From contig JAUNGV010000022.1 in NCBI GenBank assembly GCA_030524225.1, positions 1-39,722 on the forward strand: DNA of 39,722 nucleotides, written 5' to 3'. Positions within the stretch are counted from its first letter, which is position 1. Every line of letters starts with the position of its first letter. Below are positions 1 to 39,722 of this stretch, one piece after another. Below the pieces are notes generated by a model. The model was not told the DNA's origin. It ran no database searches and saw nothing but the letters and a program-made list of their open reading frames with translations. A program made the translations under genes and the position numbers. This stretch comes from Eubacteriales bacterium. GTDB lineage: Bacteria; Bacillota; Clostridia; Lachnospirales; Lachnospiraceae.

Positions 1-58
1 ATTTTACATATGAACCAGTCAAGGATAGAATGAAAAAGGAAGGGAGAAGAGAGAGCGG

Positions 59-667
59 ATGAAGGAAGAAGAGAAGGACGGTGTGGCCAAGAAGAAGGAG
101 GCGCAGGGGAGAGGCACGGTACTTGTGCGTCTGTTTCTGTCGGCGCTTTATCTGAGCGCTTTTACCTTTGGCGGCGGTTATGTGATTGTCACGCTGATGA
201 AGAAGAAATTTGTCGATGAGTATCACTGGATCGGTGAGGAGGAAATGCTGGATCTCGTGGCGATTGCGCAGTCGGCTCCCGGGGCGATTGCGGTAAACGG
301 GGCGATTGTGGTGGGGTACAAGCTGGCTGGAATCGCAGGCGTCATTGTGAGCGTGACTGCGACAGTGCTTCCTCCATTTCTGATTATTTCGGTGATCTCA
401 CTCTTCTATGCGGCATTTCGGGATAATCTCTGGATTGCCCTGATGCTGGAAGGGATGCAGGCGGGAGTCGGCGCAGTGATCGCCTCCGTCTCGTTCGATA
501 TGGGAATGGGGATCGTGCGGCAGCGGGATCCGGTCAGGATTGTGATTATGGCGGCCGCGTTTGCCGCGAATTACTGTCTGGGAATCAGCGTCGTCTATAT
601 CATTCTGTTCTGCGGGGCGCTTGGTCTTGCGCAGCAGCTTTGGAAGGGAAGAAGCCGGGAAGGCTGA
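59..667 (+). CDS. Chromate transporter family protein, first half-size subunit
   Basis: A 202-residue integral membrane protein of the ChrA/CHR family. The hallmark FTFGGGYV lies near residues 36-43, and the conserved region with AQSAPGAIAVNGA lies near residues 71-83. Full ChrA proteins have about 400 residues in two homologous halves; this is one half-size (short-chain) subunit, followed by its partner at 805-1371. Short-chain pairs are thought to work together, moving chromate or sulfate-like oxyanions across the membrane, but the real substrate is unknown. The N-terminal 20 residues are charged and cytoplasmic-looking. The ATG at 59 follows a purine-rich stretch (GGAAGGGAGAAGAGAGAG). Any promoter lies outside the window. 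The family assignment is firm; transport of chromate is only the family label. Confidence 0.9.
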   Translation: MKEEEKDGVAKKKEAQGRGTVLVRLFLSALYLSAFTFGGGYVIVTLMKKKFVDEYHWIGEEEMLDLVAIAQSAPGAIAVNGAIVVGYKLAGIAGVIVSVTATVLPPFLIISVISLFYAAFRDNLWIALMLEGMQAGVGAVIASVSFDMGMGIVRQRDPVRIVIMAAAFAANYCLGISVVYIILFCGALGLAQQLWKGRSREG

Positions 668-804
668 GTGTAACGATAATGCAGAAACCGCTGGCGTGGA
701 TTTCTGTACAAGGAAGGCGCGAGAGACAGGTTTGCATTGTGGAGCTGTGGCAGGGGCAGGTTTGCAGCGCGAAGCCGCAGAGGGGCTGTGGCGTGGAGGA
801 TACA

Positions 805-1371
805 ATGGAATTGTACTGGCAGCTTTTTTTGAGTTTTTTGCAGATCGGGGCGTTCAGCTTCGGCGGCGGGTATGCGGCGATGCCGCTTATACAGGATCAG
901 GTGGTGGAGATACACGGGTGGCTCACGATGAGCGAGTTCACGGATCTGGTCACGATTTCACAGATGACACCGGGACCGATCGCGGTCAATGCGGCGACAT
1001 TTGTCGGGACACGGCTGGCAGGGACAGGCGGCGCAGTGGTCGCGACGCTGGGGTGTATCCTGCCGTCCTGTCTGCTCGTGACGCTGATCGCATGGCTTTA
1101 TCTGAAATACCGCACGCTGTCTGCACTGCAGAGCGTTCTGGCGATGCTGCGCCCTGCGGTCGTCGCGATGATCGCGGCGGCGGGCGTCTCGATTCTCGTC
1201 TCGGCGTTCTGGGGCGGGGAGGCGGTCAGCGCCGCCGGGTTCAGGGGAAATGAGGCGGTGATTTTTGCCGTCTGTCTCTTTCTTCTGATGCGGAAAAAGT
1301 GGAATCCGGTCGCCGTGATGGTGCTGGCGGGTGGAATGAACGTCGCGCTGGCGGCAGCGGGGATGCTGTAA
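805..1371 (+). CDS. Chromate transporter family protein, second half-size subunit
   Basis: A 188-residue membrane protein, homologous to its upstream neighbour and carrying the same family signatures: FSFGGGYAAMPL near residues 17-28 and SQMTPGPIAVNAATF near residues 51-65. The frame is open further upstream, to 640. ATG 805 is chosen because GGAGGA (795-800) is correctly spaced before it and because translation from there begins directly with the first conserved helix. It lies 137 bases after the first subunit in the same orientation, and a perfect hairpin terminator begins at its stop codon, so the two form a transcription unit. Together they make up the equivalent of one full-length ChrA. 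Substrate unknown. Confidence 0.9.
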   Translation: MELYWQLFLSFLQIGAFSFGGGYAAMPLIQDQVVEIHGWLTMSEFTDLVTISQMTPGPIAVNAATFVGTRLAGTGGAVVATLGCILPSCLLVTLIAWLYLKYRTLSALQSVLAMLRPAVVAMIAAAGVSILVSAFWGGEAVSAAGFRGNEAVIFAVCLFLLMRKKWNPVAVMVLAGGMNVALAAAGML

Positions 1372-1426
1372 CTACAAAGAAAACCGCAAAGAACCGTCGG
1401 CGATTCTTTGCGGTTTTCTTTGTAGT
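1371..1426. terminator. Perfect 23-bp bidirectional terminator between convergent genes
   Basis: The arms at 1371-1393 and 1404-1426 are perfectly complementary over 23 bases, with a 10-base loop. The A-rich base of one arm and the T-rich base of the other let it work in both directions. It separates the chromate transporter pair (+) from the MFS gene (-) and begins on the last base of the stop codon at 1371. Confidence 0.9.
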
Positions 1427-1443
1427 CTGTCTGGCCGCAGCTG

Positions 1444-2739
1444 TTACGCTGCACGACGGTTTACCCACTCGGTCATAGCGATCATCAGCACCAGAAAGAG
1501 GGCGAGGTAGACCGGATAGAACCAGAGGCCGGTTATGCCGGAAAGAGCGCCGAAGAGCGGCGGCATGAAGGTGGAGCCGACGTAGGCGGTCGCCATCTGC
1601 ATGCCCATCAGGGACTGGGAGTTCTCCGCGCCGAAATGGGAAGGGGTGGCGTGGAGCAGGCTCGGATAAATCGGAGCGCAGCCGAGTCCGATGCAGAAGA
1701 TGCCGATGAGGGCGAAGACGTCTCCGGCAGGCAGAAGCAGAACCAGAATGCCGATGAGGATCACGCCCAGTCCGATGCGCACCATATTGCGGTCTCCGAG
1801 AGAATCAGAGACGAAGCCGCTTGCCAGACGTCCCAGTGTGATGCCGAGGAAAAAGAGGGAGGCGTAACCGGCTGCAGTCTCCGCGGAGAAGCCCTGCTTC
1901 ATAACGAGATAGCTGCTGGCCCACAGACCTGTCGTGGATTCGAGTCCGCAGTATCCGAGGAAGGAGAGGAGCACCGCTTTGGCGCACGGCAGGGAGATTG
2001 CCTGCCGGAGCGAGAGAACGTTGCGGGAAGAGGCCGCCTCTGCGGAGCCGTCTGTTCCTGCCGCGGCAGAGCTGCCCGGCTCTGACACTGCGGAGAATCC
2101 TGTCCCTGCCGCTGCGCCGGAATCTTTGTTTCCGAATCCGCCGCCGCTCTTTCCTCCGGAGCTTTCTCTTTTTATGGCATTGTGCGCGGTGTCATTCTTT
2201 TTCCAGAGAGGGAGGGAGAGTGCAAGGCAGGCGACCAGAGCGATCTGAATGAAGCCGACAGAGCGATAACCCGCGTTCCACGACAGTCCTCCGGTCAGGC
2301 AGTATCCCATGATGTAGGGACCGGCTGTCGCGCCGATTCCCCAGAAGCAGTGAAGCCAGCTCATGTGGCGCGATTTATAATGGAGGGCGACGAAGTTGTT
2401 GAGAGCTGCGTCCACACTGCCCGCGCCGAGACCGTAGGGAATGCCGAAGAGGCACAGGTGCCAGAAGGCGTAGGAGGCGGAGAAACCCATCAGGGCGACA
2501 GCGGTCATCGCGACGCTTACAAGGGTGACGAGACCGGTGCCAAAGCGCCGGATCAGACGGTCGCTGAGCAGACTCGAGACGATGGTGCCGCCCGCGATAA
2601 TCATGCTGATCATTCCGGCGTAGGAGAGCGGAACGCCCATCTGGGGATACATCGAAGGCCATGCGGAGCCGAGCAGAGAGTCGGGCAGGCCGAGACTGAT
2701 AAAAGCGAGGTAAATCACAACAAGCAAAATAGAAGTCAT
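1444..2739 (-). CDS. MFS permease
   Basis: A 431-residue major facilitator superfamily transporter with about 12 membrane segments. The cytoplasmic loop between the two halves (about residues 185-245) is rich in Ser, Gly and Ala and looks like low-complexity filler. The segment GIPYGLGAGSVDAALNNFVA in the first half resembles MFS members of the fucose-permease/YfkF-like type, but no substrate can be read from the sequence. The frame is open up to 2790. ATG 2739 is preferred because the protein then starts at its first hydrophobic helix (MTSILLVVIYLAFISLG); an AAGGAA-like SD lies about 12 bases upstream. It is transcribed toward the chromate transporter genes. No promoter was recognised. Confidence 0.85.
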   Translation of the reverse strand: MTSILLVVIYLAFISLGLPDSLLGSAWPSMYPQMGVPLSYAGMISMIIAGGTIVSSLLSDRLIRRFGTGLVTLVSVAMTAVALMGFSASYAFWHLCLFGIPYGLGAGSVDAALNNFVALHYKSRHMSWLHCFWGIGATAGPYIMGYCLTGGLSWNAGYRSVGFIQIALVACLALSLPLWKKNDTAHNAIKRESSGGKSGGGFGNKDSGAAAGTGFSAVSEPGSSAAAGTDGSAEAASSRNVLSLRQAISLPCAKAVLLSFLGYCGLESTTGLWASSYLVMKQGFSAETAAGYASLFFLGITLGRLASGFVSDSLGDRNMVRIGLGVILIGILVLLLPAGDVFALIGIFCIGLGCAPIYPSLLHATPSHFGAENSQSLMGMQMATAYVGSTFMPPLFGALSGITGLWFYPVYLALFLVLMIAMTEWVNRRAA

Positions 2740-2835
2740 GGCGTCAATACAGTTCCTTTCTTTACGGCGGGCTCTGTCCTGCCGTATCATAAATTTTCAC
2801 AGCGCCGTCCTTTCGACTGCGGCGCAGAATCCAAT

Positions 2836-2887
2836 AAAAACCTCTCCCATCTTATCAAAAAAAAGAAAGAAACGGGAGAGGATTTTT
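2836..2887 (-). terminator. Hairpin terminator between the desulfoferrodoxin and MFS genes
   Basis: CCTCTCCC (2841-2848) pairs with GGGAGAGG (2874-2881). On the minus strand the hairpin is followed by TTTTT, and on the plus strand by ATTTTT, so it could work both ways. It most likely ends the desulfoferrodoxin transcript about 215 bases after that gene and before the MFS start. The loop is long (25 bases, A-rich), which lowers certainty. Confidence 0.6.
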
Positions 2888-3043
2888 GAGAAATTCCTGT
2901 GCAGCGGACGATGGAAGTGGTGGGAAAGCGCGGCGGGAATGGGGATAAAACGCAGCGGACGGCGGCAAAAGCCCCGCCGGATCCGCTTCCGGAGAGGAAG
3001 AGGGAGGGGCGGGGCTGTGCCGGAAATCCGGATTGCTTCTATA

Positions 3044-3071
3044 TTAAATACACTTCATTAAATATACTTCA
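3044..3071. repeat. Two tandem copies of a 14-bp AT-rich unit
   Basis: TTAAATACACTTCA (3044-3057) is followed directly by TTAAATATACTTCA (3058-3071), with one base different. It lies 30 bases downstream of the desulfoferrodoxin stop on the minus strand, in an otherwise GC-rich stretch. The rest of the gap 2888-3100 shows no gene. Confidence 0.7.
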
Positions 3072-3100
3072 TAAAAATGCGCAGGCGAACCGGCGATCCC

Positions 3101-3481
3101 TTAGATTTCCTTTTTCCAGAGACCGTGCAGATTGCAGTACTCGTAAGCAGCGACGGCTTTCTCTCCGGACAGGAGAGCGAAATCAGCAGCGGGAGCCTCT
3201 TCCGGGGCAAGCTCCTTAAAGGAGACGCCCTGATCCGTCTCGAGAGCGATCCACTGGATGAAGTGCTCGGGGAGCATCGGGTGTGCGACAGAACCGACGG
3301 CGACGTGAACCTGCGCGCCGTCCACGGTGACCACCGGAACGTGCTTTTCCGTAGCGGCGTCCGTCGTATTGGCGGTCAGTTCCTTCATTTCTTCACCGCA
3401 GCAGTGCATCGGCACGCCGGCGTCCTTGAGCGCGTAGACAAGATTTCCACAGTGACTGCATCTGAAAAATTTAATATTCAT
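3101..3481 (-). CDS. dfx: Desulfoferrodoxin (two-iron superoxide reductase)
   Basis: A 126-residue superoxide reductase that reduces superoxide to hydrogen peroxide without releasing oxygen, a standard defence in strict anaerobes. The N-terminal desulforedoxin-like domain has the rubredoxin-type iron ligands Cys8, Cys11, Cys27 and Cys28 (CSHC and CC). The catalytic domain shows KHVPVV near residue 46, the AHPMLPEHFIQWI segment with its His ligands, and the C-terminal YEYCNLHGLWK, which holds the Cys and His ligands of the active-site iron. The length fits the two-iron class. ATG 3481 follows GGGAGAT at the right distance; the longer open frame to 3691 has no SD and no similarity. A promoter and a palindrome lie upstream (3639-3691). 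It stands alone, with no rubredoxin or rubrerythrin gene beside it. Confidence 0.95.
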   Translation of the reverse strand: MNIKFFRCSHCGNLVYALKDAGVPMHCCGEEMKELTANTTDAATEKHVPVVTVDGAQVHVAVGSVAHPMLPEHFIQWIALETDQGVSFKELAPEEAPAADFALLSGEKAVAAYEYCNLHGLWKKEI

Positions 3482-3638
3482 AGGTAATCTCCCTTCCGGA
3501 GCGCTGCCGTCCACGGGTTTTGCGGCGCTCCGACACAAAGCCCGTATTCTTTCTGTTCTGAAACGGGCGGAGAAGCCCGCCCCTGCAGGTGATGGGGAAG
3601 CCGCGGCAAGTCTGCCGGACTCCCGACTCTCTGCCCTC

Positions 3639-3668
3639 ATAGTAGCGCAATTCCCCCTGTTTGGGCAA
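3639..3668 (-). promoter_or_regulatory. Probable sigma-A promoter of the desulfoferrodoxin gene
   Basis: On the minus strand TTGCCC (3663-3668) and TACTAT (3639-3644) are 18 bases apart. Transcription would start near 3632, giving a leader of about 150 bases that contains a GGGCGG/CCGCCC hairpin (3565-3582). Confidence 0.55.
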
Positions 3669-3671
3669 GCG

Positions 3672-3691
3672 TTGTTCAGAAAACTGAACAA
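3672..3691. promoter_or_regulatory. Perfect 8-bp palindrome next to the dfx -35 box (possible operator)
   Basis: TTGTTCAG-AAAA-CTGAACAA is a perfect inverted repeat ending three bases upstream of the -35 box of the dfx promoter. The position suits an activator or a repressor of the oxidative-stress gene. It does not match a binding site I can name with confidence, and it has no U-tract to act as a terminator. Confidence 0.5.
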
Positions 3692-4080
3692 AGTTTAGCG
3701 GGGACGGAGCAAAAATAGCTTGTCCTTGGGGGCGTTTTGGATTATTCTATTGTCTGGAAATATTTTTTGTCCAAATTTTTGTCCCGACAAGAAGAACGGG
3801 ACAGCTGTTTGCAGTCGCCGCTCTGCGGAGTGTTTTGCGGTATGCGCATGCGCGGGGTGTGCCTCAATCGTCCCTGCAGCCATCGCCCATGCCTCGTGGT
3901 TTTGTGGTGCGTACATGCGCGGGTCGCGCCGTTGATCGCAAAACGCCGTTTCGGGACAGAGAGCAAATGGCAGCGGGCAGGTCGTGGTGCGATGCCGAAA
4001 ATATAATAGAATCTTTACTTTTTTTTTCGTGCGGCTGTGATATACTAATTCCACGATTTTATTTTGACGGCTTTGTATAA
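3692..4080. other. Gene-free stretch with mixed composition
   Basis: No convincing gene was found between dfx and the HTH gene. It contains a small perfect hairpin (TGTCCCG 3780-3786 with CGGGACA 3797-3803) and, at about 3820-3970, a GC-rich block with short palindromes such as GCGCATGCGC. Overlapping open frames on both strands have no SD and no recognisable domain. The GC-rich block may be a dispersed repeat or a decayed sequence; that is a guess. TATACT (4041-4046) could be a -10 box for the HTH gene, but a matching -35 was not found. Confidence 0.4.
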
Positions 4081-4087
4081 AATTTGG

Positions 4088-4114
4088 AAAAAACAGGGAG
4101 AATTCCTGTTTTTT
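4088..4114 (+). terminator. Terminator-like hairpin in the leader of the HTH gene
   Basis: AAAAAACAGG (4088-4097) pairs perfectly with CCTGTTTTTT (4105-4114) around a 7-base loop, and the run of T is part of the stem. It lies 50 bases before the HTH start. It may end an upstream transcript or attenuate the HTH gene. Confidence 0.55.
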
Positions 4115-4164
4115 AATAGACAGTTCATGTGCGGCAAAGCATAAGAGAACAAGGAGGTTTCAGG

Positions 4165-4530
4165 ATGGACAATAACAAAACAAAAGCAGACATCTTAAAG
4201 GGCGAAATCCTGTCTCAATACAAGAGTGTGCGGCAGTTTGCCACGAAGCTCGGGATTCCCTACAGCACGCTGGTGACAGCGCTTGACAGGGGAATCGAGG
4301 GCATGGCGTATGAGACGGTGATCCGTATATGCGAAGAGCTGTCCTTAAACCCGGTGGATTTTTCCCGCCTGGAGGACGGTAACGATCTCTCCCAGCAGCT
4401 GGCGACGAAGCGCGTGATGACGGCCTATAATAAGCTGAACAAGGCCGGCAAGAAGAAGATCATGGACTTTATGGAGGATTACGGACGGATTGATCTCTAT
4501 ACGATCCGGGAAGAGAGCGCGGAGAACTGA
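4165..4530 (+). CDS. Small helix-turn-helix (XRE-like) regulator
   Basis: A 121-residue DNA-binding protein. Residues about 15-65 form a Cro/C1-type helix-turn-helix: SVRQFATKLGIPYSTLVTAL followed by the helix YETVIRICEELSLNPVDFS. The C-terminal part (KKIMDFMEDYGRIDLYT) resembles the tail of small XRE regulators common in Clostridia. ATG 4165 is preceded by AAGGAGG (4151-4157); an in-frame ATG at 4129 lacks an SD. It stands alone between the dfx leader and the secE promoter, with no terminator after it other than the AT-rich region before 4588. Its target is unknown; nothing here suggests a phage or a toxin-antitoxin partner. Confidence 0.8.
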   Translation: MDNNKTKADILKGEILSQYKSVRQFATKLGIPYSTLVTALDRGIEGMAYETVIRICEELSLNPVDFSRLEDGNDLSQQLATKRVMTAYNKLNKAGKKKIMDFMEDYGRIDLYTIREESAEN

Positions 4531-4587
4531 GAGAAGAGCAGGCGCGGCGGCGGGCAGGCCGCAGCGCCGGATTTCCAACAAAATTTC

Positions 4588-4616
4588 TTGACGGACCTCT
4601 GACTTTATGGTATAGT
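4588..4616 (+). promoter_or_regulatory. Sigma-A promoter of the rpmG-secE-nusG cluster
   Basis: TTGACG (4588-4593) and TATAGT (4611-4616) are separated by exactly 17 bases. It lies 107 bases before rpmG and is the only strong promoter seen before the ribosomal genes, so it probably drives rpmG through rplA and possibly further. Confidence 0.85.
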
Positions 4617-4723
4617 GAAACGGCGAGATTGTCACAGGTCTTTTTTTTATGCCCAGAATGGGGAGATCTGTTTGAACAAGTAAGTTATGACATGCCCGGT
4701 GGCGGCAGGAAACGGAGAGAAAA

Positions 4724-4873
4724 ATGCGTACAAAAATCACATTAGCTTGCACGGAATGCAAACAGCGTAACTACGATACCACGAAGGATAAGAAGGCGCA
4801 TCCGGACCGCATGGAGACGATGAAATACTGCAGATTCTGCAGAAAGCATACGACGCACAAGGAGACGAAGTAA
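4724..4873 (+). CDS. rpmG: Ribosomal protein bL33
   Basis: A 49-residue ribosomal protein of the large subunit. It begins [13 protein letters not shown] and has the two Cys pairs CTEC (Cys9, Cys12) and CRFC (Cys36, Cys39), so it is the zinc-binding form of L33. The length is normal. The ATG at 4724 follows AACGGAGAGAAAA. It is the first gene after the promoter at 4588, and the order rpmG-secE-nusG is standard in Firmicutes. Confidence 0.97.
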
Positions 4874-4909
4874 GCGACGCGCTCAGTGCGCGGAAAGGAA
4901 CGGAGTCTT

Positions 4910-5122
4910 ATGCCTGATATGGGTACTACAGTAAAGAATTCCAAAGTTGCCGCCTTTTTCAAAGGCGTCAGGACGGAGTTTCGCAAGATCATATGGCCGG
5001 ATCGGACAACGTTGCTCAAGCAGCTTGCAGCGGTCTTAGTCGTTACGATTATTACGGGAATCATTATTGTGCTGATCGACTATGGCGTGGAGCAGCTGAT
5101 TAATTTCCTGACGACACTGTAA
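4910..5122 (+). CDS. secE: Preprotein translocase subunit SecE
   Basis: A 70-residue single-span SecE, the essential small subunit that clamps SecY in the protein-export channel. The conserved FFKGVRTEFRKIIWPDR region lies at residues 16-32, with the Trp-Pro pair typical of SecE, followed by one membrane helix (LLKQLAAVLVVTIITGIIIV). ATG 4910 has CGGAG nine bases upstream; the earlier in-frame ATG at 4886 has no SD. It sits between rpmG and nusG as expected. Confidence 0.96.
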   Translation: MPDMGTTVKNSKVAAFFKGVRTEFRKIIWPDRTTLLKQLAAVLVVTIITGIIIVLIDYGVEQLINFLTTL

Positions 5123-5148
5123 GACTTTGCTTCGACGTGGAGGATACT

Positions 5149-5910
5149 ATGGCAGGAAACAACTCCGGCGCATCGGAAGGGGTTCGCATTAAAGCGGGCG
5201 TGCTTCCGGAAGTGCGTGAGATAAAGAGACCGGATTTTACGAGAAAAGCTGCCGATATCGAGAAGGCGGAGGCGGAGCGCGTCCTGAATCAGGACGATGA
5301 TGCGGATGCGGCGGATGCCGCGGCGGTAGCAGCTTCGCTCAAGGCGCAGGAAGAGGGCGGCGAGGAATCGCAGCTCGACGAGAGCGCGATTACGGATGAG
5401 GCGCACTGGTATGTGGCGCACACCTATTCCGGTTATGAGAACAAGGTAAAGGTTAATATCGAGAAGACGATCGAGAACCGTCATCTGGAGAATCAGATTT
5501 TCGAGGTGCGCGTTCCGATGCAGGACGTGGTGGAGATCAAGAACGGAGCCAAGAGAGCGGTTCCGAAGAAGATGTTCCCCGGCTACGTTCTCGTCAATAT
5601 GGTGATGAACGACGACACCTGGTATGTGGTGCGCAACACGAGAGGCGTCACGGGCTTCGTCGGACCGGGAAGCAAGCCGGTCTATCTGACGGAGGCGGAG
5701 ATGAAGCCGCTGGGCATCCACGTCAAGAATGTGACTGTCGACTTCGACGAGGGCGACACGGTTTCCGTCGTCGCAGGCGTCTGGAAGGATACGCTGGGCG
5801 TCGTTCAGAAGATTGATTATACGAAACAGGTCGCGACGATCAACGTAGAGCTCTTCGGCCGCGAGACTCCGGTGGAGATCGGATTCGCGGAAGTGAGACG
5901 GTGCACGTAA
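5149..5910 (+). CDS. nusG: Transcription elongation/antitermination factor NusG with N-terminal extension
   Basis: A 253-residue NusG, which binds RNA polymerase and affects pausing, termination and coupling to ribosomes. The NGN domain begins near residue 85 (HWYVAHTYSGYENKVKVNI) and continues through VPKKMFPGYVLV and RGVTGFVGP. The C-terminal KOW domain contains DTVSVVAGVWKDTLGVVQKI. Typical NusG has about 175-180 residues, so roughly 80 extra residues precede the NGN domain here; they are acidic and Ala-rich (QDDDADAADAAAVAA). ATG 5149 is preferred because GGAGG (5139-5143) is its SD; the in-frame GTG at 5137 overlaps that SD. It lies 26 bases after secE. Confidence 0.96.
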   Translation: MAGNNSGASEGVRIKAGVLPEVREIKRPDFTRKAADIEKAEAERVLNQDDDADAADAAAVAASLKAQEEGGEESQLDESAITDEAHWYVAHTYSGYENKVKVNIEKTIENRHLENQIFEVRVPMQDVVEIKNGAKRAVPKKMFPGYVLVNMVMNDDTWYVVRNTRGVTGFVGPGSKPVYLTEAEMKPLGIHVKNVTVDFDEGDTVSVVAGVWKDTLGVVQKIDYTKQVATINVELFGRETPVEIGFAEVRRCT

Positions 5911-6023
5911 GAAAAGCGTCTGCCCAAACCGTTTGCGGAGATTTTTCCGCAGCGCTGCAGAGTGACTGCAGCGAAATATGGAAGGTGTATGAGCCCGCGC
6001 AGAGCGCGGTTTTCATAGAAGCA

Positions 6024-6053
6024 GTGGGAGCAGCCAGACTGCGCCAACACCAC
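6024..6053 (+). promoter_or_regulatory. Putative L1 autoregulatory site in the rplK leader
   Basis: GTGGGAG (6024-6030) and a downstream CCAC (6050-6053), just before the SD AAAGGAGG, can pair to form the short GTGG/CCAC stem with an asymmetric internal loop that is typical of the L1-binding mRNA site. The same arrangement recurs before rplA. In many bacteria L1 binds such a site and represses rplK-rplA translation. The 5911-6023 part of the leader holds another small hairpin (CCGCG/CGCGG near 5994-6009). Confidence 0.55.
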
Positions 6054-6070
6054 AAAGGAGGAATTGTAAA

Positions 6071-6496
6071 ATGGCTAAGAAAGTCACAGGTTACATCAAG
6101 TTACAGATTCAGGCCGGCAAAGCAACACCCGCTCCGCCGGTAGGTCCTGCGCTTGGACAGCACGGCGTCAACATCGTCGAGTTCACGAAGCAGTTCAATG
6201 CGAGAACCGCAGACAAGGGAGATCTGATTATCCCGGTTGTCATCACCGTTTATGCGGACAGAAGCTTTAGCTTCATTACCAAGACTCCGCCGGCAGCAGT
6301 TCTTTTAAAGAAAGCATGCAATCTTCAGAAGGCGTCCGGTACGCCGAACAAGGACAAGGTTGCGACGATCTCCAAGGACAAGATCCGTGAGATCGCAGAG
6401 ATGAAGATGCCCGACTTAAACGCAGCGTCCATCGAGAGTGCAATGAGCATGATCGCTGGCACGGCAAGAAGCATGGGAATCACCGTAGAAGACTGA
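6071..6496 (+). CDS. rplK: Ribosomal protein uL11
   Basis: A 141-residue 50S protein of the GTPase-associated centre. The start [20 protein letters not shown] and the [14 protein letters not shown] motif are diagnostic, and the C-terminal rRNA-binding domain ends in [12 protein letters not shown]. The length is standard. ATG 6071 follows AAAGGAGGAATTGTAAA. The 160-base gap after nusG holds the regulatory leader; rplA follows after 53 bases. Confidence 0.98.
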
Positions 6497-6507
6497 TGCG
6501 GGTCACC

Positions 6508-6533
6508 GTGGGAGGCTTAGCGCCCATGACCAC
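6508..6533 (+). promoter_or_regulatory. Putative L1 autoregulatory site before rplA
   Basis: GTGGGAGG (6508-6515) and CCATGACCAC (6524-6533) form a GTGG/CCAC stem with an inner GGG/CCC pairing in the rplK-rplA gap. It has the same design as the site before rplK. The rplA SD (TAGGAGGA) follows at once, so a bound protein would block ribosomes. Confidence 0.55.
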
Positions 6534-6549
6534 TTAGGAGGATAAAGGA

Positions 6550-7239
6550 ATGAAACACGGAAAGAAGTATATCGAAGCGGCGAAACTGATCGACCGCGCT
6601 ACCTTATATGAGCCCGCTGACGCAATCGCACTGGTCAAAAAGGCGGCGTCGGCTAAGTTTGACGAGACTGTGGAACTTCACATTCGCACCAGCTGCGACG
6701 GACGTCACGCAGATCAGCAGATCCGCGGTGCGGTTGTTCTCCCGAACGGAACCGGTAAGACTGTTCGCGTGCTCGTATTCGCAAAGGGCACGAAGCTCGA
6801 TGAGGCACAGGCTGCAGGCGCTGATTTTGTCGGCGGCGAGGAGCTGATCCCGAAGATTCAGAACGAAGGCTGGCTTGATTTCGACGTTGTCGTTGCAACC
6901 CCTGACATGATGGGCGTTGTCGGACGTCTCGGTAAGGTTCTCGGCCCGAAGGGTCTCATGCCGAACCCGAAGGCAGGCACTGTCACGATGGATGTCACCA
7001 AGGCCATCAACGACATCAAAGCCGGTAAAATCGAGTACAGACTGGACAAGGCGAACATCATTCATGTTCCGCTTGGAAAGGCATCCTTTGGCGAGGAGCA
7101 GCTGCTTGAGAACTTCAACGCTCTGATGGCTGCAATCGAGAAGGCAAAGCCGGCTACCGTAAAGGGTCAGTACTTAAAGAGCATTTCCATGGCAACCACC
7201 ATGGGCCCTGGCGTAAAACTGATCGCAAACAGATATTGA
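6550..7239 (+). CDS. rplA: Ribosomal protein uL1
   Basis: A 229-residue L1 stalk protein that also acts as translational repressor of its own operon. Features include [13 protein letters not shown] at the start, the RNA-binding region [20 protein letters not shown], and the highly conserved [21 protein letters not shown]. The length is normal. SD TAGGAGGA precedes ATG 6550. It is followed by an L10-type leader but not by rplJ, which is unusual. Confidence 0.98.
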
Positions 7240-7246
7240 TTTTCCA

Positions 7247-7433
7247 AGAGCCGCTGTATGGCTCTGCCGGAAATCCTACACCGAAGGCTGTGAGAGCAGC
7301 ACGGATGGGTTCCATTGAACCGTGAATTTATGAAAGATCAAATTCTATAGGGTCTGCCGCGCAGAACAACAAAAAACAGAGGCTATCATAAGCTGAAGCA
7401 AAGGCACCCGAAAACTAAGGATTCGGGTGCCTT
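7247..7433 (+). ncRNA. Ribosomal protein L10 leader-type attenuator without rplJ behind it
   Basis: The region starts with the hairpin AGAGCC/GGCTCT (7247-7252 with 7260-7265). It continues with a CCGAAGG segment and the block GGGTCTGCCGCGCAGAA typical of Firmicute rplJ (L10) leaders, and ends in a strong hairpin (AAGGCACCCGAA 7401-7412 with TTCGGGTGCCTT 7422-7433). In the known family, the L10/L12 complex binds this leader to control rplJ-rplL. Here it sits in its usual place after rplA, but the next gene is an M20 peptidase. The assignment rests on remembered family features and synteny, not a covariance-model search. Confidence 0.7.
7401..7433 (+). terminator. Terminator hairpin of the L10-type leader
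   Basis: A perfect 12-bp stem with a 9-base loop. The following T-tract is weak (TTATCTATT), which would allow partial read-through into the peptidase gene starting 42 bases later. Confidence 0.75.
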
Positions 7434-7475
7434 ATCTATTGAAAATAAGACGGGCACAGAAGACAGAGGCGCGGT

Positions 7476-8621
7476 ATGGCGGAGAGTATCAGAAAAGAAT
7501 GGATTCAGACGGAGCGTCTGGTGCGTGAATTCGGAGAACTCGTCTCGATTGACAGCGAGAGTTTTCATGAGCGGGCGATGGCGGACAGGCTCCGGGGCAA
7601 ACTGGAGGAACTGGGGGCGCAGGAGATCGAAGAGGACGGAAGCGCCGCTCTGACCGGCTCGGACGCCGGGAACCTCACTGCGTACATTCCGGGCGTCGGG
7701 GAGAGGGCGGCGCAGGAACCTCTGCTCTTTTCCGCCCATATGGATACCGTCTCTCCCGGCGTCGGCAAAAAGGCGGTTCGCCAGCCGGACGGACGGATCA
7801 CAAGCTACGGATCGACGGTGCTCGGGGCGGACGATCTGGCCGGTGTCTGCGCGATTCTGGAGGCGCTGCGGGTGCTGCGGGAGAGGAACATCGCGCACAG
7901 GCCGGTGGAACTGCTCTTCGCGACGGCGGAGGAGGCCTATGTGCGCGGCAGCAAGGCGTTTGATTACAGTAAGCTGCGGGCCAAGGAGGCGTATGTTCTC
8001 GACATCAGCGGGCCGGTGGGAGCCGCTTCTCTTCAGGAACCGACACTCCTGTCCTTCCGCATTGAAATGGAGGGACGGGCAGCGCACGCAGGGTTTGCCC
8101 CCGAGACGGGAATTCATGCGATTGCCATGGCGGCGAAACTGATTGACAAGGTGCCTCAGGGCCGGGTCGGTGATGACACGACAGTGAACATCGGGACGAT
8201 CCGGGGCGGAGAGGGGACGAATATCGTTCCTCCCCTCGTCGTGATGGAGGGAGAGATCCGCAGCTATGCGGATGAGAAGGCGCGCCGGATGCAGGAGAGA
8301 ATCAGGCAGCTGGCGATAGAGACGGCCGGGGAGTACGGCGGCGTCTGCCGCTATACCTCGCAGGAGCATCTGCGGGCCTACCGGGTAGAGGAGTCGGAAC
8401 CGGTGGTACAGCGTTTCCTCTCGGTCTGCGGGCAGGCGGGCATTCCGGCCAGTCTGACGAAGACCTTCGGCGGGAGTGACAACAACAGTTTTCTGGCACA
8501 CGGGCTGCGAGGGATCGTCCTCTCCTGCGGAATGTACGGGCCGCACACGACGGCGGAGTACACGACGGTGCGGGATCTGGAGCTGGCAGCGCAGATCGTG
8601 GCGGGACTGATAACGGCGTGA
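7476..8621 (+). CDS. M20 family metallopeptidase (PepT-like)
   Basis: A 381-residue cytosolic zinc peptidase of the M20 family, closest in look to the peptidase-T-like aminopeptidases that trim small peptides. Metal-binding motifs are in order: HMDT at residues 88-91, GADD at 117-120, TAEE at 150-153, Asp176 in LDISG, and a C-terminal MYGPHTTAEY His. The dimerisation (lid) domain lies between them. There is no signal peptide. ATG 7476 has only a loose purine-rich SD (AGACAGAGGCG). No promoter is visible in the 42 bases after the leader terminator, so expression probably depends on read-through from the ribosomal genes. Its 3' end is echoed twice in the following gap. The exact substrate is unknown. 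Confidence 0.88.
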   Translation: MAESIRKEWIQTERLVREFGELVSIDSESFHERAMADRLRGKLEELGAQEIEEDGSAALTGSDAGNLTAYIPGVGERAAQEPLLFSAHMDTVSPGVGKKAVRQPDGRITSYGSTVLGADDLAGVCAILEALRVLRERNIAHRPVELLFATAEEAYVRGSKAFDYSKLRAKEAYVLDISGPVGAASLQEPTLLSFRIEMEGRAAHAGFAPETGIHAIAMAAKLIDKVPQGRVGDDTTVNIGTIRGGEGTNIVPPLVVMEGEIRSYADEKARRMQERIRQLAIETAGEYGGVCRYTSQEHLRAYRVEESEPVVQRFLSVCGQAGIPASLTKTFGGSDNNSFLAHGLRGIVLSCGMYGPHTTAEYTTVRDLELAAQIVAGLITA

Positions 8622-8766
8622 GGAGCCGGAGCGCAGGCGCGGCATTTGGGAACAGCCGGCGCAGATCGTGGCGGGGTTAATGACAGCATAAAGAAGTTGA
8701 CGTGGAGGTGCAGAATCCGGGGTGGTCAGTACAGACTGTTCCGGGGTTGATGACGACAGAAAGAGG
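8585..8766 (+). repeat. Three degenerate copies of the peptidase 3' end
   Basis: The last codons of the peptidase (8585-8621) recur at 8654-8691 and, more diverged, at 8725-8766. The encoded tails read AAQIVAGLITA-stop, AQIVAGLMTA-stop and [13 protein letters not shown]. The spacing is about 70 bases. The last two copies fill the gap before potA. They look like decayed tandem duplications. Confidence 0.75.
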
Positions 8767-8774
8767 GAAATGCG

Positions 8775-9755
8775 GTGAGTGAGACAATACTGGAACTGAA
8801 GGAACTCAGAAAGAGCTTTGGAGAGACGCATGTTTTGCAGGGACTGAATATACAGATCGCGAGAGGTGAATTTATCACGCTGCTCGGCTCTTCAGGCTGT
8901 GGCAAGACGACGACGCTGCGCATTATTGCGGGTCTTGAGGATCCGGACAGCGGTGAGGTGCTGTTGAACGGGAAGGATATTACGAAGCTGGAGCCGAACC
9001 ATCGCGATGTGAACACAATTTTCCAGAGCTACGCCCTGTTTCCCTACATGAACGTGGAGAAAAATATCGGCTATGGTCTCAAATTAAAGAAAATGCCGAA
9101 GGATGAGATTAAGAGCAAGGTGACGGAGATGCTCCGGATGGTGCAGCTGGAAGGGTATGAGAAGAGAATGCCCGACGAGCTCTCCGGCGGACAGCGGCAG
9201 AGAGTGGCCATCGCCCGGGCGATTGTGAACAAGCCGCAGGTGCTGCTCCTGGATGAGCCGCTGGGGGCTCTCGACTTGAAACTGCGCCGCCAGATGCAGC
9301 AGGAGCTCAAAACGCTGCAGAAAAAGCTGGGAATTACCTTTATCTACATCACTCACGATCAGGAGGAGGCCATCAATATGTCCGACCGTATCGTTGTGAT
9401 GAGAGACGGTGTCTTCGAACAGATTGGCACGCCGAATGATATTTACTACCATCCGAGAACGAGCTATGTGGCCGACTTCGTGGGCAATGCCAATATTATC
9501 CGGGAGAGTGGCAAGGTCTATGCGGTGCGCAGCGAGAACGTCCTGATGGAGGGAGAGCCGGAGTGCCGGATCGAGGCGAAGGTCGAGGAGAAGAGCTTTG
9601 CCGGCGGTCAGCTGCGCGTGCAGTTCGTTCTTCCGGACGGGCAGAAGGTGATTGCGAGCCGCTACGGAATCGACTATGAAATCGTCACCGGCGAGACCAG
9701 AAAGATCGGCTGGAAGGCGGAGAATGCGGTGGAGGTGACGGATAATGGCATCTAA
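8775..9755 (+). CDS. potA: Spermidine/putrescine ABC transporter ATP-binding protein
   Basis: A 326-residue ATPase of the spermidine/putrescine importer. It has Walker [10 protein letters not shown] (residues 38-46), Q-loop [12 protein letters not shown] with Gln84, signature LSGGQRQR (136-143), Walker B LLLDEP (157-162) and the switch His in [10 protein letters not shown]-terminal regulatory (TOBE-like) part follows but is shorter than in E. coli PotA. It starts at GTG 8775 after AAAGAGGGAAA. The gene overlaps potB by 11 bases, and all four transporter genes overlap, so they form one translation-coupled unit. Confidence 0.95.
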
Positions 9756-10659
9756 GAAAGCGCAAAAGCCCCAGACCTCCGAGAATCCGGAGCTGACCGG
9801 TCTGACGGGCAGAAAAAAGAAAGGCTCCTGGCTGCTGCTCCTTCCGATTTATCTGTTTACACTGATTTTTGTCTTTGCGCCGTTGGTTTACATGGTATTT
9901 CTGAGTTTTATGAGCCGCGCGGAGGTCTGGGGGTATGTGCCCGAGTTCACGCTTGATAATTACAAGAGGATTCTGGAGCCGCTCTATTTCAATACCTTTG
10001 TGGATTCACTGAAACTGGCGCTGATTTCGACAGTGGCGATCATGGCGATCGGTTATCCCTTCGGCTATTTTATGGCGCGCATGTCCGCGGCGTGGAAGAA
10101 GAGAATGATGTTCCTGCTGATGCTGCCGTTCTGGACGAGCACGCTGATCCGCATCAACGGCTGGATCATTGTGTTCCGCAGCAACGGCGTGCTTGATAAG
10201 ATTCTGATGGGACTGCACATCACGGAGAAGCCTTTAAAGCTCCTCTATACGTATCCTGCGGTGGTGGTCGGTATGATTTACGTCCTTGTTCCCTTTATGA
10301 TTCTCTCTGTCTATTCGAGTGCGGAGAAGATGGACTGGTCTCTTGTGGAGGCGGCCCGGGATCTGGGCGCGAGCCGCAGACAGGCGTTCTGTTCGATCAC
10401 GTTTGTGCACACGCTGCCGGGTCTGCTTTCCGGCACGATTCTGACCTTCGTGCCTTCGATGGGGCTGTTTTTCATCGCGGATATTCTGGGCGGCAACAAG
10501 ATCGTCCTCGTGGGCAATGTGATTCAGGAACAGCTCACCAAGGGGCGCAACCTGCCGTTTGCCGCGGCGCTGTCGGTGGTTCTGCTGGTGCTGACCTCCC
10601 TGTTCATCCGGGCGTACCAGAAGATTTCGCACAGCAGTGAACTGGAGGGACTGTACTGA
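9745..10659 (+). CDS. potB: Spermidine/putrescine ABC transporter permease PotB
   Basis: A 304-residue inner-membrane permease with about six helices after a charged N-terminus rich in Lys. The binding-protein-dependent transport (EAA) motif reads [20 protein letters not shown] near residues 203-222, where the permease contacts PotA. Context and the start within potA support PotB. It overlaps potC by one base (TGATG). Confidence 0.94.
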
Positions 10660-11465
10660 TGAAGATAAAATCAAAAGCGCCATGGATTTATATGGCAGTC
10701 ATTATGGTCATCACCTATATTCCGATCGTCCTGACGGTGGTCTACTCTTTTAACGAGTCGAAGATCACCTCGATCTGGGGAGGATTCTCCCTGACATGGT
10801 ACGAACAGCTCTTCCGCGACAGGGATCTGGCGGAGGCGCTGCGCAACAGTCTGGTTCTGGCGGGCCTTAGCTGCCTCTCGGCGGTGGTGATCGGCACGAC
10901 GGGGGCGATTGGCATGGACCGCTGGAAAAACCGGTTCAACAGCGTGGTGTCGTATTTTTCCCTGATTCCGATTATGATTCCGGAGATTATTCTGGGCATG
11001 GTGTTTCTGGCGGCATTTTCCCTGATGAATCTGCCCTTCGGAATGCTGACGCTCGTGATTGCGCACACGACGTTCTGTGTGCCTTACGTCTTTATGACGG
11101 TGAGAGCCCGGCTGGCGGGCATGGATCACTCCACGGAGGAGGCGGCCCGGGATCTGGGCGCTACGGGGCTGCGCACATTCTGGGATATCACGCTCCCTGC
11201 GCTTCTTCCGGCAATCTGGTCCGGCGTGCTGCTTTCGTTTGCGATGTCGTTTGACGACGTGGTCATCAGCATTTTTGTGACGGGGGCGACGGTCAATACG
11301 CTTCCCATTAAAATATACACAAGAATGAAAACCGGCGTGACGCCGGAAATCAACGCGCTGGCAACTGTGTTGCTGGCGGCAACCATCGCGATTCTTCTGC
11401 TGGCCGGAGCGCTGGGCAGTCAGAGGGGACGCGCAGGAAAGAAAGAGGAGGAACTGAGGAGATGA
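10659..11465 (+). CDS. potC: Spermidine/putrescine ABC transporter permease PotC
   Basis: A 268-residue permease partner of PotB. It begins with a membrane helix (IYMAVIMVITYIPIVLTVVY) and has the EAA loop [20 protein letters not shown] near residues 159-178. The following SFAMSFDDVVISIFVTG is characteristic of PotC. It starts in the stop codon of potB and overlaps potD by four bases (ATGA). Confidence 0.95.
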   Translation: MKIKSKAPWIYMAVIMVITYIPIVLTVVYSFNESKITSIWGGFSLTWYEQLFRDRDLAEALRNSLVLAGLSCLSAVVIGTTGAIGMDRWKNRFNSVVSYFSLIPIMIPEIILGMVFLAAFSLMNLPFGMLTLVIAHTTFCVPYVFMTVRARLAGMDHSTEEAARDLGATGLRTFWDITLPALLPAIWSGVLLSFAMSFDDVVISIFVTGATVNTLPIKIYTRMKTGVTPEINALATVLLAATIAILLLAGALGSQRGRAGKKEEELRR

Positions 11466-12655
11466 AAAGAAAAAAGTATCTGGCACTGGCGCTCACTGCG
11501 GCAATGACGCTGTCGGCTGTTCTGACGGCCTGCGGAAGCAGCGCATCGGAGACGGCGGACGCATCATCGGAAGAGACGGCGGCTGCGGAGTCTGAAGCGA
11601 CGGCGGAGAGCGGAGAAGCTGCGGCGGAGGAGGACGGGAGCGCGGAGACGTCTGAGACAGCGACGGCCGCGGATGTGGATCTCTCCGGCACGGAGTTCAA
11701 TCTGTACACCTGGGATGCCATGTTCCCGCAGGAGGTTCTGGACGGCTTCGAGGCGAAGACCGGTGTGAAGATCAACTATTCCAATTTTGACTACGATGAG
11801 GATATGCTGGCAAAGCTCGAGGAGACCGAGGGCGGAGACTATGATTTCGTCATCGCGGACGATTATATTCTGGAGCTGATCCGCGAGGAGGGGCTGGCAC
11901 AGAAGCTCGATACCACAAGGCTGGCGAACTGGGGCAATATCAATCCGGTATTCCAGGGGCAGTTCTATGATCCGGATGATGAGTACACGGTACCGTACGG
12001 TGCGGGCATTCCGCTGATCGTATACGATCCGGCGCTGGTGGACATCGAGATCACGAGTTATGCGGATCTGTGGGATTCCTCTCTCGCGGATAATCTGGCG
12101 CTGACCGGAAACTACCGCGTTATCGACGGCATCACGATGATGATGCTCGGCTATTCGATGAATGACGAGGATCTGGATCACATTCAGGAGGCGGGTGATA
12201 AGCTGCTTGAACTGGCTCCGAACGTGCGCGTGATCAATGACACCAATACGCAGGACTTCCTGATCAGCGGCGAAGTGGGAGCGGCATTCCTGTACACCTC
12301 CCAGGTTTCGATGGCGCTGACGGCGCGCCCTGATCTGCAGGTGGTTTATCCGGAAGAGGGACTGGGCTTCGGCATTATGGCAGGCTTTATCCCGTCTCAG
12401 GCGCCGAATGCGGATGCGGCGTATGCGTTTATTGATTATCTGCTGGATCCCGAGGTGTCGGCACAGTGCTTTGAGTTTATCGGTTACTACTGCACGAACA
12501 AGGCGGCAGAGGCATACATCTCCGATGAGATGAAGGAAATGATCGTTCTGCCGGAGGATGCAGCAGAGGGACAGATCGTCCAGAACGTATCCCAGGAGGC
12601 AGAGGACAAGTACAGCGAGATCTGGAACGAGTTCAAAAAGGCCTGCGGACAGTAG
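11462..12655 (+). CDS. potD: Spermidine/putrescine-binding lipoprotein
   Basis: A 397-residue substrate-binding lipoprotein of the importer. Residues 1-24 are a lipoprotein signal with lipobox LTAC (Cys24 as lipid anchor). A Ser/Glu/Ala-rich linker (about 25-72) precedes the binding domain, which starts FNLYTWDAMFPQEVLDGFE as in PotD proteins. Acidic and aromatic residues such as DYDEDM and IADDYILE suit a polyamine ligand. Putrescine and spermidine cannot be told apart by eye. It starts in the potC stop codon. After the stop, two imperfect echoes of its last 20 bases follow, then a terminator at 12751. Confidence 0.93.
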   Translation: MKRKKYLALALTAAMTLSAVLTACGSSASETADASSEETAAAESEATAESGEAAAEEDGSAETSETATAADVDLSGTEFNLYTWDAMFPQEVLDGFEAKTGVKINYSNFDYDEDMLAKLEETEGGDYDFVIADDYILELIREEGLAQKLDTTRLANWGNINPVFQGQFYDPDDEYTVPYGAGIPLIVYDPALVDIEITSYADLWDSSLADNLALTGNYRVIDGITMMMLGYSMNDEDLDHIQEAGDKLLELAPNVRVINDTNTQDFLISGEVGAAFLYTSQVSMALTARPDLQVVYPEEGLGFGIMAGFIPSQAPNADAAYAFIDYLLDPEVSAQCFEFIGYYCTNKAAEAYISDEMKEMIVLPEDAAEGQIVQNVSQEAEDKYSEIWNEFKKACGQ

Positions 12656-12733
12656 GAAAAGAAGCAGGCGGATACAAGATCTTCGGACAGCAGGCTCAGG
12701 AAGCGGTTGGCTGCAAGGTCTTCGGATTTCAGG
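12639..12733 (+). repeat. Degenerate repeats of the potD 3' end
   Basis: The unit at the potD stop (12639-12657) recurs at 12676-12694 (AAGATCTTCGGACAGCAGG) and 12715-12733 (AAGGTCTTCGGATTTCAGG), about 38 bases apart. The copies share CGGA and CAGG or TAGG. This is the same kind of echo as after the peptidase gene. Confidence 0.55.
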
Positions 12734-12750
12734 AAAGAATATGTTCAGGA

Positions 12751-12791
12751 CAGGCGGCATGGCTCACGGGGGCTGTGCCGCCTGCTTTTTT
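12751..12791 (+). terminator. Terminator of the peptidase-potABCD unit
   Basis: CAGGCGGCA (12751-12759) pairs with TGCCGCCTG (12776-12784), followed by C and six T. It is a typical intrinsic terminator about 95 bases after potD. The rest of the gap to 13053 shows a TATAAT at 12954-12959 that could be a -10 box for the CapA gene (no good -35) and a small palindrome (AGGAAT/ATTCCT, 12848-12865). Confidence 0.85.
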
Positions 12792-13053
12792 GCTTTTCAC
12801 GGAAGTTTGATATTGTCATTTTGGCGAAATCCGGATTCGCCGGGAAAAGGAATGCTGCTATTCCTGAGCTGCTCTGAAAAGGGTCTGAAAAGGCAGTTGC
12901 GTGAAGGCTGCGTGAATCCTAACAAAAGAGTCGCTCTGAGAGAAGATTTCTATTATAATAGAAAGAAGTCAGGTTGGTACAGAAATCTTCCCGCGCATCG
13001 CACGGGAAAGCGGCACATGGCGGAGTGCCGGGAGAGAAAAGAGCGGTTCGTCA

Positions 13054-14784
13054 ATGGAAGAGAGAGGAAACGGCCGGAGTGGCAGCCGGCGGGATCCATG
13101 GCCGGAGCTGGACGTGATGATCCCGCACAGCAGCGTGCGGCGCGCGGGGAGAGAGAGAGAATACACACCGGAGGAATATGGCGAGGCGGCGTATGGCACT
13201 GAGGAATACGGCGCAGAGGAATATGACTGGACGGGATATGACCGGTCAGAGCGCAGCGCAGCACAGTACAGCGCAGCGAAACGTGACCGGAGGCAGTACA
13301 GAGCGGAGAGAGCAGCGCGCGGCCGGAGACAGTACAGAGCGGAGAGAGCGGAGCGTCACCGGATTGAGTACGAAGACTACGATGACGGGGAACAGTCAGC
13401 CGGGACGCGCCGGGGAAGCAGTCCGAAGGAGAAACGACGGGACGCCGGCCGGAGCGCATATCGCAGTCAGGCGGCAGGCGGACAGAGTCGGAGCGGGTAC
13501 CGCGGTCAGGTGTCGGGCAGACGCCGCCGTGCGCTCACTCCGGCCTTTGCATTCGGTCTGACCTTTGCGCTGGTGATGTTGATCGGCGTGACGCTGCTGG
13601 GGGTCTACGGGCTCGTGCAGAGCGCCGACCGGAGGGCGGCGGGCGAGGATACGGTACACGCCGTGCTCGCGGAGGTGATCCCGATTCTCGCTCCCAGCGA
13701 GGAGGCGGCCCATCAGATCGAAGAGACACTCTGGGGAGAGGAACAGGAGATCGGGGAGGCGACGGCCAGTGATAATATTACGAAGCTGGAGGACGGGACG
13801 TACCGGGTTGCTCCGGCTTCACAGGAAAACGCGACGTTTGCCTTTGCGGGGGACATTCTCTTTGACGAGCGTTATGCGATCGGAGCGTCCGTCAATCTGC
13901 GGGGCGGCTCGATTGTGAGCAGCTTCGACGAGGCGGCGTTGGATGTGATGCGCTCCGCCGATGTCTTTATGGTGAACAACGAGTTCCCGTACACCAGCCG
14001 GGGAGAACCGCTGGCGGACAAGCAGTTTACCTTCCGCGCTGATCCGTCTACCGCCTCGTGGCTGACAGAGATGGGCGTCGATATCGTATCGCTGGCCAAT
14101 AACCACTGTTACGATTACGGGGAGGTGGGGCTTCTCGATACGCTGGATACCCTTGATCAGATGAAAATGATCCGTGTCGGAGCGGGCCGGAATCTGGAAG
14201 AGGCGATGGCTCCCGCCTATTTCCGGGTGGGAGAGATGACAATCGCCGTGATCAACTCGACACAGATCGAAAGGCTGGACAATCCGGACACCAGAGGGGC
14301 GACGGAGACGAGCGCAGGCGTATTCCGGTGCTTTGTGCAGGATCAGCTGCTGGAGGTCATTGGGAATGCGGCCGAGAACGCGGATTATGTGATTGTGTAT
14401 ATTCACTGGGGGACGGAGAATGAGACGCAGCCGGACTGGCTGCAGTTTGACAGAATCGATGATATGGCGGCGGCCGGGGCGGATCTGATCGTGGGCGATC
14501 ATTCGCACTGTCTCCAGCCGGTCACCTATACGGGAGATACGGCGGTGATCTACAGTCTGGGCAATTACCTCTTCACCTCATACACGGTGGATACGGGGAT
14601 TCTTCAGGCCACCTTTGACCCGCAGGAGAAAACGCTCTCCTCCCTGCGCTTCGTGCCGATGCTGCAGCAGGACTCCTCCGTCAAGACACTGACGGGATCG
14701 GAAAAGGAGCGCGTCCTGCAGAAGCTCCGGGATATTTCTCCGGGCGTCTCCATTGATTCCGACGGCTATATCACGAAACAGTGA
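13054..14784 (+). CDS. CapA-family membrane protein (poly-gamma-glutamate synthesis type)
   Basis: A 576-residue protein. Residues 1-158 are a highly charged cytoplasmic tail rich in Arg, Tyr and Glu, including two copies of RRQYRAERA (residues 79-87 and 91-99). One membrane helix (about 161-189) follows, then an external CapA domain of the metallophosphatase-like fold: FAFAGDILFD (262-271), NNEFPYT, SLANNHCYDYG, IHWGTE and GDHSHCLQP, the conserved Asp/Asn/His sites of the family. Relatives are annotated as poly-gamma-glutamate/capsule proteins; no PgsB/C genes are nearby, so the substrate is unknown. The SD before ATG 13054 is weak (GGAGAG about 18 bases upstream). It runs convergent with the SDR gene, 11 bases away. 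Confidence 0.85.
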   Translation: MEERGNGRSGSRRDPWPELDVMIPHSSVRRAGREREYTPEEYGEAAYGTEEYGAEEYDWTGYDRSERSAAQYSAAKRDRRQYRAERAARGRRQYRAERAERHRIEYEDYDDGEQSAGTRRGSSPKEKRRDAGRSAYRSQAAGGQSRSGYRGQVSGRRRRALTPAFAFGLTFALVMLIGVTLLGVYGLVQSADRRAAGEDTVHAVLAEVIPILAPSEEAAHQIEETLWGEEQEIGEATASDNITKLEDGTYRVAPASQENATFAFAGDILFDERYAIGASVNLRGGSIVSSFDEAALDVMRSADVFMVNNEFPYTSRGEPLADKQFTFRADPSTASWLTEMGVDIVSLANNHCYDYGEVGLLDTLDTLDQMKMIRVGAGRNLEEAMAPAYFRVGEMTIAVINSTQIERLDNPDTRGATETSAGVFRCFVQDQLLEVIGNAAENADYVIVYIHWGTENETQPDWLQFDRIDDMAAAGADLIVGDHSHCLQPVTYTGDTAVIYSLGNYLFTSYTVDTGILQATFDPQEKTLSSLRFVPMLQQDSSVKTLTGSEKERVLQKLRDISPGVSIDSDGYITKQ

Positions 14785-14795
14785 GAACACAAGGC

Positions 14796-15698
14796 TCAGA
14801 TCCATCCGCCGTCTATTGTGATGACCTGTCCGGTCAGATAGGAAGGCATCTGTGCCAGATGGACGACGGCGCGGGCGATTTCGTCCGGTGAGGCGAAGCG
14901 GTCCGCAGGGATCTCTCCGCGCAGCGCTTCCCGTTCCTCTTCGGAAAAGCACTGATTCATTTCGGTGTCGACGACGCCGCAGGCCAGGGCATTGACGGGA
15001 ATACCGCTGGGGGCGAGTTCCTTGGCCAGCGCTTTGGTGAAGGCGTTGACGCCACCCTTGGAGGCGGAGTAGGCGACCTCCATGGAAGCGCCCGCGCTGC
15101 CCCAGACGGAGGATATGTTGATGATCGAACCGGTGGTGCGGCGCAGAAAGAGAGGAATGGCGGCGCGGCAGAAATAGAAGCAGGAGCTCAGATTTGTCGA
15201 AATGACACGGTTCCACTCCGGTACGGTCATCTCCTGCAGCAGGCCGATATGGGAAATACCGGCGTTGTTGACCAGAAGGGTCAGCGGAATGGTGCCGAGA
15301 ACTGCAAACAGCGCTTCGACAGCCTCCGGATCGCCTCCGTCGCAGAGAAAGGTGCGGCAGAAGACGCCGTGGGAGCGCGCTATCTGCGCTGCGGCTTCCT
15401 CCAGCGCTGGGAGGGTGCGGCTGCAGGTCAGGATCAAATCATATCCCTCCGCGGCCAGCGCTCCGGCAATAGCGAGGCCGATCCCGCGGGAGGCGCCTGT
15501 GACGAGAGCGAGAGGGCGGCGCACTCTGTTCCTATTCTCGTCGCCGGTGCTGTCTTCGGGCGGCGTGACCGCCGCGCGGGAGGCAACTGCGCATGGGGAG
15601 ACGGCCTCCCGCGCATGAGGAGGATTGGGAGCGGAGATATCCGCAGACGCCGCTGCGCGGGGAAAGCTTGGGAGAGTGTCTGTGTGGTCTGTCGTCAT
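14796..15698 (-). CDS. SDR-family oxidoreductase (FabG-like) with N-terminal extension
   Basis: A 300-residue short-chain dehydrogenase/reductase. The NADP-binding motif TGASRGIG is at residues 67-74, NNAG at 144-147, the catalytic Ser in NISS near 197, and YSASK with Tyr210 and Lys214. The C-terminal end QVITIDGGWI is typical of FabG-type 3-oxoacyl reductases. About 60 extra residues, rich in Pro, Ala and Ser, precede the Rossmann fold. ATG 15698 follows GAAAGGAATCTTTC; the frame remains open to 15761 without an SD. It stands alone, so it could serve fatty-acid or other carbonyl reduction; the substrate is not known. Confidence 0.87.
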   Translation of the reverse strand: MTTDHTDTLPSFPRAAASADISAPNPPHAREAVSPCAVASRAAVTPPEDSTGDENRNRVRRPLALVTGASRGIGLAIAGALAAEGYDLILTCSRTLPALEEAAAQIARSHGVFCRTFLCDGGDPEAVEALFAVLGTIPLTLLVNNAGISHIGLLQEMTVPEWNRVISTNLSSCFYFCRAAIPLFLRRTTGSIINISSVWGSAGASMEVAYSASKGGVNAFTKALAKELAPSGIPVNALACGVVDTEMNQCFSEEEREALRGEIPADRFASPDEIARAVVHLAQMPSYLTGQVITIDGGWI

Positions 15699-15773
15699 GA
15701 AAGATTCCTTTCTGGTGGAGTTCGTTTTCTTTTCTGTCGCTTTATTTGTTGTTTCTATCAATTTAATTCAGTT

Positions 15774-15947
15774 CTATTCCTGTTTTAGCCTAGTTGATTC
15801 TGGTTCTATAGATTCTGATTCCGTCGTTTCTGCCTCGAGTATTTCTGATTCCGTCATTTCTGCCGTTTCAGGCAGAGGAAGCCCGTCTGTTTTCGATTTC
15901 ACTATGCGCCCTTCGTCATACTTTTGCAATAGCTTTTTTACGACTTC
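15774..15947 (-). pseudogene. Possible remnant of a small acidic protein
   Basis: One minus-strand frame stays open for 57 codons and reads like a real protein tail: it begins EVVKKLLQKYDEGRIV and continues with acidic repeats (AEMTESEILEAE, then AETTESES) to a stop at 15774. It is closed by a TAA at 15948-15950, has no ATG with an SD at the right place, and sits just upstream of the SDR gene. It may be the end of a truncated gene or chance. No function is proposed. Confidence 0.25.
15813..15864. repeat. Two 22-bp direct repeats, 30 bases apart
   Basis: TTCTGATTCCGTC followed by G or A and TTTCTGCC occurs at 15813-15834 and 15843-15864 with a single base difference. It lies within the possible protein remnant on the minus strand, where it gives the repeated acidic segment. 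Confidence 0.75.
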
Positions 15948-16001
15948 TTAACGTCTGACCAGTTCCGGGAATGCGCGAAAAAGCGTGGATTCCCGGGAAA
16001 T

Positions 16002-16018
16002 GTTACAAAAATTTTATA
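16002..16018 (-). promoter_or_regulatory. Near-match WalR-type box
   Basis: On the minus strand TATAAA-N5-TGTAAC (16013-16018 and 16002-16007) differs by one base from the WalR consensus TGTWAH-N5-TGTWAH. It lies about 32 bases upstream of the -35 box of the NlpC/P60 gene. Confidence 0.35.
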
Positions 16019-16049
16019 TCCGGAATGCCGCAGAACTGCCTGCTTTTCC

Positions 16050-16078
16050 TTGACAGAGAGGGGGGAGTCTGTTATATT
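16050..16078 (+). promoter_or_regulatory. Sigma-A promoter of the NlpC/P60 hydrolase gene
   Basis: TTGACA (16050-16055) and TATATT (16073-16078) have a 17-base spacer. Transcription would begin near 16085, giving a leader of about 180 bases that contains the hairpin GGGATAA/TTATCCC (16125-16149). No known riboswitch was recognised in the leader. Confidence 0.85.
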
Positions 16079-16086
16079 GGATAGCG

Positions 16087-16103
16087 TGTAATAATTTTGT
16101 AAC
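16087..16103 (+). promoter_or_regulatory. Perfect WalR-type direct-repeat box at the transcription start
   Basis: TGTAAT-AATTT-TGTAAC matches the WalR (YycF) consensus TGTWAH-N5-TGTWAH at every fixed position. It starts nine bases after the -10 box, where a bound regulator would affect transcription. In Bacillus and Staphylococcus WalR controls cell-wall hydrolases of this kind, which fits the gene downstream. Confidence 0.55.
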
Positions 16104-16264
16104 AATTGATGCGATCATAACGAAGGGATAAGTGGTTGTTAATTATCCCGGTTGATGTAAGAAAAACGATCTGAATTTTACCACAGAGATTACCCGACCG
16201 GAACGATTGCCGTCTGTGCAGGCGGGGCAGTTCCCGGCAGAACCGTTCGAACGATGGAGGTGGC

Positions 16265-17989
16265 ATGGCGTTCAACAGGATCAAATTCGTAACATATTGT
16301 ATGACGGCGGCGATGATTTTCGGCGCGATGGGCTTGCCGGCGCAGGCGGTGGAGGCCTCTGCCAAGACGACGAAACTTGCAGGTCAGCTTCCGAGCGCGG
16401 GCTTCAGTTACGCGATGTCATCGAAAAAGGTTTCTCTGAAAGATGTGGAGGACTCCCTTGCGGCGGCGGGTAAAATCAGCGTGCGCAAGACGGTGCAGAG
16501 AAGCGCAGGGGTCTCATCCGTGCTGTCTGTCTCCTCGACAGCTTCCAAAGAGGCGAGCGGGATTCTCGAGACGGATCTGACGCAGAAGCAGCAGGAAGAG
16601 AAGGAGAAAGAGGAAGCGGCGCAGGCACAGCAGGAGACGTCTGCGGAGAGTGCTTCCGGGGCGGGCACCACGCAGAAGACACAGGAAGAGTCATCCGGCA
16701 GCGCGCCGGCGGAGGAAGCATCGGACGGAACGTCCGCATCACAGTCTTCGGGCGGCGAGTCTGCGGCGGAGAACAGTGAGAGTGCTGCGGAGACAGGGGA
16801 TACTTCTTCTGAGAGCGAGACGGCGTCCGACTCGGCAGAGAAAACATCCGAGAGTGCATCGCAGGGTACCAGTCTGGCAGTGGCTACGGTGAATGATTAC
16901 GTCAACGTCAGAAGCGAGGCGACGACGGATTCCGATACGGTCGGCAAGCTCTACAGCAACGGTGTGGCGACTGTATTGGAGAAAGAGGATAACGGCTGGC
17001 TCAAGATTGAGTCCGGAGACGTTGTGGGTTATGTCAAGGAAGATTATGTGGCGACCGGCGATAAGGCGGCAGAGCTGGCGGATGCGGCGGCGACCAAGGT
17101 GGCTACCGTCAACACGGAGACGCTGCGCGTGCGTGCGGCGGCAACGCTGGATTCTGATGTTATCACCCTGATTCCGGGCGGTGAGGAATTCACTGTCGAA
17201 GAAGAGGAGAACGGCTGGTACAAGATCACGACAGAGGACGGCGAGGGATATATCATGTCCGATTTTGCCGATGTTGAGGAGGAGTATCCGGAGGCGGAAT
17301 CCAAGCAGGCCGAGGAGGCTCGTCTGGCAGCAGAGCAGGCGGAGAAAGAAAAGGAAGAAAAGAAGAAAGCCGAGGAAGAACAGAAGAAGGCGGACGAGGC
17401 GGCGAAGGCAGCCGAGGAGGCGGCACAGGCGTCGTCTGCGGCGGCGTCCACCGAGACGACAGAGTCCTCTGATACGGCGGCTTCCGATGCAGCGGCTCAG
17501 GAAGAAGCGGCAAAGAAGGCGGCTGAAGAGGCTGCGGCGGCGCAGAAAGCGGCAGATGAAGCGGCAGCGGCTCAGAAGAAAGCCGAGGAGCAGGCTGCGG
17601 CAGCGGCTTCCGCAGCGGCGGCGAGCGAGTCTTCGACGAGCGCAGCAGGACAGGAAGTGGCGAGTTTTGCACTGCAGTATGTGGGGAATCCCTATGTGTG
17701 GGGAGGAACAAGCCTGACGAACGGAGCGGACTGTTCCGGTTTTGTTCTGGCGGTTTATAAGAACTTCGGCTATAGCCTGCCGCACAATGACGCGGCGGAC
17801 AGAAGTGTTGGAACGGCTGTTTCGAGTCTGGCAGAGGCACAGCCGGGCGACCTGATCTGTTATTCCGGTCATGTGGGAATCTATATCGGCGGCGGCCAGA
17901 TCGTGCACGCATCCAATCCGGCAAGCGGCATCAAGGTTTCCAACGCGGCATACCGCAATATCGTGGCGATCCGCAGAGTGATACAGTAG
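16265..17989 (+). CDS. Secreted SH3-NlpC/P60 peptidoglycan hydrolase
   Basis: A 574-residue secreted wall hydrolase. Residues 1-28 are a signal peptide (cleavage after PAQA). Residues about 95-200 are a Ser/Glu/Ala-rich linker. Two bacterial SH3 domains follow, at about 203-265 (VNVRSEATTDSDTVGKL, then GWLKIESGDVVGYVKEDYV) and 277-336 (LRVRAAATLDSDVITLI). Residues about 345-460 are an Ala/Glu/Lys coiled-coil-like spacer. The C-terminal NlpC/P60 domain (about 463-574) has catalytic Cys490 in GADCSGF, His536 in GHVGIY and His548 in IVHAS, for cutting peptide stems of peptidoglycan. SD GGAGG precedes ATG 16265. It is a single-gene unit with a strong promoter, a WalR-type box and a hairpin after the stop. 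Its role is likely wall remodelling or cell separation. Confidence 0.93.
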   Translation: MAFNRIKFVTYCMTAAMIFGAMGLPAQAVEASAKTTKLAGQLPSAGFSYAMSSKKVSLKDVEDSLAAAGKISVRKTVQRSAGVSSVLSVSSTASKEASGILETDLTQKQQEEKEKEEAAQAQQETSAESASGAGTTQKTQEESSGSAPAEEASDGTSASQSSGGESAAENSESAAETGDTSSESETASDSAEKTSESASQGTSLAVATVNDYVNVRSEATTDSDTVGKLYSNGVATVLEKEDNGWLKIESGDVVGYVKEDYVATGDKAAELADAAATKVATVNTETLRVRAAATLDSDVITLIPGGEEFTVEEEENGWYKITTEDGEGYIMSDFADVEEEYPEAESKQAEEARLAAEQAEKEKEEKKKAEEEQKKADEAAKAAEEAAQASSAAASTETTESSDTAASDAAAQEEAAKKAAEEAAAAQKAADEAAAAQKKAEEQAAAAASAAAASESSTSAAGQEVASFALQYVGNPYVWGGTSLTNGADCSGFVLAVYKNFGYSLPHNDAADRSVGTAVSSLAEAQPGDLICYSGHVGIYIGGGQIVHASNPASGIKVSNAAYRNIVAIRRVIQ

Positions 17990-17997
17990 AGTGAAAG

Positions 17998-18040
17998 AGC
18001 GGTCCGTAGAGTTTCATGAGAAATTCTGTGGACCGCTTTG
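17998..18040 (+). terminator. Hairpin after the NlpC/P60 gene
   Basis: AGCGGTCC (17998-18005) pairs with GGACCGCT (18030-18037), and the inner TTTC/GAAA pairing extends the stem. Only TTTG follows, so it is a weak-tailed terminator. Confidence 0.6.
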
Positions 18041-18082
18041 ATGTGGCAGGGGGCGGTCTGTTCCGTAATGTCGTTTTGTCCC

Positions 18083-18137
18083 ATTCCCCACTTGTCAGCA
18101 TGCCAGATAGGGAATGGCATGCTGACAAACGGGGAAT
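18083..18137. repeat. Long hairpin, 23-base arms
   Basis: 18083-18105 and 18115-18137 are inverted copies matching at 21 of 23 positions around a 9-base loop. There is no T-run, so it is not a normal terminator. It is the first of two long hairpins that fill the gap between the hydrolase and the hpf promoter. Confidence 0.8.
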
Positions 18138-18156
18138 GTAGGGCGTTCACCCTATA

Positions 18157-18219
18157 GATAACAGAGAACCCTTGGTCCTTAGTGAGCAAGCTCACACGGA
18201 TCAAGGGTTTTCTGTTATC
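18157..18219. repeat. Second long hairpin, 29-base arms
   Basis: 18157-18185 and 18191-18219 form a long inverted repeat (GATAACAGA at one end, TCTGTTATC at the other; inner GTGAG/CTCAC) with a few mismatches and a 5-base loop. It may be a mobile palindrome or a structured RNA end. No gene overlaps it. Confidence 0.8.
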
Positions 18220-18300
18220 TGCATGGCGGAACTGTTGAACATATTTATGGTTTTTTAGGAATTTGGATTGCTGGTTTTGGTTATTTTTACAGTCTTTTTA

Positions 18301-18329
18301 TTGTTCGGACGGGGTGGCTGTGGTATACT
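18301..18329 (+). promoter_or_regulatory. Sigma-A promoter of the hpf gene
   Basis: TTGTTC (18301-18306), a 17-base spacer and TATACT (18324-18329). Transcription would start near 18336, 60 bases before the gene. Confidence 0.75.
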
Positions 18330-18395
18330 GAATTTATCAAAACGGCGGCCGGAGACACCATGGAATACAGCATGAGGCCGCGGAAAGAGGCAGCT

Positions 18396-18920
18396 ATGAA
18401 ATATATTATTGTGGGCAAAAATATTGATGTGACGGCGGGATTGGAAGAGGCGATCCAGGATAAGATGAGTAAACTCGAGCGTTATTTTGCGCCGGAGACA
18501 GAGGTTCATGTGACGCTGACTGTCGATAAGGACAGACACAAAATTGAGGTGACGATCCCGATGAAGGGGACGATCATCCGTTCCGAACAGGTCAGCAACG
18601 ATATGTACGTCTCGATCGATCTGGTGGAGGAGATCATTGAGAGACAGCTCAGAAAGTATAAGAACAAGCTGATCCAGAAGCACCAGGCGGGCGGCTTCAA
18701 GCGGGAGTATCTGGAGAGAGATTATGTGGACGATGAGGATATCCGCATCGTGCGCAAGAAACAGTTCGATATGAAACCGATGTATCCGGAAGATGCGTGT
18801 ATCCAGATGGAACTGCTGGGACACAGCTTCTATGTATTCTGCAACGCCGAGACGGAGCAGATTAATGTGGTGTATAAGAGAAAGGGCAATACGTACGGGC
18901 TGATTGAGCCGGAAGAATAG
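18396..18920 (+). CDS. hpf: Ribosome hibernation-promoting factor, long form
   Basis: A 174-residue protein that pairs and silences 70S ribosomes as 100S dimers in stationary phase. The N-terminal S30AE domain covers about residues 1-95 (MKYIIVGKNIDVTAGLEEAI, then YFAPETEVHVTLTVDKDRHK). The C-terminal dimerisation domain covers about 118-174 (IVRKKQFDMKPMYPEDACIQ ... NVVYKRKGNTYGLIEP), so this is the long Firmicute form. ATG 18396 has AAAGAGG five bases upstream and gives the usual family start; an in-frame ATG at 18360 with GGAGA before it is also possible and would add 12 residues. It is a single-gene unit with a terminator after it. Confidence 0.95.
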   Translation: MKYIIVGKNIDVTAGLEEAIQDKMSKLERYFAPETEVHVTLTVDKDRHKIEVTIPMKGTIIRSEQVSNDMYVSIDLVEEIIERQLRKYKNKLIQKHQAGGFKREYLERDYVDDEDIRIVRKKQFDMKPMYPEDACIQMELLGHSFYVFCNAETEQINVVYKRKGNTYGLIEPEE

Positions 18921-18929
18921 AACAGAGAG

Positions 18930-18978
18930 GGGACTGCCGCGGTGATCGGAGACGACCGGTCGGCGGCATCCCTTTTTT
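18930..18978 (+). terminator. Terminator of hpf
   Basis: GGGACTGCCGC pairs with GCGGCATCCC (one bulged base), and an inner GATCGG/CCGGTC-like pairing extends it. TTTTTT follows at 18973-18978. Confidence 0.8.
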
Positions 18979-18984
18979 GCTGTT

Positions 18985-19074
18985 TCCGATGCTGTCATTC
19001 ACAGCCCTGCACTCGCATGCGCACTCGTCGCTTCTGCGAAGCTCCCGTTTCGCTCCTTGCGGAGCTAAGACTGC
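18985..19074. repeat. Cluster of short GC-rich palindromes
   Basis: Between the hpf terminator and the palindromic element lie several tight inverted repeats in a row: GCATGC, GCTTC-TGC-GAAGC (19030-19042) and GCTCC-TTGC-GGAGC. No gene is seen. It directly adjoins the repeat element at 19075-19244 and may be part of the same repeat family. Confidence 0.5.
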
Positions 19075-19155
19075 TTATGCGGGGGAGTTCAGCCTGCGCC
19101 ATTCGCAAAGTCGCGCTATCGCGCTTTCCGCCGCTCTGCGGCTACCTTTGCTCAT
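19075..19155 (-). CDS. 26-codon ORF within palindromic element, copy A
   Basis: A minus-strand ORF beginning MSKGSRRAAESA and ending EWRRLNSPA-stop, preceded by GAGGGAG as a possible SD. Copy B at 32390 has exactly the same length and 19 of 26 identical residues. Whether it is translated is unknown: the stems of the hairpins within it are conserved while their loops vary, which points to selection on DNA or RNA structure at least as much as on peptide. It is Arg- and Ala-rich and has no recognised domain. Confidence 0.25.
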   Translation of the reverse strand: MSKGSRRAAESAIARLCEWRRLNSPA

Positions 19156-19244
19156 GAACTGGCGCTCCCTCAGCCGAAAGCAAGAGGTGCAAATTCGTGC
19201 AAGCACGATTTGTCCCTCTTGCTTCTGGCTGGCTGAACTGTTAC
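19085..19244 (-). repeat. Dispersed palindromic element, copy A
   Basis: The ends are inverted: GAGTTCAGCC (19085-19094) and GGCTGAACTGTTAC (19231-19244). Inside are the hairpins GCCGC-AGA-GCGGC and GCGC-GATA-GCGC and a long hairpin (GAAAGCAAGAGG 19176-19187 with CCTCTTGCTTC 19215-19225) that copy B lacks. Read on the minus strand, about 95 bases align with 32359-32461, the shared start being GTAACA and the shared core GCTGAGGGAG, then ATGAGCAAAGG. Confidence 0.75.
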
Positions 19245-19274
19245 CTCAAACCGCTGTGAATAGGAACTTGTTGC

Positions 19275-19303
19275 TTGCAAATAAATACCCCGTATGCTAT
19301 AAT
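19275..19303 (+). promoter_or_regulatory. Sigma-A promoter of the butyryl-CoA operon
   Basis: TTGCAA (19275-19280) and TATAAT (19298-19303) with a 17-base spacer. Transcription would start near 19310, about 55 bases before thlA. Confidence 0.8.
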
Positions 19304-19315
19304 ATTGACAGCACT

Positions 19316-19333
19316 GTGATAAAAAATTAACAA
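19316..19333 (+). promoter_or_regulatory. Rex-like operator in the thlA leader
   Basis: GTGATAA-AAAA-TTAACAA matches the Clostridial Rex consensus TTGTTAA-N4-TTAACAA at 12 of 14 positions, and one half-site is perfect. It lies just downstream of the -10 box, where a bound repressor would block transcription. Rex senses NADH/NAD+ and represses this same pathway in other Clostridia. Confidence 0.55.
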
Positions 19334-19364
19334 ACTTTTCACAACTCAAATAATGGAGGGCACT

Positions 19365-20543
19365 ATGGCAAAGAAAGTAGTATTGGCAGGCGCATGCAGA
19401 ACCGCAATCGGCAAGATGGGCGGCGCGCTCTCGAATGTTCCGGCAAAGGATCTGGGCGCGATTGTGATCAAGGAAGCGCTGAACCGTGCAGGCGTTAAGC
19501 CGGAGCAGGTGGACGAGGTTCTGATGGGCTGCGTGATTCAGGCGGGTCAGGGACAGAACGTTGCGAGACAGGCATCCATCGCGGCAGGCGTTCCGGTAGA
19601 GGTTCCGGCTGTGACGATCAACGTGGTCTGCGGCTCCGGTCTGAACTGCGTCAACATGGCGGCGGATATGATTCTGGCAGGCGATGCGGACATCGTGGTT
19701 GCCGGCGGTATGGAGAATATGTCTCTGGCTCCGTATGCGGCTATGAAGGCGCGTTTCGGCTACAGAATGAACAACGGCACGTTTGTTGACACCATGGTTA
19801 ATGATGCCCTCTGGGATGCTTTCAATGATTATCACATGATCCAGACAGCTGACAATGTGGCAGAGCAGTGGAAGCTGACGAGAGAGGAACTGGACGAGTT
19901 CGCAGTCGCGAGCCAGAATAAGGCAGAGGCGGCGATCGCAGCAGGCGCGTTCAAGGATGAGATCGTTCCGGTTGAGATCAAGCAGAAGAAGCAGACCGTC
20001 GTATTCGATACGGATGAAGGCCCGCGCGCGGGTTCCACGGTCGAGGCGCTGGCAAAACTGCGCGCAATCAATGCAGGCGGCGTGACGACGGCAGGCAATG
20101 CGTCCGGCATCAACGACGGCGCTGCGGCGATCGTTGTGATGAGCGAGGAGAAGGCGAAAGAGCTGGGCGTGACCCCGATGGCTACCTGGGTAGCAGGCGG
20201 TCTGGCAGGCGTTGATCCGTCCATCATGGGTGTCGGCCCGGTGGCTGCGACGAAGAAGGTTCTGAAGAAGGCGGGTCTTACGATCGACGACATCGATCTG
20301 TATGAGGCGAACGAGGCGTTTGCGGCACAGTCCGTGGCAGTCGGCAAGGATCTTGGCTTTGATCTGTCCAAGTTAAATGTCAATGGCGGCGCTATCGCGC
20401 TCGGCCATCCGGTAGGCGCTTCGGGCTGCCGTATTCTGGTCACCCTTCTTCACGCAATGCAGAAGAAGGATGCGAAGAAAGGTCTTGCGACGCTGTGCAT
20501 CGGCGGCGGTATGGGCTGCGCGACGATCGTAGAGAGAGACTAA
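19365..20543 (+). CDS. thlA: Acetyl-CoA acetyltransferase (thiolase)
   Basis: A 392-residue biosynthetic thiolase that joins two acetyl-CoA to acetoacetyl-CoA, the first step to butyryl-CoA. The catalytic Cys89 lies in [10 protein letters not shown], His in [10 protein letters not shown] near residue 350, and the second Cys in CIGGGMGCA near residue 380. ATG 19365 is preferred: GGAGGG (19355-19360) is its SD, while the in-frame ATG at 19353 overlaps that SD. It is first in the operon thlA-crt-hbd-bcd-etfB-etfA and lies behind a Rex-like operator. A close paralogue is present at 32731. Confidence 0.96.
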
Positions 20544-20684
20544 TCAGAGAGAACAGCCGGACAGAGGAAGGACGCGGGCGGCGGAGACATCTGCTGCAGG
20601 AGGAAGCTGGTAAGGAAGCGGAATCTGCGGAGTCCGGGCAATCGAAATGCAATGTAATGTTATAGAGAAGAGAACCGGCAGCGC

Positions 20685-20792
20685 GCCGCGGCATCCTCAC
20701 GGATGCTGCGGCTGTGTCTGCGGGGCGGTTTTGCAGAGGGGCGCCGCAAAACTGCCGCATTGCAGCCGGAAAACAGTTTCGTTTTCCCCGGC
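20685..20792 (+). other. Three consecutive hairpins between thlA and crt
   Basis: Stems: 20685-20696 with 20701-20712 (12 bp, one G-U pair); 20724-20734 with 20746-20756 (11 bp, one G-U pair); 20765-20774 with 20781-20792 (GCCGG and AAAAC parts with a two-base bulge). None has a T-run. They may protect or process the operon mRNA, or tune crt expression. No gene lies in 20544-20830. Confidence 0.65.
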
Positions 20793-20830
20793 GTACTGAA
20801 AGCAGAGAGCGCTCCGGAATGGAGAGTAAA

Positions 20831-21607
20831 ATGGCTTTTGTAACGTATGAAACAGAGGGGGCAGTCGGCATTATCACGATTGACCGTCCGAAGGCGTTAA
20901 ACGCTTTGAATTCTGAGGTTCTTGATGATCTGAACGCTGTTCTGGACAGCGTGGACGTTGATGTGATCCGCTGCCTCGTTCTGACGGGCGCGGGGGAGAA
21001 GTCCTTTGTGGCGGGCGCTGACATCGGAGAGATGAGCAGCCTCACTGTCGCAGAGGGAGAGGCGTTCGGCAAGAAGGGCAACGATATTTTCCGCAGAATC
21101 GAGACGTTCCCGGTTCCGGTGATCGCTGCGATCAACGGATTTGCACTGGGCGGCGGCTGCGAGCTTTCCATGAGCTGCGATATCCGCTTCTGCTCGGACA
21201 ACGCGGTATTCGGTCAGCCGGAAGTGGGCCTTGGCATCACCCCGGGCTTTGGCGGCACCCAGAGACTGGCGCGTATCGTAGGACCGGGCATGGCGAAGCA
21301 GATGATCTACACCGCGCGCAACATCAAGGCGGACGAGGCGCTTCGCATCGGTCTCGTGAATGCGGTTTATACGCAGGAAGAACTCCTTCCGGCGGCGAAG
21401 AAGACGGCGGCGGGCATCGCAAAGAACGCGCCGATCGCGGTTCGCAACTGCAAGAAGGCGATCAACGACGGTCTGGAAGTCCCGATGGACGAGGCGATCG
21501 TGATCGAGGAGAAGCTCTTCGGCGCATGCTTCGAGACGCATGATCAGAAGGAAGGCATGAGCGCATTCCTGGAGAAGAGAAAAGAGAAAGAGTTCCTGAA
21601 TAAGTAA
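20831..21607 (+). CDS. crt: 3-hydroxybutyryl-CoA dehydratase (crotonase)
   Basis: A 258-residue enoyl-CoA hydratase/isomerase-family enzyme that removes water from 3-hydroxybutyryl-CoA to give crotonyl-CoA. The oxyanion-hole segment SFVAGADIGEM is near residues 57-67, and the catalytic glutamates lie in ALGGGCELSMSCDIR and in QPEVGLGITPGFGG. ATG 20831 follows GGAGAGTAAA; ATG 20819, in frame, overlaps that SD. It is separated from thlA by 287 bases holding three hairpins, unlike the tight spacing further down the operon. Confidence 0.94.
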   Translation: MAFVTYETEGAVGIITIDRPKALNALNSEVLDDLNAVLDSVDVDVIRCLVLTGAGEKSFVAGADIGEMSSLTVAEGEAFGKKGNDIFRRIETFPVPVIAAINGFALGGGCELSMSCDIRFCSDNAVFGQPEVGLGITPGFGGTQRLARIVGPGMAKQMIYTARNIKADEALRIGLVNAVYTQEELLPAAKKTAAGIAKNAPIAVRNCKKAINDGLEVPMDEAIVIEEKLFGACFETHDQKEGMSAFLEKRKEKEFLNK

Positions 21608-21740
21608 TTGTTACGTTCGGCAATCCAATGTATGTTCTCCGGACAGGAAACGGAGGGCGATTCAATAAAGAGAGAGCCGGCGCCGTAAGCGGCCCGGCCC
21701 GACAGTGCACAGCAGCAAGCTGGGGCGGAAAGGACAAGAC

Positions 21741-22580
21741 ATGAAGGTAGGTATTATTGGAGCGGGAACCATGGGTTCCGGAATTGCACAGGCGTTCGCG
21801 ATGACAGAGGGCTATGAGGTTCGTCTCTGCGACATCAAAGAGGAGTTCGCACAGGGCGGTCTCGCGAAGATCGAGAAGAACATGAAGTTCCTGGTCGGCA
21901 AGGAGAAGATCACGCAGGAGCAGGCGGATGCGATTCTCGGCAGAATCAAGATCGGCTTAAACGACATCTGCGCAGACTGCGATCTCGTTGTGGAAGTGGC
22001 TCTGGAGAAGATGGAAGTGAAGCAGTCCATCTTCAAGCAGCTTCAGGATATCGTCAGCAAGGACTGCATTTTTGCGTCCAACACCTCCTCTCTCTCCATC
22101 ACCGAGATGAGCGAAGGCCTTGACAGACCGGTTGTCGGCATGCACTTCTTCAATCCGGCGGACAGAATGAAGCTGGTTGAGGTCATCGGCGGCAAGAACA
22201 CGCCGGCTGAGCTGATCGCGAAGATCAAAGAGATCTCCATTGAGATCGGCAAGACTCCGGTAGAGGTCAACGAGGCTCCCGGCTTCGTGGTAAACCGTAT
22301 CCTCGTTCCGATGATCAACGAGGCGATCGGCGTATGGGCGGCAGGCACGGCGAGCGCAGAGGATATCGACGTTGCGATGCAGCTCGGCGCTTCCCATCCG
22401 ATGGGACCGCTGCACCTCGGCGATCTGATCGGCCTTGACATCGTTCTGGCGATCATGGAAGTCATCCACGGCAAGACCGGCGACGACAAGTATGCGCCGC
22501 AGCCGAAGTTAAAAGAGCTTGTGGCGGCTGGAAAGCTCGGTCGTAAGAGCGGCGAGGGAATCTTCGTCTACAATAAATAA
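21741..22580 (+). CDS. hbd: 3-hydroxybutyryl-CoA dehydrogenase
   Basis: A 279-residue NAD(P)-dependent enzyme that reduces acetoacetyl-CoA to 3-hydroxybutyryl-CoA. The dinucleotide fold begins with VGIIGAGTMGSGIAQAF (residues 3-19). The catalytic region has SNTSSLSITEM, the active-site His in MHFFNPADRMKLVE, and NEAPGFVVNRILVPMINEA. ATG 21741 follows GGAAAGGACAAGAC; an earlier ATG at 21705 has no SD. It works between ThlA and Crt although it is third in order, as usual for Clostridia. Confidence 0.96.
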   Translation: MKVGIIGAGTMGSGIAQAFAMTEGYEVRLCDIKEEFAQGGLAKIEKNMKFLVGKEKITQEQADAILGRIKIGLNDICADCDLVVEVALEKMEVKQSIFKQLQDIVSKDCIFASNTSSLSITEMSEGLDRPVVGMHFFNPADRMKLVEVIGGKNTPAELIAKIKEISIEIGKTPVEVNEAPGFVVNRILVPMINEAIGVWAAGTASAEDIDVAMQLGASHPMGPLHLGDLIGLDIVLAIMEVIHGKTGDDKYAPQPKLKELVAAGKLGRKSGEGIFVYNK

Positions 22581-22602
22581 AACGGCATAGCACAGGCTGG
22601 CT

Positions 22603-22724
22603 GCGGCCCCGTTTGACTGTCTTCGGGTTTGAGGACAGGGGAAAGCGGGGTGGCGGCGCGCTGTGATGATGGCTCGCAGAAGCTACCAAAACGATTAAGG
22701 AAAGGCGGAGCAAAGGAAGCTCCG
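22603..22724 (+). other. Long and short hairpins between hbd and bcd
   Basis: An outer CCCCGTTT/AAAGCGGGG stem encloses CTGTCTTC/GAGGACAG (22617-22624 with 22631-22638), forming one long hairpin at about 22603-22653. A second hairpin, CGGAGC/GCTCCG (22706-22724), ends just before the bcd SD. No gene is seen in the gap. Confidence 0.6.
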
Positions 22725-22737
22725 TATGGAGGAAACC

Positions 22738-23892
22738 ATGGATTTTACGTTAGACAAAAAACATGAAATGGCAAGACGCCTGTTCAAGGAGTTTGCCGAG
22801 AATGAGGCAAAGCCCCTTGCGCAGGAAGTAGATGAGAAGGAAATGTTCCCGAGAGAGACCGTGGAGAAGATGGCGAAGGCCGGTTTCCTCGGCATTCCGG
22901 TGGACAAGAAGTACGGCGGACAGGGCTGTGATCCGCTCACCTATGCGATGTGCGTCGAGGAGCTTTCCAAGGTCTGCGGCACGACAGGCGTTATCGTCTC
23001 CGCTCACACCTCTCTGTGCTGCGATCCGATCGCAACCTATGGCACGGAAGAGCAGAAGCAGAAATATCTTGTTCCGCTTGCAAAGGGCGAGAAGCTCGGC
23101 GCATTCGGTCTGACGGAGCCCGGCGCAGGTACGGACGCACAGGGCGTGCAGACAAAGGCGGTTCTGGACGGCGACGATTATGTGCTCAACGGCTCCAAGA
23201 TTTTCATCACGAACGGCAAAGAGGCGGACATCTACGTGATCTTTGCTGTGACGGACGTCAAGGTGGATCCGAAGGGACGCAAGAAAAAGATTTTCTCCGC
23301 ATTTATCGTAGAGAAGGGAACGCCGGGCTTTACCTTCGGCACGAAGGAAAAGAAGATGGGTATCCGCGGCTCGGCTACCTATGAGCTGATCTTCACCGAC
23401 TGCAGAGTTCCGAAGCAGAACATGCTCGGACCGGCAGGCAAGGGCTTCGGCATCGCAATGCACACTCTGGACGGCGGCCGTATCGGTATCGCAGCGCAGG
23501 CACTCGGTATCGCAGAGGGCGCGCTTGACCGCACCATCGAGTATGTCAAGGAGCGTAAGCAGTTCGGCAGAGCCATCGGCCAGTTCCAGAATACGCAGTT
23601 CCAGCTGGCGAACATGGCGACGAAAGTAAAGGCGGCGCAGATGCTCGTATACCGCGCGGCTATGGCAAAGGCAACGCAGCAGACCTACTCGGTAGAGGCG
23701 GCTATGGCGAAACTCTATGCGGCAGAGGTTGCGGTAGAGGTTGCGAGCCTGGCAGTACAGCTTCACGGCGGCTACGGCTACACGAGAGAGTACGAAGTAG
23801 AGCGTATGATGCGTGACGCCAAGATCACCGAGATCTATGAAGGCACCAGCGAAGTACAGAGAATGGTCATTTCCGGTGCGTTACTTAAATAA
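22738..23892 (+). CDS. bcd: Butyryl-CoA dehydrogenase
   Basis: A 384-residue FAD-containing acyl-CoA dehydrogenase that reduces crotonyl-CoA to butyryl-CoA. With the two ETF subunits encoded next to it, it should form the electron-bifurcating Bcd-Etf complex that also reduces ferredoxin. Motifs: [16 protein letters not shown] near residues 121-136, [18 protein letters not shown], and the catalytic Glu in [14 protein letters not shown] near the C-terminus. ATG 22738 has GGAGG (22728-22732) as SD, while ATG 22726 in frame overlaps it. Confidence 0.96.
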
Positions 23893-23909
23893 GAAGGAGA
23901 GAATATACA

Positions 23910-24695
23910 ATGAAAATCGTTGTTTGTATTAAGCAGGTACCGGATACTAAGGGCGGCGTTCAGTTCAATCCCGACGGAACCTTAAACAGAGCGGCTATGC
24001 TGTCCATCATGAACCCGGATGACAAGGCGGGTCTGGAAGCGGCTCTTGAGTTAAAGGATCAGTACGGCGCAGAAGTTACGGTTGTCACGATGGGACTTCC
24101 GAAGGCGGACGAAGTGCTCAGAGAGGCTCTGGCTATGGGTGCGGATCACGGCATCCTCGTCACCGACAGAGTGCTCGGCGGCGCTGATACATGGGCAACC
24201 TCCCAGACGATCGCAGGCGCGCTCCGCAACCTCGAGTACGATCTGATCATCACCGGCCGTCAGGCAATCGACGGAGATACGGCGCAGGTAGGTCCGCAGA
24301 TCTCCGAGCACCTCGGCATTCCGGTGATCAGCTACGCGCAGAAGATCGTTGGTATTGAGGACGGATACATCACGGTAGAGCGTCAGTTCGACGACAGATA
24401 TCATGTGCTCAAGGCAAAAATGCCCTGCCTGATCACCGCTCTCGCTGAGCTCGACACCCCTCGCTACATGACTCCGGGCGGCATTTTTGACGCTTACGAT
24501 GCGGACATCACCGTATGGGGCAGAAATGACTTAAAGGATGTGGATGACAGCAATCTCGGTCTGAAGGGCTCGCCGACGCAGATCGCAAAGGCGTCCGACA
24601 AGGTTCGCAAGGGCGCGGGCGAGAAGGTAACTCTGGATACGGCGGAGTCCGTTGATTATATCATGGACAAACTGAAAGAGAAGCACGTCATCTAA
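23910..24695 (+). CDS. etfB: Electron transfer flavoprotein, beta subunit
   Basis: A 261-residue ETF beta subunit, partner of EtfA in passing electrons to and from Bcd. It begins MKIVVCIKQVPDTKGGVQFN and has the nucleotide-binding region MGLPKADEVLREALAMGADH and the RQAIDGDTAQVGPQISE motif. SD AAGGAGAG precedes ATG 23910 by nine bases. Only 17 bases separate it from bcd, so the three are surely cotranscribed. Confidence 0.96.
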   Translation: MKIVVCIKQVPDTKGGVQFNPDGTLNRAAMLSIMNPDDKAGLEAALELKDQYGAEVTVVTMGLPKADEVLREALAMGADHGILVTDRVLGGADTWATSQTIAGALRNLEYDLIITGRQAIDGDTAQVGPQISEHLGIPVISYAQKIVGIEDGYITVERQFDDRYHVLKAKMPCLITALAELDTPRYMTPGGIFDAYDADITVWGRNDLKDVDDSNLGLKGSPTQIAKASDKVRKGAGEKVTLDTAESVDYIMDKLKEKHVI

Positions 24696-24718
24696 TTTGT
24701 GAAAAAGGAGTCAAAGCA

Positions 24719-25762
24719 ATGACACAGAATATGGAAGAATATAAAGGCGTATTTATCTTTGCGCAGCAGGTCGATAACAAGCTGGACAACATTGCGTTTG
24801 AGCTGATCGGCAAGGCAAAAGAGCTGGCGGCGGATCTGCAGACCGAGGTGGCGGCTGTCCTTCTTGGTTCCGGCGTGAAAGACCTCTGCGACGAGCTGGC
24901 GGCATACGGTGCTGACAAGGTGATCCTGGTGGACGATCCGGAGCTGAAGGAGTACAGAACCGAGCCCTACGCTCATGCGCTGGCATCGGTGATCGGCGAG
25001 TTCAAGCCGGAGATCATGCTGGTAGGCGCTACGGCAATCGGCCGTGACCTGGGCCCCCGCGTATCGGCGAGAGTGCACACCGGTCTGACCGCAGACTGCA
25101 CGAAGCTCGAGATCGGTGATTTCCCGCTCAACCCGATGCCGGGCAAGGAGCAGAAGCACAACCAGCTGCTCATGACCCGTCCCGCATTCGGCGGCAACAC
25201 GATCGCTACGATCGCGTGCCCTGATTTCCGTCCGCAGATGGCGACTGTTCGCCCGGGCGTAATGCAGAAGCAGGACAAGGTTGAGGGTGCAAAAGCGAAT
25301 GTCGTGGAGTTCAACCCCGGCTTTACCCCGAACGACAAGTATGTGGAGATCCTGGAGATCGTCAAGAATGCAAAGACGACGGCAGATATCATGGATGCAA
25401 AGATTCTCGTATCCGGCGGCCGCGGCGTTGGCAGCGCAGAGAACTTCAAGCTCCTCGACGACCTCGCGGCAGTGCTCGGCGGCACGGTGAGCTGCTCCCG
25501 TGCGGTTGTGGACGCTGGCTGGAAGGCAAAGGATCTGCAGGTCGGACAGACCGGCAAGACCGTTCGCCCGAACCTCTACTTCGCAATCGGTATCTCCGGC
25601 GCGATCCAGCACCTGGCAGGCATGGAGGAGTCCGATATCATCATCGCGATCAACAAGGATGAGAACGCGCCGATCTTCGACGTGGCTGACTACGGCATCG
25701 TAGGCGACCTCAACAAGATCGTTCCGGCCCTGACCGAGAAGCTGAAGGCGGAACTGGCGTAA
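24719..25762 (+). CDS. etfA: Electron transfer flavoprotein, alpha subunit
   Basis: A 347-residue ETF alpha subunit. The C-terminal FAD domain contains [47 protein letters not shown] and [20 protein letters not shown], all typical. The length fits the EtfA of bifurcating Bcd complexes. SD AAAGGAG precedes ATG 24719. It is last in the operon; a strong terminator follows. The final step to butyrate (CoA-transferase or phosphotransbutyrylase/kinase) is not in this window. Confidence 0.96.
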
Positions 25763-25778
25763 AGCGCACAGGAAGCAA

Positions 25779-25808
25779 AGACAGTACATTAAAAGACAGT
25801 ATATTAAA
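25779..25808. repeat. Two tandem 15-bp units
   Basis: AGACAGTACATTAAA is followed by AGACAGTATATTAAA (one base different) between etfA and its terminator. Confidence 0.7.
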
Positions 25809-25817
25809 AGTATAGAT

Positions 25818-25861
25818 AAAAACCTCCCGGAAACGATGCAGTCGCTTCCGGGAGGTTTTTT
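25818..25861 (+). terminator. Terminator of the butyryl-CoA operon
   Basis: The arm at 25818-25832 pairs with 25846-25861 (core AACCTCCCGGAA with TTCCGGGAGGTT), and six T follow the core. It is a strong, partly bidirectional intrinsic terminator. Confidence 0.92.
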
Positions 25862-26208
25862 CAGGAAAAGATATTTTTAGCGGGTAAGCGCCGGGCGGTC
25901 TCTCCTTTGCAGAGGAATTCGTGCAGGAAGGGGTGCTTTTTTTGATATTATAAAAACAGAATATTCCCAGAAAGAACAAAATTTATACTATACAGCGTAT
26001 TTCCTTTTTTCTATGATGAGAACAATGTTTTGTCAATCGGAGACAGAGAAGGAGAACGGAAGAAACCGCAAGATGTCAGGATAGTGGGAGGTCCCGGACG
26101 AGACGTTCGGTGAGCAGGGGCGTGCCTATGGAGCACAAGGGCCTGACAAACAGCGGATTGGCGGCGTGCCGGGCGAGAACTGCGGCGGAGAGGGGAGAGG
26201 AAACGGTC
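25862..26208. other. Gap before the glycosidase gene
   Basis: AT-rich in 25935-26030, then purine-rich. TATACT at 25984-25989 and TTGATA at 25942-25947 resemble promoter boxes but are not correctly spaced to each other. An in-frame extension of the glycosidase upstream to 26110 exists but has no SD. No other gene was seen. Confidence 0.35.
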
Positions 26209-28071
26209 ATGAATGGATCAGAGGAAAAGGAATTTATGCTGGGATGCAACTACTGGGCCTCCCATGCAGGTGCGGATATGTGGAGAAGGTGGGATGCGCA
26301 GGTGGTGCGGGAGGATCTGGCGCGCCTTCATGAAAACGGAGTGAAATATCTTCGTGTATTTCCGAACTGGCGGGATTTCCAGCCGGTGGAGGCGCTGTAT
26401 GGAGAGAAAAACAGGAGAGAGGGGTTCTGCATGCCGGGCGAGGTTCGTCCGGCCAATTCCTGCTATCTGGATGAAACCATGCTGGAGAGATTCCATCTCT
26501 TCTGCGGGATGGCGCAGTCGTATGGAATGCGCTTGATTGTGGGGCTCGTGACCGGATGGATGAGCGGGAGATTATTCACGCCCAGAGCGCTAGAGGGAAA
26601 GAATCTGTTTACGGATCCGGAGGCGCTTCTGTTTCAGCAGCTGCTGGTGAAGGGAATTGTGAGTGAAATGAAGGGGGAGGCAGCGATCTGTGCATGGGAT
26701 CTCGGCAATGAATGCAACTGCATGGGCGAGGCACAGAGCAGAGAACAGGCGTATAACTGGACCTCTGTGATTGCCAATGCCATCCGTGCCTGTGATGGCT
26801 CCAGACCCGTGATCTCCGGCATGCATTCTCTGGAGATCGAGGGGGTGTGGAATATACAGGATCAGGGAGAGGTGACGGATGTGCTCACAACCCATCCCTA
26901 TCCGCTATGGGTGGAACATTGCAGCAAGGAACCGCTTTCTTCCCAGAGGGTACTGCTGCATGCCACAGCACAGACCCAGTATTATCGTGACATCAGCCAA
27001 AAACCGTGTCTCGTGGAGGAAATCGGCACCATGGGACCGATGGTGTGCAGCGAAGAGATTGCCGCCGGGTTTATGAAGGTCAATCTGTACTCCAACTGGG
27101 CCAATGGGGCGGAAGGACTTTTGTGGTGGTGCGCCTATGAGCAATCCCATCTGGAAGCGCCTCCCTATGCGTGGAATATGTGCGAGAGGGAACTGGGAAT
27201 GTTTGACGCAGAGTTTATGCCCAAACCCCTGCTGACAGAGATGAAAAATTTTGCGCAGGAGAGGGAAAGGCTCGCGCTGAATCTGCCCGGACGGCGGGCA
27301 GATGGAGTGATTGTGCTTTCGAAGGGGCAGGATCACTGGGGTGTTGCATATATGAGTTATATTCTGGCAAAGCAGGCGGGACTTACGTTGGATTATGCCT
27401 ACTGCGAGCAGGAACTGCCCGAGAGCCGGATGTACTTTCTGCCTTCTGTGGCGCGTCCTGCCATGAACAGGGAATCCTATTTCCATCTGAAAAAGAAGGT
27501 GGAGGAAGGGGCGGATTTATATCTGTCCATGGACAATGCTTTTCTGACGGAGTTTGCGGAATTTACGGGACTCCGGATTCTCTGTGCACACGAAGGGATG
27601 CGCAGAGGGGAGGCCGTCCTGCCGGATGGAAGCGGTGTGACGTATGAGAAAACATATCATTTCAGTATGGAGTCCGTTCGGGCGCAGGTACTTGCTGCGG
27701 AGGAGGATGGAAATCCACTGTTGACCTGTGCGGCGTATGGCAGGGGCCATGTGTATGTTCTGAATTTCCCGATGGAGAAGATGCTTCTGGACAGGGAAGG
27801 CGGATTTGACGAAGATTACTGCGAGATTTACAGGATAGCTGCGGCAAAGGTATACGCGTCAAAATACGGGAGGAGCCGGAACAGAAAGGTGGGAGTGACG
27901 GAGCATGTGACCGGGGACGGCGTATATCTGGTGCTCGTCAACTATTCTTTTGACGGGCAGGAGACAGAGCTGGTATTGTGCGAAGGATGGCGTGTGGAAG
28001 AGGTTATACTGGGAGATGAGAAGAAGCTGGAACCCTGCGGGGCGGCCGTGCTGTGGCTGAGGGAGGGATAG
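26209..28071 (+). CDS. GH-A clan glycoside hydrolase (GH5-like)
   Basis: A 620-residue, probably intracellular glycosidase: no signal peptide follows ATG 26209, whose SD is GGGGAGAGG. The TIM-barrel domain (about 1-390) starts FMLGCNYWASHAGADMW. The acid/base Glu168 lies in CAWDLGNECN, a conserved His in TTHPYP near 229, and the likely nucleophile Glu271 in CLVEEIGTMG, the usual Glu pair of clan GH-A. Residues about 400-540 resemble a class-I glutamine-amidotransferase-like accessory domain (ADGVIVLSKG, MYFLPSV), as seen in some GH42-type enzymes, and a small beta domain ends the protein. Together with the sugar kinase behind it, it suggests use of a short oligosaccharide. The substrate is unknown; it may act on a mannoside or glucoside. 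Confidence 0.8.
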   Translation: MNGSEEKEFMLGCNYWASHAGADMWRRWDAQVVREDLARLHENGVKYLRVFPNWRDFQPVEALYGEKNRREGFCMPGEVRPANSCYLDETMLERFHLFCGMAQSYGMRLIVGLVTGWMSGRLFTPRALEGKNLFTDPEALLFQQLLVKGIVSEMKGEAAICAWDLGNECNCMGEAQSREQAYNWTSVIANAIRACDGSRPVISGMHSLEIEGVWNIQDQGEVTDVLTTHPYPLWVEHCSKEPLSSQRVLLHATAQTQYYRDISQKPCLVEEIGTMGPMVCSEEIAAGFMKVNLYSNWANGAEGLLWWCAYEQSHLEAPPYAWNMCERELGMFDAEFMPKPLLTEMKNFAQERERLALNLPGRRADGVIVLSKGQDHWGVAYMSYILAKQAGLTLDYAYCEQELPESRMYFLPSVARPAMNRESYFHLKKKVEEGADLYLSMDNAFLTEFAEFTGLRILCAHEGMRRGEAVLPDGSGVTYEKTYHFSMESVRAQVLAAEEDGNPLLTCAAYGRGHVYVLNFPMEKMLLDREGGFDEDYCEIYRIAAAKVYASKYGRSRNRKVGVTEHVTGDGVYLVLVNYSFDGQETELVLCEGWRVEEVILGDEKKLEPCGAAVLWLREG

Positions 28072-28106
28072 CGACTGGCTTGCTGTTGGAGAGAAAGGTG
28101 ATGCGA

Positions 28107-29035
28107 ATGAGAATTCTGAATTTCGGTGCTCTGAATATTGATTACGTGTACAGTGTCGATCATATGGTGCAGAAAGGGGAGACGCTTTCCTCGGACGGGC
28201 TGTCGATCTTCCCGGGAGGAAAGGGACTGAACCAGTCCGTGGCGATGGGGCGGGCGGGCGCGCCGGATCCATCGGAGAGGACGGTGGTTTTCTGGTCGAA
28301 TTGCTGGAAGAAGCGGGCGGCCATACGGAGTATGTGCGCCGTCTGACGCAGGTGCGGACGGGAAACGCGATCATTCAGCGCGACAGGACCGGGGACAACA
28401 GTATTCTGCTCTACGGTGGGGCGAATCGTGCCATTACACGGGAGCAGGTAAGGGAGACCTTGTCGAATTTTGAACAGGGTGATCTGCTGGTGCTGCAAAA
28501 CGAGATTAATGGTCTGGACTGGATCTGGGAAGAGGGCAAACGGAGGGGAATGCGGATTGCCTTCAATCCGTCTCCGGCGGACGAGGCGCTGAAACAGCTG
28601 CCTCTGGAGCAGGCGGATTACCTGATTCTGAATGAGATCGAAGCCGCGCAGCTGCTGCGGGGAAATCCGGCCGAGCAGGCGCAGCAGGAGCAGGAGAGCG
28701 CCGGATACGAGGGCGAAGAGATGGCGGAGCGCCTCGCAGGACGCTTTCCGGCGTCTGAGATCATCCTGACTCTGGGCGGAGACGGCTCGGTTTATCGCGG
28801 ACGGGACGGGCAGATCCGGCAGCAGGCATACCGAAGGCAGGTGGCCGATACGACTGCGGCGGGTGATACCTTTACGGGCTACTTCATTGCGGGACTCTGG
28901 CGCGGCATGGAGATGGCGGAGATTATGCGCGTCGCGTCGATGGCGGCTTCCATTGCGGTGTCCCGGGAGGGGGCGGCTTCTTCGATTCCGACATGGGAAG
29001 AGGTGGAGAGAGAGCTGGAGGGATCCAGGGGATAA
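28107..29035 (+). pseudogene. PfkB-family (ribokinase-like) sugar kinase, frameshifted
   Basis: The first part (from ATG 28107, SD GAAAGG) reads ILNFGALNIDYVYSVDHMV and FPGGKGLNQSVAMGRAGAP, the normal start of a ribokinase-type kinase. At about 28264-28270 the frame changes: the matching continuation IGEDGGFLVELLEEAGGHTE is in another frame and runs to 29035 with TLGGDGSVYRG and the catalytic DTTAAGDTFTGYF. Against the family pattern, roughly six residues (the usual V-[FY]-x-G-[KR]) are missing at the join, as if about 13 bases were deleted. Unless it is a sequencing error, no full kinase is made. It follows the glycosidase by 35 bases and would have phosphorylated the released sugar. Confidence 0.82.
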
Positions 29036-29059
29036 AAGAATTGTAAGAACATGGGAAAG

Positions 29060-29094
29060 GCGCCGCTTTGCGTTACAGAGAAAGCGGCGCTTTT
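29060..29094 (+). terminator. Terminator of the glycosidase-kinase unit
   Basis: GCGCCGCTTT (29060-29069) pairs perfectly with AAAGCGGCGC (29081-29090), followed by TTTT. Confidence 0.85.
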
Positions 29095-29199
29095 ATTATG
29101 GGGCGAAAATGGAGTCTGCCGATTGCGCTGTAAACGGGTTTCTCGGGCTGCTATTCGCCTTTTTGTATATGGATATAACGCGGAGTCGGCAGATGTGCG

Positions 29200-30246
29200 T
29201 CATTGGTCGAGCAGTTTCAGCAGATAGGGGATTGCACTCTCGAAGTTGACGCCGTACCAGCGGTGATCGGAATCCTTCATGGTCAGACGGATGCATTCGT
29301 GGGTGTAATCGACGGCAATGCGGATCGCTTTCTCGATGGAGAGCCCCCGCGCGAGCGCGCCGACCGTGCAGCTGGCGAAAATATCGCCGGTGCCGTGAAA
29401 TTTGACGGGGAGGCGCTCTCCGTAATAGGAGAAGAAGCGATCCCGGGCGATGTCGTAGCCGAGCGCCCCCAGATCGCTGTCTGTGCGGTGTGCGCCGGTC
29501 AGAATGATATAGCCGGAGGGAGAGACGTCAGAGGCCGGCACAGCGGCAGCGGCGTTCTGCGCAGAACTGCAGGACTGGCGTTTCTGCGCAGCCAGTTTTT
29601 GCAGCAGTTCCATGGCAAAGGCCTCGTCATAATCCTCGCGGTAGGGTGTACCGGTCATCAGGCAGGCCTCGGTGAGGTTAGGGACGATCACATCCGCCTC
29701 GGCGCACAGAGAAGCCATCTCCTGTGCGAAATCAGGGGTGAATCCGGCATAGAGCGCACCGCTGTCCGCCATCGCGGGATCCACGAATTTCAGAGCCTGC
29801 GCGGAGGCGCAGTGGGTATTTGACGGCATAGTGTCACAAATCGCGGGATCCACGAATTTCAGAGCCTGCGCAGAGAGGGCAGACGGTGCAGAGTTTGCAG
29901 ACGTTGCGGCGGAAACAGCCGCGCCGGAGATGGAGGAGCTGGAAGATGCGGAGGAGCCAAAGTCCCGGAACAGGGATTTGACAAGAGAGATCTGCCGTTT
30001 GGAACCGAGATATCCGGTATAGAGCGCGTCAAATGTAAAATTTTCCTTTTTCCAGTGTGCGGCAATGCCGGGAATATCATCTGTGAGGTCACGGAATGTG
30101 AAGCCGGAGAACGCGGTGTGCGTCGAGAGGACGGCGGTCGGAAGAATAGCGGTTTCGATCCCCATGGCGGAAATAATCGGCAGAGCGACGGTCAGGGAAC
30201 ATTTACCGACGCAGGAAATATCCTGAATGGTGGCGATTCGTTTCAT
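29200..30246 (-). CDS. Pyridoxamine/pyridoxal kinase with internal insertion
   Basis: A 348-residue PdxK/PdxY-like ribokinase-fold enzyme that phosphorylates pyridoxal or pyridoxamine for vitamin B6 salvage. The start MKRIATIQDISCVGKCSLTV, the early STHTAFSGFTFRDL and the catalytic KFHGTGDIFAS near the C-terminus are typical. Relatives have about 280-290 residues; the surplus is a Ser/Ala-rich stretch (about 98-124), a duplicated SAQALKFVDPA (residues 125-135 and 148-158), and a second Ala/Ser-rich loop near 220-235. The DNA shows a perfect 32-bp direct repeat there. The reading frame is kept. SD AAGGAGGAG precedes ATG 30246. It is convergent with the sugar kinase. Confidence 0.88.
   Translation of the reverse strand: MKRIATIQDISCVGKCSLTVALPIISAMGIETAILPTAVLSTHTAFSGFTFRDLTDDIPGIAAHWKKENFTFDALYTGYLGSKRQISLVKSLFRDFGSSASSSSSISGAAVSAATSANSAPSALSAQALKFVDPAICDTMPSNTHCASAQALKFVDPAMADSGALYAGFTPDFAQEMASLCAEADVIVPNLTEACLMTGTPYREDYDEAFAMELLQKLAAQKRQSCSSAQNAAAAVPASDVSPSGYIILTGAHRTDSDLGALGYDIARDRFFSYYGERLPVKFHGTGDIFASCTVGALARGLSIEKAIRIAVDYTHECIRLTMKDSDHRWYGVNFESAIPYLLKLLDQ
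29771..29871. repeat. Perfect 32-bp direct repeat inside the pyridoxamine kinase gene
   Basis: The 32 bases at 29771-29802 recur without change at 29840-29871, a period of 69 bases (23 codons). The unit starts ATCGCGGGATCCACG. The flanks have diverged. Confidence 0.95.
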
Positions 30247-30479
30247 AGATGGCTCCTCCTTCTTGTTTCTGCCACTGTATCAGAAAAATGGCATGGTTAC
30301 AATGGCCAGATTTTGCCAAATGAATAGGGCCATATAATAGGACAGGCGTGGAAGCACAGGTTTAGGCGTTGGGATTCAGAAGGCGGGAACAGGAGATAGC
30401 GTTCAGAAGATGGCTTAGGAGACTGAGTCCGGAAAGTGATTCAGGAGGCGGAGTGCCACAGAGAGCGAAATCGTCTGCA
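30247..30479. other. Gap between divergent pdx kinase and ybaK units
   Basis: No gene or clear promoter for the kinase was recognised here. 30362-30470 is purine-rich on the plus strand with repeated short GGAG/CAGAAG motifs, and no open frame has an SD. Confidence 0.35.
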
Positions 30480-30508
30480 TTGACGCGTTTTGGCGGAGTC
30501 ACTATAAT
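30480..30508 (+). promoter_or_regulatory. Strong sigma-A promoter of the ybaK-mtnA unit
   Basis: TTGACG (30480-30485) and TATAAT (30503-30508) are exactly 17 bases apart. The leader to the ybaK start is about 190 bases long and contains the hairpin CACCGG-TT-CGCGCG (30538-30551) with CGCGCGCCGGTG (30567-30578). No known riboswitch or T-box was recognised. Confidence 0.88.
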
Positions 30509-30704
30509 GAAACCGAAGGAAAAGAAGGATGCTTTTACACCGGTTCGCGCGAAAGAATTATGAGATCGCGCGCCGGTGACAATGAGCGGAATCGGATCGT
30601 GGGACCGGAAGAGAAGCGGGTTTTCTGCCGATGTGTTGATCCGGATCCCTGCGCTTTGTGTAAGCACCCGATTGTGGACGATCCGTCGAAGGAGTATAAC
30701 AGCA

Positions 30705-31193
30705 ATGGCTAAGAAACAGCAGGAAGTAAAGACGAACGCGATGCGGATTCTGGAGCGGGAGAAAATCGCGTATATGCACCAGTCGTATGAGTGCGGAGAG
30801 TTTGTGGACGGAATTGAGACGGCGGACAAGCTGGGGCTGCCGCGGGAGCAGGTGTATAAGACGCTTGTGACAGTCGGTGCGGATCATCAGCATTACGTCT
30901 TCGTGATCCCGATTGAGAGGGAGCTCGATCTCAAAAAGTGCGCGAAGTCCGTCGGTGTCAAATCGGTGGAGATGATTCCCATGAAAGAACTGTTTGCGCT
31001 GACAGGGTATGTGCGCGGCGGGTGTACGGCGATCGGTATGAAAAAGCCCTTTGTGACGAGGCTCGACGAGAGCGCGGCGGGGCAGGAGTCCATCTATATC
31101 AGTGGCGGGAAGATCGGATGTCAGATTTGCCTCTCGCCCGGGGATTTCCTGCGGGCGGCGCACCGGGCGGAGTATGCGGATCTGGTACAGTAG
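30705..31193 (+). CDS. ybaK: Cys-tRNA(Pro) deacylase, YbaK/EbsC type
   Basis: A 162-residue trans-editing protein that removes Cys from mischarged tRNA-Pro (and tRNA-Cys). The fold is marked by TNAMRILEREKIAYMHQSYE, the catalytic Lys region EQVYKTLVTVG, GVKSVEMIPMKELFALTGYV RGGC with the glycine-rich loop, and GKIGCQICLSPGDFL. ATG 30705 has GAAGGAG upstream; the open frame before it (from 30576) shows no similarity. It is followed by mtnA after 35 bases, so the two are cotranscribed from 30480. Confidence 0.92.
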   Translation: MAKKQQEVKTNAMRILEREKIAYMHQSYECGEFVDGIETADKLGLPREQVYKTLVTVGADHQHYVFVIPIERELDLKKCAKSVGVKSVEMIPMKELFALTGYVRGGCTAIGMKKPFVTRLDESAAGQESIYISGGKIGCQICLSPGDFLRAAHRAEYADLVQ

Positions 31194-31197
31194 AAAG

Positions 31198-31224
31198 GCC
31201 GCAGACGAGTTGCGGCAGAAGGAG
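31198..31224 (+). promoter_or_regulatory. Hairpin-SD module before mtnA
   Basis: GCCGCAG-ACGAG-TTGCGGC (31198-31216; 7 bp with one G-U pair) is followed by AGAAGGAG, the SD of mtnA. The same hairpin with a purine SD recurs at 32549 and 32691. Confidence 0.65.
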
Positions 31225-31228
31225 AACC

Positions 31229-32362
31229 ATGAAAAGTATTCTGGAGTATGAGACCGTAGCCCTTCTCGATGAGGAGGACGCGGTGCAGATTATTGATCAG
31301 ACAAAGCTGCCGGGAAGGACGGAGCTGATCAAACTGAAGACGGCGCAGCAGATCTGGGACGCGATTTATCTGCTGCAGGTGCGGGGCGCTCCGGCGATCG
31401 GGGTCTGCGCGGCAATGGGAATCTATATTTTGACTAAAAAGGTCAAAATTGAGAACGACACACCGGAAAATCACGATGTCAATTTTGCTGTCCTGGAGCA
31501 GGAATTCGAGAAACAAAAGGTTTATCTGGACTCTTCGCGTCCGACGGCAGTGAATCTCTCATGGGCCTTAAAGAGAATGGAGAAAGTCTTTTTTGACTGT
31601 AAAGGTCAAAAAGAGATGACGATGGCGCAGGTTAAGGAACGCCTGCGCGGGGAGGCGGAGGAGATCAGGCGGGAGGATATCGACGTCTGCCGCCGGATCG
31701 GAGAATATGGCCTGGCGCTTGTGAAGCCGGGGGACGGGATTCTCACGCACTGCAATGCAGGGAAGCTCGCAGCGATCCGGTACGGAACGGCCACCGCGCC
31801 GGTTTATCTGGGCGCGGAGCGGGGATACGATTTTCATGTCTATGCGGACGAGACGAGGCCGCTCCTGCAGGGAGCGCGTCTGACGGCGTACGAGCTGCAG
31901 GCGGCGGGCATCGATGTGACGCTCCAGTGTGACAATATGTCGGCCTCCCTGATGCGGGAGGGAAGGATTCAGGCGGTTTTCGTGGGTTGCGACCGCGTGG
32001 CGGCCAATGGGGATACGGCGAATAAGATCGGTACGAGCATGGTGGCGATCGCGGCGAAGCGCTATAGCGTTCCGTTTTACGTGTGCGCGCCGACTGCCAC
32101 GATTGATATGTCTATCCCCGGCGGTGATCAGATCGTGATCGAGCAGAGAAAGCCGGAGGAGGTCACCGGGATGTGGTATGCGCAGCGCATGGCGTCGGAG
32201 GGAGTGAAGGTATACAATCCGGCCTTTGACGTGACGGACAACGATCTGATTGCGGGAATTGTCACGGAGTTCGGTGTTGCGAGAGCGCCGTATACAGAGT
32301 CGCTGCGGGAGATTTTCAGGAAAAAGGAAGAGAGAAGCGGGGAAAGGGCGTATAATTTGTAA
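31229..32362 (+). CDS. mtnA: S-methyl-5-thioribose-1-phosphate isomerase (MtnA/eIF2B-like)
   Basis: A 377-residue sugar-phosphate isomerase that turns methylthioribose-1-phosphate (or the deoxyribose analogue) into the ribulose form. Motifs: RGAPAIG at 52-58, SSRPTAVNLSWAL near 102-114, catalytic Cys175 in THCNAG, Asp255 in GCDRVAANGD, NKIGTS and PTATIDMSIPGG. ATG 31229 has AAGGAG upstream. No other methionine-salvage gene is nearby, so it may serve salvage of 5'-deoxyadenosine or methylthioadenosine with genes elsewhere. The stop codon TAA lies within the left end (GTAACA) of a palindromic element. Confidence 0.93.
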   Translation: MKSILEYETVALLDEEDAVQIIDQTKLPGRTELIKLKTAQQIWDAIYLLQVRGAPAIGVCAAMGIYILTKKVKIENDTPENHDVNFAVLEQEFEKQKVYLDSSRPTAVNLSWALKRMEKVFFDCKGQKEMTMAQVKERLRGEAEEIRREDIDVCRRIGEYGLALVKPGDGILTHCNAGKLAAIRYGTATAPVYLGAERGYDFHVYADETRPLLQGARLTAYELQAAGIDVTLQCDNMSASLMREGRIQAVFVGCDRVAANGDTANKIGTSMVAIAAKRYSVPFYVCAPTATIDMSIPGGDQIVIEQRKPEEVTGMWYAQRMASEGVKVYNPAFDVTDNDLIAGIVTEFGVARAPYTESLREIFRKKEERSGERAYNL

Positions 32363-32470
32363 CAATTCCCGCTGAGGGAGAGCAAGATCATGAGCAAAGG
32401 CAGCCGCGAAGCGGCGGAAAGCGCGGCAGCGCGGCCCCTCGAATGGCGCGGGCTGAACTCGTTGCCATAA
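32359..32470 (+). repeat. Dispersed palindromic element, copy B
   Basis: It starts GTAACAATTC at the mtnA stop codon and ends GGCTGAACTCGTTGCC, an imperfect inverted match of the start. The core GCTGAGGGAG, then ATGAGCAAAGG, and the hairpins GCCGC-GAA-GCGGC and GCGC-GGCA-GCGC match copy A (19085-19244, opposite strand), where the stems are the same but the loops differ. Copy A has about 60 more bases in one arm. Confidence 0.75.
32390..32470 (+). CDS. 26-codon ORF within palindromic element, copy B
   Basis: Begins MSKGSREAAESAAARP, contains EWRGLNS, and stops at 32468-32470. GAGGGAG lies about 8-14 bases before the ATG. It has the same length as copy A at 19075-19155, with seven residue differences. 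Translation is unproven; see copy A. Confidence 0.25.
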   Translation: MSKGSREAAESAAARPLEWRGLNSLP

Positions 32471-32484
32471 TTTCACGGACGGGA

Positions 32485-32513
32485 TTGTCTCAGACGCGGC
32501 GCGGTAGTAAACT
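32485..32513 (+). promoter_or_regulatory. Weak promoter candidate for the second thiolase
   Basis: TTGTCT (32485-32490), a 17-base spacer and TAAACT (32508-32513). Matches are modest; it is listed only because it is the best candidate before thl2. Confidence 0.3.
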
Positions 32514-32548
32514 GGATAGTAGCTGATCCGGTTCGCGAGAGTGCCGGA

Positions 32549-32725
32549 GCCGCAGACGGGCTGCGGCAAGGAGGCTGCGTTTTGTCCAAATGCCCGACAG
32601 AATTTGATCAGAACACGAAACAGATCCGCAGACGGATCTGTTTTGAGGAGTGCATCGCAGAAACCGCAAAGGAGGATTTCTGCCCGCAGAGCCGCAGATG
32701 AGCTGCGGCAGAGGAAAGAGGAGGT
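32549..32725 (+). promoter_or_regulatory. Array of hairpins each with an SD-like sequence before the second thiolase
   Basis: Four units: GCCGCAG-ACGGG-CTGCGGC then AAGGAGG (32549-32574); a perfect 11-bp hairpin AAACAGATCCG-CAGA-CGGATCTGTTT then GAGGAG (32618-32650); GCAGAAA/TTTCTGC with AAAGGAGG in the loop (32657-32683); and GCCGCAG-ATGAG-CTGCGGC then GAGGAGG (32691-32723), the last being the true SD of the gene at 32731. Confidence 0.65.
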
Positions 32726-32730
32726 AGAAC

Positions 32731-33912
32731 ATGGGACGAAAAGTGGTATTGGCAGGCGCCTGCAGAACGGCGATCGGAACGATGGGAGGAACGTTATCGA
32801 GAATTCCCGCGCCGGATCTGGGGACGGTCGTGATTAAGGAAGCGCTGAAACGGGCGGGCATCGAGCCGCAGCAGGTGGATGAGGTCTATATGGGCTGCGT
32901 CATTCAGGCGGGGCTCGGACAGAACCCGGCGAGACAGGCGGCGGTCAACGCGGGGATTCCTGTGGAGGCTCCGGCGACGACGATCAACGTGCTGTGCGGT
33001 TCCGGACTGCACTGCGTGAATCTGGCGGCCAAGCTGATCGCCAGCGGCGATGCGGACATCATCGTGGCGGGCGGCATGGAGAATATGAGCAAAGCGCCGT
33101 ATCTGCTGTATGAGGGGAGATACGGCTACCGCATGGGCGCGGGCAAGGTGGACGACGCGCTGATCCGCGACGCGCTCTCCGATGCGTTCGGCGGTTATCA
33201 CATGGGCATTACGGCGGAAAATATTGCCGAGGAGTGGGGACTGACGAGAGAGCAGCTCGACGAGTTCGCGGCGTGGAGCCAGCAGAAGGCGCAGAAGGCG
33301 ATCGCAGAAGGGAAGTTCAGGGACGAGATCGTTCCGATGGAAGTGAAGCAGAAGAAGCAGACCATTGTCTTTGACACCGACGAGGGGCCGCGTCCGAATG
33401 TGACGGCGGAAGGGATCAGCAAGCTGCGTCCCGCATTCAAGGAAGGCGGCGTGGTGACTGCTGGCAACGCGTCGAGCATCAATGATGCGGCGGCGGCAAT
33501 CGTTGTGATGAGCGAAGAGAAGGCGAAAGAGCTGGGCGTGAAGCCGATGGCAACGTGGATCGGCGGCGAGCTGGCGGGCGTGGAGCCGCGCATTATGGGA
33601 ATCGGTCCGGTGGCGGCGACCCGCAAGGTAATGGAAAAGACCGGCTACCAGATCGGCGATTTTGATCTGATCGAGGCGAACGAGGCGTTTGCGGCGCAGT
33701 CGGTGGCGGTAGCGCACGATCTCGGATTCAGCAACGACGTTCTGAACGTCAACGGCGGTGCAATCGCTCTGGGACATCCGGTCGGCGCATCCGGCTGCCG
33801 GATTCTTGTCACGCTTCTGCATGAGATGGAGAAGCGGGATGCCAAGAAGGGACTGGCAACCCTCTGCGTCGGCGGCGGCATGGGCTGTGCGGCGATTGTG
33901 GAGAGGGAGTAG
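32731..33912 (+). CDS. Second acetyl-CoA acetyltransferase (thiolase)
   Basis: A 393-residue thiolase, paralogue of the ThlA at 19365; 75 of the first 100 aligned residues are identical. It has catalytic Cys89 in [19 protein letters not shown] with the His, and the C-terminal [16 protein letters not shown] stands eight bases before ATG 32731. It lies far from the butyrate operon, behind a long structured leader, and is followed by a terminator. It may supply acetoacetyl-CoA for another use or run as a thiolysis enzyme; no direction can be read from the sequence. Confidence 0.94.
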
Positions 33913-34003
33913 CGCGGCGGAGAGCAGTTTGCCTGGTGAAGCGGGTGGAAACGACACTGCGCTGTGACAGCGATAAGACCGAAATAGGATCGAAATAGGA
34001 CAG

Positions 34004-34062
34004 AAAACGCCCGTATCGGGGAGCGCGGCAGTATTCTCCGCAGCCCTGATGCGGGCGTTTTG
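34004..34062 (+). terminator. Terminator after the second thiolase
   Basis: AAAACGCCCGTATC (34004-34017) pairs with GATGCGGGCGTTTT (34048-34061) with one mismatch, and an inner CGGGGAGCGCGG/CCGCAGCCCT part adds pairing. The T-run ends the stem. Confidence 0.8.
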
Positions 34063-34090
34063 TGATGGAGCTACTGAATGGCCAGGGGAT

Positions 34091-34210
34091 GCACTGGTCA
34101 TATTTGAATCACAGGGAAGCAGGCAGCAAGAAACAAGCACTGGTCATATTTAGATCACAGGGGAGCGGTCTGCATGGAACAAACGCTGGTTATATTTAGA
34201 TCACAGGGGG
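34091..34210 (+). repeat. Three direct repeats before the response regulator
   Basis: Units starting GCACTGGTCATATTTGAATC (34091), GCACTGGTCATATTTAGATC (34138) and ACGCTGGTTATATTTAGATC (34183), each followed by ACAGGG. They are about 46 bases apart. The third is joined to the gene start, and ATGGAACA occurs both before it (34174) and at the gene start (34219). Confidence 0.85.
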
Positions 34211-34218
34211 CGGGATAT

Positions 34219-34902
34219 ATGGAACAGTTATTGATCGTTGAAGATGATACGGGCCTGAATCAGGGATTGAGCAAGGCGCTGAAAGCGGACAACAGGCAAA
34301 TTATTTCCTGTCAGGATCTGAAGACAGCGAAGGAGCAGCTGCTTTGCGGCAGGGTATCTCTGATCCTGTTGGACATCAATCTGCCGGATGGCAGCGGGCT
34401 TGATTTCCTGAGGGAAATTAAGGAAAAGGCATCGGATATTCCCGTCATTCTGCTGACTGCCAATGATACGGATATGGATATTGTAGATGGACTGGAGCGG
34501 GGCGCCGACGATTACATTACCAAGCCATTTTCTCTTTCGGTTTTGCGCGCGAGGGTGAACGCCCGGCTGCGAAAGCAAACAGCAAGTCATAAAAACGCAG
34601 ACGCGCCGATTCACATAGATCATTTCTGCTTTGACTTCGGGGCGATGACCTTTTGGGCGGGAGATTCTAAAGTTGAATTGAGTAAAACAGAGCAAAAATT
34701 ACTGCACCTGCTTGTGGAAAACCGTGGCCGAACCATGACCCGCGGAGATCTTGTAGACCGGATCTGGACAGACGGGGCGGAATATGTGGATGAAAACGCC
34801 CTGTCTGTTGCGATGAAGCGCCTGAGGGATAAGCTGGGCGCACAGGACTATATCAAAACTGTTTACGGAATCGGTTACAGCTGGGTAAAAAAAGATGAGT
34901 GA
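34219..34902 (+). CDS. Response regulator, OmpR family
   Basis: A 227-residue two-component regulator. The receiver domain has the acidic pair Asp9/Asp10 (VEDD), the phosphoacceptor Asp52 in LILLDINLPDGSG, Thr80 and Lys102 (TKPF). The C-terminal winged-helix domain has LSKTEQKLLHLLVENRG, TRGDLVDRIW and VDENALSVAMKRLRDKLG. ATG 34219 with AGGGGGCGGG upstream is preferred; ATG 34174 in the same frame lies in a repeated segment. The gene overlaps the kinase gene by eight bases. The context (kinase, then an FtsX-type ABC exporter) matches systems that answer to antimicrobial peptides or envelope stress. Confidence 0.93.
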   Translation: MEQLLIVEDDTGLNQGLSKALKADNRQIISCQDLKTAKEQLLCGRVSLILLDINLPDGSGLDFLREIKEKASDIPVILLTANDTDMDIVDGLERGADDYITKPFSLSVLRARVNARLRKQTASHKNADAPIHIDHFCFDFGAMTFWAGDSKVELSKTEQKLLHLLVENRGRTMTRGDLVDRIWTDGAEYVDENALSVAMKRLRDKLGAQDYIKTVYGIGYSWVKKDE

Positions 34903-35800
34903 GATGGGAATTGCGATCCTGCTGCTGTGTGTTCTGGCAACGGGAGGGATTGTGCTGTGGGATCGGAGAAAAGTCAGGAAAACGATGGATAAAATCGAAA
35001 CGATGCTGGAGGCTGCGATGGACGGCTCGTTTTCTGAAGCCACTTTTGATGAAAGCAGGCTGTCCGCATTGGAGACAAAGCTTGCGCATTATCTTTCCGC
35101 GGCGGAACTCTCCTCTCAAAAGGCGGCGCAGGAAAAAGACAAAATCAAATCCCTGATTGCAGATATTTCCCATCAGACGAAAACGCCGATTGCAAACCTG
35201 CTGTTATACAGTGAGCTTCTGATGGAGGAGAAGCTTCCCGACTCGGCAAGGGCGAATGTGGAGGCGCTGTACAGTCAGTCGGAAAAGCTGCGGTTTTTCA
35301 TTGATGCACTGGTGAAGCTGTCCAGATTGGAAAACGGAATTATATCACTTTCACCGCAGTGCGCAGCGCTGCAGCCGCTGCTTCAGGGCGTTGCGGAGCA
35401 GTATGCCGCCAAGGCTGCGGAAAAAGGACTGTCCCTGCAGCTGCAGGATACGGATGCTTTCGCTGTATTTGACGCCAGGTGGACGGCGGAAGCGCTGGCT
35501 AACATAGTGGACAACGCTGTCAAATATACGGCGCAGGGTGCAATTACCATTTGTGCCGTGAGCTATGAAATGTTTGCGCGGATTGATATCTCGGATACCG
35601 GAGAGGGCATCCCGGAAAGCGAGCAGGCCAAGATATTTGCCCGTTTTTACCGGTCAAAGGCGGTGCGGGACAAAGAAGGCGTCGGCATCGGCCTGTATTT
35701 GTCCCGGCAGATCATATCCGGCGAGGGTGGTTATATCAAAGTCGTCTCTGTGCCCGGACAAGGAAGCACGTTTTCTGTATTCCTGCCGAAGTCATCGTAA
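34895..35800 (+). CDS. Sensor histidine kinase with minimal sensor part
   Basis: A 301-residue kinase with a single N-terminal membrane helix (about 4-22) and almost nothing outside the membrane. A short coiled linker leads to the H-box ISHQTKTP with His93, then the N-box NIVDNAVKYT and the ATP-binding glycines DTGEGIP and GVGIGLYLS. With no external sensor domain it probably senses through the membrane or via the ABC permease encoded downstream, as in Bce-type modules, although those usually have two helices. It overlaps the regulator gene, so translation is coupled. Confidence 0.92.
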   Translation: MSEMGIAILLLCVLATGGIVLWDRRKVRKTMDKIETMLEAAMDGSFSEATFDESRLSALETKLAHYLSAAELSSQKAAQEKDKIKSLIADISHQTKTPIANLLLYSELLMEEKLPDSARANVEALYSQSEKLRFFIDALVKLSRLENGIISLSPQCAALQPLLQGVAEQYAAKAAEKGLSLQLQDTDAFAVFDARWTAEALANIVDNAVKYTAQGAITICAVSYEMFARIDISDTGEGIPESEQAKIFARFYRSKAVRDKEGVGIGLYLSRQIISGEGGYIKVVSVPGQGSTFSVFLPKSS

Positions 35801-35929
35801 TTCTTTCAAGACTGTTAGAATTCGTTTCCCGCCGGAAAGAATGTGGAAAGAATCCTGTGCGATAATCTGTGTGTATCAAAGGATGACTTCTTTGCGTACA
35901 TACAGATTTTTTCATGGAGGGACTCGTTT

Positions 35930-36601
35930 ATGGGAATTTTACAGACAAAAGACCTGAAAAAAACTTACGGCTCCGGCAGCAATGCGGTTCATGCGCTGGA
36001 TGGCGTTGATTTGAGTGTGGAGAAAGGAGAATTCGTCGCGATTGTCGGAACCTCCGGCTCCGGCAAGTCCACGCTGCTGCATATGCTCGGCGGGCTGGAT
36101 CGCCCCACGGGCGGCACGGTTACGGTGGATGGACAGGATATTTTCTCATTAAAGGACGAAGCCCTGACCATCTTCCGCCGCAGAAAAATCGGCTTTGTAT
36201 TCCAGGCCTATAATCTTGTTCCGGTGCTGAATGTGTATGAAAACATTGTCCTTCCCATTGAGCTGGACGGCGGTAAGATCAACAGGGAGTTTGTGCAGCA
36301 GATCGTGCAGACGCTCGGACTGGGGGATCGTCTGGAGGCGCTGCCCAATCAGCTCTCCGGCGGTCAGCAGCAGAGGGTGGCCATCGCCCGGGCTCTGGCG
36401 GCGGCGCCCGCCATCCTTCTGGCGGACGAGCCCACCGGAAATCTGGACAGCAGGACCAGCCAGGATGTCTTGAGCCTGCTGAAAGTGACCGGCCGGAAAT
36501 TTGCCCAGACCATCGTGATGATCACCCACAACGAGGAAATTGCCCAACTGGCCGACCGGATCATCCGGATCGAGGACGGCCGCATTGCCGCGGGCTGCTG
36601 A
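35930..36601 (+). CDS. ABC exporter ATP-binding protein (MacB/LolD type)
   Basis: A 223-residue ATPase with Walker A GTSGSGKST (40-48), Q-loop FQAYNLVPVLNVYEN, signature LSGGQQQR (142-149), Walker B LLADEP (163-168) and ITHN. The TSGSGKSTLLHMLGGLDRPT pattern is typical of ATPases paired with FtsX-type permeases. ATG 35930 has GGAGGG (35916-35921). The 129-base gap after the kinase could hold a separate promoter for the regulator to act on, but none is clear. The permease starts 13 bases later. Confidence 0.94.
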   Translation: MGILQTKDLKKTYGSGSNAVHALDGVDLSVEKGEFVAIVGTSGSGKSTLLHMLGGLDRPTGGTVTVDGQDIFSLKDEALTIFRRRKIGFVFQAYNLVPVLNVYENIVLPIELDGGKINREFVQQIVQTLGLGDRLEALPNQLSGGQQQRVAIARALAAAPAILLADEPTGNLDSRTSQDVLSLLKVTGRKFAQTIVMITHNEEIAQLADRIIRIEDGRIAAGC

Positions 36602-36614
36602 GGAGGTGAGCGTG

Positions 36615-39263
36615 ATGAAGGTTCAGAATCGAAAATGTATCCGGAGACTCAGCGTCAAATCCCTTTATGCGAACCGGCGGCGAAATCTGATCGCCATTTT
36701 CGCCATCGCTCTGACCGCTCTGCTGTTTACCTCCATGTTTACCATTGTCCTGTCACTGAACGCCAGCTATGAAACTTACCAGTTCCGGCAGCTGGGCAGC
36801 TATGCGCACGGCGCTTTTAAGGATGTCTCCCCGGAGCAGCTGGAACGGATTTCTGCCCACCCCAGGATAAAAGAAGCCGGTGTGCGGAAGGTGATTGGTA
36901 TCAGCGTGGACGGAATCTTTGCCAGGACGCCGGCAGAGGTCAGCTACATGGATGCGAACTGTACCAAATGGAGCTATGCCGTTCCCACCACCGGACGAAT
37001 GCCCGAAAGCGGGAAAGAAGCAGCCATGGACACGGCGGCCCTGCAGCTGCTTGACGTGGAGCCGGAGCTGGGCGCAGAAGTCACCGTCTCCTATTCCGTC
37101 ACGGATAAGGATCAGATCGCTCTCCCGGTGACGGATACCTTTACGCTGGTGGGGTACTGGGACTATGATGAGCTGATGCCCGTTCACTACATCAATATCA
37201 GTAAGGACTATGCAGACGACATCGAAGCACAGGCCATGGAGACGGGGCTGGAGCCCTTCCGCACTGATCTGAGTGTGATGCTGGCCTCCAGTGCGGACAT
37301 TCAGGGGCAGATGGAGCAGGTGGATACCGACCTGGGCTACACCTGGGACAGCTATACCGATCCGGACAGCGTCCGGATTGGCGTCAACTGGGGGTATACC
37401 TCCTCTCAGCTGGCCTCTCTGACAGATCCGGGGCTGGTGATCGCCGTGGCGGCTTTCCTGCTGCTGGTGATTTTCACCGGGTATCTGATCATCTACAATA
37501 TTTTTCAGATCTCTGTCACCGGGGACATCCGGTTTTACGGGCTACTGAAAACCATCGGCGCTACGCCCCGGCAACTAAAACGCATCATTCGCCAGCAGGC
37601 GCTGCTGCTGTGTGTCGCCGGCATTCCTGCGGGCCTGCTGCTGGGCTATGGGATCGGGGCCGTTCTGGTGCCCGTTGTTCTGAAAACTACCCAATTAGGC
37701 GCGGTATCCTCCACCATCAGCGCTTCTCCCGTGATTTTTCTCGGTTCCGCGCTGTTCGCCCTGCTGACGGTGCTGCTGTCCTGCTCCAGACCCGGAAGAA
37801 TGGCGGCTAAAGTCTCTCCGGTGGAAGCCGCCAAATATACCGATGCGGCGCAGAGCGGGAAAAAGCATCGCGGCACCCGCGGAGCAAGAATCCATCAGAT
37901 GGCCTTTGCCAATCTGGGGCGAAATAAGAAAAAGACAGTGCTGGTGGTGCTGTCCCTGGCGCTGTCTGTGACGCTGTTCAATGCGCTGTGCTCCTTTGTG
38001 GGGAGCTTCAGCATGGAGAAGTACGTGTCCTCCACGATCTGCGCGGATTTTATCGTCAGTACCACCGACTATTTCCGGTTCAACGTAAATACCGAGGAAT
38101 TCATCACACCGGAGCAGATCAGAGAAATCTCGGCAAATACAAATGCCAGCCTTTCCGGTACAGGGTATGCCGTGCTGGGGGAGAAATACCTGTGGATGAC
38201 GGAGGATGCCCTGCGGCAGGACTATGCCAGATACGAGAGCGCCGAGCAGCTGGACGCCCACATGAGCGGCATGGAGCACCGGGGCGACATGGTCATGGGG
38301 GACACCAGAATCGAAGCGCTGGACAGCAGCCTGTTTGCAAAGCTGCAGGTGTTCGAGGGAGAGCTTTCCCCGATGCAAAAGCCGGACAATCACGCCATTG
38401 CCATTGTAGTTTCTCTGGATGACTACGGCAATCTGCCCAATCCCGATTATTATCCGAAGGTGGGGGATACCGTCACCGTCACCTATGCGGAGGGGCTCAA
38501 CTATATCGACAGCCGCACCGGGGAACTCTGTGCCGCAGACACTCCGGAGGAATACCTTCAGCCGCAGCTGTATGGGACCAGAGATGTGGAATACACGGTC
38601 TGCGCTCTGATAAAACGCCCGTATTCCATGGGCTACCGCTATGGCGGCATTGGGTATGACGCTGTACTGTCTGTGGACGCCGCGCAGCGGGATGGCAGCG
38701 GGCCGGTCATTCCCATGTTTTATCTGTTTGACACAGCAGACGAGACGGACGAGGCCGCAGCCGAGCAGTATCTGTCTGCTCTCACCGTCGGTGAGTTTTC
38801 GCCTCTGATGTATGAGAGCAAGGCCACGGCCCGGGCTGAGTTCGCCCGGTTCCGGCAGATGTTCCTTCTGGTGGGCGGTGTGCTCTGTGCCATCATTGGA
38901 CTGGTGGGACTTCTGAACTTCTGTAATGCCATGATGACCGGAATTCTCTCCCGCCGCCGGGAATTCGCCGTGCTGCAGGCCGTGGGGATGACGAACAGGC
39001 AGCTGAAAAGCATGCTGATCTATGAGGGCCTGTTCTACGCCATGGCTTCCGTGACAACAGCCTTTGCGCTGTCGCTGGTGATGGGACCCCTTGCAGGAAA
39101 AAGTTTGGGCAGTGTGTACTGGTTCTTTGACTATCAGTTCACCATCCTGCCTGTTCTGCTGACCGTCCCGGTATTCCTGCTGCTGGGCTGGCTGATTCCC
39201 CGCATGATGTACCGCCACGCTGCCAAGTGCAGCATTGTGGAGCAGCTGAGGGATACGCCGTAA
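36615..39263 (+). CDS. FtsX-like ABC permease
   Basis: An 882-residue permease. An N-terminal helix (about 24-49) is followed by an external domain to about 270, and three helices with FtsX signature around 275-405 (LVIAVAAFLLLVIFTGYLII, then LKTIGATPRQLKRIIRQQAL). After a cytoplasmic link a new helix (about 437-459) opens the second half: a large external domain (about 460-750) and three C-terminal helices, with the second FtsX motif VLQAVGMTNRQLKSMLIYEG. Such two-half permeases act as exporters or mechanotransmitters for peptides and lipids. SD AGGAGGTGAG precedes ATG 36615. Substrate unknown; antimicrobial-peptide detoxification is the usual role with this neighbour set. Confidence 0.9.
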   Translation: MKVQNRKCIRRLSVKSLYANRRRNLIAIFAIALTALLFTSMFTIVLSLNASYETYQFRQLGSYAHGAFKDVSPEQLERISAHPRIKEAGVRKVIGISVDGIFARTPAEVSYMDANCTKWSYAVPTTGRMPESGKEAAMDTAALQLLDVEPELGAEVTVSYSVTDKDQIALPVTDTFTLVGYWDYDELMPVHYINISKDYADDIEAQAMETGLEPFRTDLSVMLASSADIQGQMEQVDTDLGYTWDSYTDPDSVRIGVNWGYTSSQLASLTDPGLVIAVAAFLLLVIFTGYLIIYNIFQISVTGDIRFYGLLKTIGATPRQLKRIIRQQALLLCVAGIPAGLLLGYGIGAVLVPVVLKTTQLGAVSSTISASPVIFLGSALFALLTVLLSCSRPGRMAAKVSPVEAAKYTDAAQSGKKHRGTRGARIHQMAFANLGRNKKKTVLVVLSLALSVTLFNALCSFVGSFSMEKYVSSTICADFIVSTTDYFRFNVNTEEFITPEQIREISANTNASLSGTGYAVLGEKYLWMTEDALRQDYARYESAEQLDAHMSGMEHRGDMVMGDTRIEALDSSLFAKLQVFEGELSPMQKPDNHAIAIVVSLDDYGNLPNPDYYPKVGDTVTVTYAEGLNYIDSRTGELCAADTPEEYLQPQLYGTRDVEYTVCALIKRPYSMGYRYGGIGYDAVLSVDAAQRDGSGPVIPMFYLFDTADETDEAAAEQYLSALTVGEFSPLMYESKATARAEFARFRQMFLLVGGVLCAIIGLVGLLNFCNAMMTGILSRRREFAVLQAVGMTNRQLKSMLIYEGLFYAMASVTTAFALSLVMGPLAGKSLGSVYWFFDYQFTILPVLLTVPVFLLLGWLIPRMMYRHAAKCSIVEQLRDTP

Positions 39264-39400
39264 TGACTCTCCATTCCGGAGCGCTTTTGCGCGACGGGGC
39301 GACGCGAATCTCAAATTTGCGTCTGCCATGTATAGAAAAACTTTGATTTTGTGTTGTGATTTGTAACGCTCAGGCACAAATCTTGCCAATAACGGAAAAC

Positions 39401-39430
39401 AGCCCTCTGCCAGCGACAAGGCAGGGGGCT
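39401..39430. terminator. Terminator-like hairpin after the ABC permease
   Basis: AGCCCTCTGCC (39401-39411) pairs with GGCAGGGGGCT (39420-39430) with one G-U pair, around an 8-base loop. The T-run on the plus strand is short (ATATT). An additional hairpin, GACGC/GCGTC (39301-39323), lies upstream of it. No gene is seen in 39264-39480. Confidence 0.6.
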
Positions 39431-39443
39431 ATATTAAAAAAAT

Positions 39444-39474
39444 CCCGTCTGACTCCCTGCAGGAATCAGACGGG
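39444..39474 (-). terminator. Terminator of the tRNA-Arg gene
   Basis: CCCGTCTGA (39444-39452) pairs with TCAGACGGG (39466-39474). Read on the minus strand it is followed by ATTTTTTT, a good intrinsic terminator directly behind the tRNA. Confidence 0.88.
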
Positions 39475-39482
39475 TTTATGCA

Positions 39483-39556
39483 TGTATGTGACAAGATTCG
39501 AACTCGCGACCTTCTGGTCCGTAGCCAGACGCTCTATCCAGCTGAGCTACACATAC
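39483..39556 (-). tRNA. tRNA-Arg (anticodon ACG)
   Basis: A full cloverleaf of 74 bases on the minus strand. Acceptor stem GTATGTG/CACATAC with A as discriminator base; D-arm GCTC/GAGC; anticodon stem TCTGG/CCAGA with loop CTACGGA (anticodon ACG, read as ICG after deamination, for CGN codons); T-arm GCGAG-TTCGAAT-CTTGT. CCA is not encoded. A promoter (39603-39631) and a terminator flank it, so it is a single-gene unit. Confidence 0.97.
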
Positions 39557-39602
39557 ATCTGCTATAGATACTGTAAACAGTATTTCTGTAACAGCAACAT
39601 TT

Positions 39603-39631
39603 ATTCTACCTGTGAGATGGGATTTTGTCAA
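39603..39631 (-). promoter_or_regulatory. Sigma-A promoter of the tRNA-Arg gene
   Basis: On the minus strand TTGACA (39626-39631) and TAGAAT (39603-39608) with a 17-base spacer. A palindrome ATACTG-TAAA-CAGTAT (39568-39583) lies in the tRNA leader. Confidence 0.85.
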
Positions 39632-39681
39632 GAAAAAAATGAAAAATTTTGCCGTACCAGGTAACAGTAGTCACTCGCAAA

Positions 39682-39711
39682 GTTAAATTCCATCCTCATA
39701 TGGAATTTAAC
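39682..39711. repeat. Perfect 12-bp AT-rich inverted repeat at the window edge
   Basis: GTTAAATTCCAT (39682-39693) and ATGGAATTTAAC (39700-39711) with a 6-base loop, flanked by CGCAAA and TTGCAAAG. It may be a terminator or the edge of a repeat; the window ends 11 bases later. Confidence 0.6.
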
Positions 39712-39722
39712 CTTGCAAAGTC

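Follow-up and report, generated by a model that had tools for sequence, protein, structure and literature searches.

The short palindromic element that occurs twice in the window (the whole 39,722-nucleotide stretch of DNA analysed here) is quite probably, as judged from sequence comparison, a MITE mobilised by an IS66-family transposase, with an interior that resembles the Clostridiales-1 RNA fold and is conserved at the level of the active elements. An IS66-family transposase would move the ~164-bp element in trans through its GTAACAGTTCAGCC ends, duplicating 8 bp of the target. The predicted fold consists, in order, of a long hairpin with a CYYG tetraloop, a stem with an ATGAG/CGAAT internal loop and two small hairpins. 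Active (master) elements would need this fold as an RNA read from the plus strand, and copies would decay neutrally after insertion.

Table 1. Features of the two element copies and their surroundings in the window
Feature	Position	Strand	Remarks
Second element, right part	18993..19085 (boundary approximate)	-	GTTACTATTCACAG-type ends; abuts copy A; end degenerate
26-codon ORF of copy A	19075..19155	-	Not a gene; stop beyond element
Copy A	19086..19244	-	Full-length; left end GTAACAGTTCAGCC intact; last 5 right-end bases (GTTAC) lost
Copy A, RF01699 match	19088..19237	-	Sub-threshold, full-length; Clostridiales-1 RNA 36.5 bits, cut-off 48
Copy A, core	19095..19170	-	GCGCC/GGCGC stem, conserved ATGAG/CGAAT internal loop, GCAAAG/CTTTGC stem, two small hairpins
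Copy A, hairpin I	19171..19231	-	~25 bp with a CUUG tetraloop; covariation of the arms among copies
Copy A, left terminal inverted repeat	19231..19244	-	GTAACAGTTCAGCC, exact
Second element, left end	19254..19267	-	1 mismatch; far side of copy A
mtnA ORF	30938..32362	+	Start uncertain; NCBIfam TIGR00512 402.5 bits, cut-off 279, match from ~residue 98-112
Copy B, left target-site copy	32351..32358	+	TATAATTT
Copy B	32359..32465	+	Internal-deletion variant without long hairpin I; R1 58.2 bits
Copy B, right target-site copy	32466..32473	+	CATAATTT, 7 of 8 against left

The features of both sites are listed in Table 1. A sequence-only reading of the window had described a common core of about 95 bases on opposite strands, and the stretch shared by copy A (minus strand) and copy B (plus strand) is indeed 95 nt long with 83% identity (19085-19179 against 32366-32460). 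Also the SD-like GCTGAGGGAG, followed by ATGAGCAAAGG and GGCTGAACT, is present at both sites as it had stated, the GCCGC/GCGGC and GCGC/GCGC stems are the same with changed loops, and the mtnA stop is supplied by copy B (TAA at 32360-32362, in the GTAAC end of the element). A covariance model of the element (R1, described below) gives copy A 156.3 bits over 19081-19244, and copy A is absent from the alignment from which R1 was made. The right end of copy A is cut where it is joined to a second, related element. An ORF at 18977-19330 that overlaps copy A is without support as a gene. It may be noted that two acetyl-CoA acetyltransferase-like genes (19353-20543 and 32731-33912) lie ~110 and 265 bp from the nearest element copy, and that a 46-bp tandem repeat of 2.7 copies is found at 34092-34214.

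A blastn search of the own genome, a 2.9-Mb Lachnospiraceae MAG (127 contigs, 80.9% complete), gave 44 non-overlapping copies, of which several are truncated where a contig ends. The two sites are thus part of a dispersed repeat, far above chance, as had been proposed; the count of two reflected the window only, and the earlier statement that just two copies in the whole genome, without compensatory changes, would argue against a repeat family can be set beside the 44 obtained from the genome-wide BLASTN check that it had asked for. The consensus full copy is ~164 bp with the ends GTAACAGTTCAGCC…GGCTGAACTGTTAC. The 14-bp end GTAACAGTTCAGCC occurs exactly at 34 places in the genome as against 0 for a pattern of reversed order, and at 106 as against 4 when up to 2 mismatches are allowed. 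As in a MITE, the copies are short, dispersed and numerous, carry no transposase gene inside and are bounded by terminal inverted repeats (GTAACAGTTCAGCC). The distribution is patchy: 195 genomes, the own one among them, include 15 that bear the exact 14-bp end, and when 117 relatives were searched at the DNA level the element turned up nowhere but in the own genome and in one other (G064). Among the 40 of the 44 copies for which gene neighbours were examined, no fixed orientation relative to genes is evident (upstream 23 opposite and 14 same, downstream 17 and 16), and 15 copies were marked as lying inside an ORF. Head-to-tail arrays of 2 or 3 copies are also seen at C77:21119-21611 (L003), C69:8084-8410 (L016) and C100:82331-82667 (L002).

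Target-site duplications of a fixed length, 8 bp, accompany the ends, which is a further property of MITEs. An exact 8-bp duplication flanks 36 of 76 outside elements with these ends (among the matches listed; the 76 comprise all cargos between these ends from 42 bp up, and not just this core), where 500 shuffles give a mean of 0.5 and a maximum of 4, and 5 of 30 own full-length copies (500 shuffles: mean 0.2, maximum 2). When at least 7 of 8 positions are required to agree, the numbers rise to 48 of 76 (among the matches listed) and 7 of 30. The lengths 4-7, 9 and 10 give 0-2 cases each, so that 8 bp is nearly exclusive. For the 13 outside elements with the same core (among the matches listed), 4 have an exact 8-bp duplication and 6 have one at 7 of 8 or better. 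As to mobility, a protein search gave 27 outside mtnA loci, and in the 17 same-genus loci tested (all at least 63% identical) R1 found no match; the site without the element in these 17 relatives is taken as an empty site and thereby as an indirect sign of movement. By its inverted ends, 8-bp duplications, many copies and an end that is shared with transposase genes (see below), the element is best classed as a MITE. Some other elements with the same ends are worth recording. Minimal elements of 42-43 bp, two end repeats with almost nothing between them, occur at L104:7721-7762, L122:5286-5327, L155:3883-3924 and L192:4590-4632, flanked by exact 8-bp duplications, in Catenibacillus scindens (for L192 the host is inferred). 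A second cargo family of 143-202 bp (L108, L131, L261-L266), in Muricomes and the genome G141, has the same ends and is at first sight unrelated to the window core.

IS66 ends start with GTAA. On one contig of the own genome (C52), a longer end that starts with the 14-mer is followed by the C-terminus of an IS66 transposase (PF03050 21.9-22.2 bits, just below the cut-off of 23.1). C52 and eight other own contigs bear one of two such longer ends, and these eight (C21, C27, C40, C46, C72, C74, C99 and C125) stop ~50 bp inside the longer GTAACAGTTCAGCC-end element. Breaks at such a place are expected of collapsed IS copies, and a multi-copy IS is therefore probably missing from the MAG; its interior was not found in the own assembly. 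When the C52 C-terminus was searched in 397 genomes of the family, five outside loci were obtained. At four of them (two in G509, one each in G444 and G457) the exact 14-mer starts 30 bases past the transposase stop codon, at 34 positions from the last sense base, while the fifth (G067, 43% identical) is without the 14-bp end. At one locus (L369) PF03050 scores 69.7 bits and the NCBIfam IS66 equivalog 132.5 bits, below its cut-off of 180. The transposase association rests on C-terminal parts, and a complete autonomous IS66 element with both ends was not found by the own-genome family search or by the scans of loci other than those from 62 same-genus genomes. A long-range pair of ends at L116 620-3401 encloses a 642-codon frame and is without duplication, and a search of viral contigs gave one stretch, without a pair of ends. 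The 8-bp length is that expected for movement by the IS66 family, of which two members are listed with an 8 bp duplication in a portion of PMC3281130. We infer from the shared end and the duplication length that an IS66-family transposase would be what moves the element.

Turning to the interior, copy A has a folding energy of -81.8 kcal/mol (z -6.5) and the shortened copy B does not rise above shuffled sequences in stability (z -0.42). The same architecture is seen in outside elements from G064, Catenibacillus and others (among the matches listed). Own copies were aligned in A1 (30 of the 44), and a second alignment, A2, on which R1 was built, holds 23 rows (10 own and 13 outside elements) selected for full length. 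In A2, 90.6% of the cells pair, and 67 cells show a double change as against 22.2 in shuffles (0 of 500 reach 67) and 1-18 in slid versions, it being understood that rows from one genome share descent so that one change may be counted several times. For further pair types the signal is weaker, with 31 as against 28.8 in shuffles, and 31 of 500 shuffles attain the observed count. Helix 2 has a pairing rate of just 54%, and we attribute this to a local register error in the alignment. Within the own genome, deviations to G·U and to A·C are similar in number (78 against 92; 104 against 104 for all groups together), as expected if inserted copies drift by neutral decay, and this comparison gives no sign of RNA function in the own-genome copies. 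The selection for hairpins that had been suggested from the two window copies is thus supported between genera and not among the copies of this genome. What is conserved between genera, as far as the alignments tell, is the fold and not a peptide.

Strand comparisons bear on whether the fold matters as RNA; it may be noted that the lineages in these and in the pair tests share descent. Folding is more stable for the plus strand in 30 of 30 canonical RF01699 copies, 13 of 13 outside elements of the GTAACAGTTCAGCC type (among the matches listed) and 24 of 30 own copies, and with tetraloop bonuses switched off in 30, 12 (again among the matches listed) and 25 of these. G·U pairs on the plus and minus strand stand at 46:28 (canonical), 28:14 (outside, among the matches listed) and 86:79 (own, not significant). 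A CYYG loop is present on the plus strand in 28 of 30 canonical, 13 of 13 outside (among the matches listed) and 27 of 30 own copies, as against 6 of 30, 1 of 13 (among the matches listed) and 0 of 30 on the minus strand. An unpaired loop pair, TGAG…CGAAT/C, with its halves 20-90 bases apart, is found in 25 of 30, 11 of 13 (among the matches listed) and 28 of 30, as against 5-8% of letter shuffles. The strongest competitor, to which we give about one chance in a few, accepts the same mobile element and holds that the fold matters as DNA or not at all, the two-sided changes being made without RNA selection when one palindrome arm is corrected from the other by template switching. Long near-perfect hairpins undergo such correction, and hairpin I is of this type; the own copies, with their nearly equal G·U and A·C deviations, also show no strand bias. 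Against it stand loops that are unpaired and yet conserved, a CYYG loop specific to one strand and the excess of plus-strand G·U pairs between lineages, and we favour a core that would act as RNA in the active elements.

The fold resembles a catalogued RNA. At the Rfam gathering threshold the window yields only a tRNA, and in a permissive search copy A is aligned over positions 1-166 of the 166 of Clostridiales-1 RNA (RF01699) with E 1.4e-4 for the window, its score lying below the cut-off. The own genome has 20 RF01699 places at E up to 1, of which 16 are copies of the element family, matched over the whole model and none past the cut-off; the sole place that passes it (C47:49660, 69.2 bits) is not a copy of the family. 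Hence no element copy reaches the 48 bits of RF01699 membership. Three outside loci of the GTAACAGTTCAGCC type (L259, L138 and L204) lack any match to RF01699 at E up to 1. In the reverse direction, 43 distinct canonical copies (20 and 30 loci with seven common to both sets, e.g. L302 = L357) include 4 that R1 matches at E<0.01 and 39 without a match at that level. Three of the 20 reach E<0.01, and so do three of the 30; among the latter, one hit (L280, 2844) falls elsewhere in its locus and another (L302) is L357 again. Sub-threshold scores on hairpins also arise from unrelated miRNA families (on L033, mir-M7 with 33.7 bits exceeds RF01699 with 30.3). Taking together the scores below the cut-off, the weak reverse matches and the shared loops, we call the element related to RF01699 and not a member of it.

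RF01699 is typed by Rfam as an sRNA gene, and an extract of Weinberg 2010 (PMC2864571) rates the motif, from Clostridiales and human gut, as probably RNA and probably not cis-regulatory. These ratings, along with the covariation of the fold, would suit a small RNA gene of the host, repeated by chance and functioning at individual loci. We regard this as improbable for the element, since its own copies decay neutrally, stand in mixed orientation to their neighbours and are patchily distributed (counts above), and since canonical RF01699 has duplications too. Matches to canonical RF01699 were obtained in 69 of 195 genomes, the own one among them, and frequently in high numbers. In most aligned canonical copies of G139, G150 and G063 the similarity ends sharply at TGAT…ATCA, and the canonical copies L324-L363 end in TGATACCAGGGTCAAAAG / CTTTTGACCCCAACATCA or variants. 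Of 40 canonical copies fetched, 18 have both ends recognised by pattern, and 14 of these 18 are flanked by 5-7-bp duplications (10 exact 5-mers, 3 6-mers and 1 7-mer, with none in 4); the 10 exact 5-mers compare with a shuffle mean of 1.0 and a maximum of 5. This suggests that canonical RF01699 is itself a mobile element and not a fixed gene. A literature search of open-licence papers, judged by their listings, found nothing that treats Clostridiales-1 as mobile or connects it with the 14-bp end.

The remaining two readings fare much worse. REP/BIME, Correia and RU elements are small, palindromic and dispersed, and the earlier term "REP- or MITE-like" keeps its second half, on account of the inverted ends, duplications, copy number and shared transposase-gene end. 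A REP/BIME family with a RAYT (IS200/IS605-like) transposase as its mobiliser would also be short, palindromic and of high copy number, but REP elements move without target duplication, and the exact 8-bp duplications and the 14-bp end common with IS66 transposase genes point elsewhere, which leaves it very unlikely. As to a small peptide with an SD, the two 81-base ORFs exist as described (from 19155 down to 19075, and 32390-32470, with 19 of 26 residues identical), and equal length and identity are what speak for a 26-codon gene. Both ORFs stop outside the core, that of copy A in the adjoining element and that of copy B in the right target copy, so the equal length is a coincidence. Over 38 of the 44 copies (4 cut before the right end and 2 without TGAG were dropped), the ORF from ATGAGC runs for 12-100 aa, is 26 aa in five, and has a stop whose position varies from copy to copy; a rough motif rule puts the end repeat in another phase in 9 copies and cannot place it in 2. 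The ATGAGCAAAGG start itself falls in the ATGAG/CGAAT internal loop of the fold, which is kept across genera and in canonical RF01699 copies. The peptide claim is accordingly refuted by the variable lengths and missing fixed stop, and a peptide-gene reading of the element was rejected with next to no probability left to it.

A third kind of end is seen beside copy A. Copy A sits between two parts of a second element with GTTACTATTCACAG-type ends, its right junction has GAACT in common with that element, and it was either inserted there or recombined in. Relatives of the second element with a similar core occur at C110:5308-5396 (L032), C97:34563-35008 (L033) and C48:8099-8557 (L036). The first of these has an 8-bp duplication, GGAATAGT, which is the sole clean case, and the other two consist of tandem units of ~178-180 bp. 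On these three loci RF01699 gives 30.3 and 22 bits at two of the three and R1 gives 19.1 and 12 bits at two (E 0.019 and 0.62), and with such low scores the link of this end type to the core is weaker. Since cores in other Lachnospiraceae have ends with 5-7-bp duplications and a third end type occurs here, it seems that more than one transposase system carries the RNA-like core along, and ends may have been swapped around that core. More broadly, and only as a tentative proposal to which we give somewhat more credit than to the DNA-based competitor, the Clostridiales-1 RNA would be a mobile core that has been taken up by at least three unrelated sets of ends (TGATACCAGGGTCAAAAG with 5-7 bp, GTAACAGTTCAGCC with 8 bp and GTTACTATTCACAG with 8 bp), the RNA aiding spread or tolerance with any transposase.

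If the IS66-mobilised MITE with an RNA-like interior is the right reading, a catalogued RNA family of unknown function would need to be reinterpreted as transposable, one branch of it having a likely mobiliser, and there would be a case of a non-coding MITE in which compensatory changes preserve an RNA fold even as the ends are altered. The use of an RNA to a passive transposon would then become directly testable. For genome annotation, the element offers an explanation of spurious small ORFs and of breaks between contigs in genomes of this kind. With the Clostridiales-1 RNA the element has in common the closing stem, the long hairpin with a CYYG tip, the ATGAGC…GCGAATG internal loop and the bacterial family; it differs in having its closing stem fixed in the form of an IS66-type end, in that copy A stays below the cut-off (36.5 against 48), and in that Rfam describes an RNA gene and not a transposable element. 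With the IS66-family IS and MITEs derived from it, it shares the 8-bp duplications (as in the listed part of PMC3281130) and the exact end of the IS66 transposase genes of relatives, whereas its interior resembles an RNA fold and not a remnant of a transposase gene, which is absent inside. QMITE1/2 of Coxiella are, according to sections of PMC5896051 and of the review PMC10969869, MITEs with a stable transcript fold, to which the fold predicted here is alike. The QMITE-type RNAs are described in those sections at single insertions, whereas the fold of the present element is kept by compensation across genera and between several kinds of end.
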